Positions 1-64,000 of a stretch of 64,000 bases of DNA are shown here, piece after piece; positions within the stretch are counted from its first letter, which is position 1; each line of letters begins with the position of its first letter. The position numbers were made by a program, and so were the translations under genes. The stretch is from Clostridia bacterium (GTDB lineage Bacteria; Bacillota; Peptococcia; DRI-13; SM3-B62), in NCBI GenBank assembly GCA_018433675.1, contig JAHDQS010000005.1, positions 62,001 through 126,000 of the forward strand, in the 5' to 3' direction. The notes under the pieces are model-generated. The model was not told where the DNA came from. It saw nothing but the letters and a program-made list of their open reading frames with translations, and made no database searches.

Positions 1-158
1 AGACGGGGTTTTGATTCAAATACATATCCTTCCTTTTTTAGGCTTTTGATATGCTTCCAAACAGAGGTACGAGTTACCCCTAGTTTATCGCTTATTTCTT
101 CTCCTGAAAGATATCTGCCCTTTTCTTTTAAAAGCAATCCTAAAATAGCTTCTTTCAT
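1..158 (-). CDS. birA: BirA N-terminal HTH region (biotin repressor/ligase), partial
   Basis: Only the first 52 codons are inside the window; the gene runs off the left edge. The start ATG is at 158, preceded by GGAGG ten bases upstream. The peptide begins MKEAILGLLLKEKGRYLSGE and continues with a winged-helix pattern (SDKLGVTRTSVWKHIKSLKKEGY) split here as SDKLGVTRTS and VWKHIKSLKKEGY, typical of the DNA-binding domain of BirA, which represses biotin genes and, through its missing C-terminal part, attaches biotin to carboxylases. The ligase domain cannot be seen, so a monofunctional or other HTH_11 regulator is possible. It is divergent from rpmB. Confidence 0.8.
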   Translation of the reverse strand, partial: MKEAILGLLLKEKGRYLSGEEISDKLGVTRTSVWKHIKSLKKEGYVFESKPR

Positions 159-239
159 TCTTACTTAGCCTCCATCCCTTGTTTCCACCTCATGACTCAA
201 GTATTTTACTGATTTGACCTAACCGACCCGCTAAATTTG

Positions 240-268
240 TTGCATTGCTAAGTAATTTTTGATAAAAT
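240..268 (+). promoter_or_regulatory. Putative sigma-A promoter of rpmB
   Basis: TTGCAT (240-245), a 17-base spacer and TAAAAT (263-268) lie about 65 bases before the rpmB start. Spacing is ideal and both hexamers match the consensus at most positions. Called by eye only. Confidence 0.5.
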
Positions 269-332
269 ACTCTAGTGGATTGAACATACTTGATATACCG
301 TTCTCTTCATCGTACTTAAGGAGGTGTATTAA

Positions 333-524
333 ATGTCTTATAAATGTGATATATGCGGAAAAGGCAGAAGCGTGGGTATGAAAGTCAGTCACTCCCATAT
401 CAGGACTAAGAAAGTCCTACGCCCCAATCTGCAAAATGTTAGAACAGTTATAGACGGTAGGCCGGTAAAATTAAAGGTTTGTACACGCTGCTTGCGTTCC
501 GGTAAAGTACAAAGGGTTGGGTAG
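333..524 (+). CDS. rpmB: 50S ribosomal protein L28
   Basis: Structural protein of the large ribosomal subunit, 63 residues, the usual size. It carries CDIC at residues 5-8 and CTRC at 50-53, so it is the zinc-binding (C+) form of L28. The start is set by AAGGAGGTG nine bases upstream. The gene is monocistronic with its own promoter at 240-268. It converges on thiN with only seven bases between the two stop codons, and no obvious terminator hairpin is seen there, so the two transcripts probably overlap at their 3' ends. Confidence 0.97.
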   Translation: MSYKCDICGKGRSVGMKVSHSHIRTKKVLRPNLQNVRTVIDGRPVKLKVCTRCLRSGKVQRVG

Positions 525-531
525 TTACTGT

Positions 532-1173
532 TTACTTTATCCTGATGGCCAAAAGAAACCCTTCTTCTATAGTAATCTCAGCCTCATCCTCACAAAATAC
601 GTTACTAACACCATTGGAGATTCCCATAACAAATTGGCCTTCCGGAACTTGATAGCTTAAACCGCTTGTGCTGATACCCCGTACCTTTTCACTCAACGGT
701 AAAAGAGAGATAATATCTCCCTTTTTACCGTTGAGTTTTTCTTTTGCGCGAATCAAAGATATTTCCTGGATACTGTCAATTATTCTGATCCTGGCCTCTT
801 TCGCCTCCGGCAGCACTAAAAGCATGACATTGGCCAACGTATGGTCGAATCTGCTACCTAAAGCCGCAACCAACAATATATCACGATAACCCATCTCCAA
901 AGCCTTTAAGACTGCCAAATGGGTATCCGTATAGTCCTTGTTTGACGGGTGTCTCTCAATTACCACACCTTTTCTTTCCAGTTCCCCTACTTCCTGAAGA
1001 GTCAGGGTGTCAAAATCACCTATCGCCAGGTGCGGTACCATCCCAAGTTTTGCAGCATATCTGGCCCCACCGTCAACAGCAATAATGTAGTCGGCATTTT
1101 CGACACTGTCAATGATGCTCTCATCAACATTTAAATCCCCTCCGGTAATAATCAGACACTTCTTTTTTTCCAT
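532..1173 (-). CDS. thiN: Thiamine pyrophosphokinase
   Basis: 213 residues, normal for the family. It transfers pyrophosphate from ATP to thiamine to give the coenzyme thiamine diphosphate. Visible family motifs are IAVDGGARYA near residue 32, the acidic IGDFDTL near 51, PSNKDYTDTHLA near 76 and the GSRFDHTLAN stretch near 106, which together form the ATP and thiamine site. It is the last gene of the long minus-strand cluster starting at priA, 38 bases after rpe, the standard position in Clostridia and Bacilli. Confidence 0.93.
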   Translation of the reverse strand: MEKKKCLIITGGDLNVDESIIDSVENADYIIAVDGGARYAAKLGMVPHLAIGDFDTLTLQEVGELERKGVVIERHPSNKDYTDTHLAVLKALEMGYRDILLVAALGSRFDHTLANVMLLVLPEAKEARIRIIDSIQEISLIRAKEKLNGKKGDIISLLPLSEKVRGISTSGLSYQVPEGQFVMGISNGVSNVFCEDEAEITIEEGFLLAIRIK

Positions 1174-1211
1174 GGCCTGTCAACACCCCCGCATACTTTG
1201 CACCATAACGA

Positions 1212-1868
1212 TTATCTTTGGTATGACTCCATTAATTGGGCCACAGCTTGTGCAGGATTAGGATGATTAAAGACCGCCGAACCTGCCACCAGAACATTTG
1301 CTCCTGCCTCAACAACAAGGGGTGCCGTATCACGGTTGATTCCACCATCAACCTGAATATACAAATCCGGATTTTTCTCCAGAGCCCAGTCCCGTAATTT
1401 TTTTATTTTTGGAATAACCGAAGGTATGAACCTTTGTCCGCCAAATCCTGGATTAACGCTCATTAACAGTATTAAATCCACATCCTCCAATACATATTCA
1501 ATACCATTAAGCGGAGTATGAGGATTGAGAGCTACGCCCGCCTTTGCCCCCGTCTCCTTAATCATTTGTACCGTTCTGTGCAAGTGCGTGCAAGCCTCTA
1601 CATGTACAGTGATTAAATCTGCTCCGGCCTTGCGAAAATCATGAATGTACATTTCCGGCTTCTCTATCATCAAATGAACATCAAAAAAAAGCCTGCTTTT
1701 TGTCCTTAAATCCTTGATAACCACAGGTCCGATCGTTAAATTCGGCACAAAATGCCCGTCCATAACATCAATGTGCAACCAATGAGCCCCGGCTTTTTCC
1801 ACATACTCGATTTCACTGCCCAGTTTACTAAAATTAGCCGAAAGAATTGAAGTCGCCAACAACACCAT
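1212..1868 (-). CDS. rpe: Ribulose-phosphate 3-epimerase
   Basis: 218 residues, a full TIM-barrel enzyme that interconverts ribulose 5-phosphate and xylulose 5-phosphate in the pentose phosphate pathway. Metal-binding residues are in place: H32 and D34 in [14 protein letters not shown]65 in DVHLMIEKP and the aspartate of QVDGGIN near 173. The phosphate-binding VNPGFGGQ is also present. The start ATG at 1868 follows an AAAGGAGGT site located over the 3' end of rsgA, with three bases between the genes, so rpe is co-transcribed and probably coupled to rsgA. Confidence 0.96.
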
Positions 1869-1871
1869 TAG

Positions 1872-2759
1872 CTAATACCTCCTTTCATTCTCTGCCACTT
1901 CGCTAAGTATTTGCAAATACCTCTCATAACGTTCAAAATCTATTTCCCCGCCTTGTGCAGCCTCCCTCACCGCACAAGCCGGTTCGCTCTTATGAAGGCA
2001 AGAATTGAACCTGCACTGACTGCTAAATTTAAGAAAATCCGGATAAAACGCGGTCAGATCCTGCTGTTTCAGCGTCGGGGGCAAAACAAGTCTACTGAAA
2101 CCGGGAGTGTCGGCCAGTAATCCTCCACAGGACAACCTTATTAACTCAACATGCCGGGTTGTATGCTTACCCCGTAACAATTTCCCGCTTACCCCTTGGG
2201 TTTTTAGAGACAAACCGGACTCCAAGGCATTTAACAGGCTTGATTTTCCCACACCTGAGGGACCGGCAAAAACTGAAACTTTTTCTTTTAACGCCTCTTT
2301 TAACTTTGCTATCCCCAGACCCTCTATGCTGCTCGTCACTATTACGGGAAAACCTGCTCTTTCATATTTCTCCGCAATACTTATGTTATATTCCGGCGGC
2401 GTCAAGTCTGCCTTATTAAAGCAAACTATAGGCCTTACCCCCTGAGTCTGAGCCATTATCAATAACCGATCCAGAAGAATGAAGTCCGTTTTTGGTTCGC
2501 TTAAGGCCAATACAATTATCACCTGTTCAACATTTGCTACAATCGGTCGATATAACTCAGTTTTGCGGGGCTCTACACTTTCAATGACCGCCTTTTTTTT
2601 GTCAAGATCTACCGTTGAGACTACTACCTTATCCCCCGGCAAGAAGTTCTGTTTTTTTGTTCTGTATTTTCCCCGCAGAGAACACTCCCAGAGACCCTGT
2701 CCGTCCCAGACATAATAAAAGCCGCTGTAACCTTTAATTATGATGCCTTCAAATGTCAA
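1872..2759 (-). CDS. rsgA: Ribosome small-subunit biogenesis GTPase RsgA
   Basis: 295 residues. A circularly permuted GTPase that acts late in 30S subunit maturation. Order of elements: OB-fold at residues 1-65, G4 motif NKAD at 115-118, then the P-loop GPSGVGKS at 166-173 and DTPGF near 218, which is the permuted order diagnostic for RsgA. A C-terminal zinc knuckle (CRFNSCLHKSEPAC) lies near 249-262. The gene sits directly after the PASTA kinase gene, ten bases apart, as in many Firmicutes. Confidence 0.96.
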   Translation of the reverse strand: MTFEGIIIKGYSGFYYVWDGQGLWECSLRGKYRTKKQNFLPGDKVVVSTVDLDKKKAVIESVEPRKTELYRPIVANVEQVIIVLALSEPKTDFILLDRLLIMAQTQGVRPIVCFNKADLTPPEYNISIAEKYERAGFPVIVTSSIEGLGIAKLKEALKEKVSVFAGPSGVGKSSLLNALESGLSLKTQGVSGKLLRGKHTTRHVELIRLSCGGLLADTPGFSRLVLPPTLKQQDLTAFYPDFLKFSSQCRFNSCLHKSEPACAVREAAQGGEIDFERYERYLQILSEVAENERRY

Positions 2760-2769
2760 TATCTCTCCT

Positions 2770-4623
2770 CTATTCTATGGGGAACTCTTCTATCAACTGA
2801 TTGTCAATATATACCTCAATCACGCCGCTTCCGGCGTATCTGATATACCGCTCCACAGATTCCCCGTTATAATGATAACTATCATAATCAACATACCTTC
2901 CACTCACATCATCAACGATGATTTTCAGCTTGCCGCTTTGGGGCATCACAACCTTAACAGGTATAGGCCTGCTAACCGGACCCGGCCCTATACTGACTAC
3001 AAAGTTGACAGTCGATCCCGCCAGCATTTCACTTTCGGGCTGAGGATCCTGTCTGATAACATACCCTTCAGGATATTCCATGCTTCCTTCCTCCTGCACT
3101 ACCCCCAGCGTTAATTCTAAATCCTGAATTGCCGCTTTAGCCTGATCTGCTGTTTGTCCCACTAAATTTGGTATCTTAACCCAAGCCGGCTCCGGTCCCT
3201 TGCTGATAATAAGCTTAACTTGGAAGCCTTGGACTACTTCTTTTTCGGCAGCCGGCTCTTGATGTATCACATAGCCTGCCTTAATCTGGCTATGATAAGC
3301 ACGGCTTATTTCACCCAGTTCAAGCCCTTCCTCAGTCAGAGCAGCCTTGGCAAAAACCAGCAGCTGCCTAGTTACATTCGGCATTTTTACATATTTAGGG
3401 CCGCTACTTACACTTACCTTTACTTCACTACCCTTTTTTACAATCTCTTCAGACCCCGGCTCCTGAGTAATAACATTTCCGACCGGGTATGTGGGATGAT
3501 GTATCTCTTTCTCCTTGACAATATTCAAATCCAAGGCCGTAAGCTCCTCGGCAGCCTCCTCTATTGTCTTACCGACCACATTAGGAACCGTAACCTTATT
3601 ATACATCAAGGCCATCGAAGACAGATATATCCCGGCTAAAAATCCGACTATTATAATGGCAAAAATAATCACTTTCCCTTTATTAGATATTCTTGCTGTT
3701 GTTTTTTTTCTGCTTCTTTTTCCGTCAGCCGCCGGTAGCCCTGGCGCATCATCACTCGTTTTTCTTTCTGCTACAGGTTCCTCTTCCGGTGAGACTTCGA
3801 AGAAACCGTTAAGAGTAACGGACAATAAATCTTTTTTTAAAGCCTTGACCGATTGATACCTGTCTTCAGGTTTTTGGTCAATTGCCTTGAGAATAACCTT
3901 TTCCAGGGCTTCGCTGATGTTGGGGTTAAGTTCTCTGGGCAAAACCGGATCCTCATGCAGCTTTTTCATAGCAACGCTTATTGTTGATTCCCCGTCAAAA
4001 GGCAGTTTTCCGGTCAGCATTTCATAAATTACCACACCAAGAGAATAAATGTCCGATCTTTCGTCGGCTATATGTCCTCTGGCCTGTTCCGGAGAAAAGT
4101 AATGCACCGAACCGAGCACGCTTCCCGTGTGTATCACCGTCGCGGTCGAAACGGCTCGTGCTATTCCAAAATCCGTTACCTTAGCCAGCCCGCTGTCGGT
4201 AATGATAATATTATGAGGCTTGATGTCCCTGTGAATGATTTGGTGTTCATGTGCATGCTCCAAGGCATCGCAAATTTGCCCAATTATGCTTGCAGTCTCC
4301 TCCAGGCTGAAGGTTCCTCTTTCTTTGATGATCTTTTTTAGGTTCTTACCCTCAACCAGCTCCATAACCAAATAGTGAATGTCTTCTTCCCAACCGACAT
4401 CATATATATTGACAATATTTACATGGGAGAGACTTGCAACTGCCTGGGCTTCATGGCGAAAACGCATCAGAAAATCTTCGTCACTGGAAAATTGCTCCCT
4501 TAGTACCTTTACAGCGACAGTCCTAAAAAGATAAGTATCCTTAGCACGATATACCAGAGCCATACCGCCTCCACCGATAAGCTCCAGAATCTCATAACGC
4601 TTTCCTAACAACCGACCAATCAC
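2770..4623 (-). CDS. prkC: PASTA-domain Ser/Thr protein kinase (PrkC/Stk type)
   Basis: 617 residues. The cytoplasmic kinase domain covers about 10-270, with glycine loop IGGGGMALV (17-), ATP lysine K39, catalytic HRDIKPHN from 131 and DFG at 151-153. A basic linker leads to one membrane segment at about 318-340. Three PASTA repeats follow outside the cell (about 345-410, 413-480, 484-553), then a 60-residue tail of unknown role. PASTA repeats bind muropeptides or lipid II, so the kinase reports on cell wall state and spore germination signals in model Firmicutes. It is paired with the phosphatase gene 26 bases upstream. Confidence 0.96.
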   Translation of the reverse strand: MIGRLLGKRYEILELIGGGGMALVYRAKDTYLFRTVAVKVLREQFSSDEDFLMRFRHEAQAVASLSHVNIVNIYDVGWEEDIHYLVMELVEGKNLKKIIKERGTFSLEETASIIGQICDALEHAHEHQIIHRDIKPHNIIITDSGLAKVTDFGIARAVSTATVIHTGSVLGSVHYFSPEQARGHIADERSDIYSLGVVIYEMLTGKLPFDGESTISVAMKKLHEDPVLPRELNPNISEALEKVILKAIDQKPEDRYQSVKALKKDLLSVTLNGFFEVSPEEEPVAERKTSDDAPGLPAADGKRSRKKTTARISNKGKVIIFAIIIVGFLAGIYLSSMALMYNKVTVPNVVGKTIEEAAEELTALDLNIVKEKEIHHPTYPVGNVITQEPGSEEIVKKGSEVKVSVSSGPKYVKMPNVTRQLLVFAKAALTEEGLELGEISRAYHSQIKAGYVIHQEPAAEKEVVQGFQVKLIISKGPEPAWVKIPNLVGQTADQAKAAIQDLELTLGVVQEEGSMEYPEGYVIRQDPQPESEMLAGSTVNFVVSIGPGPVSRPIPVKVVMPQSGKLKIIVDDVSGRYVDYDSYHYNGESVERYIRYAGSGVIEVYIDNQLIEEFPIE

Positions 4624-4649
4624 AGCCTCACCCCCTAACCTTTTTATCC

Positions 4650-5360
4650 CTACTCATATTGTACCAAGACAACAGTCACGTTATCAGTCCCACCTTTTTG
4701 AAGGGCCTGCTCAACCATCATTTTTACCTTATCCTGCAAACCAACGGTTTGTCTGATTATCATCATCATACTTTCTTCACTGACATGATTATATAGCCCG
4801 TCCGTGCACAACAACAGATAGTCATGCACCTGCAAGTCGATTGTCAGCAAGTCGATTTGCGGCGCAATTCCGGTTCCTAAAGCCCTTGTCAAGACATTGC
4901 GCTGCGGATGATTTTTCGCTTCTTCCCTGGTCAGGCTTCCGCTTTGGTATAGCTCATTCACCAGAGAATGATCTTGCGTCAACTGTTTCAACTCACCGTG
5001 ACGTAAAAGATAAGCCCTGCTGTCCCCGATATGGGCCAAATGTAAGAAACCTTCATCCACCAACGCCGCCGTGACGGTAGTTCCCATTCCCTTGTATTGC
5101 TCATCACAGCCTTTTTCGTAAATAGCCATATTAGCCTTGTTCAAGACATTTTGCAAGTCGATAGCAGTGGCTCCGCTGTTTTTTGAAAAGCAAAATTCAC
5201 TGTCAACGACTTCAATTGCTAACCTGCTGGCTGTTCCTCCTCCATGATGCCCGCCCATACCGTCAGCCACCACAAAAAGACCACGTTCCGGAGAAAGCAG
5301 GTATTTGTCCTCATTTTCTTTTCTAACCAAACCTACATCAGTAAGAGCATTAGCAAGCAA
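4650..5360 (-). CDS. prpC: PP2C-family Ser/Thr phosphatase (PrpC/Stp)
   Basis: 236 residues, the usual length for the bacterial short PP2C. It removes phosphate from substrates of the PASTA kinase encoded next to it. Metal-coordinating residues are visible: D18 in RKENEDKYL, D33-G34 in VVADGMGGHHGG, the aspartate of LLCTDGLYNHV near 186 and that of GGTDNVTVVLV near 226. No membrane segment, so it is cytosolic. The gene lies between rlmN and prkC, 16 and 26 bases from each. Confidence 0.95.
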   Translation of the reverse strand: MLANALTDVGLVRKENEDKYLLSPERGLFVVADGMGGHHGGGTASRLAIEVVDSEFCFSKNSGATAIDLQNVLNKANMAIYEKGCDEQYKGMGTTVTAALVDEGFLHLAHIGDSRAYLLRHGELKQLTQDHSLVNELYQSGSLTREEAKNHPQRNVLTRALGTGIAPQIDLLTIDLQVHDYLLLCTDGLYNHVSEESMMMIIRQTVGLQDKVKMMVEQALQKGGTDNVTVVLVQYE

Positions 5361-5376
5361 GTAACTTCACTTCCTT

Positions 5377-6453
5377 TTAATCACTGTAAGCATTACTTTC
5401 TTTGGCAGCCAATTGCCCACAAGCGGCATCTATATCGCTTCCCTTTTCCTCTCTCAGCACCGCATTTATCCCCAAATGACGTAAATGTTCCAGAAATCTC
5501 CGAGCGTTTATACGCCCGGGAGTTTTAAACCCTTCCCCTTCTACCTTATTCAGCGGAATAACGTTGACATTGGCCGCTACCCTGCTGATCAGACGCGCAA
5601 GCTTACCTGCCTGCTCTTGGCTGTCATTAAAACCTTTCACCAGCACATATTCAAATGTTATCCTGCGCCCTGTCTTCTCCTGATAATATTGACAGGCTCC
5701 CAGCAATTCTTCCAGGGGGTATTGCCTGTTTACCGGCATAATCTCATTTCGCAGGTTATTGTCCGCAGCGTGCAGAGACACCGCCAAAACAATATCCAGG
5801 TTTTCCTCGGCAAGCTCCCGGATTTGCGGGACAAGCCCGCAGGTAGACAATGTTATCCGACGCATCCCAATTCTTTGACCATTCTCATGGTTCAATATCC
5901 TGATGCTTTTCAGCACCGCCGGCAGGTTCAACAAGGGCTCGCCCATTCCCATATAAACCAGATTGTCCACTTTGAAATCCGGTTCTTCCTCCCTCATACA
6001 ACGGGTTATATCCAAAACCTGTCCCAGTATTTCTCCTGCCGTCATGTTTCTAACCAAGCCTAATTTGCCGGTTGCACAAAACACACACCCCATCGGACAG
6101 CCAATCTGGGTTGAAAGACAAACCGTGTTTCTGTTTCTGGTTATATCACCTTGATGCCTCAAAAGCACGCTTTCCACAAGGTTCTTATCAGCCAGCTCCC
6201 ACAAAAACTTATTTGTTCCATCACGGCTGATTTGCCTTTTCAATAAATTACCGGTTAGAAGTCGATAGTTATCTGCCAAAAACCCTCGGCAATCCTTCCC
6301 GATATTGGTCATTTCATCCCAATTTGACACAGCCTTGGCTTGGACCCAATTGAAAATCTGCTGGGCCCTAAACCCCTTCTCACCGGCCGCAACCAAGAAA
6401 GCCTGCAGCTCCTCCTGTTTTAAACACCTGATATCCGACTTCAGATTATTCAT
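5377..6453 (-). CDS. rlmN: Dual-specificity 23S rRNA/tRNA adenine-C2 methyltransferase RlmN
   Basis: 358 residues. A radical SAM enzyme that methylates C2 of A2503 in 23S rRNA and A37 in some tRNAs. The iron-sulfur cluster ligands are C119, C123 and C126 in CPMGCVFCATG. The conserved GMGEPLLN follows the cluster, and the C-terminal cysteine needed for the methyl-transfer cycle is present near 345 (AACGQLAA). The gene begins one base after the rsmB stop, so translational coupling is likely. Confidence 0.96.
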   Translation of the reverse strand: MNNLKSDIRCLKQEELQAFLVAAGEKGFRAQQIFNWVQAKAVSNWDEMTNIGKDCRGFLADNYRLLTGNLLKRQISRDGTNKFLWELADKNLVESVLLRHQGDITRNRNTVCLSTQIGCPMGCVFCATGKLGLVRNMTAGEILGQVLDITRCMREEEPDFKVDNLVYMGMGEPLLNLPAVLKSIRILNHENGQRIGMRRITLSTCGLVPQIRELAEENLDIVLAVSLHAADNNLRNEIMPVNRQYPLEELLGACQYYQEKTGRRITFEYVLVKGFNDSQEQAGKLARLISRVAANVNVIPLNKVEGEGFKTPGRINARRFLEHLRHLGINAVLREEKGSDIDAACGQLAAKESNAYSD

Positions 6454-6454
6454 A

Positions 6455-7795
6455 TCAATTCCTAACCAATCCGGCTATAAAGAAACCTTCCATTTGATCT
6501 TCAAAGGGTAAAAGCTGCAGCATACCTACATCCGATAATCCCATATCCGTCTCCTTCTGATAGGGCAGTGACTCATAAATATTATAACCTTTTATCTTTG
6601 GAAACTCTGCCCTCAAAAGGTTGATGTTCTCCTGGTTTTCCTCCGGCTCTGTGGTACAAGTGCTGTAAACCAGCCTGCCGCCTTTTTTTAACCTCTTGGC
6701 GACACTCCTTAAGATTTCTCTCTGGATCGAAACCAACTCGGCAATATCGGCTTCGCTCCTGCGCCAGCGCAAATCAGGCCTTCTTCTGATAACCCCTAAC
6801 CCGGAACACGGGGCATCGACCAAGATATAATCAAATTCTTCATCCATTTGTTCCGCAATTTTGGCCGCATCCTGCAAAACCGTTTTGATAATCGATATAC
6901 CCAGCCTCTCGGCGGTTTCCTCAATCAACTTTAGCCTATGCTGATGGATATCGCAAGAAATTATTGCCCCTTTATTATTCATCAATTGCGCTAGGTGCGT
7001 TGCCTTGCCCCCCGGCCCAGAACAGGCGTCAAGCACATTTTTCTCCGACTGCGGAGCCAGGACATGGGAAACAAGCATCGAACTCTCGTCTTGTACCGTA
7101 AAAAACCCGCTCTTGAAGGCAACTAAACTGCCGATTGGCGGCCCTTTTTTGATGATTATTCCTTCGGGAACTTTGCTGCTTTTTTCTGCTTCACAGTCTT
7201 CCTCTTCCAAAAGCTTCAACAGCTTGTCCGGAGTACACCTGAGAGTATTGGTCCTAACCCAAAGCTCGGCAGGGGAATTGTTAAACTCACAAAGCTTTAA
7301 GGTGTTTTGAAATCCGTACCTTTTCAGCCAGCGCTTAATCATCCACGAGGGATGCGAATGCATGACCTCAAGATATTTTGCCGGCTCTTTTTCCCTGTCG
7401 GGCCATGTGATTTGCTGCGGATCGCGCAGATAACTTCGCAAAACACCGTTAACCAACCCGGCAACACCTGCATGAAAATACTTTCGCGCCAGTTTGACGG
7501 CCTCATTAGTAACCGCCGAAGGCGGGACCCTATCTAAATAAAGCAACTGGTAAAAAGCCATTCTCAATAATATTACGGCCCCGTTTTCTAACTTATCCGG
7601 TTTTTTAACCATCCGGTTGATGATCCAATCCAAAGTCAACTTATGTTTCACCGTACCGTATACCAATTCGGTACAAAAGCTTCTCTCCAAGCGAGGTAAT
7701 TCATATTTGTTTAAAATCTCATCAACAACAATATTGGCATATGCCCCTTCGTTGATGGCCATCAGGGCACGATAGGCAGCTTCGCGACCCTTCAT
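6455..7795 (-). CDS. rsmB: 16S rRNA (cytosine-967-C5) methyltransferase RsmB
   Basis: 446 residues. An N-terminal NusB-like RNA-binding domain (about 1-135) is followed by a Rossmann methyltransferase with the SAM motif LDACSGPGGKATHL, the catalytic-region motif LVDAPCSGLGVIRRRPDL and the nucleophile region VYSTCTTEPEEN. It methylates C967 of 16S rRNA. It is directly next to the metallopeptidase gene with no gap and to rlmN, an arrangement common to Firmicutes. Confidence 0.95.
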   Translation of the reverse strand: MKGREAAYRALMAINEGAYANIVVDEILNKYELPRLERSFCTELVYGTVKHKLTLDWIINRMVKKPDKLENGAVILLRMAFYQLLYLDRVPPSAVTNEAVKLARKYFHAGVAGLVNGVLRSYLRDPQQITWPDREKEPAKYLEVMHSHPSWMIKRWLKRYGFQNTLKLCEFNNSPAELWVRTNTLRCTPDKLLKLLEEEDCEAEKSSKVPEGIIIKKGPPIGSLVAFKSGFFTVQDESSMLVSHVLAPQSEKNVLDACSGPGGKATHLAQLMNNKGAIISCDIHQHRLKLIEETAERLGISIIKTVLQDAAKIAEQMDEEFDYILVDAPCSGLGVIRRRPDLRWRRSEADIAELVSIQREILRSVAKRLKKGGRLVYSTCTTEPEENQENINLLRAEFPKIKGYNIYESLPYQKETDMGLSDVGMLQLLPFEDQMEGFFIAGLVRN

Positions 7796-8512
7796 TTAAC
7801 TTCTCCGTCTCCCACCTAAGACTCCGGAAATCAAAAGCAGCCTCACCAAGTTTAAAATACCCATCAGCGCTGAAGCAACATAGGTCATAGCCGCAGCATC
7901 CAAGACGGATTTTGTTTTCGGCAATTCATCAGAGGAGATATAATCTCCGTTATGCAAAATAGCCATGGCCCGGCTTGAGGCATTAAATTCAACGGGCAGC
8001 GTAACCAACTGAAAAAGCACTACCGCCGCAAACAAATATATTCCTAAGTAGACTAGATTGGTCCCCATACTCCCCGACAAAAACAGACCGATAAAGAGTA
8101 AAGGAAAAGCCAGGTTGGAGCCGAAATTAGCCACAGGTACCAACCCGTTTCTGATGTTCAACGGCACATAGCCTACGGCATGCTGAACGGCATGACCCGT
8201 CTCGTGTGCGGCCACACCCAGAGAGGCTAGAGAATTCCCTTGATAAACCTGTTGTGACAAACGAACCATCTTGACCCTGGGGTCATAATGATCACTCAAA
8301 TTTCCACCGATCATTTCCACACCGACATGATCTAAACCTTGCGACCTCAAAATCGCCCTGGCAACGTCCGCACCTGTCAGTCCTTTGGAAGATGCCACCT
8401 TTGAGTAACGGGCAAAGGTCGATTTGACCTTGGCCTGTGCGTACATGGCCAGTATTATTCCGGGAATCAATATTATCATGCTTGAATAAAAAGACAACGG
8501 ATAAAAGTACAT
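7796..8512 (-). CDS. Membrane zinc metallopeptidase, YugP family
   Basis: 238 residues. Membrane segment at about 7-25, the zinc-binding HETGH at 103-107 in LGVAAHETGHAVQHA, then three more hydrophobic segments (about 130-165 and 205-235). The conserved third ligand region PVEFNASSRA is present. This is the neutral zinc metallopeptidase 2 (YugP) family, whose substrates are not well defined. The gene ends where rsmB begins and follows the DUF116 gene by one base, so it is in the fmt-rsmB operon; the conserved link hints at a role in quality control of membrane or translation products, which is inference. Confidence 0.9.
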   Translation of the reverse strand: MYFYPLSFYSSMIILIPGIILAMYAQAKVKSTFARYSKVASSKGLTGADVARAILRSQGLDHVGVEMIGGNLSDHYDPRVKMVRLSQQVYQGNSLASLGVAAHETGHAVQHAVGYVPLNIRNGLVPVANFGSNLAFPLLFIGLFLSGSMGTNLVYLGIYLFAAVVLFQLVTLPVEFNASSRAMAILHNGDYISSDELPKTKSVLDAAAMTYVASALMGILNLVRLLLISGVLGGRRRS

Positions 8513-8513
8513 C

Positions 8514-9296
8514 CTATTCAGCCTCCTGTCTAAAGAATCTCAGAGCTTCTTCGACCTTTTGTAAATCCACACGCGTATTACAGCAAGGACCCTCCGGGCG
8601 TTCGTTCACCACACCGATAACCGGTATATGCGTTACATCCTGCAACCCGCTGGTCAAATCCCTTTCACAAGCAATAGCCACAATGGCCTGGGGTCTCCTC
8701 TCCTTGACCGCTTTTCTGGCAAAAGTCCCGCCGGAAGCGATGCAAAGATCGGCCTGATAATGTTTTGCTATTCTCCGCAAATCCGCTATTTGGCATTTGC
8801 CGCAATCCCTGCAATTATCCACGTCCATAGTGATTTTATGAGGACATTTCACCCACTGCAAGCAATGGGGTGCAAGAATCATGATCCTTTGATAGTATTG
8901 TTGGTTATTACTTATTCTAGTCATATGATTGGATACCTGAACAAAGGAATTCTTGATTTTCATTTCATCAAAGCCCAAAAGCTTGCCCAGCTGAAGTGCC
9001 AAAGGAAAAAGAAAATTTGTTGCGGAATAAATAATATTATTCATGCACTTAAAGGTCTTTCTGCGCCACACACTCACCACCAGGGCAACAATACCCAGTG
9101 AAAACAAAGATAGGACTAAAAGTATTGCAGCGATAAAGGCAGTGAGTATAACCTGATTAATAACTATTGTGCGTTTGCTCACTATATACCAAGCTAAAAC
9201 ACACACTACAAAAATAAAAGCAATACTAATACCCAAAAGACCGATAAATAACCTTTTTCGCATAACATTTTCTGCTCTATTATCCGTCAAAGACAT
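8514..9296 (-). CDS. DUF116-family membrane protein with cysteine cluster
   Basis: 260 residues with the start at 9296, chosen because GGAGAAGGG stands a few bases before that ATG; the frame stays open for 60 bases further. Two N-terminal membrane segments (about 13-42 and 47-78) precede a soluble domain with cysteines at about 145, 151, 162, 165 and 168 (NCRDCGKC), then IASGGTFARKAV and a late ERPEGPCCNTRVD. Conserved cysteines suggest metal or iron-sulfur binding. DUF116 has no proven function; it is repeatedly found beside fmt and def in Clostridia, as here. The gene overlaps the end of fmt by 17 bases. Confidence 0.85.
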   Translation of the reverse strand: MSLTDNRAENVMRKRLFIGLLGISIAFIFVVCVLAWYIVSKRTIVINQVILTAFIAAILLVLSLFSLGIVALVVSVWRRKTFKCMNNIIYSATNFLFPLALQLGKLLGFDEMKIKNSFVQVSNHMTRISNNQQYYQRIMILAPHCLQWVKCPHKITMDVDNCRDCGKCQIADLRRIAKHYQADLCIASGGTFARKAVKERRPQAIVAIACERDLTSGLQDVTHIPVIGVVNERPEGPCCNTRVDLQKVEEALRFFRQEAE

Positions 9297-10224
9297 ATCC
9301 CTTCTCCAATTGATAACCGTTAACAAAACTCGTCGCCGGCATGATTTTTTTACCAAAGGGCTGAACGTCAGTTATTAAGATACTGCCCATCCCTGTTTGC
9401 ACAATGAACCCTTTTCCTTTAATGATACCTAGGACTGTCCCGGGCTTTTCAGCAGAGCCCTTTTCCTGATAAACTCGAGACCCTCTGATTTTCAGCGGCT
9501 TGTCCAGATAGACGGTATAAGCCCCCGGCCATGGATCCAGTCCTCTGACCTGATTGTGGATCCCTTCAGCCGTTTTATCCCAGACTATTCTCTCGTGCTC
9601 CCTCAACAGTCTCGGCGCATAACTGGCATCCCCTTCTTTCTGCTTCTCGGGAACAATCTTTCCTTCACCGTATAGTTTGATTGTCTCAATAAGCAGGTCG
9701 GCCCCGATAACAGAAATTATATCATGAAGCCGACCGTATGTCATTTCAGGGGTAATAGCTATTTCTTTCTTTAATAGAATATCCCCCGTATCCAGCCCGC
9801 TGTCCATCAGCATTGTAGTCACACCTGTCCGCTTTTCCCCGTTCAAGATAGCCCAATGTAAAGGCGCGGCACCCCTATATTGCGGAAGCAAGGAGGCATG
9901 AACATTGATACACCCCAACAGGGGCACAGCTAGGATGCTCTCGGGAAGAATCTGCCCAAAAGCTGCCACCGCAATGACATCCGGCTTCATTTCCCGCAAC
10001 ATTTCCACAATTTTTTCATCCTTTACCTTGTACGGCTGAATAACATCCAAGCCCAATCCGACGGCAGTTTCCTTCACAGGCGAAGCCTGCAGTTTGTTGC
10101 CGCGTCCTTTCGGACGATCAGGCTGTGTTACGACAGCCAGCAAATCATGACCGTCTTTCTTTAAAGCAAGAAGTGAAGGAACAGCAAACTCGGGAGTCCC
10201 CATAAATATTATTCTCTTCTTCAT
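9280..10224 (-). CDS. fmt: Methionyl-tRNA formyltransferase
   Basis: 314 residues with start ATG at 10224 (MKKRIIFMGTPEFAVPSLLA), preceded by GGAGTAGGA and four bases after the def stop. It formylates the initiator Met-tRNA using 10-formyl-tetrahydrofolate. The family motifs GTPEFAVPSL at the N-terminus and HASLLPQYRGAAPLHWAI (with catalytic His in the NVHASLLP stretch and SLLPxYRG folate loop) are intact, and the C-terminal OB-like domain is complete. Pairing with def is functional: the formyl group added here is removed by Def. Confidence 0.97.
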   Translation of the reverse strand: MKKRIIFMGTPEFAVPSLLALKKDGHDLLAVVTQPDRPKGRGNKLQASPVKETAVGLGLDVIQPYKVKDEKIVEMLREMKPDVIAVAAFGQILPESILAVPLLGCINVHASLLPQYRGAAPLHWAILNGEKRTGVTTMLMDSGLDTGDILLKKEIAITPEMTYGRLHDIISVIGADLLIETIKLYGEGKIVPEKQKEGDASYAPRLLREHERIVWDKTAEGIHNQVRGLDPWPGAYTVYLDKPLKIRGSRVYQEKGSAEKPGTVLGIIKGKGFIVQTGMGSILITDVQPFGKKIMPATSFVNGYQLEKGYVFDG

Positions 10225-10228
10225 TTTC

Positions 10229-10684
10229 CTACTCCACACGTCTGATATTTTTCGCCTTATCAATATACAAGATACCGTCCAAGTGGTCGATTTCATGCTG
10301 AAGGGCTCTGGCCATATAGCCCTCTCTCACATATTCCACCTTTTCGCCGTTTCTGTTCAAGCCTCTAACCTTCACAATATTATATCTCGTAACCTCGCCC
10401 GTAAAACCGGGTACGCTTAAACAGCCCTCATAGTCGGTCTGTTCCCCTTCGCCGCTTAGCAACACCGGGTTGATAAGCTCTAATTCTTCATCATAGACAT
10501 CAACAACAATAGCGCGTTTAGAAACACCAATCTGCGGTGCTGCCAGTCCTGCCCCTTGCGCGGCACGCAAGGTATCCTTCATATTATCCAAAAGCTTATG
10601 GATATTGCTACTTATTTCCTTGATCTCCTTGGCTTTTTCTCTCAACACCTGATCTTCATTGGTAACTATTTGATATACTGACAT
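10229..10684 (-). CDS. def: Peptide deformylase
   Basis: 151 residues, a type I/II-size enzyme that removes the N-formyl group from new proteins. All three motifs are present: GAGLAAPQIG (45-53), EGCLSVPG with the metal ligand C88, and QHEIDHLDG with ligands H130 and H134 and catalytic E131. It lies between priA and fmt, 12 and 4 bases away, the order found throughout Firmicutes. Confidence 0.97.
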   Translation of the reverse strand: MSVYQIVTNEDQVLREKAKEIKEISSNIHKLLDNMKDTLRAAQGAGLAAPQIGVSKRAIVVDVYDEELELINPVLLSGEGEQTDYEGCLSVPGFTGEVTRYNIVKVRGLNRNGEKVEYVREGYMARALQHEIDHLDGILYIDKAKNIRRVE

Positions 10685-10696
10685 TCTCAGCCCTCC

Positions 10697-13156
10697 TTAT
10701 AACAGTGTCTGGGGTTCCACATCAATTATAATCCGGGGCACCCCTTCCTCATTACCTACTTTTGCAGCAGCCTCGCGCACAAGATAGGCCAACATCTGCA
10801 GATCCTTAAGACGGCTGCCTTTTAGAATAAAGTGATAACGAAAGCGTCTTTTAAGATATTTCAGAGGAGCCGGTCCCGGACCCACCATCTCAACAGAAAG
10901 ATTATTCTTCCCTATTTCTATTTTAAGCATTTTTGCCAAATAATCTACCCTGTCGCTCACTTTTTTCTCCTGAAACCCACTTACCAAAACACGAACAAGA
11001 TAAACAAAGGGCGGATAATTCATCATTTGCCGGACTTCGATCTCTTGATGGTAGAACTGTTCATAATCCTGTCTAATCAACGGGGTAAAAATATGGTTAT
11101 CCGGATTGTACGTCTGAACGATTACCTCTCCCGGTTTATCCCCTCGGCCTGCTCGCCCCGACACCTGCGCAGTTAATTGATATGCCCTCTCGGCAGCACG
11201 GTAATCCGGCATGTTTAGTATCGCATCGGTATTAATGATTCCTACCAGGGTCACAGCGGGAAAATCCAAGCCCTTGGCAATCATTTGTGTTCCGATTAAC
11301 ACCTGGGCCTTACCCATCTGAAACTCCTTTAAAATATTAGTATGACTTCCTTTATTCCGAGTCGTATCTGCATCCATCCGCAGGTATTTTACCTGTGGCA
11401 GCACTCTTTGCAGTTCATTGGCCACCCTTTCCGTACCGGAACCGGAATAACGTAAATAGCGGCTGCCGCAATACGGACAGTTTTGCAGGGGTTTTGCTTT
11501 GTAATTACAGTAATGGCACACCATTTGCCCCGTATTCTGATGATAGGTCAATGTTATGGCGCAATGGGGACAGGTCAGTGACTCTCCACATTCCGGGCAA
11601 AGCACAAAGGTATGAAAGCCCCTTCTGTTTAAGAACAGGATAACCTGTTCATTCTTTTTGATGACGTTCTCCATAGCTGCCAAAAGCTTTCTGCTGAAAA
11701 TACTCTTATTGCCTTCCTTTATCTCAGGCTTCATATCAACCACCGTAACAATCGGCATCGGTCGCGAGGCTACTCGATGGGGCAGGCTAAGCAACTTGAT
11801 ATCCCCCTGTAAAGCGCTGTAATACCTTTCTAAAGAAGGTGTTGCCGAGCCGTAAATTAAAGTTGCCCGGTAAATTTCGGCCATTTTTTCTGCTGCAATC
11901 CGTGCATCATAGCGAGGATCCGGTTCGTTCTGTTTATAAGTATTCTCATGCTCTTCGTCAATAATAATCAACCCCAAAGTTCTAAAAGGGGCAAAAAGAG
12001 CAGAACGTGGCCCTAAAACAACCTGGGCTTCTCCTCCTTTTATCCGGCACCATTCATCGTATCTCTCACCCGCAGATAGAGAACTGTGCAGCACAGCAGT
12101 CTTGGAACCGAAAGTCTCCACCAATAGCGTCGTCACCTGCGGAGTAAGAGCTATTTCCGGAACAAGATAAAGAACCTGCTTTCCAAGCCACAAAGCCGTT
12201 TCGATGGCCTTTAAATAAACCTCGGTCTTGCCGCTACCGGTAACACCATGTAACAACCAACGGTTGCTCTTTTCTTGCACTATCCCCGCACAGATTGCCC
12301 CGGTTGCCTCTTGTTGATAAGGATTCAACACCTGGGGCCTTGTCCCTTCCATCAGTTCACTATGAGGATCCCGAAAAAGTGTTTCCTCGTACAGACTGAT
12401 CCAACCTTTCTGTTGCAGCGTCTTCAGCACCTGATAAAAACTACTGCTATCCGAATCGCAATCTTTCTTCAATTCTTCCAGGGCTACAGGTCCTTCTTGC
12501 AAGGCTTTGAGTATTTCCTGCTGACGGCAAGCCCTGGCATTGACACTTTCCCACGCAGGAGCAGCTTCCGACAATTTTACATATTTTCTTTTTTTGTGAA
12601 CCACCGCCGGATAAAACTCCGTACCAAGTGAAATAAAACCATTCGTGCTCAGCAATGCAACAGTTTCTCTTTTTACCTGAGGGTTTTTCTTTAAAAGATC
12701 ACTTAGAGAGGCCTTTTGCCCCTCACTGTTTTGGAGATATTCAATAACCGTTTTCTCAGCATCGCTGTAAAACAGGCACGCCTTGGCTTTTTCCATATTA
12801 AGCGACACGACCTGCTTTTCCTTCAACCTTACAGGGGGAGGCAAAAAAAGATGGATAGCTCGATTAAGAGAACAGACATAGTAGTCGCTTATCCAACGGG
12901 CCATTAAAAGAGCCTCGGGGTTCAATAAAGGTTCCGTCCCCAAGAACCTTTTGATCGGCTTAATCTCACCTTTAATATCCGGTTTTTCGACAAGAGTCTC
13001 GATAATAATTCCTTTTTCCTCGTGCTGTCTGACCGGTACAATGACAAGAAAGCCAGGCAAAGGCCTTTTTATGTTATCCGGAACATAATATGTCAGCACT
13101 TGGTCATAATTGCTTTCCTGTCGCAAAATAAGGACATTAACAAACATAAGCAACAA
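10697..13156 (-). CDS. priA: Primosomal replication-restart helicase PriA
   Basis: 819 residues. A superfamily 2 DNA helicase that reloads the replisome at stalled forks. Seen in order: N-terminal DNA-binding domain, Walker A GVTGSGKTEVY, Walker B IIIDEEHENTYKQ, a zinc-binding insert with four CxxC-type pairs (CPECGESLTC, CPHC, CHYC, CPYCG), then IGTQMIAKGLDFPAVTLV and the arginine-finger region SGRAGRGDKPG. The frame opens with TTG at 13156, which has GAGG six bases upstream; an ATG three codons in (13147) is the alternative. It is the first gene of the cluster ending at thiN. Confidence 0.95.
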   Translation of the reverse strand: MLLMFVNVLILRQESNYDQVLTYYVPDNIKRPLPGFLVIVPVRQHEEKGIIIETLVEKPDIKGEIKPIKRFLGTEPLLNPEALLMARWISDYYVCSLNRAIHLFLPPPVRLKEKQVVSLNMEKAKACLFYSDAEKTVIEYLQNSEGQKASLSDLLKKNPQVKRETVALLSTNGFISLGTEFYPAVVHKKRKYVKLSEAAPAWESVNARACRQQEILKALQEGPVALEELKKDCDSDSSSFYQVLKTLQQKGWISLYEETLFRDPHSELMEGTRPQVLNPYQQEATGAICAGIVQEKSNRWLLHGVTGSGKTEVYLKAIETALWLGKQVLYLVPEIALTPQVTTLLVETFGSKTAVLHSSLSAGERYDEWCRIKGGEAQVVLGPRSALFAPFRTLGLIIIDEEHENTYKQNEPDPRYDARIAAEKMAEIYRATLIYGSATPSLERYYSALQGDIKLLSLPHRVASRPMPIVTVVDMKPEIKEGNKSIFSRKLLAAMENVIKKNEQVILFLNRRGFHTFVLCPECGESLTCPHCAITLTYHQNTGQMVCHYCNYKAKPLQNCPYCGSRYLRYSGSGTERVANELQRVLPQVKYLRMDADTTRNKGSHTNILKEFQMGKAQVLIGTQMIAKGLDFPAVTLVGIINTDAILNMPDYRAAERAYQLTAQVSGRAGRGDKPGEVIVQTYNPDNHIFTPLIRQDYEQFYHQEIEVRQMMNYPPFVYLVRVLVSGFQEKKVSDRVDYLAKMLKIEIGKNNLSVEMVGPGPAPLKYLKRRFRYHFILKGSRLKDLQMLAYLVREAAAKVGNEEGVPRIIIDVEPQTLL

Positions 13157-13176
13157 ATCCCGCCTCTAAGATTTAA

Positions 13177-13209
13177 ATGATGCCGGCTATACACTGTAAC
13201 CGGCATCAT
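13177..13209 (-). terminator. Hairpin between metK and priA
   Basis: ATGATGCCGG (13177-13186) pairs perfectly with CCGGCATCAT (13200-13209) around a 13-base loop, just after the metK stop. Only a short, broken T stretch follows on the minus strand, so it may be a weak terminator or a 3'-end stabilising hairpin rather than a full stop. Confidence 0.5.
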
Positions 13210-13225
13210 TTCTGATTGTTATAAA

Positions 13226-14419
13226 TTATTTTAATCCAAAATAGTCTTTAATTTCATCCACCTTGTCCAGACGCTCCCAGGGAAGGTCAAGGTCATTGCG
13301 GCCAAAATGACCGTAAGCCGCAACCTGCTGATAAATAGGTCTCCGTAGGTTAAGACTGCGGATTATCCCCGCCGGGCGCAAATCAAAAACAGTATTAATC
13401 GCGTCAACGATTCTTTCTTCGTCAACCCTTCCCGTTCCGAAAGTATCCACCATGATACTTACCGGTCGCGCTACTCCAATCGCATAGGCTACCTGTATTT
13501 CACATTTTCCGGCCAATCCTGCCGCCACAATGTTTTTGGCCACGTGCCGTGCCGCGTAACACGCCGACCTATCGACCTTGGTGGGATCCTTACCCGAAAA
13601 AGCTCCCCCCCCATGTCGCGCCATACCACCGTATGTATCAACGATTATTTTCCTTCCCGTCAACCCGGAATCCCCTAAGGGTCCTCCCACCACAAAACGC
13701 CCGGTAGGATTTACCAGATAGCGGGTCTGGGCATCGATCAAACCGGAAGGGATAACCGGCAGTACTACCTTCTCAATGATATCCTCCCTTATTTGTCCCG
13801 CCCCGGCAGACGGATCATGCTGCGTCGATATTACAACAGTACTCACTCTCACCGGTTTGCCGTTATCATACTCCACTGTAACCTGGGATTTACCATCAGG
13901 ACGAAGATAGTCGATTATTCCTTCTTTTCTCGCCTTAGCCAGCCTTCTTGTCAACTGATGGGCCAAACTGATAGGCAACGGCATATATTCTTCTGTTTCA
14001 TTAGTTGCATAACCAAACATCATTCCCTGATCCCCTGCACCAATGGCCTCAATGGCACTATCTGCCATTTCTCCTGTTTTGGCCTCCAGCGCCTTGTCAA
14101 CACCCATAGCAATATCCGGGGATTGTTCATCGATTGCCGACAACACCGCACAGGTGCTGTAATCAAAACCATACTTCGCCCGGGTATATCCTATATCCTC
14201 TACCGTTTTTCTAACGATTTTAGGTATATCCACGTAGCATTTCGTGGATATTTCCCCCATCACAAGAACCATTCCGGTGGTAATAGACGTTTCACATGCT
14301 ACCCGGCCTTCAGGGTCTTCAGCCATTACCGAATCCAAAACACCATCGGATATTTGGTCTGCTATCTTATCCGGATGGCCTTCTGTAACTGATTCGGAGG
14401 TGAACAGCTTCCTGGTCAA
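13226..14419 (-). CDS. metK: S-adenosylmethionine synthetase
   Basis: 397 residues, full length. Makes SAM from methionine and ATP. The ATP motif [12 protein letters not shown] lies at 15-26, the signature [12 protein letters not shown] near 116 and the P-loop-like [16 protein letters not shown] near 270. Its product supplies the methyltransferases RsmB and RlmN encoded nearby. The gene begins directly at the coaBC stop, so it has no leader of its own and there is no room for the SAM riboswitch that often controls metK in Firmicutes. Confidence 0.97.
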
Positions 14420-15631
14420 TTAACCCACACTTCCTCTCATCTTAATGATTTTAATAATATTTTGCCATATTTCAACGGCGACGGCATCCTTGCTCATTTG
14501 AGGAAGCCTTTTTACCGTGGCATTCGGAAAAACAAGTGTAACCGTATTAGTATCATGCTTAAATCCTGCGCCCTCTTGCATCAAGTCGTTTGCAACAATA
14601 AAATCGAGATTCTTCTTTTTGATTTTTTCCGAGGCATTGGCAAGGACCTCCTCCGTCTCCGCAGCAAAACCAACCAGGATACGGTCTTCTTTGATCTTCC
14701 CAAGCTCAGCCAAAATATCAGTGTTTCTGGCCAGTTCAAGATAGGTATCGGAATTATTTTTCTTAATCTTGTTCTCGTTTCTCTGTTTGGGGCGATAATC
14801 AGCCACCGCCGCCGCCTTAATCACAACATCACATTCAGGGAAAGCATTCAGGACTGCCTGATGCATTTCCTCCGCGGTCCGTACATCCACACGTTTTATA
14901 TTTTTTGGCACATTCAAATCGATGGGCCCGCACACCAAGGTCACCTCGGCTCCCATTAACTGGGCGCATCTGGCCAACGCATACCCCATCTTGCCTGAGC
15001 TATGATTTGTTAGATACCGTACCGGGTCTAGCGGCTCCTGGGTTGGACCTGCGGTTATGAGCACCTTGTGTCCTTGCAACGGCTTGTCCCCGGCAAGCTG
15101 CTCCTCAATAGCAAACATAATCTCTTCAATATCTGCCAGCCTTCCCTCGCCTTGATATCCACATGCCAAATCGCCATGACCGGTTGCCATGACATGATAT
15201 CCGTTTCCCTTAAGCTTCTTGATATTATCCTGTGTCACCCGATTGTTAAGCATGTTGACATTCATAGCTGGAGCAAAGAGGACAGGAGCATTGGTGGCAA
15301 GTATCGTGGTCGATAAAAAATCGTCAGCCAGACCACAAGCCACCTTGGCAAGAATATTGGCTGTGGCAGGTGCCACCACGATAAGATCTGCCTTATCGGC
15401 AAGCCCCACATGTTCAACGTCCCAAACCCGGGGTTCATCGAACATCTTTGTATAAACAGGATTACCCGACAGCGTTCTTAATGTCAGCGGCGTAATAAAT
15501 TGACAAGCTGAAGCAGTCATTACGCAATAGACCTCGGCACCCCTTTTAACCAGAGCTCTCACTAACTCTGCACTTTTATATGCCGCTATCCCTCCCGAAA
15601 CCCCAACAACAACAACTTTGCCTTTAATCAT
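14420..15631 (-). CDS. coaBC: Bifunctional CoaBC: phosphopantothenoylcysteine synthetase/decarboxylase
   Basis: 403 residues with two domains for steps 2 and 3 of coenzyme A synthesis. The N-terminal flavoprotein decarboxylase (CoaC, to about 185) shows VGVSGGIAAYK, FAPAMNVNM and the catalytic cysteine of DLACGYQGEGRL near 158. The C-terminal synthetase (CoaB) shows AGPTQEPLDPVRYLTNHSSG and KAAAVADYRPK. It sits between rpoZ and metK in the usual Firmicute order. Confidence 0.96.
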   Translation of the reverse strand: MIKGKVVVVGVSGGIAAYKSAELVRALVKRGAEVYCVMTASACQFITPLTLRTLSGNPVYTKMFDEPRVWDVEHVGLADKADLIVVAPATANILAKVACGLADDFLSTTILATNAPVLFAPAMNVNMLNNRVTQDNIKKLKGNGYHVMATGHGDLACGYQGEGRLADIEEIMFAIEEQLAGDKPLQGHKVLITAGPTQEPLDPVRYLTNHSSGKMGYALARCAQLMGAEVTLVCGPIDLNVPKNIKRVDVRTAEEMHQAVLNAFPECDVVIKAAAVADYRPKQRNENKIKKNNSDTYLELARNTDILAELGKIKEDRILVGFAAETEEVLANASEKIKKKNLDFIVANDLMQEGAGFKHDTNTVTLVFPNATVKRLPQMSKDAVAVEIWQNIIKIIKMRGSVG

Positions 15632-15640
15632 TTTCTTAAC

Positions 15641-15856
15641 CTACTTTATCCCATGCTTGGGATGCTCGATTCCAAACATATCCTCGGCAATCTCTTCCAA
15701 AGCAATACTGACCGGTTTGCTTATTTTTTGCTTTTCCGCATCAATAAAGGGCTTGGCCCCGTCTGTGAGCGCACGTGCTCTTTTAGCCGCAGCTGCCACC
15801 AGCGCATACTTCGATTCGAACTTACTCATCAAAAGATCTATTGAAGGCTGCTTCAC
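15641..15856 (-). CDS. rpoZ: RNA polymerase omega subunit
   Basis: 71 residues, the normal size. It helps assemble and stabilise RNA polymerase by binding the beta-prime subunit. The KYALVAAAAKRARAL stretch near 16-30 and KPVSIALEEI near 47 are the conserved omega core. It follows gmk by 13 bases and precedes coaBC, the same order as in Bacillus. Confidence 0.93.
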   Translation of the reverse strand: MKQPSIDLLMSKFESKYALVAAAAKRARALTDGAKPFIDAEKQKISKPVSIALEEIAEDMFGIEHPKHGIK

Positions 15857-15869
15857 TGTTCATACCTCC

Positions 15870-16505
15870 TCAACAGCTTGTATTTTCAGCCGAACAGGAA
15901 ATATCCCCTGCTATACGGCCTTTTTCCTCTAATATTATCCTCTTGATCTCCTCTGCGGCTGTGTTAATCATATCATTAACCACAACATAATCATAGTTGT
16001 CGGCCTGCTCGAGTTCCCACTCCACTTTATTCATCCGTACCTTAATCTGTTCTGCCTTTTCGGTACCCCTGCCTTTTATTCTTCTGAGCAATTCTTCTTT
16101 GGAAGGCGGCATGATGAAAATAAAAACACCCAAAGACTCTTTTTTCTTGACCTGCAGTGCACCTTGAATATCAATTTCAAGAATACAATCCTGCCCGCGC
16201 CGTAATGTTGCATCAACAAAATCTTTCGGCGTTCCATAGTAGTTGTCGAACACTTTAGCCCATTCCAGAAAAGCATCCTTGGCAATCAAATCTTTAAACT
16301 TTTCCTCGGTATAGAAAAAATAGTCCCGTCCGTTTACCTCTCCCGGCCTTGGGCTTCTCGTCGTGGCTGAAACCGAATAAACCACATCAGGATATATCCG
16401 CTTTAGTTCACGGCATATCGTGCCCTTCCCGACCCCCGAAGGGCCTGAAATAACCAACAGAACACCTCTGTGCCGCTTTTCTCCTCTCTCCCGACCGTTC
16501 ATCAT
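15870..16505 (-). CDS. gmk: Guanylate kinase
   Basis: 211 residues from ATG 16505, where GAGGAG stands six bases upstream; the open frame continues further but overlaps remA. It phosphorylates GMP to GDP. The P-loop SGPSGVGKGT is at about 20-29, followed by SATTRSPRPGEVNG and YFFYTEEKF, which bind GMP. It lies directly after remA. Confidence 0.96.
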   Translation of the reverse strand: MMNGRERGEKRHRGVLLVISGPSGVGKGTICRELKRIYPDVVYSVSATTRSPRPGEVNGRDYFFYTEEKFKDLIAKDAFLEWAKVFDNYYGTPKDFVDATLRRGQDCILEIDIQGALQVKKKESLGVFIFIMPPSKEELLRRIKGRGTEKAEQIKVRMNKVEWELEQADNYDYVVVNDMINTAAEEIKRIILEEKGRIAGDISCSAENTSC

Positions 16506-16518
16506 AAGAATCTCCTCT

Positions 16519-16788
16519 TTACTCCGTTTCCTCACTGTGCGAAGCTTCTTTTGTCCAGAGACGATTGGCAACCGTCTCCGGCTGAACCGCCGAAAGTACA
16601 ATGTGTTCACTATCCATAATAACAACAGCTCTTGTTCTGCGACCATAAGTAGCATCAATTAACATCCCATTTTCCCTGGCCTCCTGAATGATTCTTTTGA
16701 TCGGTGCCGACTCAGGGCTGACAATAGCAACAATCCTACTTGCCGAAACAATGTTACCAAAACCGATATTTATGAGTTTTATATCCAT
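16519..16788 (-). CDS. remA: Extracellular matrix regulator RemA (DUF370)
   Basis: 89 residues from ATG 16788 ([18 protein letters not shown]), the same length as Bacillus subtilis RemA. RemA is a DNA-binding protein that forms ring-like oligomers and activates matrix and osmoprotection genes in Bacillus. The conserved INIGFGN and [16 protein letters not shown] stretches are visible. The upstream in-frame ATG at 16800 is less likely because the GGAAGG site would sit directly against it. Its targets in this organism cannot be inferred; the yicC-remA-gmk-rpoZ linkage is conserved. Confidence 0.9.
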
Positions 16789-16809
16789 AACAAAACCCAT
16801 CCTTCCCGC

Positions 16810-17688
16810 TTATTCGATGTTCTGCACCTGTTCCCTTAATTTCTCCAATTCACTTTTCATAGATACTACTCCCTGGGTTATTTCCAGGTTGTTTGCTTTA
16901 GAGCCAATGGTATTTACTTCCCTGTTCATTTCCTGCAGAAGAAAATCCAATTTCCGCCCGACGGCACCGTCTTCCTCCAATATCTGTTCAAATTGACCGA
17001 GATGACTTTTTAGTCTTACCAGTTCCTCATCGATGCAGGCCCTGTCCGCAAAAACAGCTACTTCCATAGCCAATCGTCCCTCATCCACAACGTCTTTGCC
17101 AATCATCTCTTCCAGACGGTTGTTCAGTCTTTCCCGATAATATTCAACAACCTGACCGCTTTTTTCGGCGATTCCACGATGTTCTTCCTTTATAACATGT
17201 AAGTGCTCAGCTAAATCCACACTGAGCTTTTCCCCTTCTTTACCCCTCATCTCCAGCAAAAGCCCTACCGCCACCTGCAAAGCCGGCTCAATTTCAGACC
17301 AAACCTTTGCAAAATCGTCCTCTCTCTCTTCAACCTGAATCACTTCGGGCATCTGAGCCAACTGACAGACATCGAATTTTGCCTCCGATTCGGTTATATT
17401 TGCCAATTCCTTCAATGCTTTATGATACGCCAAGGCCATGTCTTTGTCAACTCGCACCTCTAACGGCTTGCTGCCCAAGTCTTCCATTTTGATAAATATT
17501 TCAACTCTCCCGCGCAGTACTCTTTCCAAAACATAACTCCTAATGGCATCCTCCAGCAACATATACTTGCGCGGAAGCTTAACCGCCACCTCGGCGTAAC
17601 GATGGTTAACAGATTTCACCTCAACAGTAACACGCTTATTCGCACCGGTATGCTCGCCTCTTCCAAAGCCCGTCATGCTTTTTATCAA
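16810..17688 (-). CDS. yicC: YicC/YloC-family endoribonuclease
   Basis: 292 residues. Members of the family are endoribonucleases implicated in RNA turnover. The diagnostic N-terminus MTGFGRGE (5-12) with EVKSVNHRYAEVAVKLPRKY is present, as is the C-terminal DUF1732 stretch GRKLDFLLQEMNREVNTIGSK. Lies 13 bases after dapL and 9 bases before remA. Confidence 0.92.
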   Translation of the reverse strand: MIKSMTGFGRGEHTGANKRVTVEVKSVNHRYAEVAVKLPRKYMLLEDAIRSYVLERVLRGRVEIFIKMEDLGSKPLEVRVDKDMALAYHKALKELANITESEAKFDVCQLAQMPEVIQVEEREDDFAKVWSEIEPALQVAVGLLLEMRGKEGEKLSVDLAEHLHVIKEEHRGIAEKSGQVVEYYRERLNNRLEEMIGKDVVDEGRLAMEVAVFADRACIDEELVRLKSHLGQFEQILEEDGAVGRKLDFLLQEMNREVNTIGSKANNLEITQGVVSMKSELEKLREQVQNIE

Positions 17689-17701
17689 TAGCTGTTCCTC
17701 C

Positions 17702-18871
17702 CTAAAACTCTACTTTTCCCAGATGTTCTTGCAACCTTTTTAGGCCCTCTTCAATCCTTTCGTCGGCAAGAGTTATAGATATCCTGAAATATCCTTCTCC
17801 GTATTCACCGTAACCGTTGCCAGGTGTGACAATAACTCCGGCCTTGTCCAGTACATACTCAGCAAAAGAAGCCGAGGTAAACCCTTTTGGCACAGGAGCC
17901 CAAACGTAGAAGGTAGCCTTGGGAATAGGCAGGTTCCAGCCCATACTGTTTAAGCCGTTGATTACCTTCTCCATTCTCTTGCGGTAAAGATCTCTCAACG
18001 CGATAACACTGTCTTTTGATCCGGTAAGTCCTTTGATAGCCGCGTATTGAATGGCCTGGAACTGACCGGAATCCAAATTCGACTTGAGCCTGGTCAAAGC
18101 GTCGATAACATCAGAACGCCCGACAGCCCAAGCGATTCTCCAGCCTGTCATATTGAAGGGCTTTGATAAGGAGCCGAATTCAATGCATACCTCTTTTGCT
18201 CCCGGCACCTCCAAGATGCTTGTCGGTTCATAGCCTTCAAAGGCTAATTCCGTATAGGCCGCATCATGGCAAATGATAATATCATACTTCTTGGCAAAGG
18301 CTACAGCCTCGGCAAAAAAATCTTTTCCCGCCACAGCCCCCGTGGGATTGTTGGGATAGTTCAAAAACATCAGCTTAGCCTTTTTGGCGATCTCCTCCGG
18401 TATTTTCGCAAAATCAGGCAAGAAGCCGTTTTCGGTCAAAAGCGGCATAAGATATGAATCACCACCGGCTAAAAGCGTCCCGATACTATAAACAGGATAT
18501 CCCGGATCCGGCACTAAATTAATATCGCCGGGATCAACGTAGCAAAAGTTGATATGCCCTATCCCTTCTTTAGAACCGATTAAAGTCACAACCTCTTTTT
18601 TAGGGTCCAATTCGACACCATGGGTGGCTTTATAGTAGTCACACACCGCTTGGCGAAAGGACAGCATTCCGGCAGAAGAAGGATACTGATGGTTTTCTGC
18701 GTTTTGGGCCTCTTTGCACAACTCATCAATTATGTATTGTGGAGTAGGGCTGTCCGGATCACCTATTCCAAAACTGATGATATCAATTCCTTTTTCCTTA
18801 GCTTCCTCTATTTTCTTCTCAATACGTGCAAACAAATACGGCGGTAATTGCTTAATTCTTTTTGCTTCCAT
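17702..18871 (-). CDS. dapL: LL-diaminopimelate aminotransferase
   Basis: 389 residues, a fold-type I PLP enzyme. The PLP lysine is in [14 protein letters not shown] near 235, with [10 protein letters not shown] near 170 and the phosphate-binding arginine in the same block. It is assigned to DapL rather than a general aminotransferase because it sits 23 bases after dapF and matches the class II DapL length and N-terminus ([20 protein letters not shown]). The enzyme converts tetrahydrodipicolinate to LL-diaminopimelate in one step, which replaces the succinylase or acetylase routes. Confidence 0.88.
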
Positions 18872-18894
18872 GGCTCATACTCCTTCCTAATATA

Positions 18895-19731
18895 TTAATA
18901 GTCTCTAAGCTCCCCGCAAAATACTTCTTGCGCCGGCCCGGTCATATACACGCGTCCGTTTTCCATCCATTCAATCTCCAGTGTACCTCCGGGAAGCCTG
19001 ACCAATGCCTTTCTTGCAGTTTTTTTATTGAGGACGGAAGCTACTAAAGAAGCACATGCCCCCGTTCCACAAGCCAGTGTTAAACCTGCTCCCCTTTCCC
19101 AGACCCTCATCTTTAGTTCGCCCTCGTTGATTACTTGGACAAAATGCACATTAGTTTTCCTGGGAAATATTGGGTGTTTTTCGGCCTCCGGACCGTATTT
19201 ACCGATATCGACCTTGTCCACATCATCTGTAAAGATAACGCAATGAGGCACTCCCATCAGTAAAGCGGTCACATGAAAGGTCTTATCTAAAATAACCAAT
19301 GGCTCATTAACTGCATTTTCCTTTTGTCCCAGCATGGGTATATCCTCTCTTGCTAAAGAAGGAACTCCCATGTCCACCGTGATCCCTTTGATTTTACCGT
19401 CCTCAAGCACCAATAAGGGAGTCATTATCCCGGCCAGAGTTTCCACAGTAAACTCTGTATTCTTCACATAACCGGCCTCATAAACGTATTTGGCAAAGCA
19501 ACGAATGCCATTTCCGCACATTTCCGCCTCGCTGCCATCCGAATTGATTATTTCCATTTTGATGTCGGCTTTCTCTGAAGGCAGCACCAGTAATATACCG
19601 TCCGCGCCAATACCAAAATGCCTGTTACATAATTTTTGAGCCATTGTGCCCTTATCCTCAGGTACTTTCTCCTTTATACCATCAATGACCACAAAGTCGT
19701 TGCCGATTCCATGAAGTTTGGAGAATCTCAA
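18895..19731 (-). CDS. dapF: Diaminopimelate epimerase
   Basis: 278 residues. Converts LL- to meso-diaminopimelate for lysine and cell wall synthesis. The two catalytic cysteines are in EMCGNGIRCFAKY (near 72) and LACGTGACAS (near 220), and the substrate motif FSKLHGIGNDFVVID opens the protein. Adjacent dapL makes its substrate. Confidence 0.97.
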   Translation of the reverse strand: MRFSKLHGIGNDFVVIDGIKEKVPEDKGTMAQKLCNRHFGIGADGILLVLPSEKADIKMEIINSDGSEAEMCGNGIRCFAKYVYEAGYVKNTEFTVETLAGIMTPLLVLEDGKIKGITVDMGVPSLAREDIPMLGQKENAVNEPLVILDKTFHVTALLMGVPHCVIFTDDVDKVDIGKYGPEAEKHPIFPRKTNVHFVQVINEGELKMRVWERGAGLTLACGTGACASLVASVLNKKTARKALVRLPGGTLEIEWMENGRVYMTGPAQEVFCGELRDY

Positions 19732-19749
19732 TACAGCTCACCTCCCCTG

Positions 19750-22512
19750 TCATATTTTTACATAAATCACCCTTCTCTTTCTCCTGATTTTAACAGTTCT
19801 ATACAATCCCTGCAAGAGGAAAGTCCCCATAGTAAAGCCAATTATCACAAACCAATGCGCAAAATCAAGGGGCACAGTCCCAAAAACGTTTTGAAAAAAG
19901 GGAGTATAAATCACCACTAATTGCATCAAAACCGAGGAAATTACCGCAGCCACCAAGAACGGATTGCTAAAAAGCCCCAATTCAAAAACCGAATACCTCT
20001 CGGAACGGCAATCAAAAACATAAAACAACTGCGCAAAAACAAGGGTTGTAAAAGCCATCGTCCTGGATAACTCAAGCATACCACCCGAAAGGTAATAAGC
20101 TACTGTGTACGCAAGCAACACAGTAGCTGCTATTGCCACACCTCTGCCTATGATTTTGACAGGCAAGCCATGAGCAAAAATACTCTCTTGAGGATGACGC
20201 GGTCTTTTCATCATTACATCCGGCTCACCGGGATCAAGTCCGAGGGCTATAGCAGGCAAACCATCCGTCACCAGATTCATCCACAGGATTTGTATCGGTA
20301 TCAACGGCAAAGGGAACCCCAACAGTACCGCCACAAACATCGTCATGACCTCTCCCATATTGCAGGAAAGCAAATAGCGAATGAATTTCCTGATATTATC
20401 GTATATCACCCTACCCTCTTCGATAGCAGCCACTATGGTCGAAAAATCATCATCGCCCAAGATCAAAGACGATGCCTCTTTCGTCACATCCGTACCGGTA
20501 ATGCCCATGCAGATACCGATGTCAGCCTCCTTGACGGCAGGCGCATCGTTTACCCCATCTCCCGTCATGGCCACAACATGCCCCGCTTTCTTTAGAGCCC
20601 GTACAATCCTTATTTTGTGCTGCGGCGTCACCCTGGCATACACGGCAACAGAATTTACTACCCGTTGTAAACAGGAATCGCTCATTACATCCATCTCCGC
20701 CCCTGTTAAGACCTCCTGCCTCGCTCCCGTTACTATTTTAAGTTCTTTGGCCACTGCCTCCGCTGTATTTTTATGATCACCCGTAATCATTACAATCTTA
20801 ATACCTGCCCCACGGCAAGCACTGATGGCTTTTTTTGCCGCCACGCGAGGAGGATCAATCATACCGGCCATCCCCAAAAAGGTCAATTCCCTTTCCAACT
20901 CATCCTCCTTTTCCGGCCTAAATCCACCTGTGATCTCCCGACAAGCCATACCCAGCACCCGTAAAGCCTGTGACGCCATCTTGTCTGTAGCCTTCAGTAC
21001 TTCAGCCCTGATTTCTGCGGTCAGTGCTACAACCCTTCCCCGCCAATATATCTTTGTGCACCTGCCGAGAACTTCAGCCGGTGCACCTTTACAATACACC
21101 AAATACTCTTTCTCGTCCTTTCCGGCATAGACTACACTCATGATTTTCCTTTCAGAAGAAAAAGGTACCTCCCAGACACGTTTTTCTTTCTTTTCCAGCA
21201 CCTCTTTCCAAATCCCAGCCTTGGCCGCAAAAACCAAAAACGCTCCTTCGGTGGGATCGCCGCAGATGCCCCACGAACTCTTGCCGTTTTTTCTAAACAA
21301 CCCCCCTACTTTTACTGTATCCTTTTGCAGCTGTGCGTTATTGCATAAGGCCGCAACCTTATAAACCCTTTCCAGTATCCCCTTGTTGCCAGCTAACCAG
21401 TCCTTATTATTAGGAAATATTATTCTTCCGTGGGGCTCATAACCTTCCCCCTCCACCTTGAGGTTTTCACCGGCTAAATAAAGGCTGCGAATAGTCATTT
21501 CGTTCTGGGTCAGTGTACCTGTCTTATCGGAACAGATAACAGTAGCACAGCCCAGGGTTTCAACCGCAGGCAGTTCCCTGACTATAGCCTCCCTCTTAAC
21601 CATCCTTTGCACACCGACGGCCAAAGCCACAGTAACTATGGCCGGCAACCCTTCCGGGATGGCAGCGACAGCCAAGCTTATTCCCGTCAGTACCATCTTA
21701 TATGTCTCTTCACCGTGTAGAATCCCTACGGCTACTACTGCCCCCACTATGCCTAAACAAAACAAAACCAAACAGCGGCCCAGTTGTCCGAGACGCTTTT
21801 GCAGCGGAGTATCTTCCTTTTCAATATCCTGCATGCACCCGGCAATTTGCCCCATTTCAGTTTCCATACCCGTTGCTACCACAACCCCTTGGCCATTGCC
21901 GCCGGTAACAACGGTTCCCAGATAGCAGATATTCATTCTATCGCCTAATGGTGTTTTTTCCCGATAAGTCTCATCGGCTCTCTTTTCAACCGGAAAAGAT
22001 TCTCCCGTCAAAGCCGCTTCACTTATCTTGAGCCTGTTGCACTGCAAAACCCTTAAATCTGCCGGAACAATATCTCCCGATTCCAAAACCACAACATCAC
22101 CGGGAACTATCTCCTCCGCAGGAATCTTGATGAGCTTGCCCTCTCTGACTACTTTTCCCTCGGGGGCAACCATCTTTTTCAAAGCCGCCAGGGATTTCTC
22201 CGCCCTGTATTCCTGAAAAAAACCTAAAAAAGCATTAATAATGATAATAGCGATAATCGTCGCGGCATCGGCGTATTCGCCCATCAGTCCGGAAAGCAGA
22301 GTTGCCGCTATTAAAACCAAGACCATAAAATCTGTAAACTGGGAAAAGAAAAGGGCTAAAGGTGTTATCCTTTTCTGTTCCGTTAAGCGGTTAGGCCCGA
22401 CCAACTCGTACCTACGACGAGCTTCCCTCTGTGTTAAGCCTTTTTCTCCGTCAGCCAACAAAGCCGAGACCGTCTCTTCCTTGGTCAGCACATGCCAATT
22501 TTCTCTCACCAT
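19750..22512 (-). CDS. P-type calcium-transporting ATPase (type IIA)
   Basis: 920 residues from ATG 22512, which has AGGGGG four bases upstream; an in-frame GTG at 22536 lacks such a site. Order: N-terminal cation ATPase domain, membrane pair near 60-105, actuator domain with LTGES, membrane pair near 245-300 containing the PEGLP ion-binding motif, phosphorylation site CSDKTGTLTQNE, ATP-binding domain with GDPTEGA, hinge MITGDHKNTA and MTGDGVNDAPA, then six C-terminal membrane segments. The pattern is that of SERCA/PMR1-like calcium pumps. It is 18 bases before dapF, so it may be co-transcribed with the dap genes. Manganese transport is an alternative. Confidence 0.92.
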   Translation of the reverse strand: MVRENWHVLTKEETVSALLADGEKGLTQREARRRYELVGPNRLTEQKRITPLALFFSQFTDFMVLVLIAATLLSGLMGEYADAATIIAIIIINAFLGFFQEYRAEKSLAALKKMVAPEGKVVREGKLIKIPAEEIVPGDVVVLESGDIVPADLRVLQCNRLKISEAALTGESFPVEKRADETYREKTPLGDRMNICYLGTVVTGGNGQGVVVATGMETEMGQIAGCMQDIEKEDTPLQKRLGQLGRCLVLFCLGIVGAVVAVGILHGEETYKMVLTGISLAVAAIPEGLPAIVTVALAVGVQRMVKREAIVRELPAVETLGCATVICSDKTGTLTQNEMTIRSLYLAGENLKVEGEGYEPHGRIIFPNNKDWLAGNKGILERVYKVAALCNNAQLQKDTVKVGGLFRKNGKSSWGICGDPTEGAFLVFAAKAGIWKEVLEKKEKRVWEVPFSSERKIMSVVYAGKDEKEYLVYCKGAPAEVLGRCTKIYWRGRVVALTAEIRAEVLKATDKMASQALRVLGMACREITGGFRPEKEDELERELTFLGMAGMIDPPRVAAKKAISACRGAGIKIVMITGDHKNTAEAVAKELKIVTGARQEVLTGAEMDVMSDSCLQRVVNSVAVYARVTPQHKIRIVRALKKAGHVVAMTGDGVNDAPAVKEADIGICMGITGTDVTKEASSLILGDDDFSTIVAAIEEGRVIYDNIRKFIRYLLSCNMGEVMTMFVAVLLGFPLPLIPIQILWMNLVTDGLPAIALGLDPGEPDVMMKRPRHPQESIFAHGLPVKIIGRGVAIAATVLLAYTVAYYLSGGMLELSRTMAFTTLVFAQLFYVFDCRSERYSVFELGLFSNPFLVAAVISSVLMQLVVIYTPFFQNVFGTVPLDFAHWFVIIGFTMGTFLLQGLYRTVKIRRKRRVIYVKI

Positions 22513-22616
22513 TACGCCCCCTATCCCAGTATTCACTTTTCATTTCTATTCTGTTATTACCGCAAAAATTCTCGTTAATTCATAACTTATCTCAACACAA
22601 CTTATCTTAATACCTG

Positions 22617-22644
22617 TTGCAGAGAGCCGTAAAACAGATACAAT
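22617..22644 (+). promoter_or_regulatory. Putative sigma-A promoter of rqcH
   Basis: TTGCAG (22617-22622), 16-base spacer, TACAAT (22639-22644). It lies 38 bases before the rqcH start, in the divergent region shared with the ATPase gene. Confidence 0.5.
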
Positions 22645-22681
22645 AGAATAGTGAAACGGAATACGGAAGGGAGAAACAATC

Positions 22682-25945
<3,264 letters not shown>

Positions 25946-25970
25946 TTATTCTACCCATCCCTGTCCATTT

Positions 25971-26414
25971 CTACTTAAACTCCGTCCTTAATAAATACCA
26001 AGCCATAAATATCGCACCTACTACAATGGCAGCATCGGCGATATTAAAAATGTATGGCCAGATCCCACGAAAATCCAGAAAATCCACCACATATCCCATC
26101 CTGAGCCTATCGACAAAATTACCCACAGCTCCCCCCGTTATCATGCCTAAGGCCATCAGTAGCAATTTGCTTCGGCTCCCCATCGTCCTGGCATAATAGA
26201 CAAGGACAGCGATCATTAGCACAGTAGCTACAACAAAAAACCACCTTTTGTTGGCTAACATTCCGAAAGCTGCCCCGGGATTGTTCACATAAGTAAGATG
26301 CAGCCAATTATGTATGACCGGAATCGATTGTCCGAGAACCATCTCTTTAACAACAAAATACTTCGTGATCCGATCCGCAATAATAGTAATAACCGCAGTA
26401 AGATAAAATAACAT
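25971..26414 (-). CDS. lspA: Lipoprotein signal peptidase (signal peptidase II)
   Basis: 147 residues with four membrane segments. Catalytic aspartates are in GGAVGNFVDRLRMGYVVDFLDF, and the conserved NPGAAFGML is present. It cleaves prolipoproteins such as the TRAP binding protein at 33890. Length is slightly short but no motif is missing. Confidence 0.95.
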   Translation of the reverse strand: MLFYLTAVITIIADRITKYFVVKEMVLGQSIPVIHNWLHLTYVNNPGAAFGMLANKRWFFVVATVLMIAVLVYYARTMGSRSKLLLMALGMITGGAVGNFVDRLRMGYVVDFLDFRGIWPYIFNIADAAIVVGAIFMAWYLLRTEFK

Positions 26415-26476
26415 CGTCTTCTTGCCTCGTTTCCTCGTGCTACCATCATTCTAGCATAGGATTTCAACCCGGTAAA

Positions 26477-26776
26477 TCAGGGCGACTTTTTAATACTGAA
26501 ATTAACCAATTGAATGATCTGAGCAATAAAATCGCTGATGCCCGGCAAATTCAACAACACCAGCTTTTGCAGCAGATAGATTACCAACGCTCCCAATAAG
26601 GTAAACCCTACCGCCATTCCCAGTCCTCGGGCAAGCCCGGCAATAAAATTGATATACAACATGCGCGGTGTGTTACTCAAATATTCAACGTATTCCGCTA
26701 TTTTCATTTTTTCCATCGACTGTGCCAAGTTATCAATTTTTTCATTGAGTATACCCTTACCATCCCGTAAATCCAT
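26477..26776 (-). CDS. DUF5665-family membrane protein
   Basis: About 99 residues. N-terminal helix (LNEKIDNLAQSMEKMKIAEY), then an amphipathic stretch and one strong membrane segment (GLGMAVGFTLLGALVIYLLQ). The family is common in sporulating Firmicutes and uncharacterised. Starts at 26785 (GTG) or 26782 (ATG) are also open; 26776 gives the best distance to AAGGTGAT. It is 62 bases before lspA. Confidence 0.7.
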   Translation of the reverse strand: MDLRDGKGILNEKIDNLAQSMEKMKIAEYVEYLSNTPRMLYINFIAGLARGLGMAVGFTLLGALVIYLLQKLVLLNLPGISDFIAQIIQLVNFSIKKSP

Positions 26777-26815
26777 CCTCATCACCTTCCCTCTTCTCCC
26801 TCAAGAAGCAAACAA

Positions 26816-26844
26816 TTGACATACATATTACAATTTTATATCAA
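26816..26844 (+). promoter_or_regulatory. Possible sigma-A promoter for the secreted protein gene at 26949
   Basis: TTGACA (26816-26821) with a 17-base spacer to TATCAA (26839-26844). The -35 is perfect and the -10 is weak. Confidence 0.4.
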
Positions 26845-26948
26845 ATATTTCTTCAAAAGTGACATTCTGCCTATATTTTCCACAGGAGAACACCTCTTTT
26901 TATTGAATAACCAATATTAAGAAAAGAAAAAGGAGGCTCCTGTAACAC

Positions 26949-27587
26949 ATGAAACTAACAACACCCAAAACGACCCTTGCATTATTAATACTCTTATCCT
27001 TAATAATTATGCCCTTTACTGCCTACGGCAAACCGGTACAACCTGACTCCCTGCAAAAATCACTTGAAAACCAGCGTTTTCAAAACTCGGGACAAGGCGG
27101 CTTTGACGAATATGGCTATCATGAGAAAGCCCGCATCTTTTCTGGAACCTTTGACAACTGGGAAGCCTTGATGTATGGAGAACCTCCCCTACCTGCCGTT
27201 TCTCCTGGTGAAACAGACGTGATTTTTCTTGTCAGAAGATGGGATAAGGCTTTTGACAACGGTATGTTCAAGAACGAACCTCTTAAAGACGGGTCTTGGT
27301 GCGCTTCATACTTCTATGAAAACCTTTCCGGCGAACAACTGGGTTGGACCTGGCATTGGTATTTCTACTATACCTATTCCTCTCAGCCGATAGAAGGCGG
27401 CCTTCCCATTCCTGACATGCCCGGTTTTTACTATACCGTTGACAGGGAATGGCTTGTAGCGCCTGACGGTACAGAAGTCGTGACATCTGAATTCTATGCC
27501 GACTCCTTCTATAATAAAACCAGCAGCCATCTCTGGGAAAAAATCAACAATTCCCGCCTGCCCCAGGTACTCTTTAAAACAAAGTAA
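26949..27587 (+). CDS. Secreted protein of unknown function
   Basis: 212 residues. A signal peptide is clear: MKLTTPK then the hydrophobic TLALLILLSLIIMPFTAYG, cut probably after AYG. The mature part is rich in aromatic residues, with a striking run GWTWHWYFYYTYSS near 131-144, and has one cysteine. I recognise no family. AGGAGG lies 12 bases before the ATG, rather far. It has its own promoter-like sequence and a strong terminator, so it is a single-gene unit transcribed against both neighbours. Confidence 0.75.
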   Translation: MKLTTPKTTLALLILLSLIIMPFTAYGKPVQPDSLQKSLENQRFQNSGQGGFDEYGYHEKARIFSGTFDNWEALMYGEPPLPAVSPGETDVIFLVRRWDKAFDNGMFKNEPLKDGSWCASYFYENLSGEQLGWTWHWYFYYTYSSQPIEGGLPIPDMPGFYYTVDREWLVAPDGTEVVTSEFYADSFYNKTSSHLWEKINNSRLPQVLFKTK

Positions 27588-27632
27588 TCCATAAAATTAT
27601 CGTTTCATATAATTATCGTTCTGATATCTTTT

Positions 27633-27668
27633 AAACCTGCCGTTGCAATAAACGGCAGGTTTCTTTAT
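27633..27668. terminator. Bidirectional intrinsic terminator
   Basis: AAACCTGCCGTT (27633-27644) pairs perfectly with AACGGCAGGTTT (27651-27662) around a six-base loop, followed by TCTTT on the plus strand and with A-runs upstream that serve the minus-strand PFL gene. It ends the secreted-protein gene and the converging PFL gene. Confidence 0.85.
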
Positions 27669-27685
27669 GCAATACTTCATCTGCT

Positions 27686-29059
27686 TTAATTATTCAAAGC
27701 ATGAATAGGAGCGGGGATACGTCCGCCTCTTTTGATGAACTTTTCAGCCGAATACATATGGAGAGGCATCACCGGTGCTTGTCCCAACAAACCTCCGTAT
27801 TCAACCTTGTCCCCTACCTTGCTGCCCGGTACCGGTATGATTCGCACAGCGGTAGTTTTCCTGTTAATCATCCCAATAGCCGCTTCATCAGCAATAATAG
27901 CAGCTATGGTTTCGGCGGTGGTCTCTCCGGGAACAGCTATCATATCAAGACCCACCGAACACACACAGGTCATGGCTTCAAGCTTATCAAGGCACAAGCT
28001 GCCTTCCTCCACGCCCCGGATCATCCCCGCGTCCTCACTGACCGGTATAAAGGCCCCGCTCAATCCCCCTACATATGAGGAAGCCATCGCGCCGCCCTTC
28101 TTCACCGCATCATTCAAGAGGGCTAAGGCTGCGGTAGTTCCGTGTCCTCCTACCTTTTCCAAACCCATGGCCTCCAGAATATCGGCCACACTGTCTCCTA
28201 TCGCCGGTGTGGGAGCAAGAGAAAGATCCACAATCCCAAAGGGAATATTAAGCCTTTTTGCCGCTTCTCTTCCTGCCAATTCGCCCATTCTGGTAATCTT
28301 AAAGGCCGTCTGTTTAATCAGGGTGGCCAGCGAACCGAAATCCAATCCGGGGTTATTTTTAATTGCATGTAATACTACTCCGGGACCACTGACTCCTACG
28401 TTGATCACGACCTCCGGCTCTCCGATACCATGAAAAGCTCCGGCCATAAAAGGATTATCCTCCGGAACATTACAGAAGACCACCAGCTTGGCACATCCTA
28501 TCGCGCCTTGCTCTTTCGTTTTTTCGGCCGTTTCCTTGATGATTTTGCCCATGCGATAAACGGCATCCATATTGATACCGGCCTTGGTCGAAGCGATATT
28601 GACCGAGGAACAAACCCTTTTTGTAACAGCCAGGCTCTCGGAAATGGACTCAAGCAATATCTCGTCTCCTTTAGTGAAGCCTTTTTGCACTAGGGCAGAG
28701 AACCCTCCTATAAAATTGACCCCGACTTGATGGGCCGCCTGATCCAAGGCCTGGGCAAGCGCAACATAGCTGTCAGTCAGACAGCTTTCTCCCACCAGAG
28801 AAATGGGGGTGACCGCTATTCTCTTATTAATAATCGGAATCCCGTACTCTTTAGAAATATCCTCACCAACCTTAACGAGATTCTCCGCATTTTTTGTCAC
28901 CTTATCATAGACCTTTTGCGCCGTCTTCTTAATATCGGTATCTGCACAATCCCTGAGGCTGATTCCCATCGTAATTGTACGAATATCGAGATTTTCGGTT
29001 TCAATCATTTTGATTGTCTCCATGATTTCCGCCGCGCTGTATCCAACAGGCATTCTCAA
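27686..29059 (-). CDS. PFL family protein (UPF0210/DUF711)
   Basis: 457 residues, full length. A glycyl-radical-enzyme-like fold family of unknown activity. Conserved stretches include [37 protein letters not shown] and [34 protein letters not shown], written here as separate family blocks by their order (about 140, 165 and 355). It is always or nearly always paired with the small ACT-domain protein, as here (six bases apart), which implies amino-acid-responsive control of an unknown enzyme. Confidence 0.9.
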
Positions 29060-29065
29060 CCCCCC

Positions 29066-29338
29066 CTATATTCTGTGCATGTATTTAAAGATATCTTCAT
29101 GCTGTGCATTGATTCGCACCCCAATCTCTTCACCTTTTTCCGCCAGTATTTCCTGCAACCTTTGCAGGCTTACTGTCATCCCGGAAATATCAGTAACCAT
29201 GATCATCGTTAAAAAATCCTGCATAATAGTCTGACTTATATCCAAAATGTTAACATTGTTATCGGACAAAAGCCCTGTAACCCCGGATATGATTCCCACC
29301 TTATCCTTTCCCACAACCGTGATAATAACTCGTTCCAC
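29066..29338 (-). CDS. ACT-domain protein (UPF0237)
   Basis: 90 residues from a GTG at 29338, preceded by AGGAAGGTGAA; this gives the standard family length and start (ERVIITVVGKDKVGIISG). A longer form of 102 residues from ATG 29374, also with a good AGGGGG site, cannot be excluded. The whole protein is one or two ACT folds, which bind amino acids. It is the partner of the downstream PFL gene. Confidence 0.88.
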   Translation of the reverse strand: MERVIITVVGKDKVGIISGVTGLLSDNNVNILDISQTIMQDFLTMIMVTDISGMTVSLQRLQEILAEKGEEIGVRINAQHEDIFKYMHRI

Positions 29339-29478
29339 TTCACCTTCCTGCGATGTTTGCCGTCTGGTATTCATCTTTTCAACCCCCTATCTCGCATAAA
29401 GCCGCCTGCTTACTCAAGTGCGTACGTAAAACATTATACCAGTAAGGCTTGTAAAATACCATGCTGCCTTTTTCTCCA

Positions 29479-29952
29479 TTACCAACCTTCCTGCACCGCA
29501 CAAAACGCCGCAGCATAAATATCCTTGCAAATATCATAAAAACAACAACCGTTGTTTTTATCCTCCCCCTCCATGGTTAAAAGCCCCCTCCCCGTCAAAA
29601 CCAGAACAACCTTACAGCCCGCTCTGGAAAAAGTGCCGGCATAAGGACCGTCGGTGGCGCAAAAGCTTTTTTCCGCTGCTATGCCCATTCTTGCCAACAT
29701 ACGTCGATAATCTGTACTGCTACTATCCCAGTAATATACGGGGAATGTCTTATCTTTGAGAGACGAACAAAAAACTTTGTATTCATGATAAAAAGGAGTA
29801 ACAAGAAAAATTGTAAAACCCCGCCTGCTCAAAAACCTTAAGGCCGGTGTCGTCCCCGGATATAGTTCCATACCTTCCTTTCTTTTCCCGTTATAAAAGA
29901 ATGATGTTCCCTGTCCAACGACAAAAAAAGCCTTGTGCATCCCCTTCTTCAC
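29479..29952 (-). CDS. HAD-like protein lacking the catalytic aspartates (putative pseudo-phosphatase)
   Basis: 157 residues. The layout follows HAD subfamily IIIA (HisB-N/GmhB-like): an opening AFFVVGQGTSFF where the family has LDRDGT, then YPGTTPALRFLSRRGFTIFLVTP (the motif II threonine is kept), a gap region, MLARMGIAAEKSFCATDGPY, and GCKVVLVLTGRGLL. Both nucleophile-motif aspartates are replaced (V and Q) and the motif III/IV acidic pair is not recognisable. The start is probably GTG 29952. It is a single gene between two unrelated units. The HAD relation is my reading of the pattern, not a search result. Confidence 0.6.
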   Translation of the reverse strand: MKKGMHKAFFVVGQGTSFFYNGKRKEGMELYPGTTPALRFLSRRGFTIFLVTPFYHEYKVFCSSLKDKTFPVYYWDSSSTDYRRMLARMGIAAEKSFCATDGPYAGTFSRAGCKVVLVLTGRGLLTMEGEDKNNGCCFYDICKDIYAAAFCAVQEGW

Positions 29953-30066
29953 CCCCGTCCCTTTACTATATGAAAGGAAAGATGAGGAAGTGCCGGCTGG
30001 CTAACATTTTAAACTAGGTGACGAATAGAATATATTATTACGCCTTACACCGGAAACGAGGAAAAA

Positions 30067-31071
30067 ATGTTAAGGAAACTAGCAACCAGATTATTTATTT
30101 TATTTCTTTTATTCTTCACCTGGTATAACGCACCCCGTCCGCAGATTCAAAGCACCTCTTCCATCATCTGTAACGATATGCCTGTTTTCCCTGCCATCCA
30201 AATAGAGCTTCTCAAGTCCACTAATACTAAAACAGCCGATGATGCCCTATCTGAGACTACGAAGGAACTTTTAGCGTTTTTGTCCCCTGATCTTCTCAAT
30301 GAATCATGGCAAGCAGAATGCCTTTTTTTGAATCTGATACCGGAGCAAGAACCACAAGTAGTAATCGCAATATCGGCACCACCTGATGAAGGCCTGCTGG
30401 TCGTCTTACAAAAACAGAATAATCAATATATCCTGGTTTCTGCTCTCGATGATTTGCTGCCGGTTGCTAAACTTTCTAAACTAGAATTTCAAGAAACATC
30501 CGAACTATTGATTACCAGGGAAGATTATCGTGAAATGCTGGGCTCCTACAGCGAGGCCAGGCAAATAAAAATATGGGGCTGGTCTACAAAAGGCCTTTGC
30601 CTCCTCTGGAGCGAATTCGTCTTCAGTGAGGTCAGCTGGCTGTCTACTCATGAAGAAGCAGGTGCCTCCGTCAACTACTGGAACAAACTGAGACATGATG
30701 CCGCAATTACCTATTCTCCATCACCCTTGCCGGTGCTTACCGTCAACTGTCAGCAATCTTATCACCGCGCTCACACAAAAAACTGCGCCTTTCCCGGTCC
30801 CCACGACATCCCTTTGACAGCGTCTCGAGATTTGACACTACGCTATCGTTGGGATGAGGAATGGAAGAGATTTCTATTGAATACCGGAATGTTCATCACC
30901 ACAGACGGGCAAAAAAAAGAAAAGGTCGCCATCCTCTACGACCAAAAAAACCATTGCGACTACCTAGCTACCGGCACTATCGACAGCACTGTTAAAACCG
31001 ATGAATATCAGGTATTGAACTCACAAGGAGAAATATTCTTTGCGGAAAGGAAAAACATCATCCCTGATTAA
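30067..31071 (+). CDS. Secreted or membrane-anchored protein of unknown function
   Basis: 334 residues. N-terminal hydrophobic segment LATRLFILFLLFFTWYNA followed by a soluble domain with no motif I recognise; four cysteines, two of them near 250-262. The middle (PEQEPQVVIAISAPPDEGLLVVLQ) looks like alternating beta strands, similar in texture to secreted proteins that carry a beta-propeller or VCBS-like fold, but this is only an impression. GAGG stands nine bases before the ATG. Its 3' end overlaps the next, converging gene by 14 bases. Confidence 0.75.
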   Translation: MLRKLATRLFILFLLFFTWYNAPRPQIQSTSSIICNDMPVFPAIQIELLKSTNTKTADDALSETTKELLAFLSPDLLNESWQAECLFLNLIPEQEPQVVIAISAPPDEGLLVVLQKQNNQYILVSALDDLLPVAKLSKLEFQETSELLITREDYREMLGSYSEARQIKIWGWSTKGLCLLWSEFVFSEVSWLSTHEEAGASVNYWNKLRHDAAITYSPSPLPVLTVNCQQSYHRAHTKNCAFPGPHDIPLTASRDLTLRYRWDEEWKRFLLNTGMFITTDGQKKEKVAILYDQKNHCDYLATGTIDSTVKTDEYQVLNSQGEIFFAERKNIIPD

Positions 31072-32326
31072 AAAGCAAGGTTTCTGCCACATGCTCACCG
31101 GCAGCATACCCCATAGAAAAGGCAGCCTGCAGATTGTATCCACCTGTGTATCCATCGATATTCAGTACCTCTCCGACAAAATATAAGCCGCTGATTATCT
31201 TGGATTCCATGGTTTGTGGATTGATTTCATTGAGAGCTATCCCTCCTGCAGTTACAATGGCTTCACTTAAAGGCCGCGGTCCCTCTATGGTCATACTCAT
31301 TGCCGCCAGCGTCTTACATATGGAACTTATCTCCGCTCTATTAATATGAGCGACCGGTTTTTCGGGATCTATCCCGCTTAAGCTTATCAAGGGTGATATC
31401 AGTCTCTGAGGCAAAAGGTCATCAAGGGCGTTTTTCAACTGCCGCTTTCTGTATTTCTCAAGATCCCTTCTGACCCGCCTTTCCAACTGCTCCGCACTTA
31501 AAGCGGGTTTTAGATTAATAACCAAGAAAAGCTCGCCGGTGTCTCTGCCCGCCTTGGTAATCTTGGCAACCTCACCACTTAGGGTCAGAATAACGGGGCC
31601 AGATACGCCAAAGTGAGTGAACAGCAGCTCGCCAAACTCGTTGCCCAATAACTTGCCATTATAAAAGACACCGGCTGAGATGTTCTTTAGTGACAACCCC
31701 TGCAGTTGTTTTACCCAATCCTCTTTGATATTCAAAGGCACAAGGGCCGGTCTCAGCGGAACAATTGTATGCCCCATCTCCTTAGCCCAGGCATAACCGT
31801 CCCCGCTTGAACCGGTCTTCGGGTATGATTTACCCCCGGTTGCCACAATAACCTTCTCGGCCCTCAATTCAACCCCTTCGCACAGCACTCCCCTGACAAC
31901 TCCGCCGCTTTGGAGTATCCCTTCGACCTTTCTTTCTGTAAGTACCTCTACGCCGGCCTTCTCTAAATACTTCTCAAAGCATTCGACCACATCTGCCGCC
32001 CTATCCGAGACGGGGAAAACCCGTCCACCCCTTTCGACCTTCAGCTTGACGCCATGAGCTTCTAAAAAAGCACATAAATCATCGTTGGAAAACCTATTGA
32101 ACGCACTGTGAAGGAACCGGCCATTGACCGGGTAGTTGTCAATAAATTCTTTGATCGGACGTACATTCGTAACATTACAGCGTCCCTTTCCTGCGATGCT
32201 CATTTTGCGGCCTATCGTCCTGTTTTTCTCCAGTAAAATGACACGGACACCCTTTTCAGCTGCCCTGCCGGCTGCCATCAGGCCTGCCGCACCGCCGCCT
32301 ACAATAATGACTTTTTTGTTTTGCAT
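31058..32326 (-). CDS. NAD(P)/FAD-dependent oxidoreductase, HI0933/YhiN family
   Basis: 422 residues. FAD-binding VIVGGGAAGLMAAGRAAEKG at 6-25, the family block MSIAGKGRCNVTN near 43-55, VATGGKSYPKTGSSGDGYA near 160 and the C-terminal GLYFVGEVLNIDGYTGGYNL. This is the 'HI0933-like' flavoprotein family (BaiN-type), whose member BaiN has been linked to bile acid reduction; the physiological substrate is generally unknown. It stands alone on the minus strand. Confidence 0.9.
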   Translation of the reverse strand: MQNKKVIIVGGGAAGLMAAGRAAEKGVRVILLEKNRTIGRKMSIAGKGRCNVTNVRPIKEFIDNYPVNGRFLHSAFNRFSNDDLCAFLEAHGVKLKVERGGRVFPVSDRAADVVECFEKYLEKAGVEVLTERKVEGILQSGGVVRGVLCEGVELRAEKVIVATGGKSYPKTGSSGDGYAWAKEMGHTIVPLRPALVPLNIKEDWVKQLQGLSLKNISAGVFYNGKLLGNEFGELLFTHFGVSGPVILTLSGEVAKITKAGRDTGELFLVINLKPALSAEQLERRVRRDLEKYRKRQLKNALDDLLPQRLISPLISLSGIDPEKPVAHINRAEISSICKTLAAMSMTIEGPRPLSEAIVTAGGIALNEINPQTMESKIISGLYFVGEVLNIDGYTGGYNLQAAFSMGYAAGEHVAETLLFNQG

Positions 32327-32405
32327 GTATCCGCTACCTTCCTTGCTACCTTCATAACTGTATACTAACTAATATACCACACATCACCTCTTTTCAGTTA
32401 GGGCT

Positions 32406-33452
32406 CTATCCTTCAGGAATCAGAATGACCTTACAGGCCTCCCCGTTTTCAATCAGGTTAAAGCCTTCGGCAAAGTCGGCAAGAGAAATGATATGGGTAA
32501 TAACTTCTCTGACTTTCAATACCTCATTTTCCAGCATGTTTTCCATCCTTGTCCAGGTTTCAAACATTTTCCGCCCATGAATACCCTTGATCGTAGCCTC
32601 CTTGAAAATAACGTCTGGCCCTAAATCTATCTCCATTAAGTTTGAAGGAAGCCCTATCAGAGCTGCCTGTCCTCCTTTTCTTAAATAGCGAAAGCCCTCA
32701 CGAATAGCCGACGTATTCCCCGAAGCATCAATAATACTATCAGCACCTACACCTTTGGTTATCTTCATAATAGCTTCCGCAACCTTCTCCTTTTGGGGGT
32801 TGCAAACGTGATCTGCCCCCATTTCCAAAGCCTTCTCCAGCCTTTGAGGAATAACATCAACAGCTGTAATATACGCTGCCCCTAAGGCCTTAGCCGAGGC
32901 AACCGCCAATAGTCCGATAGGTCCCGCACCGATAACCACCACATTTTCTCCGCCGACCTGTAATTCCAAACAAGACCTTAATGATGTCCCTAAGGGCTCC
33001 AGAATAGCCCCTACCTCCGGCGGGATACTCTCCGGAATTCTCTTTGCACATATTTCCGGTATTTTTGCGTATTCAGCAAAACATCCGTCTGTATTCACAC
33101 CATAAATAACCATGTTCCCGCAGATATGCTGAAGCCCATTTTTACACTGATAGCATGTTCCGCAGGGAATGTGGGTCTCACCGACAACATAATCACCGCA
33201 TTTTACAGTGCATACCCCTTCACCCACCTCCACCACTTCTCCGGAAAACTCGTGCCCCATGATCATTGGTGTCTTAACCCCTGCCTGCTTAGCCCAGCTG
33301 TTCCATTGATAGACATGCAGGTCGGTGCCGCATAGTGCCGCTGCCTTGACCTTCACCAGCACCTCTCCCGCCCCGGGGCGGGGAACAGCCACTCTTAAAA
33401 ACGAAGCTCCTTTTCCCGCTTCTTTCTTTACTACAGCCCACATTTCTTTCAT
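32406..33452 (-). CDS. Zinc-dependent alcohol/threonine dehydrogenase (MDR family)
   Basis: 348 residues. Catalytic zinc ligands C41 and H67-E68 (CGTDLH, MGHEFSGEV), structural zinc C97, C100, C103 and C111 (CGTCYQCKNGLQHIC), and NAD-binding GAGPIGLLAVASAKALGA near 173. The CGTDLHVYxW start and length resemble L-threonine 3-dehydrogenase, but sugar-acid or polyol dehydrogenases look the same at this level. It is divergent from the TRAP transporter operon, which makes an enzyme acting on the imported substrate an attractive guess. GAGGAGGG is about ten bases before the ATG. Confidence 0.85.
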   Translation of the reverse strand: MKEMWAVVKKEAGKGASFLRVAVPRPGAGEVLVKVKAAALCGTDLHVYQWNSWAKQAGVKTPMIMGHEFSGEVVEVGEGVCTVKCGDYVVGETHIPCGTCYQCKNGLQHICGNMVIYGVNTDGCFAEYAKIPEICAKRIPESIPPEVGAILEPLGTSLRSCLELQVGGENVVVIGAGPIGLLAVASAKALGAAYITAVDVIPQRLEKALEMGADHVCNPQKEKVAEAIMKITKGVGADSIIDASGNTSAIREGFRYLRKGGQAALIGLPSNLMEIDLGPDVIFKEATIKGIHGRKMFETWTRMENMLENEVLKVREVITHIISLADFAEGFNLIENGEACKVILIPEG

Positions 33453-33616
33453 TTCAGACTTTCCCTCCTCGCCATTCTTGATTTTTCTCCGCCTTATGTT
33501 TAATAACTCTTTTCTCTGTGTTTGAATTTATTTTATTTTATTACTATTCTTGTTTTATTCTCCCTTTTCGTTCTATTTCCTTCGAGTAATACTCAGTAAA
33601 ATATATAAAAACTCCC
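33453..33616. other. AT-rich divergent intergenic stretch
   Basis: Between the dehydrogenase start and the TRAP promoter. AT-rich with T-rich runs; I see no gene, no clear promoter for the dehydrogenase and no repeat. Confidence 0.5.
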
Positions 33617-33645
33617 TTGACATCACAGGATTATTAAGATAGAAT
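33617..33645 (+). promoter_or_regulatory. Strong sigma-A promoter of the TRAP operon leader
   Basis: TTGACA (33617-33622), 17-base spacer, TAGAAT (33640-33645). Predicted RNA start is near 33652, which gives a leader of about 238 bases before dctP. Confidence 0.75.
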
Positions 33646-33651
33646 TTTTTT

Positions 33652-33889
33652 AATAGTTGATACTCCAGGAATTATGTATCACCTCAAAACGGCTTCTTTT
33701 TTAAAGTAGTGCCGTAGTATGGTAGGAAGATGTAGGGTAGAAAGAAACAAGTAAAACGGTAGGAAGGTTAGGACGGTAGGAATAAGCTATATGGCGTATA
33801 TTTGATTGTACAGCCATAGCTTACAAACTCCTATTAGGGGTTTTTTTTATTTACCTAAAGGAGCAAAACAACAAAGGAGCTGATTTGAA
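33652..33889 (+). promoter_or_regulatory. Structured 5' leader with attenuator (candidate riboswitch or protein-controlled leader)
   Basis: Between the promoter and dctP the RNA has, in order: a hairpin ACGGC (33689-33693)/GCCGT (33711-33715); a purine-rich block with GGTAGGA at 33721, 33758 and 33775 and TTAGGA at 33768; a hairpin AAGCTAT..GGC (33784-33795) / GCC..ATAGCTT (33813-33822); and an intrinsic terminator (33825-33848). The GGTAGGA copies can pair with TCCTATT (33829-33835) in the terminator, which would act as antiterminator. It matches no riboswitch class that I know. Confidence 0.65.
33825..33848 (+). terminator. Intrinsic terminator inside the TRAP leader
   Basis: AAACTCC (33825-33831) pairs with GGGGTTT (33837-33843) with one G-T pair, loop TATTA, followed by an uninterrupted T-run to 33848. 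It stands 41 bases before the dctP start, so it must be read through for expression. Confidence 0.75.
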
Positions 33890-34936
33890 ATGAAAGGTCA
33901 AAAATTACTAACGTTTATTATGACAGTATTACTACTCTTCACGGTAGGCGGATGCACAGGAACAGAGCAAGGCGAGCAGGATGTTCAGGATGTTATTGAA
34001 TTAAGTGTTGCCCATTTCTTTCCCGCTACCCATCCCGCTGATACCGACTTGTTGCAACCGTGGGCCCAGGCTATAGAAGAAGCCACCGACGGTAAAGTGC
34101 AAATAACCATTTTCCCCGGGGAAGGCTTGCTGCCCGCCGCGCAAATCTATGACGGAGTAGTTGACGGTATAGCCGATATAGGGCTTTCCTGTTTTTCATA
34201 TACCCGCGGTCGCTTCCCGGTACTCGAAGCCTTTGAACTACCCGGAATCATCTATCCTAATTCCGAAATTGCCAGCAAAGTGGCTTGGGAAGGAATTCAA
34301 AGCCTTAATCCCAAAGAAATACAGGATACAAAACTCATGATGGTTTTAACAACCGGACCCGGAGATCTTTACACCAAAACTCCCGTTCGTACCCTTGAGG
34401 ATCTCCAAGGAATGGAAATACGCGCCACAGGCTTGAGCGCCAAAACCCTGCAAGCTTTGGGAGCAGTACCGGTTGCTATGCCTCAATCAGAAGCTTATGA
34501 GTCACTGTCAAAGGGTATCGTTAAAGGGAACCTCGGTCCCGTTGAAGTTCTGAAGGGTTGGAGACAAGCGGAGGTCACCGAATGCCTCACAAGGACACCT
34601 TTCCTTTATAACACCTTGTTTTTCATCACCATGAACCTGGATAAGTGGAATTCCTTAGATTCCGAAACGCAGCAAATCATTGAGGAAATTAACAAAAACT
34701 TCTTCGAAGAAGTAGCAGCCGGTTTATGGGACAAACAAAACGAGGATGCAATGAAGTTCGCTATTGATGAAGAAGGAATGACTGAAATAGTACTTAGCCC
34801 CGAAGAAAGTAATAAGTGGATTGGGCTTGTGGAAGGAATCCAGGATGAATTTGTTGCCGAAATGAATAAGCAAGGTTTTGCCGGACAAGAGATTTTGGAT
34901 ACTGTCAAAGCACTGGCCGACAAACATAACCAATAA
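33890..34936 (+). CDS. dctP: TRAP transporter substrate-binding lipoprotein, DctP family
   Basis: 348 residues. Lipoprotein signal with lipobox LFTVGGC, acylated at C22. Binds a carboxylate-containing substrate outside the membrane and hands it to DctQM. The family's carboxylate-binding arginine region is LQGMEIRATGLSAKTLQALG, followed by PQSEAYESLSKGIVKG. The substrate is not predictable from this. AAAGGAGC lies upstream of the ATG. First gene of a plus-strand three-gene operon controlled by the leader at 33652-33889. Confidence 0.93.
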   Translation: MKGQKLLTFIMTVLLLFTVGGCTGTEQGEQDVQDVIELSVAHFFPATHPADTDLLQPWAQAIEEATDGKVQITIFPGEGLLPAAQIYDGVVDGIADIGLSCFSYTRGRFPVLEAFELPGIIYPNSEIASKVAWEGIQSLNPKEIQDTKLMMVLTTGPGDLYTKTPVRTLEDLQGMEIRATGLSAKTLQALGAVPVAMPQSEAYESLSKGIVKGNLGPVEVLKGWRQAEVTECLTRTPFLYNTLFFITMNLDKWNSLDSETQQIIEEINKNFFEEVAAGLWDKQNEDAMKFAIDEEGMTEIVLSPEESNKWIGLVEGIQDEFVAEMNKQGFAGQEILDTVKALADKHNQ

Positions 34937-34972
34937 CCTGGTAATCCGGCGAAAGGAGTTGTCAATACTACT

Positions 34973-35524
34973 ATGAAGAGAATCTTTGCAGCTACAAATA
35001 AACTTAGCCATGAATTCGATAGAATCGCAGGTTTCTGTATAGTGGGCGTTATGGTTCTCGTCGTTTCCAATATCCTCCTGCGTAACATTTTTAAGAAGCC
35101 TATCCTAGGAACCTACGAGCTCGTCGGTTATCTGACGGCTTTGGCGGTCAGCTTCTCCCTTGCTCAATGTGCTGTAAAAAACGGCCACATCGCCCTGGAT
35201 TATATTATTAATAAGTTTCCGAAAAAGGTTCGTATGAGCGCAGGTATGTTGGTCACAGCTCTCTCCTTTACTTTTTGGAGCCTTGCGACCTGGCATTTCA
35301 CCGGATACGGCCTACGTTTGCTGGCAAGTGGGGAGGTCACTCCCACAGCCCAGTTGCCTGTATACCCTTTTGTATTTCTCATCGCTTTAGGCTTTGCCGG
35401 GCTATGTTTTGTCTCATTCTCACAGACTCTTGAACGCAGCAAAATTTTTCTTTCAGGTATTGTCATAGCAAAACCGGCTTCTCGCCCTGTACCTGTTGAA
35501 TATGCAAGGAAGGCGGTAAGATGA
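34973..35524 (+). CDS. dctQ: TRAP transporter small membrane subunit, DctQ family
   Basis: 183 residues with four membrane segments (about 19-37, 52-72, 90-110, 133-153). The conserved N-terminal pattern AGFCIVGVMVLVVSNILLRN and the LGTYELVGYLTALAVSFSLA block are typical. It partners DctM in sodium-driven import. GAAAGGAGTT precedes the ATG. Overlaps dctM by four bases. Confidence 0.92.
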   Translation: MKRIFAATNKLSHEFDRIAGFCIVGVMVLVVSNILLRNIFKKPILGTYELVGYLTALAVSFSLAQCAVKNGHIALDYIINKFPKKVRMSAGMLVTALSFTFWSLATWHFTGYGLRLLASGEVTPTAQLPVYPFVFLIALGFAGLCFVSFSQTLERSKIFLSGIVIAKPASRPVPVEYARKAVR

Positions 35525-36831
35525 GTACCACTGTAATCGGTATTATCGGCATCGCGATTTTCTTTTCCTTGCTGGCTTTAGGAATGCCTATTGCTTACGC
35601 CATGGCACTGGTGGGCTTTGCCGGATTTAGCTTTATAACTTCATTACCCGTAGGGTTTAGTATGGTATCGAAAGAAATTCTCAATACCCTTACTTCCTAC
35701 AGCTTAAGCGTTATTGCTATGTTTGTCTGGATGGGATTTCTGGCCTATTATTCCGGAATAGGCACACGACTATATATCTTGGCCTACCGTCTCTTCGGGC
35801 ATCTGCCCGGTGGCCTGGCGGTAGCCACGCAGCTCGCTTGTGCTGTTTTCGGGGCAATCTGCGGGTCCAATACCGCTACTGCGGCTACCATGGGAGCCAT
35901 TGCCCTGCCGGAGATGAAAAAGTACCGCTATGACATGTCACTGGCCACGGCCAGTATTGCTGCAGGCGGAGCGCTGGGAGTATTAATACCTCCCAGCGTC
36001 ATATTTATTGTCTATGGTGTAGCCACCGAGCAATCCGTCGGCAAGCTTTTTATGGCTGGGATTATTCCCGGCATACTCTTGATGCTGCTTTATATCCTTA
36101 CCATCATTCTTTTGATTCGGAAAAACCCGGCTCTTGGCCCTGCCGGTTCACGCAGTGAATTGAAAGAGAAAATCCAAGCCCTGCAAGGCGGAATCTTAGA
36201 AGTATTGATAGTTTTCTCCCTTTCCATGGGAGGACTGTTTATCGGCTGGTTTACGCCTACCGAGGCCGGAGCAGTCGGAGCTGCCGGCGTACTCATAGTA
36301 GCCCTGCTGGGAAAACGCATCGACAAAGAGGGGCTTAAAAAATCCCTGATCGAAACCACCCGCACTACGGCTATGATTATGCTCATGATCGTCGGCGCCA
36401 TGATATTTGGTCGCTTCATCGCCATCAGTAAGCTTCCTTTTGTCATGGCCGGTTGGGTGGCTAATCTGGATTTGCCCGCATTTGCCATCATGGGCATCAT
36501 ATTGCTGATCTATCTGATCATGGGGTGTTTCATCGATGCCCTGGCTTTGATCTTACTCACAGTTCCCATCTTTTACCCGGTAGTAGTCAACACCCTCGGG
36601 TACGATCCCATTTGGTTCGGAGTAATAGTCGTTTTGGTGGTTGCCATGGGTGTGATAACTCCCCCGGTGGGAATGAACGTTTACATTATCAAAGGGGTTG
36701 CGCCCGATGTACCTTTAGAAACCATTTTTAAAGGTGTCTGGCCTTTTTTAGGGGCTGTCATCGTCTGCATCGCAATTTTAATTGCCTTCCCCGAGATTGT
36801 TACGTTTTTGCCAAACATTATTATGGACTAA
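35521..36831 (+). CDS. dctM: TRAP transporter large membrane subunit, DctM family
   Basis: 436 residues with about twelve membrane segments. Carries the family hallmark FGAICGSNTATAATMGAIALPEM near 117 and GGALGVLIPPSVIFIVYG near 149, plus the repeat copy near 380 (GVITPPVGMNVYIIKG). It is the transport channel of the TRAP system. The ATGA overlap with dctQ indicates coupled translation. The operon ends at the terminator 36830-36861. Confidence 0.95.
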   Translation: MSTTVIGIIGIAIFFSLLALGMPIAYAMALVGFAGFSFITSLPVGFSMVSKEILNTLTSYSLSVIAMFVWMGFLAYYSGIGTRLYILAYRLFGHLPGGLAVATQLACAVFGAICGSNTATAATMGAIALPEMKKYRYDMSLATASIAAGGALGVLIPPSVIFIVYGVATEQSVGKLFMAGIIPGILLMLLYILTIILLIRKNPALGPAGSRSELKEKIQALQGGILEVLIVFSLSMGGLFIGWFTPTEAGAVGAAGVLIVALLGKRIDKEGLKKSLIETTRTTAMIMLMIVGAMIFGRFIAISKLPFVMAGWVANLDLPAFAIMGIILLIYLIMGCFIDALALILLTVPIFYPVVVNTLGYDPIWFGVIVVLVVAMGVITPPVGMNVYIIKGVAPDVPLETIFKGVWPFLGAVIVCIAILIAFPEIVTFLPNIIMD

Positions 36832-36861
36832 AAAGGCTGACCCAAGCGGGCCAGCCTTTTT
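36830..36861. terminator. Bidirectional terminator between dctM and ileS
   Basis: AAAAAGGCTG (36830-36839) pairs with CAGCCTTTTT (36852-36861), with extra CCC/GGG pairs inside. A-run on one side and T-run on the other let it serve both converging operons. Confidence 0.85.
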
Positions 36862-36868
36862 CTTTATA

Positions 36869-39658
36869 CTATTTTGCCATAACAGCGGCACAACGCCGGC
36901 AAATGGTTGGATGTTCTTCACTCTCACCGACAGTCTCCGAATAGATCCAGCAACGCTCGCATTTAGCTCCCAAGGCCTTTTCAATCTTTACTGCCAGATT
37001 CGGCATGTCTTCGCCGGTATAAGCATCCGGCGTTTTTTCATCTTCATGATGAAGGATTGCACCCGATGTTATGAAAATGGTCGGCAAGTCTTTTTCAAGG
37101 CCGGACAGGAACTCATACAAATCTTCATCAGCGTAAAGATGAACCAAGGCATTCAAGGAGTGTCCAATCAGTTTGTTTCTTCTGGCCTCTTCCAAAGGTT
37201 TGGCAACAAAATCCCTGACCTTAAGGATCCTGTTCCAGCGTTCCTCTAATTCCGGAACAATGTATTCTTCCTTGTATTCCGGCCATCCGGCGGTCTGAAC
37301 ACTAACCCCTTCTCCCCTCTGGGGCAGGTACTGCCATATTTCCTCCGCAGTAAAAGAGAGGATCGGTGTTATCAATTTAACCAGGGCTTTTATAACCTCG
37401 GATAAGACACGCTGTGCACTGCGACGCTCCTGAGAATCACTTTTTGTCGTGTATAAGCGGTCTTTGATGATATCCAGATACACCGCACTCATATCCACGG
37501 CACAGAAATTGTGGATGGCATGATAAACCGTATGAAACTCGTAGTTTTCGTAGGCATCGGTAACCTTTTTAATTAGCTTATGCAGTCTCAGCAAGGCCCA
37601 TTTATCGATCTCAAGCAACTCATCGTAATTCAAAGCACCGTTCTCTTCCTCATAATCATACAAATTCCCCAGGAGAAAGCGACAGGTATTGCGTATCTTG
37701 CGGTAAGACTCCGTTATCTGCTTCAAAATACCCGGGGAAACCGCCACATCCGAACGGTAATCGGCAGACGAGACCCACAAACGCAGGATATCGGCACCCA
37801 ACGTATCTATCACCTCAAGTGGGTCAACCCCGTTACCTAACGACTTGGACATTTTTCTGCCCTTCTCGTCAACCAAGAATCCGTGGGTTAAAACCTCCCT
37901 ATATGGGGCAACACCGCGAACAGCCACTGAAGTTAACAAGGAGGAGTTAAACCAACCTCTATGCTGGTCACTTCCTTCCAAGTACAAATCAGCCGGCCAC
38001 CTATGATCGGGACGAGTTTCAAGAACCGCGAAGTGACTTGAACCGGAATCAAACCACACATCCATGATATCGGTTTCCTTGCGGAATTCCTCGCCGCCGC
38101 ATTTCGGACATTTCAGCCCTTTGGGCACTAATTCCTCCGCTTCTTTGGCAAACCAGATATCGGAGCCGTGTTCGGCAAAAAGTCCTTGCAACTGCTTAAT
38201 TGTATCATCATTGATGATTTCCTGATTACATTCCGTGCAATAGAAGATTGGAATCGGCACGCCCCAAGTGCGTTGCCGTGAAATACACCAATCATCACGA
38301 TCGGCAATCATATTATGGATCCTGTCCTCACCCCAGGCAGGTATCCATTTAACACTTTCCACAGCCTGCAGGGCAGCCTCGCGAAAACCATCGATAGAGG
38401 CAAACCACTGTTCAGTTGCCCTGAACATTACCGGCTTCTTACAACGCCAGCAGTGAGGGTATTGGTGCTTGATAAACCCGAGGGAGAGCAAATAGTTGCC
38501 TTTTTCCAATTCTTGAGTAACCGCTTTATTGGCATCTTCAATGAACAGGCCTTCGAACTGTCCTGCCTCCGAAGTGAATTTTCCCCTGTCATCCACCGGA
38601 GAAAGCACCTCCAGGCCATACTTTTTCCCCACTTCAAAGTCTTCCACCCCATGCCCCGGGGCCGTATGAACACAACCTGTGCCCTGTTCGGTCGTAACAT
38701 GTTCCCCTAGAATAACCAGGGAATCACGCTCAAATAACGGATGGCGGCAGACCATACCTTCCATTTTATCCCCCGGTATCGTCTTTTTCACGCTGTAATC
38801 AGGATTACCCAAAACACTCAAAAACTGTTCCCGCAAATCACCGGCTATGACATACTTTTCCTCGCCGATTGCCAGCAACTCATATTCCAATTCAGGATGC
38901 AGGCAGATACCCATATTAGCCGGTATAGTCCAGGGGGTCGTCGTCCAAATGACGAAATACGTGTCCTTTTCATCTAAAATACCCTTACCGTCCGTAAGCG
39001 GGAACTTCACATAAATTGAAGCGGATTTTTTTTCATCATACTCGATCTCTGCTTCCGCCAACGCAGTTTCACAATGGGGGCACCAGTAAACAGGCTTCAA
39101 CCCTTTATAGATATACCCCTTCTTGGCCATCTCACCAAAAACCCCGATTTGAATGGCTTCAAACTCCGGTTGCAGCGTCAAATAGGGGTTCTCCCAATCT
39201 CCTCTGACACCCAATCTTTTAAACTGTTCCCTCTGAATACTCACATACTTCAAAGCATATTCTCGACAGCGTTTCCTAAACTCAACCGTACTGGTGGCAT
39301 GTCTGTTTAACCCTAAGGCCTTGATAGCCTGCTGCTCGATTGGCAAACCATGAGTATCCCAACCGGGAACATAGGGAGAATCATATCCGTTCTGGCTTCT
39401 GTATTTCACAATAATATCCTTTAAGACCTTATTAAGCGTATGCCCCATGTGTATATCGCCATTGGCATAAGGTGGTCCGTCATGCAAAATATATTGCGGC
39501 CTCCCTTTGGTTGCATCCTGGACCACACGATAAATGTCCATTTTCTCCCATTCTTCCAGTATTTCCGGTTCACGTTGCGGCAAATTCCCTCTCATCGGAA
39601 ACTCTGTTTTTGGCAAATTTAATGTTTCGTTGTACGTGTTATCATTTTTCAATTCCAT
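36869..39658 (-). CDS. ileS: Isoleucyl-tRNA synthetase
   Basis: 929 residues from ATG 39658 (MELKNDNTYNETLNLPKTEF); the open frame extends upstream only into the T-box RNA. Class I synthetase: HIGH-type PPYANGDIHMGHTLN, editing domain with TTPWTIPANMG, KMSKSLGNGVD, and a C-terminal zinc site CERCWIYSETV...CRRC, read as two CxxC pairs. GAGGTG directly abuts the ATG, a tight spacing. Expression is governed by the isoleucine T-box upstream. It ends the divIVA-side cluster, as in Bacillus. Confidence 0.96.
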   Translation of the reverse strand: MELKNDNTYNETLNLPKTEFPMRGNLPQREPEILEEWEKMDIYRVVQDATKGRPQYILHDGPPYANGDIHMGHTLNKVLKDIIVKYRSQNGYDSPYVPGWDTHGLPIEQQAIKALGLNRHATSTVEFRKRCREYALKYVSIQREQFKRLGVRGDWENPYLTLQPEFEAIQIGVFGEMAKKGYIYKGLKPVYWCPHCETALAEAEIEYDEKKSASIYVKFPLTDGKGILDEKDTYFVIWTTTPWTIPANMGICLHPELEYELLAIGEEKYVIAGDLREQFLSVLGNPDYSVKKTIPGDKMEGMVCRHPLFERDSLVILGEHVTTEQGTGCVHTAPGHGVEDFEVGKKYGLEVLSPVDDRGKFTSEAGQFEGLFIEDANKAVTQELEKGNYLLSLGFIKHQYPHCWRCKKPVMFRATEQWFASIDGFREAALQAVESVKWIPAWGEDRIHNMIADRDDWCISRQRTWGVPIPIFYCTECNQEIINDDTIKQLQGLFAEHGSDIWFAKEAEELVPKGLKCPKCGGEEFRKETDIMDVWFDSGSSHFAVLETRPDHRWPADLYLEGSDQHRGWFNSSLLTSVAVRGVAPYREVLTHGFLVDEKGRKMSKSLGNGVDPLEVIDTLGADILRLWVSSADYRSDVAVSPGILKQITESYRKIRNTCRFLLGNLYDYEEENGALNYDELLEIDKWALLRLHKLIKKVTDAYENYEFHTVYHAIHNFCAVDMSAVYLDIIKDRLYTTKSDSQERRSAQRVLSEVIKALVKLITPILSFTAEEIWQYLPQRGEGVSVQTAGWPEYKEEYIVPELEERWNRILKVRDFVAKPLEEARRNKLIGHSLNALVHLYADEDLYEFLSGLEKDLPTIFITSGAILHHEDEKTPDAYTGEDMPNLAVKIEKALGAKCERCWIYSETVGESEEHPTICRRCAAVMAK

Positions 39659-39679
39659 CACCTCATAAGTGAAAACTAT

Positions 39680-39946
39680 GCTTTTTCTCCTAAAAACAAT
39701 TACAAAGAACTCCTCCCCCAAGGGGACGAGTTCTTCCCGTGGTACCACCCCACTGGCAGCACCCTTAAGCACGACAGTATGCTACCGCTTTACCTCCTGA
39801 TAACCGGTTTCGCCCGGTAAACCGCTTAAAAGTGATCTATCCCAGTCCTTTCACCCTGCTTCCACCGTCCAAGGGTTCGCTGTAGAAATCAAAATCTGGA
39901 ATACCTTCTTTTTCATCGCGGCTTATCTTCTCTCTTATCCACTTCC
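39680..39946 (-). ncRNA. T-box riboswitch (isoleucine) of ileS
   Basis: On the minus strand the leader contains the T-box sequence GGGTGGTACCACGG (about 39736-39750), which base-pairs with uncharged tRNA, then a terminator hairpin AAGAACTC / GAGTTCTT (about 39708-39738) ending in a T-rich tail. Further upstream, the AGCGAACCC / GGTGGAAGCAGGGT element and a likely Ile specifier ATC at 39834-39836 (in GATAGATCACTT) fit the class. It couples ileS transcription to the level of uncharged tRNA-Ile. Confidence 0.9.
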
Positions 39947-39952
39947 TGCACC

Positions 39953-39982
39953 AGTATAATGCATCGGCGCTATAAAAGTCAA
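39953..39982 (-). promoter_or_regulatory. Putative sigma-A promoter of the ileS leader
   Basis: On the minus strand TTGACT (39982-39977), 18-base spacer, TATACT (39958-39953). It overlaps the last codons of the DUF167 gene, and start of transcription near 39946 fits the beginning of the T-box RNA. Confidence 0.6.
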
Positions 39983-40287
39983 ATATCATAACCCGCATTT
40001 TCAAGTACTCGCCATACCGTTTCTTTGTCTATCCCTTCCACACGAATCAGTTTGTGTTGGCTAGTCAGACCCGCTATGAGCGTCACCGCACTTTTAGACA
40101 CTCCAAACAGCCGGGCAAAATACTTGATACAGGCGGCATTAGCTTCGCCGTCTACAGGAGGAGCCGTTAAACGAAGCTTCAGAGCATCCCCTTGGAAACC
40201 GCTTATCTCATTTTTTTTAGCCCTCGGTTGCACCTTAATCTTGAATTGGACGGCGTTTTCACTCTCCTTCAGATTCCAAGGACTCAC
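39979..40287 (-). CDS. DUF167/YggU-family protein
   Basis: 102 residues from GTG 40287, chosen because AAAGGAGAT (40296-40304) stands eight bases upstream; the open frame extends another 60 bases inside divIVA. Conserved core: KIKVQPRAKKNEISGF, LKLRLTAPPVDGEANAACIKY and VTLIAGLTSQHKLIRV. A small alpha/beta fold of unknown function, usually next to yggT and divIVA, as here. It overlaps divIVA by 29 bases. Confidence 0.85.
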   Translation of the reverse strand: MSPWNLKESENAVQFKIKVQPRAKKNEISGFQGDALKLRLTAPPVDGEANAACIKYFARLFGVSKSAVTLIAGLTSQHKLIRVEGIDKETVWRVLENAGYDI

Positions 40288-40822
40288 CTTTAAAAATCTC
40301 CTTTGTGACGGACATTTCGTCAACTTCCTCCATACCTGCTTCCTCAATGACTTCTACTCCGTCTTTCTCAACACCGTCTAAATGATAACCATCATCCATC
40401 ATCTGCAGCTGAGTCGTCAGAAAGCCTTTTAACCTTAACTTAATCTGTTTTTCGTAAGCCTTCAGTTCTTGTACCCTACTGAGGCATTCCGTAACCCTGT
40501 CATGAGAGCCGCTTACTATCCCTTCTGCCTTTTGTCTTGCCTCGGCAACAATCAATTCCGCTTCCTTTTCCGAATTAATTATTGCCTCCTCGGCTGTTTT
40601 TTGAGCTAAGACCATGGTGCTTTGCAGGGTGTCCTCAATTGTCTTATACCTGTCAATATCATCCTGCTGTTTCATCAACTGCTCTTTCAGTTCTAAATTC
40701 TCCTTGTACAACGACTCAAAATCCCTGATTATTTCGTCCAGAAACTCATCAACATCATTTACATCATATCCTCGCAGTCCCTTTTTAAACTCCTTGTTAT
40801 GAATATCCAAGGGGGTTAACAT
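40259..40822 (-). CDS. divIVA: Cell division initiation protein DivIVA
   Basis: 187 residues. The N-terminal membrane-curvature-binding domain is clear (MLTPLDIHNKEFKKGLRGYD then NDVDEFLDEIIRDFESLY), followed by a long coiled coil (about 35-150) and an acidic tail. DivIVA marks negatively curved membrane at poles and septa and positions division and sporulation proteins. It lies in the ylm/sepF cluster, downstream of yggT. Confidence 0.94.
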   Translation of the reverse strand: MLTPLDIHNKEFKKGLRGYDVNDVDEFLDEIIRDFESLYKENLELKEQLMKQQDDIDRYKTIEDTLQSTMVLAQKTAEEAIINSEKEAELIVAEARQKAEGIVSGSHDRVTECLSRVQELKAYEKQIKLRLKGFLTTQLQMMDDGYHLDGVEKDGVEVIEEAGMEEVDEMSVTKEIFKGESLESEGE

Positions 40823-40865
40823 AGCCTACGCACCTCCAGTCAATTTAAATGGTTCTTAGCCCATT

Positions 40866-41138
40866 TTAAATCATAAACAGTAGTCTTAACAGCATTCTTT
40901 CAACAATGTACAAGGCAATAAGCGCAAAAAAAGGCGCAAAATCTATCCCCATGTTCCTTCCCAACCTTAACCTGCGAAACGGAGCTAATGCAGGCTCCGT
41001 CACCTCGTAAATAAAACGAAAAACGGGTTTATACGGGTCGTGGGGCATCCACGACAGGACAACCCTGATAATTATTAACCAGCTATAAACCTCAAATGCT
41101 GTCTGTACCATCGTTATCAATCGACTCAAATTTCTCAC
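40866..41138 (-). CDS. YggT-family membrane protein
   Basis: 90 residues with two membrane segments (about 9-28 and 65-88) around a basic loop FRRLRLGRNMGIDFAPF. The family (YlmG in Bacillus) is linked to membrane organisation and division but its mechanism is unclear. Position between proC and divIVA is standard for clostridia. Confidence 0.9.
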   Translation of the reverse strand: MRNLSRLITMVQTAFEVYSWLIIIRVVLSWMPHDPYKPVFRFIYEVTEPALAPFRRLRLGRNMGIDFAPFFALIALYIVERMLLRLLFMI

Positions 41139-41156
41139 TCCTACGCTAGCATCATG

Positions 41157-41951
41157 TTATAGTTTTTCAGCCCTGCGGGCAGCTGCCAATACTGTTTCCA
41201 TGAGCGTACCCCTCACACCCGCTTTTTCCATTTCCAAAAGACCATATATGGTAGTGCCGCCCGGCGAGGTAACCTTATCCTTCAATTCCCCCGGATGCAT
41301 GCCGGTCTGGGCAACCATACTTGCCGCTCCCTTGACTGTATCGGTCGCCAGCTTATATGCCACATCCCTAGGCAAACCGGCCATGACGCCTCCGTCGGCC
41401 AAGGCTTCGATCATAAGATAGACAAAGGCCGGACCGCTACCGCTAAGACCTGTTACCGCATTTAAAAGCGGTTCAGGTAAAACAATAACGTCCCCCACGG
41501 ATTTAAAAATCTCCTGGACCAGCGCCATATCTTCATCTTCTACCGACAGGCTCCCTGCTAACACTGTAGTACCCATACCAATTAAGGCCGGTGTGTTCGG
41601 AACGACTCTCACGACCTTTGTGTTCCTGGGAAGCAGTGTCTCAAGCCGCGCAATGTTGACACCTGCCATGATAGAAACTAATAATTTTTCACCTCTGATG
41701 GTATTGGCAAAAGCAGCAATTGCTTCCATCATGTTCTGAGGCTTAACAGCTAAAATAACGCAGTCGCTTTTTACCGCAGTTTCGCCGTTACTGGCACCGG
41801 GAATTACTCCGTACGTATTCTGCAAATAATCCAACCTCGAGGTTGCCTTGTCGCTGACCATAATTGTTTCTGCCGGTCTGCCGGCACCTATCATTCCTTT
41901 AATGATAGCTTCGGCCATTGCGCCTCCGCCAATAAACCCTATTATCTCCAT
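41157..41951 (-). CDS. proC: Pyrroline-5-carboxylate reductase
   Basis: 264 residues. Last step of proline synthesis. NAD(P)-binding IGFIGGGAMAEAIIKGM at the N-terminus, then VRVVPNTPALIGMGTTVL near 116-133 and the C-terminal signature near 220 (GMHPGELKDKVTSPGGTTIYG read in part). Placed between sepF and yggT, a common arrangement in Clostridia. Confidence 0.95.
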   Translation of the reverse strand: MEIIGFIGGGAMAEAIIKGMIGAGRPAETIMVSDKATSRLDYLQNTYGVIPGASNGETAVKSDCVILAVKPQNMMEAIAAFANTIRGEKLLVSIMAGVNIARLETLLPRNTKVVRVVPNTPALIGMGTTVLAGSLSVEDEDMALVQEIFKSVGDVIVLPEPLLNAVTGLSGSGPAFVYLMIEALADGGVMAGLPRDVAYKLATDTVKGAASMVAQTGMHPGELKDKVTSPGGTTIYGLLEMEKAGVRGTLMETVLAAARRAEKL

Positions 41952-41969
41952 CTTAAAACCCTCCCCGCA

Positions 41970-42422
41970 TCAAAACCCTTGATTTAATTTATTAATCCAT
42001 GCAAATATCTCCTTAGGCTGGGTCATGTTTTTAATATCCCCCGAGATATCGACATTGCTTGGAACAGCAATAACTATCCCCGAACCAACCTTTTGCAACG
42101 CCCCACCAAGGGCATAGGCCGTACCACCAACGAAATCAATGACTCGCCGCGCAAGATTATAGTCGAGGTTCTCCAGATTAATAATAACCGTCCTGTTGTT
42201 TTTAAGATTATCAGCTATCATCTGGCATTCATCAAAGGTCTCCGGTTCCAGTAAAACAACCTTTAAACCAGTTTTGTTAGCATTCAAGGGGACAATCTGA
42301 CCCTTGGACTTACGCGGACGAATTTCTTGTATACCCTCAAACGGGGTGTTCTCTTCAGTCACAACCTCTTCACTGATTTCTGTAAAACCCATAATATCAA
42401 AAATTCTATCGATAACCTTCAA
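41970..42422 (-). CDS. sepF: Cell division protein SepF
   Basis: 150 residues. An N-terminal amphipathic start (MKVIDRIFDIMGF) for membrane binding, a linker, and the DUF552 core (VVLLEPETFDECQMIADNLK, NLARRVIDFVGGTAYALGG). SepF binds FtsZ and anchors it to the membrane, and can substitute for FtsA. This is significant because no ftsA is seen beside ftsZ in this window. Confidence 0.94.
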   Translation of the reverse strand: MKVIDRIFDIMGFTEISEEVVTEENTPFEGIQEIRPRKSKGQIVPLNANKTGLKVVLLEPETFDECQMIADNLKNNRTVIINLENLDYNLARRVIDFVGGTAYALGGALQKVGSGIVIAVPSNVDISGDIKNMTQPKEIFAWINKLNQGF

Positions 42423-42447
42423 AAGTCATCCCTCCCATCTCTGTAAT

Positions 42448-43152
42448 TCAATAATTCCTTGCCCCAAAAACCCTGCTGCCTATTCTCACAACAGTCGCGC
42501 CCTCTTCCACAGCTATCTTAAAATCATCGCTCATACCCATGGAGAGCTCGCCCATTTCTATACCCGGCAAGGCGAGATTTCTTATCCTTTCCGACAATGA
42601 TTTCAGTTCTCTGAACACATATCGCACTTTTTCCGGATCATCCGCAATAGGAGCCATAGTCATTAGTCCTTTAATCTTAATTCCCCGGATACCGGAAAAA
42701 TCCTTGATTTCTCTTAGTATTTCCTCTGTATCGAAACCTTGCTTTGTTTCCTCCCCGGCAACATTCACCTGTAGCAGCACCGGTACGATAACGCCTTTTT
42801 TAACGGCTTGTCTGCTTATTTCACTCAACAAAGCCGCAGAATCAACCGAATGAATCAAAGCCACCTTGCCGACAACATACTTTACCTTGTTTTTCTGCAA
42901 GGTACCTATCAAATGCCATTCAATATCCTGCGGAAGGAGCGGCATCTTACCTGTCAGTTCCTGCACCTTGTTTTCACCAAACACCCTTAATCCTGTCTCA
43001 TACGCACTTTGTACAACTTCCACCGGAAACATCTTGGAAACTGCAACCAGTTTGACCTCCTGTGGTTTTCTACCAACCCTGTCACAAGCAACCTTAATCT
43101 CTCCAAAAATATCCTCGATGTTTTTTTTAATAGTACCGGTACTTAGATCCAT
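42448..43152 (-). CDS. yggS: YggS-family pyridoxal phosphate homeostasis protein
   Basis: 234 residues from ATG 43152, six bases after GGAGG; an ATG six bases upstream directly abuts the site. PLP-binding lysine in VKLVAVSKMFP near 35-45, FGENKVQEL near 60 and GMSDDFKIAVEEGATVVRIGS near 205. A PLP-binding, non-enzymatic carrier protein that keeps vitamin B6 and amino-acid pools balanced. In the ylmE position of the sepF cluster. Confidence 0.93.
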   Translation of the reverse strand: MDLSTGTIKKNIEDIFGEIKVACDRVGRKPQEVKLVAVSKMFPVEVVQSAYETGLRVFGENKVQELTGKMPLLPQDIEWHLIGTLQKNKVKYVVGKVALIHSVDSAALLSEISRQAVKKGVIVPVLLQVNVAGEETKQGFDTEEILREIKDFSGIRGIKIKGLMTMAPIADDPEKVRYVFRELKSLSERIRNLALPGIEMGELSMGMSDDFKIAVEEGATVVRIGSRVFGARNY

Positions 43153-43186
43153 TGCCATCCTCCGTAATTGTTTTCGATACAAGCAT

Positions 43187-44200
43187 TTATTCATACAAGG
43201 AAAAGATTGCTTGCCCTTCCTCCACAAGACTGGGTGTCAAAACGAGCATTTCACCTGCGGCCACCCCTCTTATTACCACATCGTTGTCTACATCTGCCAA
43301 AACCTCTACTTTTCTATATGATACCTTCCCTTTATCCAGCAAGAACACCCCGTACCCTTCATCACCGACAAGCAAGGCATCCTTCTTAATAACCACTCCG
43401 TTATGCATATCCAGCAATATCTCTCCGTCTGTCCTGCGTATTAGATTGTGTTCCTGGCAGTAAGGAAGACATACCAATATCCTATACACATCTTCACTTT
43501 GGTAAACATCCTCAATCTTACCGTAGTGAATCTCTCCATCATTCCTGTCTAAGCGAACCTTGATTGCCTTTTTTTTCTGCAATAACTCCTCTTGTGCCTC
43601 TGATATTTGGTTTTTCTGGAATTCAGCAAAAAGGCATACTGGTTTAAGATTGTCCACAACTTTAAACAACGGCTCACCGGCAGCAATATAGTTTCCTGCC
43701 TGAATAACCCCGGCAGGCTTTTTATCCAACGAAACCTCTAATTTATTGAACTCCGGCATACTGAGCTTTTCCCAATCATCAGGATTACAAACGCTTTCAT
43801 ATCCATCTACGAAAAAAGACAACACACCGGACTGAGGAGAAACAATGTCCACTTTTTCTGTATTCTCCAGGCTTGTACCTGTAGTCTTTTCCACAAATCC
43901 CACCACGGTGTTTTTCGCAACCCTTTCTCCTTCTTGGAATAAAGGTTCCCATACACCGCCGAAAGAGACGGTAACGACCTCTTCATATCTAATCAGCAAA
44001 AAGTCGGTCGCCAATACCTCTTCAACCGAAGATACTCGGGCGGGCTCAATTTCTACCAAGAAACCGACCACAAAGCGTTTTGCTATATTTCCCCCAGCAA
44101 ATATTAATACCAGCAATAATAGAATCGCCGGGAACATTCTCTTTTTCTTTAAAGTCCTTCTTCTTTTCTTCAATCCTACACCATTTTTCAAATCTACCAA
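43187..44200 (-). CDS. HlyD-like membrane protein of the sepF cluster
   Basis: 337 residues. Basic N-terminus (KKRRRTLKKKR), one membrane segment at about 22-42, then an extracytoplasmic part with barrel-sandwich hybrid (lipoyl-like) segments such as EGERVAKNTVVGFVEK and AAGEPLFKVVDNLKP. It resembles membrane-fusion adaptor proteins of the HlyD type but has no transporter partner here. Clostridial genomes often have this gene between pgeF/phoR and yggS; function unknown. Ends 34 bases before yggS. Confidence 0.8.
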   Translation of the reverse strand: MVDLKNGVGLKKRRRTLKKKRMFPAILLLLVLIFAGGNIAKRFVVGFLVEIEPARVSSVEEVLATDFLLIRYEEVVTVSFGGVWEPLFQEGERVAKNTVVGFVEKTTGTSLENTEKVDIVSPQSGVLSFFVDGYESVCNPDDWEKLSMPEFNKLEVSLDKKPAGVIQAGNYIAAGEPLFKVVDNLKPVCLFAEFQKNQISEAQEELLQKKKAIKVRLDRNDGEIHYGKIEDVYQSEDVYRILVCLPYCQEHNLIRRTDGEILLDMHNGVVIKKDALLVGDEGYGVFLLDKGKVSYRKVEVLADVDNDVVIRGVAAGEMLVLTPSLVEEGQAIFSLYE

Positions 44201-44295
44201 CCCAAGTATATTTTATTATAGTCTGTTATTACCTTGAAATATAGTAATTCTACATCAGGTAAACTTATCCTTCAAAATAGGCAAAAATTATCCCC

Positions 44296-45657
44296 TCAGT
44301 TGTTAGGGAGAAACACTGTAAAGGAAGTACCTTTATTAACCTCTGATTCAACGTGCACCTGCCCGCGGTGTCTGTCAACAATATGCTTTATAATTGAAAG
44401 CCCCAGTCCCGTTCCTCCAACCTGTCTGGAACGAGCCTTGTCAACCCTGTAAAACCTCTCAAAAATCCTTGTCAAGCTTTCAGCAGGTATACCGATACCC
44501 CTATCTTTCACCTGTAGGGCTGTGCCATTTTCATAGGGGTATATTTCCACAGTAACCACCCCGCCCCGTTTGGAATACTTGATAGCATTTTCTAACAGGT
44601 TAATCATTACCTGCTCCATCATACCTTCATTTCCGAAAAATGTCGGTGACAGCTTATGGATAACAACCTCTAAAGCAACTTCCCTGGCATCAGACAGCGG
44701 CTTTAATAGGTTTATTACCTTTCCAAGAAAAGTAGCCGCTTTGATTTCCCTCTTTGCCACCTCCATACGCCCGGTCTCGAGCTGAGAAAGATACAAAAGA
44801 TCACTGATCAAACGGTTCAATCTGTCAGCTTCGTTATTAATAATATTTAAAAATTTCAAGGATAATTCCTCATCCCTGACAGCACCGTCCAACAAAGTCT
44901 CCACATAACCTTTTACCGAGGTCAAAGGAGTCCTTAATTCGTGAGAAACATTGGCGACAAATTCACTGCGCATTTCTTCCAGGATACGCATTTTTGTCAC
45001 ATTAGTTAAAACCATTATTGCTCCCTGATTTTTATCATCAATACTAATGATCGGCGCGATATATACCTTATAATAATCGGTATTGGCAGAAGAAAGCTTA
45101 ACCTCAATAACCTGGCTTTTTCCGTCAGCCAATCCTCTTGTCAATAAATCGGCAATTTGATGATTCCGCAGTATTTCTAAAAAGTAAAGCCCTTCCACCT
45201 TGTTAAACTTTATCCCCAGCATTTCCTCAGCGGTTTTATTCATGAGCATCAGTCTGCCTGTGATATCAAAGGCCAAGACGCCTTCAGCCATACTTGCCAA
45301 TATTGTCTGGATCCTATCCCTTTCCTGTTCAATTCTTTTCAAATGACTGCTGATCCTGCCGGCCATCAAATGCAGGGATTCATTCAAATCCCCAAGTTCG
45401 TCGTCATCGGTAATAATTGTATGGGGAGTTAAATCACCCTGGGCAAAAGACTTTGCCATTTTATTGATTCTCTCGAGTACCTTGCCTTGCTCGTCAATCC
45501 AGATGTAGAAAACCACGACGCTCAAGGCAATAACCAAAAGGCTAATAAACCAATAAACCCAGCCTTCAAAACTGAACGTCATATATCTTAAAATGAAAAT
45601 AGTAATGCACATCAACACCAGGTATAACCTGCTTGCTTTAAAAGAAAATTTTCTCAT
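44296..45657 (-). CDS. phoR: Sensor histidine kinase, PhoR/WalK-like
   Basis: 453 residues. Two membrane segments (about 11-27 and 33-53) separated by only a few residues, so it has no extracytoplasmic sensor domain and must sense in or under the membrane. HAMP (about 54-106), PAS (about 112-225), phosphoacceptor H239 in VSHELRTPLTSVKGY, and an ATPase domain with NLLENAIKYSK, DRGIGIP and GTGLGLSIIKHI. The short sensor loop is a variant of PhoR; phosphate sensing is a guess from architecture. Partner regulator gene is four bases upstream. Confidence 0.88.
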   Translation of the reverse strand: MRKFSFKASRLYLVLMCITIFILRYMTFSFEGWVYWFISLLVIALSVVVFYIWIDEQGKVLERINKMAKSFAQGDLTPHTIITDDDELGDLNESLHLMAGRISSHLKRIEQERDRIQTILASMAEGVLAFDITGRLMLMNKTAEEMLGIKFNKVEGLYFLEILRNHQIADLLTRGLADGKSQVIEVKLSSANTDYYKVYIAPIISIDDKNQGAIMVLTNVTKMRILEEMRSEFVANVSHELRTPLTSVKGYVETLLDGAVRDEELSLKFLNIINNEADRLNRLISDLLYLSQLETGRMEVAKREIKAATFLGKVINLLKPLSDAREVALEVVIHKLSPTFFGNEGMMEQVMINLLENAIKYSKRGGVVTVEIYPYENGTALQVKDRGIGIPAESLTRIFERFYRVDKARSRQVGGTGLGLSIIKHIVDRHRGQVHVESEVNKGTSFTVFLPNN

Positions 45658-45661
45658 ATTC

Positions 45662-46363
45662 TCAACCCTTAAAACGATAGCCTATCCCTCTGATTGTCTC
45701 GATCATCTCAGGCTGACTAGGCTCAGTTTCCAGTTTTTGTCGCAGGTGACGAATATGTACGTCTACCGTTCTCGTATCACCGGCGAATTCATATCCCCAA
45801 ATATTTTCTAATAAAAACTCCCTGGTAAACACCTTCCCCGGATTACTTGCTAACTGCAGCAATAATTGAAATTCTTTTGGAGTAAATTCCGGTTTCTCAC
45901 CCTTAAAGATAACCTCGAAACGCTCCGGATAAATTTCCAAATCTCCTCGGAGAATCGATTTCTCGATATCATTCGAACCTTGTTCCGCTCCTCCCCGGCT
46001 TCGCCGTAATACCGTTTTAACCCTGGCCACCAGTTCTCTGGGACTAAAGGGTTTTGTTATATAGTCATCGGCACCCATTTCCAGACCGACAACGCGATCC
46101 ACTTCTTCGCCATAGGCGGTCAGCATAATAACCGGGAGATATTTCGTCTTTTCAAGCTGCCGTAAATTTCTGCAAACTTCCAGTCCGTCCATACCGGGAA
46201 GCATCAAATCGAGGATAATCAAACCGGGAGGGTCTTCAATGATACTATTTAGTGCTTTCAAGCCGTCATCTAAACAATCTACCTTGAACCCGGCTTTCTC
46301 TAAATTAAATTTTACAAGCTCCTGAATAGTAAGCTCATCGTCAACCACCAAAACTCTTGTCAT
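45662..46363 (-). CDS. phoP: Response regulator, OmpR/PhoB family
   Basis: 233 residues from ATG 46363, eight bases after GAGGGG; the open frame upstream overlaps pgeF and has no better site. Receiver domain with phospho-acceptor D52 (IILDLMLPGMDG) and switch lysine near 104 (ITKPFSPREL), then a winged-helix DNA-binding domain (ESxL-type TRTVDVHIRHLRQKLE). Forms a two-component system with the adjacent kinase. Confidence 0.9.
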   Translation of the reverse strand: MTRVLVVDDELTIQELVKFNLEKAGFKVDCLDDGLKALNSIIEDPPGLIILDLMLPGMDGLEVCRNLRQLEKTKYLPVIMLTAYGEEVDRVVGLEMGADDYITKPFSPRELVARVKTVLRRSRGGAEQGSNDIEKSILRGDLEIYPERFEVIFKGEKPEFTPKEFQLLLQLASNPGKVFTREFLLENIWGYEFAGDTRTVDVHIRHLRQKLETEPSQPEMIETIRGIGYRFKG

Positions 46364-46368
46364 CCCTC

Positions 46369-47226
46369 TCACCCCTCTTTCAACATGATCATAGCCGCAT
46401 GCCTTCCCGCCATACCCCGGCGATGAGAAAAAAAGCATTCCGGCCTACAATACGTACACAGACTCGCCACAGTTACGTTTTCCTTTCTTAATCCTGCCGC
46501 CAGCAATTGCCAAAGATTTGCCTCCCAAAGATTCAATTGCCCGTATCCGTCTTTTGTCAAATTACTAAAGAACGCTTCCCAATTTAAAGGATGCCTCTTT
46601 TTGAACTCAGCAATGACCGGAGCATCAACCTGGTAATGGCAGGGCCCGATACTTGGTCCAACAGCTGCCAGCAAATCCTGCGGATGTGTTCCGTATTCCT
46701 CTTTCATAACATTTACGGTTTTCGCAGCAATCCCGGCAACTGTGCCTTTCCATCCTGCATGAGCTACAGCAACGGCCTTTCTGACCGGATCAAGAAAAAA
46801 CAGAGGAACACAATCGGCAAAGAAAGCCATCAATAAGATACCCGGTTCATTTGTTGTCAAGGCATCAGTAGCAGGAATAACCGTGTCCGGATCAAATGCA
46901 CCCAAGCCTTTGTCCCGGGCCAAGACCCGATAGACCTTGTCTTTGTGCACCTGATGCGCCCCGACAATCGCTCCTGCCTCCACCCCTAAAACATCAACCA
47001 TTCTTCTTCTGTTTTCCCACACATTTTCTAGTTTATCATCAGTTAAAATACTTAAATTCAAACTCTCATAGGCTCCCTCACTCACTCCACCCGTCCTGCC
47101 GCTAAAAGCATGAAGCACAAGCCCCGTCCTTGCAAAGGCCGGCACAGTGAAATACACAAGCCCGTTCTTTTCGTTTTTGACAAAAGTCTCCTTCACACCT
47201 CTACCCTGCTCTTTCTTCACCAGCAT
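46369..47226 (-). CDS. pgeF: Peptidoglycan editing factor PgeF (YfiH/YlmD family)
   Basis: 285 residues. Formerly called polyphenol oxidase or laccase-domain protein. Metal-binding residues occur in GAHQVHKDKVYRV, FADCVPLFFLDP, VAVAHAGWKGTVAGIA and GPSIGPCHYQVD. The enzyme class removes or blocks misincorporated residues in the murein of E. coli and has purine nucleoside activity in vitro. It is upstream of phoP and, in other Firmicutes, is adjacent to yggS and sepF. Confidence 0.92.
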   Translation of the reverse strand: MLVKKEQGRGVKETFVKNEKNGLVYFTVPAFARTGLVLHAFSGRTGGVSEGAYESLNLSILTDDKLENVWENRRRMVDVLGVEAGAIVGAHQVHKDKVYRVLARDKGLGAFDPDTVIPATDALTTNEPGILLMAFFADCVPLFFLDPVRKAVAVAHAGWKGTVAGIAAKTVNVMKEEYGTHPQDLLAAVGPSIGPCHYQVDAPVIAEFKKRHPLNWEAFFSNLTKDGYGQLNLWEANLWQLLAAGLRKENVTVASLCTYCRPECFFSHRRGMAGRHAAMIMLKEG

Positions 47227-47282
47227 ACTTTCCCTCTACACCCATTTTATCCTTTATATTATATCATGAGCAGGGGAAAAGT

Positions 47283-47316
47283 AAAAATGCCACCCGTTTT
47301 GCGAGTGGCACTTTTT
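47283..47316 (-). terminator. Intrinsic terminator after the cysteine-rich gene
   Basis: On the minus strand GTGCCACTCG / CGGGTGGCAT form a ten-base stem with loop CAAAA, followed by TTTTT. It separates the accessory gene at 47317 from the pgeF operon. Confidence 0.85.
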
Positions 47317-48093
47317 CTACGGTTGAGGCGGAGGACACTGTCCGCAGCGACCAGGTTCCAGGTCGGTTTCCTGACAGAAAGTATCGCATTTTGGTTCTCT
47401 CTCAAAAGGCACACACTCCCCGGGCAGAACAGGGAAGGGTAAATCAATACACTCCTCGACGCAGGTTGGCACGCATACAATGGACTTACCGGATTCCATT
47501 GCGAAGAATTCTTTCTCCACCGTAACTTCGACGGCATAGGGCGGAAAAGTGCTGGGGTATCCCTGCGGGCGCGGCACCACAACGGCACGGATACAATCCA
47601 GATTAATACGCCTGATACAAAGATCTACCGCCTCCGGTTGACAAAGAACACAACCTCCGTCAATATCGGTCACCGGCACGGCCAACTCCCTCTCGAAAAA
47701 CTGGCTGGCCATTCTTACCTCAAGACAATTTGTATTCGTATCAAAAAACTCATACCAGACCCTTACCTTGTAAGAAACATTAAATACTATACATTCCCCC
47801 ACTCTTCTTGGTGCCTCGATCCCGTCTCGGAGCGGTTCGGTGCCAACCCCGAAAATTGTAAAATTGCTCACAACACAATTTATCGGGCAAGCATCGGCGG
47901 GAATAGGACAACCTCTTTCATCCTCAAAGAGATAGTGAATGTCGTGAAAGCATTTTGTTCCGGATGCACATACCTTTTCTAATATGATGGGGGTGCAATT
48001 AAGCTTTTTATGGAAGCAACGTGCTGCTAAAGCCTGAATCTCCGGATTTTTCCATGCTTCCTTGACCTTCGCGACAAATTCAATGTCCTGCAA
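47317..48093 (-). CDS. Cysteine-rich protein, putative spore-surface component
   Basis: 258 residues with 21 cysteines spaced along most of the length; no signal peptide or membrane segment. C-terminus rich in Cys and Pro (RCGQCPPPQP). The start is TTG 48093, seven bases after AAGGAGG. The sigma-K-like promoter at 48131-48160 suggests mother-cell expression late in sporulation, and cysteine-rich proteins with disulfide cross-linking are typical of coats and exosporium; I name no family. The texture resembles the protein at 51026. Confidence 0.65.
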   Translation of the reverse strand: MQDIEFVAKVKEAWKNPEIQALAARCFHKKLNCTPIILEKVCASGTKCFHDIHYLFEDERGCPIPADACPINCVVSNFTIFGVGTEPLRDGIEAPRRVGECIVFNVSYKVRVWYEFFDTNTNCLEVRMASQFFERELAVPVTDIDGGCVLCQPEAVDLCIRRINLDCIRAVVVPRPQGYPSTFPPYAVEVTVEKEFFAMESGKSIVCVPTCVEECIDLPFPVLPGECVPFEREPKCDTFCQETDLEPGRCGQCPPPQP

Positions 48094-48100
48094 AATAATC

Positions 48101-48158
48101 CCTCCTTCTTGTAAACCTTATTACCTACCCTATAATATGAATGGGTACAAGAAGGAGG
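48101..48158. repeat. 13-base inverted repeat with Shine-Dalgarno-like arms
   Basis: CCTCCTTCTTGTA (48101-48113) and TACAAGAAGGAGG (48146-48158) are perfect inverted copies with 32 bases between. One arm is the ribosome binding site of the cysteine-rich gene; the other covers the -35 region of its promoter. Confidence 0.7.
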
Positions 48159-48160
48159 TG
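48131..48160 (-). promoter_or_regulatory. Sigma-K-like promoter for the cysteine-rich gene
   Basis: On the minus strand CACC (48160-48157), 17-base spacer, CATATTATA (48139-48131), an exact fit to CATANNNTA, the -10 of sigma-K in Bacillus subtilis. It lies 38 bases before the TTG start. Confidence 0.5.
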
Positions 48161-48181
48161 ACTTTACTTTCTTTTTTCCTA

Positions 48182-48859
48182 TTATCCTCCAAAATGCTGA
48201 GTAAGCATTTTACCGTAAGGACCACCGTCAACAATTCCTATCCCCACATGGGTATAATTGGTGTTAAGAATGTTTTTACGGTGTCCGCTGCTGTTCATAA
48301 AGTTTTTATGAGCAGTTTCCACACGAGGTGCCCCGGCAATGTTTTCACCTGTATATGCATAATCGGAGGCATATTGCCTGATAAGAGCAGAAAATCCTCC
48401 ATAAACAGGTGAAGTATGACTAAAATAATTGTTATCAATCATATCACTGCTTTTTGCCCGTGCGCTTTTAACAAGCCGCATGTCAATTTGTAGCGGAGCC
48501 GCATTTACCTTCGCCCTTTCCCTGTTGATCAACTCAAGCATTTCTTTCTCATCAGAACTCAAACCCTGTACCACTTGTGGTTCTTCAGGCACTTGTGGTT
48601 CTTCAGGTACTTGTGGTTCTTCAGGTACTTGTGGTTCTTCAGGCGCAGGATTTACTTCTTCCTTCTCACCCTCTGCTGCTCTTTGCGCGTTCAGACGACT
48701 CAGTAGTTTAAAAAAGCTCTCATTTCCATAAAAATAGCGGAATTTAACACTACCCTGATCATTCATTTCTGCGGCATTCAGCACCGACGGAAATATTGAG
48801 AACGCAAAAAAGAGCATCATCATAAGGGCTACTATAAACCTGGTCTTCCTGTTTCTCAT
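48182..48859 (-). CDS. Secreted CAP-domain protein (SCP/YkwD-like) with PEEPQV repeats
   Basis: 225 residues from ATG 48859, with AGAGGG six bases upstream; the frame also opens with TTG 48895 but without a site. Signal peptide (IVALMMMLFFAFSIFPSVLNA), a linker with four PEEPQV repeats encoded by 18-base DNA repeats, then a C-terminal CAP domain with SxYFSHTSPVYGGFSALI, GENIAG and HRKNILNTNYTHVGIGI. CAP proteins of the YkwD/SafA-like type are secreted; activity is unknown here. A homologue lies at 50125. Confidence 0.87.
   Translation of the reverse strand: MRNRKTRFIVALMMMLFFAFSIFPSVLNAAEMNDQGSVKFRYFYGNESFFKLLSRLNAQRAAEGEKEEVNPAPEEPQVPEEPQVPEEPQVPEEPQVVQGLSSDEKEMLELINRERAKVNAAPLQIDMRLVKSARAKSSDMIDNNYFSHTSPVYGGFSALIRQYASDYAYTGENIAGAPRVETAHKNFMNSSGHRKNILNTNYTHVGIGIVDGGPYGKMLTQHFGG
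48573..48644. repeat. Four 18-base tandem repeats in the CAP gene
   Basis: Four copies of ACTTGTGGTTCTTCAGGY at 48573, 48591, 48609 and 48627 (plus strand), encoding PEEPQV on the minus strand. Copies differ only at the last base, so the repeat is recent and length-variable. Confidence 0.9.
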
Positions 48860-48956
48860 AATATCCCTCTTTCCTTTATATATTTTGGGCCGCAAGTGCT
48901 ATCTTAACACGCCTCAGTACTGATGTCAGCAGGAAAATCAAGGTATTTAAGCAATA

Positions 48957-50018
48957 CTAGTCAGTTGTACCCTCACTCCTGCTAAATCCACTTCTGGCTA
49001 CAGCTGTACAGATTGAATCGTTGAACGCAAAAATCGAGTTTCTACTATTTATTAATTGCTCCCCGGCCACAAAACGAAAAAATGGAGCATCATCCGGAGG
49101 AAAGAGTACCGCCTTTTTCGTATTACGATGCTTCTTCGTGTGAATACTGTTATTCTTAGCATTTGCTGGAATACCTTTTCTTTTTGCCTTTTGCTTCTTT
49201 TCCGGGAGTTTTTCTTCTTCCGCTGCCTTCGTTGCTTCTTTCTCCAATCTTTCCTGTTCTAATCTTTCCTGTTCCAATCTTTCCTCTTCAATAACCTTTA
49301 ACGCTTCAGCCTTCAGCCTCTCCTGCTCGATTTCCTCTCTTTTTTTGTTATTCTCCACTATATATACTTTTAAAGCGTTAACCTTACCCTCCTGTTCATC
49401 ATAAGGAACGTCCCCGTATATTTCCAACATACCTTCTATAATGGCCTTTTCAAGTTTTCGCAGTTCTATTTCTCCACAGCGATTTATTTCCACAAGAACG
49501 GTGGGTATTTCTGAACAATACCAGCGATAATATTGAGGGTTTTTCAGCATATCAAAGTATCCTGCAACTTCACATTCTGCCTTTGGCCCCCAGGACAGCA
49601 TTTTTTTGATGACAGTTGCTAAAACTCTCTGGCTCTTTTCCTTCTCCTTGAGAGAGTAGAATAATTTTATCCCAGTTTTATCTTTATTCTTCTTTTCCTT
49701 AAAACTAAGTATGATTTGGACCTTCATGATCTTCAATAAAGCATTTGACTTTTTTTTGGTGTCAACATACAAAACAAGTGCACCAAAGGACAAAAGCTTT
49801 TCCGAAAGATGTTTGACGATATTATCAGGTCTTTCACTGCTTTCTCCCAATGGCGACAGAGCTACCGTAACACCTTTTAACACCGGAAATAAATGATAAT
49901 TGCCTATTTCGCTGATTTCATAATTAATATCATTATCAGCGCAAAAGATACTTACCTCCTCTTTATGATTATTTTGACATGATACAATATGCTGCTCTCC
50001 CCAGTAAATCTCGAACAT
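48957..50018 (-). CDS. Amidase_3-fold protein without catalytic residues, with coiled-coil tail
   Basis: 353 residues. Residues about 45-202 follow the pattern of N-acetylmuramoyl-L-alanine amidase 3: VALSPLGESSE where the zinc His loop belongs, a helix ending LLSFGALVLYVDT, IILSFKEKK where SLHAN belongs, KTGIKLFYSLK, and IPTVLVEINRCGE with E177 retained. Two of the three zinc ligands are therefore missing. Then comes a charged coiled coil with LEQER repeats and a basic region near 270-300. No signal peptide. Lies between the two CAP genes. My identification is by pattern only. Confidence 0.6.
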   Translation of the reverse strand: MFEIYWGEQHIVSCQNNHKEEVSIFCADNDINYEISEIGNYHLFPVLKGVTVALSPLGESSERPDNIVKHLSEKLLSFGALVLYVDTKKKSNALLKIMKVQIILSFKEKKNKDKTGIKLFYSLKEKEKSQRVLATVIKKMLSWGPKAECEVAGYFDMLKNPQYYRWYCSEIPTVLVEINRCGEIELRKLEKAIIEGMLEIYGDVPYDEQEGKVNALKVYIVENNKKREEIEQERLKAEALKVIEEERLEQERLEQERLEKEATKAAEEEKLPEKKQKAKRKGIPANAKNNSIHTKKHRNTKKAVLFPPDDAPFFRFVAGEQLINSRNSIFAFNDSICTAVARSGFSRSEGTTD

Positions 50019-50079
50019 GGCGCTCCCACCTTGTAAATATTTATTAATACCACTATATGAATAAAGTCCCCGGAATGAT

Positions 50080-50108
50080 AAAAAAATACGGCAGGTCTCC
50101 CTGCCGCA
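50080..50108 (-). terminator. Intrinsic terminator of the CAP gene at 50125
   Basis: On the minus strand TGCGGCAGG (50108-50100) pairs with CCTGCCGTA (50095-50087), loop GAGA, then a seven-T run to 50080. Confidence 0.85.
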
Positions 50109-50124
50109 TAATTCTGTGCCTAAG

Positions 50125-50766
50125 CTATCGCTGCATAATAAATAACTGGGTTATCACAACACCATATTGATAATGCTCTACACCTATCCCTATATGTGTA
50201 AATTTAGGGTTCAAAATGTTTGCCTTGTGACCGGAACTGGCCATCAATAGCATATGAGCATGTTGAACATTTCTGGCTTTTGCTAAGTTTTCTCCTACCG
50301 TATAGTAACTTATTCCGGCATCGAAAACCATTTTAGCAAAGCTGCCGTAAACCGGAGAAGTATGTGAAAAGTAATCATTCACGATGATATCCTTACTTTT
50401 CATCTCCGCAAGGCTATTAAGCCCAGCCATAGGTGCCAATGGTTTTAAGCCGTTCTTGGTTCTTTCACTATTCACCAACTCCAGCATATTACTCTCTTCT
50501 TGGGACATTGCTCCTTGTCCGCTTCCCGGATCTGTACCCGGATTCGGTTCCGGTTCAGGTTCCGGTTCAGGAATCGGCGGAGGAGTTGGTGGGGTTGGAG
50601 TCGGTTCGGGAACCGTTGGTTCGGTAACGGTTTTGCCCTGTCTTGCCAGTATTTCCGCAAGCCTCGCGGCACCCCAAGATGCATCGGCCTGTTTTACGGG
50701 CAATAACGTTAATACCAGCAATGTTAGTGTAATAATCGAGCAAAATTTCAAACCTTTCTTCAACAT
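50125..50766 (-). CDS. Secreted CAP-domain protein (SCP/YkwD-like) with Pro-rich linker
   Basis: 213 residues. Signal peptide (ITLTLLVLTLLPVKQADA), then a proline/glutamate linker (PTPPTPPPIPEPEPEPEP), then a CAP domain with NDYFSHTSPVYGSFAKMV, GENLAKARN and SGHKANILNPKFTHIGIGV. It is clearly related to the protein at 48182 in the last 125 residues. A sigma-A promoter lies at 50797-50825 and a strong terminator after the stop, so it is a single-gene unit. GAGGGG precedes the ATG. Confidence 0.87.
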   Translation of the reverse strand: MLKKGLKFCSIITLTLLVLTLLPVKQADASWGAARLAEILARQGKTVTEPTVPEPTPTPPTPPPIPEPEPEPEPNPGTDPGSGQGAMSQEESNMLELVNSERTKNGLKPLAPMAGLNSLAEMKSKDIIVNDYFSHTSPVYGSFAKMVFDAGISYYTVGENLAKARNVQHAHMLLMASSGHKANILNPKFTHIGIGVEHYQYGVVITQLFIMQR

Positions 50767-50796
50767 AGCTTATCCCCTCTCCACCTTGATAAAACA

Positions 50797-50825
50797 ACTA
50801 TATAACAGCGGTCTTTCTCGAGCAA
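50797..50825 (-). promoter_or_regulatory. Putative sigma-A promoter of the CAP gene at 50125
   Basis: On the minus strand TTGCTC (50825-50820), 17-base spacer, TATAGT (50802-50797), 31 bases before the ATG. Confidence 0.5.
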
Positions 50826-50951
50826 ACTCCACATCGCCAAATATTATTTCTTTACACAAGATTATGATTTTAATTGTTTGTTATATGTTGTTTTCTTACT
50901 ATTTAACCATTACTGTCTATTAATTCCTTTTTGTTTAACGCAAAAAAGCTG

Positions 50952-50980
50952 TCACATCTTCATGCTACAGCTAATACAAT
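50952..50980 (+). promoter_or_regulatory. Possible sigma-E promoter of the cysteine-rich gene at 51026
   Basis: TCACATC (50952-50958), 14-base spacer, AATACAAT (50973-50980). The -10 differs from the sigma-E consensus CATACAAT at one base; the -35 fits five of seven. Confidence 0.4.
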
Positions 50981-51025
50981 ACACTAGAAATCCACTCTAA
51001 TATTTTTCAGAAGGAGGAATAATAT

Positions 51026-51646
51026 ATGGTCGATAAGGCGAAACTTGCCCAAATTACACCAGGCGTTTGTCCACCTGAAGGCTGCCCGCCGCCGACAAGA
51101 ATTGAATGTATTGTTGTCGATAAAGTGTATGATAGTTGTTTTCAAATCCACGACCTTAACCGCGACTTTACAATAACTACAGGCACCGGAGGTGAGTTTG
51201 AAACCGGCACGTTTGTTTTAGGTGACGTCATTCCTTGCGCCTTGAGCGTGGATGGTATCAGTTGTACCGAAATCAGCCGTACAGCAGTAGGCGAAGGCTT
51301 CTTCACAATCACGCTCTTAGTCACCGTACCCCTTATTCTCACTAACCCCAATGCCACCGAAGAAACTGTTGACCGCACAGTAACCTTCACAAAGACCGTG
51401 ACCCTTTGCTGCCCGGAGGGGGTTGGTCCCAACTGCAGTGAAAGCACAATCGTTATGTGCAGCTGTGTGGTCAGTTTGGTGGGTGAGGATGTAATTACCG
51501 TTACCTGTAATATCCAGGTCTGCCTTGTTACTAAGTGCATACTTACCGTTCAACTGTTGGTTCCGAGTTATGGTTTTTGCGTGCCCGCACCTTGCGTCAC
51601 CTTACCGGGAGTTTGTCCGCCGACGCCACCGGCTCAATGTTTTTAA
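51026..51646 (+). CDS. Cysteine-rich protein, putative spore-surface component
   Basis: 206 residues with 18 cysteines. Opens MVDKAKLAQITPGVCPPEGC, then IECIVVDKVYDSCFQ; the middle is made of hydrophobic beta-like strands (GFFTITLLVTVPLIL); the end is PGVCPPTPPAQCF. No signal peptide or membrane helix is obvious. AGAAGGAGG lies eight bases before the ATG. The possible sigma-E promoter and the 12-base-stem terminator after it make it an independent unit. Similar in style to the protein at 47317, though I cannot align the two over their whole length. Confidence 0.65.
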   Translation: MVDKAKLAQITPGVCPPEGCPPPTRIECIVVDKVYDSCFQIHDLNRDFTITTGTGGEFETGTFVLGDVIPCALSVDGISCTEISRTAVGEGFFTITLLVTVPLILTNPNATEETVDRTVTFTKTVTLCCPEGVGPNCSESTIVMCSCVVSLVGEDVITVTCNIQVCLVTKCILTVQLLVPSYGFCVPAPCVTLPGVCPPTPPAQCF

Positions 51647-51669
51647 GCCAATTCAATTATGTATGCAAA

Positions 51670-51708
51670 GAAGCACACTGCCAAATCTGCAGTGTGCTTC
51701 CTTTGTAT
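51670..51708 (+). terminator. Intrinsic terminator after the cysteine-rich gene
   Basis: GAAGCACACTGC (51670-51681) pairs perfectly with GCAGTGTGCTTC (51689-51700), loop of seven, then CTTTGT. The tail is short on T but the stem is long. Confidence 0.75.
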
Positions 51709-51723
51709 GTTATTTAAAATTAT

Positions 51724-52200
51724 CTATAATTCCTCTTTCCCTTTCAAAAGTCTTTCTATTTCTTTTATAAAAGTATTAATGTCCTTAAACTCCCGATAGA
51801 CACTGGCGAACCTCACGTACGCCACTTCATCGAGACCTTTTAAATGTTCCATCACCAATTCCCCGATCTCTGTCGTGCTGACCTCTCTTTTTAACGAATC
51901 ATTCTTTAATTTTTTTTCTATCTCGGCAACCGTCTTTTCCAGCTCGTCCAACGGCACAGCCCTTTTTTCGCAAGCCTTGATCATCCCATCCAAAATCTTA
52001 TGCTGCTTAAACTGCTCTCTCCTGCCGTCTTTTTTTACCACCAATAATGGCAAATCGTCAGTTTTTTCGTATGTCGTAAAGCGATTTTGGCATTCCGTAC
52101 ACTCCCGGCGTCGACGCACGGAATAACCGTCGTCTGCCAATCTTGTTTCCAGAACCTTCGAATCGCCACAACCACAAAAGGGACAGCGCATCTTCCTCAC
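51724..52200 (-). CDS. nrdR: Transcriptional repressor NrdR
   Basis: 158 residues. N-terminal zinc ribbon with CPFCGCGDSK and CTECQNRFTTYE, then an ATP-cone (about 49-139). NrdR binds NrdR boxes and represses ribonucleotide reductase genes when dATP is high. GGTGAGGAAG precedes the ATG. NrdR-like boxes lie in its own upstream region (52218-52263). Confidence 0.96.
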   Translation of the reverse strand: MRKMRCPFCGCGDSKVLETRLADDGYSVRRRRECTECQNRFTTYEKTDDLPLLVVKKDGRREQFKQHKILDGMIKACEKRAVPLDELEKTVAEIEKKLKNDSLKREVSTTEIGELVMEHLKGLDEVAYVRFASVYREFKDINTFIKEIERLLKGKEEL

Positions 52201-52217
52201 CCGCCAGTCATCCGATT

Positions 52218-52263
52218 ATTCTATATCTAGTGTTATTACCATAATACCAACTACATATAGAAG
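52218..52263 (-). promoter_or_regulatory. Pair of NrdR-box-like sites upstream of nrdR
   Basis: Box A at 52218-52233 (ATTCTATATCTAGTGT) matches the 16-base consensus ACACTATATATAGTGT at 13 positions; box B at 52248-52263 (CAACTACATATAGAAG) at 10. Starts are 30 bases apart, near the usual three-turn spacing of about 31. This fits autoregulation. Confidence 0.5.
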
Positions 52264-52271
52264 CTGTCAAT

Positions 52272-52526
52272 TCAATCGGCGCCTGTACCTAGTTCCACCA
52301 AGACTACATCTACCCCAATCTTTTTTATATTATGCCAAGGAACAACAATGTCGTCACCACGACCGAACAAACCGAAAATACGGCCGCCGGTAAAACCCGG
52401 TAATATTATCGCACTAATTATTCCCTTCCCCAAATCCAGTTCAATATCTCTTATTGGTCCTAATCTTCTGCCGTCCGCTACATTAATGATTTCCAGGTCA
52501 CGCAAATCGGACATTTTAATAATCAC
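52272..52526 (-). CDS. YlmC/YmxH-family sporulation protein
   Basis: 84 residues, a PRC-barrel-like protein of the YlmC/YmxH family. Conserved [19 protein letters not shown] and [15 protein letters not shown]. Found with sigG in many spore formers, and named for sporulation by association; the molecular role is not established. Lies between sigG and nrdR as in Bacillus. Confidence 0.9.
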
Positions 52527-52615
52527 AATAAATGCACCCTCCCCTGTTTTGTACTACATAATATATATGTCCGACCTAGGAAAAAAGTACATTTGTTTCC
52601 CCTCCTGCGTTCGTC

Positions 52616-53389
52616 CTAAATGTATTTGCGCATGTGGCTCAAGGCCGCTTTTTCCAGACGTGATACCTGAGCCTGAGAGATTCCTATTTCTTCAGCTACC
52701 TCCATTTGCGTTTTCCCTTCAAAGAATCGCAGCGACAAGATATGCTTCTCCCGCGGCATCAATTTATCCATCGCTTCCTTAACGGATATCATCTCCAGCC
52801 AATTGGAATCAATATTCTTTTCGTCTCCTATCTGGTCCATGACAAAAATCGGATCGCCGCCATCATGATAAATCGGTTCAAAAAGCGATACCGGTTCCTG
52901 AATGGCATCAAGGGCAAAGACTATCTCCTCTCTGGGAACGTTCAATTCTTTAGCAATATCATTGACCGACGGCTCACAGGAGTTTTTATTTATCAGTCCG
53001 TCTCTTATTTGCAGGGCCTTATATGCGATATCCCGCAAAGAACGACTCACCCTGATAGTATTGTTATCCCTTAAATATCTTCTTATTTCACCTATTATCA
53101 TGGGAACGGCGTAAGTTGAAAACTTAACGTTTTGTCCCAGATCGAAATTGTCGATAGCCTTTATCAAACCTATGCAGCCGACCTGAAACAAATCGTCTAC
53201 ATATTCTCCTCTATTGGTGAACCTTTGTATGACACTTAATACCAAGCGAAGGTTGCCGCTAATCAGTTCATCCCTGGCTGCATCGTCCCCTTGCTGCATC
53301 TTACTAAAAAGCTCTCGCATTACGGAATTTTTAAGAACAGGTAGTTTTGACGTATTTACACCACATATTTCAACCTTATTAATTAGCAT
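52616..53389 (-). CDS. sigG: Sporulation sigma factor SigG (late forespore)
   Basis: 257 residues from ATG 53389 (MLINKVEICGVNTSKLPVLK), matching the start and length of SigG in other spore formers. Region 2 contains NLRLVLSVIQRF and DDLFQVGCIGLIKAIDNF; region 4 ends with EIGISQAQVSRLE. It directs late forespore transcription after engulfment. A sigma-F promoter (53434-53463) sits just upstream, the textbook way to switch it on. Confidence 0.95.
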   Translation of the reverse strand: MLINKVEICGVNTSKLPVLKNSVMRELFSKMQQGDDAARDELISGNLRLVLSVIQRFTNRGEYVDDLFQVGCIGLIKAIDNFDLGQNVKFSTYAVPMIIGEIRRYLRDNNTIRVSRSLRDIAYKALQIRDGLINKNSCEPSVNDIAKELNVPREEIVFALDAIQEPVSLFEPIYHDGGDPIFVMDQIGDEKNIDSNWLEMISVKEAMDKLMPREKHILSLRFFEGKTQMEVAEEIGISQAQVSRLEKAALSHMRKYI

Positions 53390-53433
53390 CTCTTCTGCCC
53401 TTCCTTCCGGTATCAAAGTTGTTCAACTAACAA

Positions 53434-53463
53434 CATTATTACCTTGATAAAAACCAAATATAC
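53434..53463 (-). promoter_or_regulatory. Sigma-F promoter of sigG
   Basis: On the minus strand GTATA (53463-53459), 15-base spacer, GGTAATAATG (53443-53434). Both elements fit the sigma-F consensus of Bacillus subtilis (GYATA, GGNNANAHTR) exactly. The -10 is 45 bases before the sigG start. Confidence 0.75.
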
Positions 53464-53490
53464 CGTATAAAATTGGATAAAGATGGAGAC

Positions 53491-53529
53491 AAAAAAAAGA
53501 ATCAGCTGATTCGATTTCAACCGATTCTT
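53491..53529 (-). terminator. Intrinsic terminator after the GNAT gene
   Basis: On the minus strand AAGAATCGGTTG (53529-53518) pairs with CAGCTGATTCTT (53508-53497) with G-T pairs, followed by a run of eight T (53498-53491). It insulates sigG from the upstream gene. Confidence 0.7.
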
Positions 53530-53578
53530 TCTTTATGAAACTTTCGTTTTGGTTTGTCGCTATGAAGCTTATCTTTTG

Positions 53579-54031
53579 TTAGAGATTTATCTCCAAGCAA
53601 ATCTCATCACAATTTGGGAATTTCGGGCAGTTGATACACTCCTTCCAGACCTTCTGGGGCATCGTCTCTTTTTCGACTACTCTAAACCCTATTTTTTCAA
53701 AAAAACCCGGTTGGTAAGTAAGCGTAAATACTTTGGGGATTTTTAATTCCCTGGCTTCTTGCAAGGCATATTCAACCAGCATTTTCCCAATGCCCTGTTT
53801 TGTATAACCCTCTTTGACGGCCAGGGTTCGAATTTCCGCTAAATCTATCCACATAATATGAAGGGCGCCTGTCCCCACCACTTCTCCATCCTTCTCAGCC
53901 ACAATAAAATCACGGATATACTCATAAAGCATACTACGCGGCCGGGGTAACATTAATCCCTTTTCTGCATATATATTCACCATTCCATGCATTTCTTCTA
54001 CATCACTTAAATTAGCTTTGCGTATCAGCAT
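53579..54031 (-). CDS. GNAT acetyltransferase, short N-acetylglutamate synthase type
   Basis: 150 residues. GNAT core with LAEIRTLAVKEGYTKQGIGKMLVEYAL (acetyl-CoA loop QGIGK). The length, the central WxDLAEIRTLAV and a C-terminal cysteine cluster CINCPKFPNCDEIC match the stand-alone N-acetylglutamate synthases of clostridia, which start arginine synthesis. A role in arginine synthesis is not otherwise supported here. It lies between sigE and sigG, an unusual place for it. Confidence 0.78.
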   Translation of the reverse strand: MLIRKANLSDVEEMHGMVNIYAEKGLMLPRPRSMLYEYIRDFIVAEKDGEVVGTGALHIMWIDLAEIRTLAVKEGYTKQGIGKMLVEYALQEARELKIPKVFTLTYQPGFFEKIGFRVVEKETMPQKVWKECINCPKFPNCDEICLEINL

Positions 54032-54113
54032 CTTCTTTCCCCTTCATTTGCAATATGTTTAATGTATTAATAATAGCAGAGCCTTTTCAAAAACGCAATT
54101 ATTTTTCGCATAT

Positions 54114-54848
54114 TTATTCCATTCGCTGTATTTCTTTTCTTAACCGTTTAATAATACGTTTTTCCAGCCGAGAAATATATGACTGGGATATGCCCAGGTA
54201 ATCGGCTACTTCTTTCTGTGTTTTTTCCTCACCGTCTTTTAAGCCAAAACGCAAATCCATTATCCTTTTTTCCCTGGCAGACAATTTCCCCATCGCACAT
54301 AATAAAAGTTTTTTATCGACTTCTTCCTCTAACTCTTTGTAAATGATGTCAACATCTGTTCCCATTACATCCGAAAGAAGAAGCTCATTCCCGTCCATAT
54401 CAACATTCAGCGGTTCATCAAAAGAAACTTCACTACGTGTTTTACTGTTGCGTCTAAGATGCATCAGAATTTCATTTTCGATACAACGAGACGCATAAGT
54501 TGCCAGCTTTATTCTTTTAGCAGGATCAAAAGTATTGACCGCTTTAATCAATCCGATTGTACCGATAGAGACTAAATCCTCTATCCCTACACCGGTATTC
54601 TCAAATTTTCGAGCAATATACACAACTAAACGCAGGTTCCGTTCGATAAGCGTACTTTTTACCCCGCTGTCCCCTTTCTCCAGACAATTCAATAAGTTCA
54701 GTTCCTCATCAACACTCAGCGGCGGTGGTAGGGCCTCACTGCTCCCAATGTATAATACTTCTGTGTCTATCCCTAAAAGCCCCAATATTCGCAGCACAGT
54801 CTTTTTTAAATCGCTGCCCAAACCCTTTATCCCTGTCTGAAGCGGCAT
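54114..54848 (-). CDS. sigE: Sporulation sigma factor pro-SigE (mother cell)
   Basis: 244 residues. It has the membrane-binding pro-sequence (about 1-32) and the conserved mature start [13 protein letters not shown] at 33, so it is made as an inactive precursor cut by SpoIIGA. Region 2 contains [12 protein letters not shown] and [19 protein letters not shown]; region 4 ends with [16 protein letters not shown]. It runs early mother-cell gene expression. 13 bases after spoIIGA. Confidence 0.96.
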
Positions 54849-54861
54849 GTTATTCCTCCTT

Positions 54862-55794
54862 CTACATATCTTGTTTTAATACTCCCGGATGCAAAATAGC
54901 CTGATATCTGCCCTCTTTACTGATTGCTCGACCAATCAGGCCGACTATTACATCTCTGTTTATTACCTTTTTCCCTCCTTCATTGATTTCTATATAATCA
55001 GGGCGCATACCGAGTAAAAGACCGTTTTCCCTGCCAACGGAACTATATGGTATCATGCAAAATCTTGGTACCCACTCCTGCACCATTTTTTCTTGAACAG
55101 CCTGCAAAAAAAAATCGTCGTCCTTCACTAATGCTTTTACAACATCTTGGGGCAGTATATCTTGTAGGTACTTTGCCTCTACAATCACCACCGGCTTTTT
55201 TGTGAACGGCTCTACAAGTTGGTTTCCGGTATCAAGAAGCGCCTTAATCGTAACCTTCTTATGGAAAACGGCAACGGTCAGTGAATACAACAAGTTCCTT
55301 CCCAGCCGATTCTTATTTACATAATGCATGGCATACCAACCTGATACCATCACCACTATAATACCAGCAAGCAGAAGGTGATAACTAAGCCCTGTCTGCA
55401 GCACCCCCGCACCATTGATTACCTGTAAACCATATGCAGAATCGTCTGCCAGGTACACAAAGGCAACGACACAACCTCCCACCGCAAAAGAGACCAAATA
55501 CATTAATGCCATCCCCTTAAAAAACAAACGCCAAGAGAAAGGGGCAAATGCCAGTAAAAGCATTACAAGTGAACAAGCGACCTTAGCGTATCCCGATGCC
55601 AGTATTCCTCCCGCAGGCAAAAAAACGACCAATGAATAAAGCGCACCAAAAAAAGCCCCCAACAAAAGACGGACTATTCCCTTTTTCATAGCCATAAGCT
55701 TTCCTGTAAGCCAGAGAATGAAAAAGTCCACTCCAAAGTTGACAAGAAAAACTATATCAACATATACCTTTAGGACTAATTCACTTCCCTGCAT
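54862..55794 (-). CDS. spoIIGA: Sporulation sigma-E processing peptidase SpoIIGA
   Basis: 310 residues. Five membrane segments in the first 155 residues and a cytoplasmic aspartic-protease-like domain with catalytic D188 in [11 protein letters not shown]. It cleaves the SigE pro-sequence after a signal from the forespore protein SpoIIR. It sits just upstream of sigE, as in all spore formers with the pair. The promoter region (55826-55860) has an Spo0A-like box. Confidence 0.95.
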
Positions 55795-55825
55795 TTCACC
55801 ACCCCGGGATCACTAAGTTAAGCTT

Positions 55826-55860
55826 ATTATACACCATACTTTTCCAGTATTTTGTCGCAA
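55826..55860 (-). promoter_or_regulatory. Putative Spo0A-controlled promoter of spoIIGA
   Basis: On the minus strand a perfect -10 TATAAT (55831-55826) is 23 bases after TTGCGA (55860-55855). An Spo0A-box-like TTGTCGCA (plus strand 55852-55859), one mismatch from TTGTCGAA, overlaps the -35. Extended -35/-10 spacing (22 bases) with Spo0A sites is the hallmark of the Bacillus subtilis spoIIG promoter. Confidence 0.5.
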
Positions 55861-56101
55861 TATGCGGACAGATCTTTTTTATTTTAAGGACAGTGTAAAG
55901 AAAACTTGGCTTCCGCCAAGCCCCAGGCGAAGACGGAAGCCTTAGTTGCACTTATACTGTCTTCCAATAATACCTTTCATGGACAGTGTAAAGAAAAAAG
56001 CCCAAAGGAAATCCCTGTCTTACCCGGGAATTTCTTTTGGACCTTTATTTTACCCTTCATTCCATTAACCAGCTCTAAGACTCCCACTGATGGGACTCAC
56101 A
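55861..56101. repeat. Twin hairpins with a repeated 17-base tail between spoIIGA and ftsZ
   Basis: GGACAGTGTAAAGAAAA occurs at 55888-55904 and again at 55981-55997. On the minus strand each copy (TTTTCTTTACACTGTCC) follows a hairpin: GGCTTCCG (55908-55915)/CGGAAGCC (55934-55941), and the terminator at 56000-56040. A partial inverted copy TTATACTGTC is at 55952-55961. No gene is present in this 240-base stretch. Confidence 0.65.
55993..56040 (-). terminator. Intrinsic terminator after ftsZ
   Basis: On the minus strand CCAAAAGAAATTCCC (56040-56026) pairs with GGGATTTCCTTTGG (56015-56002) with one bulge, followed by GCTTTTTTC. It lies 60 bases after the ftsZ stop. Confidence 0.8.
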
Positions 56102-57145
56102 TCATTTTTTTGACCTTAAAAATTGTGGAATATACAAATCTTCGGTATTAAAAGGTTTTACGTCTAACTCCACAAATGTTTCCTTACTGGCAGGTCTATC
56201 AAAGCCTGTGGCAATAACGGTCACTCTAACCTGATCCTGTAAATCTTCATCAATAACAGCCCCGAAAATAATATTTGCTTCAGGGTCTGCCGCCTGGGCA
56301 ATTATCTCTGCCGCCTCATTCACCTCAAACAATCCCAGATCCGCTCCGCCTGTGATATTAAAGAGAACTCCTTTAGCCCCCTCTATCGAAGTCTCCAATA
56401 AAGGACTGGAAATAGCGGAACGTGCCGCAACAGCCGCACGGTTTTCACCATCGGCACTGCCAATTCCCATTAAGGCCGTACCTGTTTCCTGCATTATCGT
56501 CTTAACATCGGCAAAATCCAAATTGATCAAGCCCGGTACCGTAATCAAGTCAGATATCCCTTGAACACCTTGCCGCAAAACATCGTCGGCAATTCTAAAG
56601 GCTTCGTTTATCGAAGTGTTTTTATCCACCACGCTGAGTAGCTTTTCATTCGGTATAATTATTAAAGTATCCACCTTGCCCTTAAGGTTTCCGATTCCCA
56701 TATTGGCGTGAGACATCCTTTTCCTGCCTTCAAAAGGAAACGGTTTGGTAATAACGCCTACGGCCAACGCACCCACTTCTTTAGCTATTTCTGCCACAAT
56801 AGGCACAGCTCCTGTTCCGGTACCGCCGCCCATGCCGGCAGTAACAAAAACCATGTCTGCACCTTTTAAAGCAGCCGCAAGCTCATCGCGGCTTTCTTCA
56901 GCGGCCTTCTGTCCAATCTCCGGGTTTGCACCGGCTCCCAATCCTCGTGTCAACTTAGTTCCTATCTGGATTTTATGCTCTGCTTTTGAAATATATAGCG
57001 CCTGAGCGTCAGTATTAATTGCAATAAATTCAACGCCCTTTAAGCCACTTTCAATCATCCTGTTAACTGCATTGCTGCCCCCACCGCCTACTCCAATGAC
57101 CTTGATTTGGGCAGTTTGATGTACATCTGTTTCAAACTCAAGCAT
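56102..57145 (-). CDS. ftsZ: Cell division protein FtsZ
   Basis: 347 residues. Tubulin-like GTPase that forms the Z ring. The GTP signature GGGTGTG is at 106-112, with the T7 loop [11 protein letters not shown] near 203. The C-terminal binding peptide [12 protein letters not shown] is present, which is the docking site for SepF and other partners. The linker between core and tail is short. In this window it follows ftsQ directly, with no ftsA. Confidence 0.97.
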
Positions 57146-57260
57146 TATGTATAATCCCCCTTTTTTTCGTCAAGGAACTTCTGGTAAATAATAAGCAAAA
57201 ACGTTCACCGTTCACTATGCTTATTCCACAATCACGCCACTTTTTCCTCTTTTACTTCTA

Positions 57261-58043
57261 CTATTTTGAGTTTTTTCTTTGAATAACAGGAGCTGTATTG
57301 TAACGTAAATCAAGGTATTCCACTGTTTGACTGTTGATAGCATTGCTATTGTCCAGCAGTAGGCTTTCCATTACCTCAACCTTTCTTTCCAAATCCTCAG
57401 GCTCTCCAAACAAGACAACCACTCCTTGCTTCGTTTTTAATGAAAGTGATTGTGACGTCTCAGCCGATATTTCTATCACATTTGAAAAGAATTCTTCGTC
57501 CATCAAGGTAATCAGCCGAATCGCCGAAACCAATCCTGAAGCCTCGACAACATCACCCGGTCTGGCATCATTAGGCACAGTGACGCCGCTGATGAGAGGA
57601 TAATTAAGATTCAAGATATCACTGGTCTTTTCAAGATAAACTCTATCCTCATCTACCATAATAAAACCATCATCACAAATCACCAATGCCAGTGGCTTTC
57701 TCTCCACGACCGTCAGTTCAAGAGTTCCCGGCAGTTTCCTGTTGATAGACAATGATTTTATTTGCGGATGAACCAAGACCTTCTGTACTGCTTGTACCGT
57801 AGAAACCTTGAATATATTGGTACCAAACTTCAAGTCGGTCATTTCAACTATTTCTTCCGCCGAAACGACCTCATTGCCATAGACAAGTACCTGTCCCACC
57901 GAAAAATAAACAGAATTGGCAAAAAAATATGCGGAAGCAGAAACGGATAGTACCAAAATGATCCACAAACCGAAAAGAGATGCTGTTTTTCTTTTTCTTT
58001 GCCTAATATACCTGGTGTTATTCTGGGGGGTGGCTGTACGCAC
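57261..58043 (-). CDS. ftsQ: Cell division protein FtsQ/DivIB
   Basis: 260 residues. Short basic cytoplasmic start (RYIRQRKRKT), a membrane segment at about 22-46, then a POTRA domain (FSVGQVLVYGNEVVSAEEI) and the beta domain. Part of the FtsQLB divisome complex outside the membrane. Lies between murA and ftsZ; 115 bases separate it from the ftsZ start. Confidence 0.9.
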   Translation of the reverse strand: MRTATPQNNTRYIRQRKRKTASLFGLWIILVLSVSASAYFFANSVYFSVGQVLVYGNEVVSAEEIVEMTDLKFGTNIFKVSTVQAVQKVLVHPQIKSLSINRKLPGTLELTVVERKPLALVICDDGFIMVDEDRVYLEKTSDILNLNYPLISGVTVPNDARPGDVVEASGLVSAIRLITLMDEEFFSNVIEISAETSQSLSLKTKQGVVVLFGEPEDLERKVEVMESLLLDNSNAINSQTVEYLDLRYNTAPVIQRKNSK

Positions 58044-58143
58044 TTGACTCTCTCCTAATACCCGTCAAATATTAGCCATGCCATTATACCATATAAACCC
58101 GGCACGTCCAACACTGACGTTTGAATGTCATTTAGATCGTTAC

Positions 58144-58191
58144 AAGCACAGCTTCTGCCAGCAGTGTTAAAGCCTGGTAAAAGCTGTGCTT
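58144..58191. repeat. Hairpin between murA and ftsQ
   Basis: AAGCACAGCTT (58144-58154) pairs perfectly with AAGCTGTGCTT (58181-58191), and inside it CCAG (58158-58161) pairs with CTGG (58174-58177). No T-run follows on either strand, so it is not an obvious intrinsic terminator. It is in a 187-base non-coding gap. Confidence 0.75.
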
Positions 58192-58230
58192 ATGGTGTCC
58201 TTATTGTTTATACAACAAGGTTCCCAAGAC

Positions 58231-59508
58231 TTATTTTTTTATACCTGAACCGTTTGTACGGAAAATCTGTGCGCCCAGACTGCGCAACTTCTGTTCCATT
58301 CTTTCGTAGCCTCTGTCAATATGCTCCACATCCCCTACCACTGTGGCGCCTTCCGCCGCCAAGCCTGCCGTCACCAAGGCTGCCCCGGCTCTTAGGTCAG
58401 ACGCCTCAATGTATGCACCGCTTAATGATTTGACTCCTTTTACAACGGCAATTCTTCCTTCTACTCTGATATTGGCACCCATGCGACGAAACTCATCAAC
58501 ATGCTTGTATCTGTTCTCAAAAACGGTTTCCGTGATAATGCCGGTTCCTTCAGATAAGGCCATCATCGCCATCAACTGTGGTTGTACGTCGGTAGGGAAA
58601 CCGGGAAAAGGCATAGTCTTGATATCAACGCATTTATACCGTTTCTGCCCAATAACCCTTACACCTTCTTTTGTATCAACAATCTTCACTCCCGCCGCTC
58701 TCAATTTGGCAATAACAGCCTCTAAATGCTCCGGGATAGCCCCTTTAACATTCACCTCACCTCGTGTGATTGCAGCCATAATTATGAACGTTGACGCCTC
58801 AATTCTATCCGGGATGATGGCGTGTTCCGTCGACCCTAGTTCTCGTACACCCTCAATTTTAATTACATCTGTCCCTGCACCCCTGATCCGAGCACCCATG
58901 CTATTGATAAAATTCTGCAAATCCACGATTTCCGGTTCTCTGGCTGCATTACGAATAATCGTGACCCCGTCTGCCATAGAGGCAGCCATCATCAAATTCT
59001 CAGTTGCTCCCACGCTTGGGAAATCGAGACATATTTCCTCTCCCACCAGCTTTGCCGCCTTGGCTTCAATATACCCATGGCGTTCAATAACCTGCGCTCC
59101 GAGCAATTCCATACCATTCAAATGCTGATCCATCGGTCTGGAACCAATCGAACATCCGCCCGGATAGGCAATTTTTACTTCTTTAAACCGTGAAAGGAGG
59201 GGACCCATCACTAAATTTGATGCGCGCATCCTTCTGGTAAGGGTGTCCGAAACCTCGATCACATTAATCATCGAGGCATCAACAACCATAGTACTGCCTG
59301 TAAAAACAACATTAGCCCCCAAGCATTCCAGAACTTCTTTCATCACGTACACATCGCTTAGTCTGGGAACATCATGGATGGTACAAACCCCCTTAGATAG
59401 CAGACAAGCGGGTAAAATCGTCAGAACTGAATTTTTTCCGCCGCTTATGCGCACAGTTCCCGACAATTTATTCCCGCCGATAATGACATATTTCTCCAGG
59501 TTGCTCAC
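58231..59508 (-). CDS. murA: UDP-N-acetylglucosamine 1-carboxyvinyltransferase MurA
   Basis: 425 residues. First committed step of peptidoglycan synthesis. The catalytic cysteine, target of fosfomycin in sensitive enzymes, is C119 in YPGGCSIGSRPMDQH. The two-domain inside-out barrel has conserved GGKNSVLTILPA and PGFPTDVQPQLMA. Overlaps murB by four bases. Its presence at this place in the mur cluster is usual for clostridia. Confidence 0.96.
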   Translation of the reverse strand: MSNLEKYVIIGGNKLSGTVRISGGKNSVLTILPACLLSKGVCTIHDVPRLSDVYVMKEVLECLGANVVFTGSTMVVDASMINVIEVSDTLTRRMRASNLVMGPLLSRFKEVKIAYPGGCSIGSRPMDQHLNGMELLGAQVIERHGYIEAKAAKLVGEEICLDFPSVGATENLMMAASMADGVTIIRNAAREPEIVDLQNFINSMGARIRGAGTDVIKIEGVRELGSTEHAIIPDRIEASTFIIMAAITRGEVNVKGAIPEHLEAVIAKLRAAGVKIVDTKEGVRVIGQKRYKCVDIKTMPFPGFPTDVQPQLMAMMALSEGTGIITETVFENRYKHVDEFRRMGANIRVEGRIAVVKGVKSLSGAYIEASDLRAGAALVTAGLAAEGATVVGDVEHIDRGYERMEQKLRSLGAQIFRTNGSGIKK

Positions 59509-60419
59509 CTCCCGTTGTCTGAAAAACCCATCAAGACAACCTCCGTTTCCAACTCAACGGAATACTTTTTCCTAACTGTCTTTTGCACCTCCTCAATTAA
59601 GGCAAGGACATCAGACGCTTTAGCCCTACCCTTGTTTACAATAAAATTCGCATGTTTTAAAGAGACTTGGGCGTCACCAACAGACAATCCCTTTAGACCT
59701 GCCTCCTCTATTAAACGTCCGGCATAATCTCCCGGCGGGTTCTTAAAAATGCTACCGGCATTCGGGAGACCTACCGCCTGTTTTTCCCGTCTTAACCTGC
59801 GGTATTCATCCATCGTTCTACGCACAGCATTCCTTTCGCCCTCGGCAAGTTTCAATGACACTTCAATTATCAACTCATTTTTGCCCTTCAACACGCTGCT
59901 TCGATATGCAAATTCAAGTTCCTCTTGCTGATAAACTCTAATTAAACCCTGGCTGTCTACGGTTTTTACCGTTTTTACAACATCTGCCGTTTCCCTGCCG
60001 TGTGCTCCGGCATTATTAATAACAGCCCCACCTAACGTTCCGGGAATGCCGCATACAAACTCAAGTCCTGTCAAACCGGCCTGCAGCGCATTTTGGGAGA
60101 GGGTAGCCAAAGAAACCCCGGCCTCCGCTACCATGCTGTTTTTCTCATTCTTGATCCGGTTAAGCTTGCCGGTCTGGACAACTAATCCCTTTAATCCGGC
60201 ATCGGCAATAAGCACATTCGAACCTGCTCCCAAATAGAAAACCGGCAACCCGGCCTGATGGGCACATTCGATGGCACGGCAACAAGCCTCAGAGCTCTCG
60301 GGTCGATAAAACACTTCTGCCGGTCCGCCGATTTGCCATGTGGTATACCCGGCCAAAGGATGACGCGTAAACACTTCACCCTGCCTTAAGGTATTTATAA
60401 AATCGTATACGGCACTCAT
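59505..60419 (-). CDS. murB: UDP-N-acetylenolpyruvoylglucosamine reductase MurB
   Basis: 304 residues from ATG 60419 (MSAVYDFINTLRQGEVFTRH); the open frame continues upstream into murC. FAD-binding FYLGAGSNVLIAD and AGVSLATLSQNAL, the catalytic serine in LPNAGSIFKNPPGDYAG and LKHANFIVNKG. It reduces the enolpyruvyl group made by MurA with NADPH. The start is 24 bases after the murC stop. Confidence 0.95.
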   Translation of the reverse strand: MSAVYDFINTLRQGEVFTRHPLAGYTTWQIGGPAEVFYRPESSEACCRAIECAHQAGLPVFYLGAGSNVLIADAGLKGLVVQTGKLNRIKNEKNSMVAEAGVSLATLSQNALQAGLTGLEFVCGIPGTLGGAVINNAGAHGRETADVVKTVKTVDSQGLIRVYQQEELEFAYRSSVLKGKNELIIEVSLKLAEGERNAVRRTMDEYRRLRREKQAVGLPNAGSIFKNPPGDYAGRLIEEAGLKGLSVGDAQVSLKHANFIVNKGRAKASDVLALIEEVQKTVRKKYSVELETEVVLMGFSDNGR

Positions 60420-60442
60420 TCCACCACCGTCCTCAAAACTTG

Positions 60443-61831
60443 TCAGCGGGCATTGGCCATTTGCATCATCTGCAACAAATCGGTGCCTACCTCCCATATA
60501 TTACCTGCCCCTAAAGTGATCACACAGTCACCCGGCTTAACAATATTTAAGAGCCGCGGAACAATATTTTTTTTGTCTTCTATGTACTCTACATCCTGTT
60601 TCACCTGGGACCTGATGCTATCAACAATCAATCCGGCATTCACCCCGGCTATTGGTTTTTCTCCTGCCGCGTATATTTCGTTTACTATCAGGATATCAGC
60701 ATCAACAAAGGCACTGCCAAATTCATGGGCCAACAGCTTAGTTCTGCTGTAACGATGGGGTTGAAACACAGCAATCAAGCGTTGGGAGTACAATGTTTTG
60801 GCTGCCGCCAGGGTAGCTTTTAGTTCAGTGGGATGATGGGCATAATCATCATATATGTCAATACCGGAAATTTCTCCGATTTTTTGAAACCTTCTTTGTA
60901 CACCCTGAAAAGGACGTAGACTATCCGCAATCTCTTTAAAGCCCAATCCACAATTAGTACCCACAGCTATAGCCGCCAAAGCATTCATGATATTGTGTTT
61001 CCCCGGAACATTCAATTCCAAAAAACCAATTATCCTGCCGTTATGTACTATTGTCGCTTTACTTTTAGTTCCTTGCAGGCTGACATCTTTGGCCCAAAAA
61101 TCAGCAGCCTCCGTAAAACCATAGGTAACTACCCTGATATTCTGCGGTAATTTTTTTATCATTTCGCCCAAAACCGGATCATCCAAGTTCAATACGGTAA
61201 ACCCTTCCTGAGGAGTACCGCTGATGAAACGGAAAAAGGCCTGTTCAATATTACTCCGGCTTCCGTAAAAATCAAGGTGATCATCCTCAACGTTTGTCAC
61301 AACAGTTATATATGGGTCCAATTTTAGGAAAGACCCATCAGATTCGTCCGCTTCGGCAACCAGGTATTCTCCCTTACCCAACTTAGCGTTCCCGCCAATG
61401 TCATTAACTTCTCCTCCCACTACAACTGTGGGATCATAACCATTTTTTTCAAACATCAAGGAAACCAACGATGAAGTTGTCGTTTTTCCGTGTGCTCCTG
61501 CTACACCTATACCCTTCTGACGAGCCATCAACCTAGCTAGCATTTCCGCCCTTTGGATAACCGGGATTTTCAGTTCCTTTGCTTTAACGACCTCTGGGTT
61601 ATCACTGGGTATCGCCGAAGAGACCACCACCGTATTAACACAATCTTGAATGTTATCGCCGCTATGCCCCAGCCTAATTAATGCTCCCATATCCTGCAAT
61701 CTTTTAATGATCTCTGAGGCCTGCAGATCAGAGCCCGAAATCTTATAGCCCAACTCTAACAAAACCTTTGCTATACCGCTCATTCCGGCACCACCGATGC
61801 CGATAAAATGCACCCACTGTTTTTCAGACAT
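60443..61831 (-). CDS. murC: UDP-N-acetylmuramate-L-alanine ligase MurC
   Basis: 462 residues. Three-domain Mur ligase: N-terminal HFIGIGGAGMSGIA, ATP motif GVAGAHGKTTTSS near 114, and DDYAHHPTELKATLAAA near 323. It adds the first amino acid of the stem peptide. A gap of 166 bases without a gene precedes it. Confidence 0.96.
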   Translation of the reverse strand: MSEKQWVHFIGIGGAGMSGIAKVLLELGYKISGSDLQASEIIKRLQDMGALIRLGHSGDNIQDCVNTVVVSSAIPSDNPEVVKAKELKIPVIQRAEMLARLMARQKGIGVAGAHGKTTTSSLVSLMFEKNGYDPTVVVGGEVNDIGGNAKLGKGEYLVAEADESDGSFLKLDPYITVVTNVEDDHLDFYGSRSNIEQAFFRFISGTPQEGFTVLNLDDPVLGEMIKKLPQNIRVVTYGFTEAADFWAKDVSLQGTKSKATIVHNGRIIGFLELNVPGKHNIMNALAAIAVGTNCGLGFKEIADSLRPFQGVQRRFQKIGEISGIDIYDDYAHHPTELKATLAAAKTLYSQRLIAVFQPHRYSRTKLLAHEFGSAFVDADILIVNEIYAAGEKPIAGVNAGLIVDSIRSQVKQDVEYIEDKKNIVPRLLNIVKPGDCVITLGAGNIWEVGTDLLQMMQMANAR

Positions 61832-61997
61832 TTAGAATTATCCCCTTCCCTGCCATCCTCACCCTTTACTGCAACTGTTTCGTCCCTCAACTGCGCCTCG
61901 TAATTTACTATATATGCGATTTCCAGCAAGGTGTTACTGAGGTTGGCTGTCCGTTATCACTCTATTGCTTGTCCTGCCTCTTGAGGCAAAAACACTT

Positions 61998-63113
61998 TTA
62001 CTGAATAAACTTTTTCACAACCTGTATTACCTTCTCTATAGCCTCCGGTTTTCCTGCCTGCAAACTGCATTTTGCCATGCTATCTCTTAACTGACGGTCA
62101 AATAATATGGAAGAAATCTTCTCCTTCAGGTTATCACCCTTCAACTCACCGTCAAGAAGCATTTCCACGGCCCCTTTTGCAAGCAGCGAACGGGCATTGT
62201 ATTCCTGGTGATTGCCCGCGGCATAAGGATAAGGTATGAGGATTCCTGGAATTCCCCGGGCAGTCATTTCAGACAAAAAAGCCGCCCCGGCCCGGGCCAC
62301 GCAAAAATCAGCACAGGCTAAAGCATACTCCATTTCATTCAGATAAGGCTTGACGATAATATTTCCATTATTAGCCACATCTATACCCTTCCTTGTTAAC
62401 TCCCCAAGGAATTTTTCATAGGTATTCTTGCCGGTAAGATGTATAATCTGTATCCCGGAAAGCAAACCCGAATCAGCATAGACACTGAGCATCGCCTTGT
62501 TAACGCTTTCGGCACCCCTCGAACCGCCCGTAACCAAAAGAATAGGTTTGAGTGCCGAAAAACCGAAAAATCTCAATCCCTCTTCCTTATCGATGCGAAG
62601 AATATCCGAACGGATTGGCAAGCCGGTTAAATAACATTTTTTGTGTACTCTTGCCGGTAAATATTTTTTCGCATCCTCAAAAGTTAACATAACAGCATTT
62701 ACCCGTAGGGAAAGAAACCTGTTCGTTATTCCCGGTAAAACGTTTTGCTCATGAATCATCGCCGGGACTTTCGTTTTAGTTGCCGCCCACACCACCGGCA
62801 AACAGGCATAACCGCCTGTCCCGATTACAAGGTCCGGGGAAAAATCTTTAATAATTTTCTTAGCTTGTCTCAAAGCTGTCAACGTCTTGCAACAAGCCTG
62901 CAACGCCTGGAGAGAAACCTTGCGCTGCCAGCCCACCACCTCCAAAGCCTGATAATCAAGTCCTGCCGCCGGTACCAGCGTAGACTCCATTCCGTCCTTT
63001 GTACCCACATACAACAGCTCTGCTTCCGGCCACCTGTCCTTTATTGCCTGCCCGATGGCCAAAGCTGGGTAAATGTGCCCACCCGTACCGCCACCGCTTA
63101 GAATGACCCTCAT
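61998..63113 (-). CDS. murG: UDP-N-acetylglucosamine transferase MurG
   Basis: 371 residues, a GT-B glycosyltransferase that makes lipid II from lipid I on the inner membrane face. Glycine loops ILSGGGTGGHIYPALA and VTGGSRGAESVNKAM and the donor region CVARAGAAFLSEMTARGIPGILIPYP are present. Precedes murC and follows ftsW, the standard dcw order. Confidence 0.96.
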   Translation of the reverse strand: MRVILSGGGTGGHIYPALAIGQAIKDRWPEAELLYVGTKDGMESTLVPAAGLDYQALEVVGWQRKVSLQALQACCKTLTALRQAKKIIKDFSPDLVIGTGGYACLPVVWAATKTKVPAMIHEQNVLPGITNRFLSLRVNAVMLTFEDAKKYLPARVHKKCYLTGLPIRSDILRIDKEEGLRFFGFSALKPILLVTGGSRGAESVNKAMLSVYADSGLLSGIQIIHLTGKNTYEKFLGELTRKGIDVANNGNIIVKPYLNEMEYALACADFCVARAGAAFLSEMTARGIPGILIPYPYAAGNHQEYNARSLLAKGAVEMLLDGELKGDNLKEKISSILFDRQLRDSMAKCSLQAGKPEAIEKVIQVVKKFIQ

Positions 63114-63143
63114 CTCTCCAACCCCTCACATTTCCGGCTTTTC

Positions 63144-64000
63144 CTAAGTATCCCTGACATAACGGGAAATGTTCAAAAGCATCCCGACTCCAACCATCGA
63201 TAATAACAGGGAAGAACCGCCATAACTAATAAAGGGAAGGCTCATCCCTGTAACGGGTAAAAGTCCTGTTACAACCCCCATATTTATCAAAGCCTGAAAA
63301 ACAATCATCGTTGTAATCCCGGCAGCCACGTATCCTCCGTAAACATCCTGACACTTCAAAGCAATTCTGTATCCGCGCCAGGCAATTACAAAAAACAGCA
63401 GTACGATAACCAAAACACCGACAAAGCCAAGCTCTTCCCCTATAATGGCAAAAATAAAGTCGGTGTACTGTTCCGGAAGAAACGCCAGCTTCTGTCTGCT
63501 GTTTCCCAACCCCATGCCCAGCAATCCTCCACTTCCCAAAGCATATAAGGAATTAATGGTTTGATAACCCTCTTTGGAAGCATGGGCCCACGGATCAAGA
63601 TAGCCGATTATGCGATTCATACGATACGGCTCTTGTAGAATTAAACCGATAACAACAGCAATTCCGCTCATACCAAGGACAAAGATATGACTCCACTTAA
63701 TCCCGGCAACAAAAAGCAGGATTATTGATGTAATCGTAATTGCCACCGTCGTTCCCAAATCCGGTTCCTTCATGATCAACCCGCCGACTAAAGCTATGAT
63801 AAGCAGGTACGGTCCGAGATCGGCGACAAATCTCTTGAGCTGAGCCCCTTTCTTGCTGAGTTTTTTAGCCAGATATAAAACCATACACAGCTTCATGACC
63901 TCCGAGGGCTGAAAATTGATAAATCCCATATATATCCAACGCTGCGAACCCTTTACCTCATGCCCGATACCCGGAACTAACACCAATATCAAAAATATAA
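63144..64000 (-). CDS. ftsW: FtsW/SpoVE-type lipid II polymerase, partial
   Basis: C-terminal 285 or so residues; the start is beyond the right edge. SEDS-family membrane glycosyltransferase that polymerises lipid II at the septum. The conserved catalytic-loop motif GWSRWIxxG-type GSQRWIYMGFINFQPSEVMK, EPDLGTTVAI, LGSGGLLGMGLGNSRQKLAFLPEQYTD read in segments, and FISYGGSSLL are visible, with at least seven membrane segments. Whether it is the vegetative FtsW or sporulation SpoVE cannot be told from this fragment. Confidence 0.92.
   Translation of the reverse strand, partial: IFLILVLVPGIGHEVKGSQRWIYMGFINFQPSEVMKLCMVLYLAKKLSKKGAQLKRFVADLGPYLLIIALVGGLIMKEPDLGTTVAITITSIILLFVAGIKWSHIFVLGMSGIAVVIGLILQEPYRMNRIIGYLDPWAHASKEGYQTINSLYALGSGGLLGMGLGNSRQKLAFLPEQYTDFIFAIIGEELGFVGVLVIVLLFFVIAWRGYRIALKCQDVYGGYVAAGITTMIVFQALINMGVVTGLLPVTGMSLPFISYGGSSLLLSMVGVGMLLNISRYVRDT

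Follow-up and report, generated by a model that had tools for sequence, protein, structure and literature searches.

Two systems that read NAG triplets in RNA are among the closest described counterparts of the leader presented here. HutP is known for one role, the control of histidine use in Bacillus, where the NAG triplets of the hut RNA are separated by spacers of four nucleotides (N4); in B. subtilis HutP, the residues H73 and H77 of the HxxxH motif hold the metal and the histidine. The binding repeats of histidine-responsive HutP are located within the terminator hairpin itself (PMC8934654), and in the MtrB attenuator the NAG triplets overlap the antiterminator, so that the binding of the protein leads to the formation of the terminator (PMC7430163).

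The leader that precedes the dctP gene of the window, i.e. of the whole stretch of 64,000 nucleotides of DNA that was analysed, shares features with both systems and differs from both. With the hut antiterminator RNA of B. subtilis it has in common the protein fold of the candidate reader (Pfam family PF09021) and two NAG clusters placed before or at a terminator; the differences concern the spacer, which is N5 here, the protein, as the HutP that is linked to aromatic genes (HutP-Aro) lacks HxxxH, the location of the NAG clusters, which lie upstream of the terminators and not within them, the downstream genes, which serve aromatic biosynthesis and uptake instead of being hut genes, and the polarity, which is predicted to be opposite to that of Bacillus HutP, an antiterminator. 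With the MtrB attenuator of trp operons, the leaders share NAG triplets, the overlap with the antiterminator and aromatic genes; an MtrB site, however, consists of approximately eleven G/UAG repeats that are 2-3 nt apart, whereas the triplets here occur in threes, 8-9 nt apart, so that the leaders do not meet this definition, nor does every site-bearing genome encode MtrB (24 of the 102 lack it). A classical MtrB site, GAGCCTAGATGAGTTGAGCCGAGAAGAGTTTAGTTTAG, does occur in the trpE leader of the source genome (L145, contig G000:C9), ahead of a terminator; MtrB thus already has a distinct code in this genome, where two NAG-reading systems coexist. Our search of the open-access literature for an earlier description of such a leader found nothing relevant, and we know of no such description.

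The leader is located upstream of a plus-strand TRAP transporter operon: dctP (33890..34936), the solute-binding protein (Pfam DctP, 148 bits), dctQ (34973..35524), the small permease subunit (Pfam DctQ), and dctM (35521..36831), the large permease subunit (Pfam DctM, NCBIfam TIGR00786). The gene on its other side (32406-33452) is on the minus strand, i.e. divergent, as the initial annotation had stated, and the elements that were reported there are in place: a sigma-A-type promoter, TTGACA-17-TAGAAT (33617..33645, plus strand), which matches 11 of 12 consensus positions and is the best match between 33000 and 37500; two flanking hairpins, from the inverted repeats 33655-33663/33676-33684 and 33783-33790/33816-33823; and an intrinsic terminator (33825..33848), with the hairpin AAACTCCTATTAGGGGTTT and a T-run, separated by 41 nt from the dctP ATG at 33890. 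The transcript is inferred to start near 33652. All elements of the leader lie on the plus strand, beginning with the 5' hairpin (33655..33684), for which no conservation was seen across the other leaders, and a second 5' hairpin, CGGC...GCCG, identified by folding (33690..33714); these are followed by an upstream NAG cluster (33714..33740, with TAG at 33715, 33723, 33733 and 33738) and by the core NAG cluster GGTAGGAAGGTTAGGACGGTAGG (33758..33780, with TAG at 33760, 33769 and 33777), which contains the columns that are invariant across leaders and which we predict to be a protein-binding site, without binding data. The P1 hairpin (33783..33823), a perfect 8-bp inverted repeat whose arms covary across dctP leaders, joins the core to the terminator, the 5' arm and loop of which carry TCCTATT (33829-33835). 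The three reported GGTAGGA copies are present, at 33721, 33758 and 33775, and each can pair with TCCTATT as an antiterminator, through five Watson-Crick and two G-U pairs; the repeats are nevertheless better described as two clusters of NAG triplets that follow one another at 8-9 nt. Taken by itself, the leader folds with an unremarkable minimum free energy (z -0.64), so that structure alone is no proof and the reality of the leader rests on comparison.

Comparative evidence supports the earlier proposal of an undescribed attenuator leader, probably for an RNA-binding protein, and the conservation upstream of related TRAP operons, on which that proposal had been made to depend, is found. A scan of the species genomes gave 62 loci that encode DctP relatives; when their upstream regions were read, approximately 45 shared one design, i.e. 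the core GTAGNANRGTNAGNAYGGTAGGNA, then a hairpin, then AACTCCTACGGGAG-T(n), in Desulfotomaculum-like, Pelotomaculum, Syntrophomonas and clostridial genomes. Forty of these dctP-leader cores align, with eight invariant columns. BLAST with the window segment, which involves no training, matches three other families, in the genomes G003 (6.7e-8), G059 (1.1e-7) and G006 (2e-7); outside the genus, direct DNA BLAST recovered the core alone. Covariation maintains the P1 hairpin in the transporter-type leaders: in the 40 dctP leaders, the mean energy of the duplex is -9.5 kcal/mol, compared to -6.8 (sd 0.36) when the 3' arms are swapped among leaders, and none of 500 swaps was equally strong. In five clostridial dctP leaders (L074, L077, L079, L080 and L081), the only NAG cluster immediately follows the -10 box, which places the start of the RNA almost at the binding site; the genomes of these five have no MtrB.

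No known riboswitch class had been recognised in the leader, and none emerged from Rfam: the window has no match at the gathering threshold, only chance-level sRNA matches at E<=10, and the Rfam covariance models give no T-box match for the window leader. T-box leaders do stand at the same place in three dctP orthologs (L060:281-659, L066:1932-2274 and L071:1922-2208), where they replace the NAG leader; all three have the Tyr specifier UAC, the position of which was taken from the covariance alignment and PMC2494555, and two of the three genomes lack HutP.

Beyond dctP, the core GTAGNAYGGTAGNAYGGTAGG (TAG-N5-TAG-N5-TAG), together with an intrinsic terminator, recurs before several aromatic operons, and further copies were found when 60 relatives were searched with R1, a sequence model built on the core. 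The second copy of the source genome is located upstream of tyrA-aroA-aroC-aroB (G000:C3:7641-7673); in other genomes, copies lie ahead of aroF (DAHP synthase), another DAHP synthase, aroH-aroF-tyrA-aroA and aroF-pheA-tyrA, as well as aroH, pheA/tyrA operons, trpXYZ-type ABC transporters and hutP-aroH. Gene identities were partly assigned by eye from translations; for dctP/Q/M, aroH, tyrA and HutP, Pfam or NCBIfam matches confirm them. The non-dctP leaders have a cleaner core of the form TAG-N5-TAG-N5-TAG, and an alignment of 58 mixed leaders has invariant columns in the core. Three weak matches were judged false, two of them (L156, L163) in the ribosome-binding regions of acyl-CoA ligase genes and one (L186) within a coding sequence; one leader with core and terminator (L187, G036:C124) lies upstream of a gene read by eye as LarA-like, i.e. 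of the lactate racemase family. A general model (R2) was applied at the level of the phylum, as the class offers 46 genomes only; of 398 genomes, each at least 90% complete, 102 (about a quarter) have sites by this model. Its E-value for the window site is partly circular, with a 97% identical leader in the training set. The core stands before genes of aromatic biosynthesis and uptake, and the leader therefore belongs to an aromatic amino-acid regulon; that it is a conserved attenuator of this regulon we regard as almost certain. The initial annotation was right in its reading of the leader, but missed the occurrence of the same leader at aromatic biosynthesis operons, the HutP-like arrangement of the repeats in two NAG clusters, and the HutP-family gene that is linked to aroH and to the sites.

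The arrangement in two clusters is itself recurrent. Within 85 nt upstream of the core, a YAG-N5-YAG pair occurs in 36 of 67 leaders, compared to 5.5 expected from shuffles, at a median gap of 30 nt between this second cluster and the core; the window leader has both clusters, while in the leaders outside the 36 a second cluster is either degenerate or not clearly present. In the same region of the 67 leaders, no spacing is enriched nearly as strongly as N5; N4 shows no enrichment, N2 is mildly enriched (13 vs 5.7), and N0 (20) and some of the spacings N7-N11 are also raised.

The gene neighbourhood points to a candidate reader. Two HutP-family genes are present in the source genome, one of them directly before aroH (chorismate mutase), and in most of 12 relatives hutP is likewise followed by aroH and next by trpE, by aroF with or without trpF, or by cmk. 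Four loci show the order hutP, leader with core and terminator, trpX-type ABC operon. At another locus (L219, G316:C57, ~2262), where aroH directly follows hutP, a NAG core and the predicted aroH start codon overlap, which suggests a translational version of the control. Across the phylum sample, where 262 of 398 genomes have HutP homologs (both subtypes counted), HutP is present in 97 of the 102 site-bearing genomes and in 165 of the 296 without sites (odds ratio 15), in tests that ignore relatedness; all 24 site-bearing genomes that are MtrB-negative carry HutP, and in at least 31 genomes a site and hutP share a strand and are no more than 10 kb apart. The sites thus co-occur and co-localise with the HutP-fold subfamily that is encoded with aroH. 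The five exceptions are G020, G264, G338, G357 and G361, four of which are marginal site calls; in the leader-bearing genome G443, the sole homolog is non-GxxxG.

The aroH-linked protein meets the Pfam HutP family PF09021 over its full length, at 160 bits (cut-off 25). Sequence searches of the PDB with phmmer and a profile found no HutP for it, and its profile comparison with B. subtilis HutP is weak; after these weak comparisons, its membership of the HutP family was settled by the fold search, where all ten PDB matches of its AlphaFold2 model (pLDDT 84) with E<=0.001 are HutP structures, including the RNA-bound 1wmq, at TM-scores of up to 0.74. No NCBIfam family covers the aro-linked copy, we found nothing on HutP with aromatic genes in the open-access literature, and we know of no role assigned to the aro-linked proteins, which are the majority of those examined. 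In an alignment to the B. subtilis HutP sequence, which was checked against 1vea, GxxxG occurs in all aro-linked sequences examined, and HxxxH only in B. subtilis HutP and in the second copies. Given this replacement of HxxxH by GxxxG, the aro-linked branch probably senses something other than histidine, as far as sequence motifs can tell. The second homolog of the source genome (L105:4959-5411, minus strand; G000:C34:52970) keeps HxxxH and is probably a HutP of the histidine type; it adjoins predicted genes for a glutaconate CoA-transferase and an acyl-CoA decarboxylase.

We propose, as a likely reading in the absence of binding or expression data, that the leader is a protein-dependent attenuator of the aromatic regulon, in which the binding of HutP-Aro leads to termination. 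HutP-Aro that carries its signal, an aromatic amino acid or something related, would bind the NAG clusters, the last triplet of which would overlap the strand that pairs with the terminator arm (GGTAGGA with TCCTATT/TCCTAC); the bound protein would remove the antiterminator, the terminator would form, and transcription would stop when aromatic amino acids are plentiful. When they are scarce, the protein would be off the RNA, the antiterminator would form, and read-through would let the TRAP transporter import aromatic amino acids. Termination on binding suits the biosynthetic genes.

The alternative antitermination that had been claimed from the window alone is borne out in part. The complementarity between the 3' end of the core and the terminator arm exceeds the expectation from composition, both in dctP leaders (-6.7 vs -4.4, sd 0.26) and in the others (-8.8 vs -7.5, sd 0.41), a few leaders having been excluded after automatic terminator detection failed; when partners are swapped, the pairing has modest support outside dctP (p 0.0145) and none within the dctP leaders, where swapping does not weaken it. 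Pairing at the last triplet is poor in L042, L045 and the L073-L081 group. When the window leader is folded, partial transcripts that end at 33836-33842 pair the GGTAGGA at 33721 with TCCTATT at a probability of 0.65-0.89, and when 33753-33783 is blocked, the terminator reaches a probability of 0.61 instead of 0.22 at 33844, and of 0.99 instead of 0.74 at 33860. This rise favours binding that leads to termination, a polarity towards which we lean with no more than modest confidence, as the argument is a thermodynamic one. The opposite polarity, with HutP-Aro as an antiterminator that occupies the RNA at low levels of aromatic amino acids or on the accumulation of a pathway precursor, remains possible and seems to us unlikely: Bacillus HutP is an antiterminator (PMC7430163; PMC8934654) and the ligand of HutP-Aro is unknown, but in the leaders that were read the NAG clusters lie upstream of the terminator and not inside it, they overlap the antiterminator strand, and the site at L219 covers the start region of aroH, where binding would be expected to repress.

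The identity of the reader can also be questioned. Tryptophan-activated MtrB (the TRAP protein) could read the leaders, which would then form a second and less strict class of its sites: it is encoded in the source genome and in 78 of the 102 site-bearing genomes, it targets NAG triplets, the regulon concerns aromatic amino acids, and even among HutP-positive genomes the sites remain somewhat associated with MtrB (p 6e-4). We consider this improbable in view of the trpE leader of the source genome, whose classical GAGNN/TAGNN site has a 2-nt spacing and not the N5 for which the present leaders are enriched, of the 24 site-bearing genomes without MtrB, which include single-contig ones, and of the 17 leader-bearing dctP genomes, 7 of which lack MtrB while 16 have a GxxxG HutP. 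Least credible, to the point of being nearly dismissed, is a riboswitch that needs no protein and whose repeated core binds an aromatic metabolite directly; a conserved core with an expression platform and an aromatic regulon would fit it, but the core, a short triplet repeat that looks unpaired, varies in its middle and lacks a conserved internal helix, it has no Rfam class, and its presence tracks HutP. That a HutP-family protein reads the leader is the explanation that we prefer and hold to be highly likely, although it is inferred and no binding data exist.

For the signal of HutP-Aro, an aromatic amino acid is hinted at by the content of the regulon, by the Tyr-specifier T-boxes before the three dctP orthologs and by the similarity of DctP to proteins of known structure. 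The PDB chains closest to DctP are 7nr2, 4pgn, 4n6d and 4nap, with 4pgp also similar, and 4pgn, 4pgp and 4nap are binders of indole compounds or tryptophan; the predicted ligand of DctP is an aromatic amino acid or a related compound. A search of the open-access literature on TRAP transporter ligands found nothing.

Taken broadly, we consider it probable that a large and undescribed branch of HutP serves in the phylum as a general sensor of aromatic amino acids or pathway intermediates, with the TAG-N5-TAG-N5-TAG code switching biosynthesis, uptake and its own gene, beside the separate MtrB/trp system. If true, this would explain the aro-linked HutP protein, would give the phylum a regulator of the entry step of the shikimate pathway and would point to an aromatic compound as the substrate of an orphan TRAP transporter; one RNA-binding fold would have been re-tuned from histidine to another signal.
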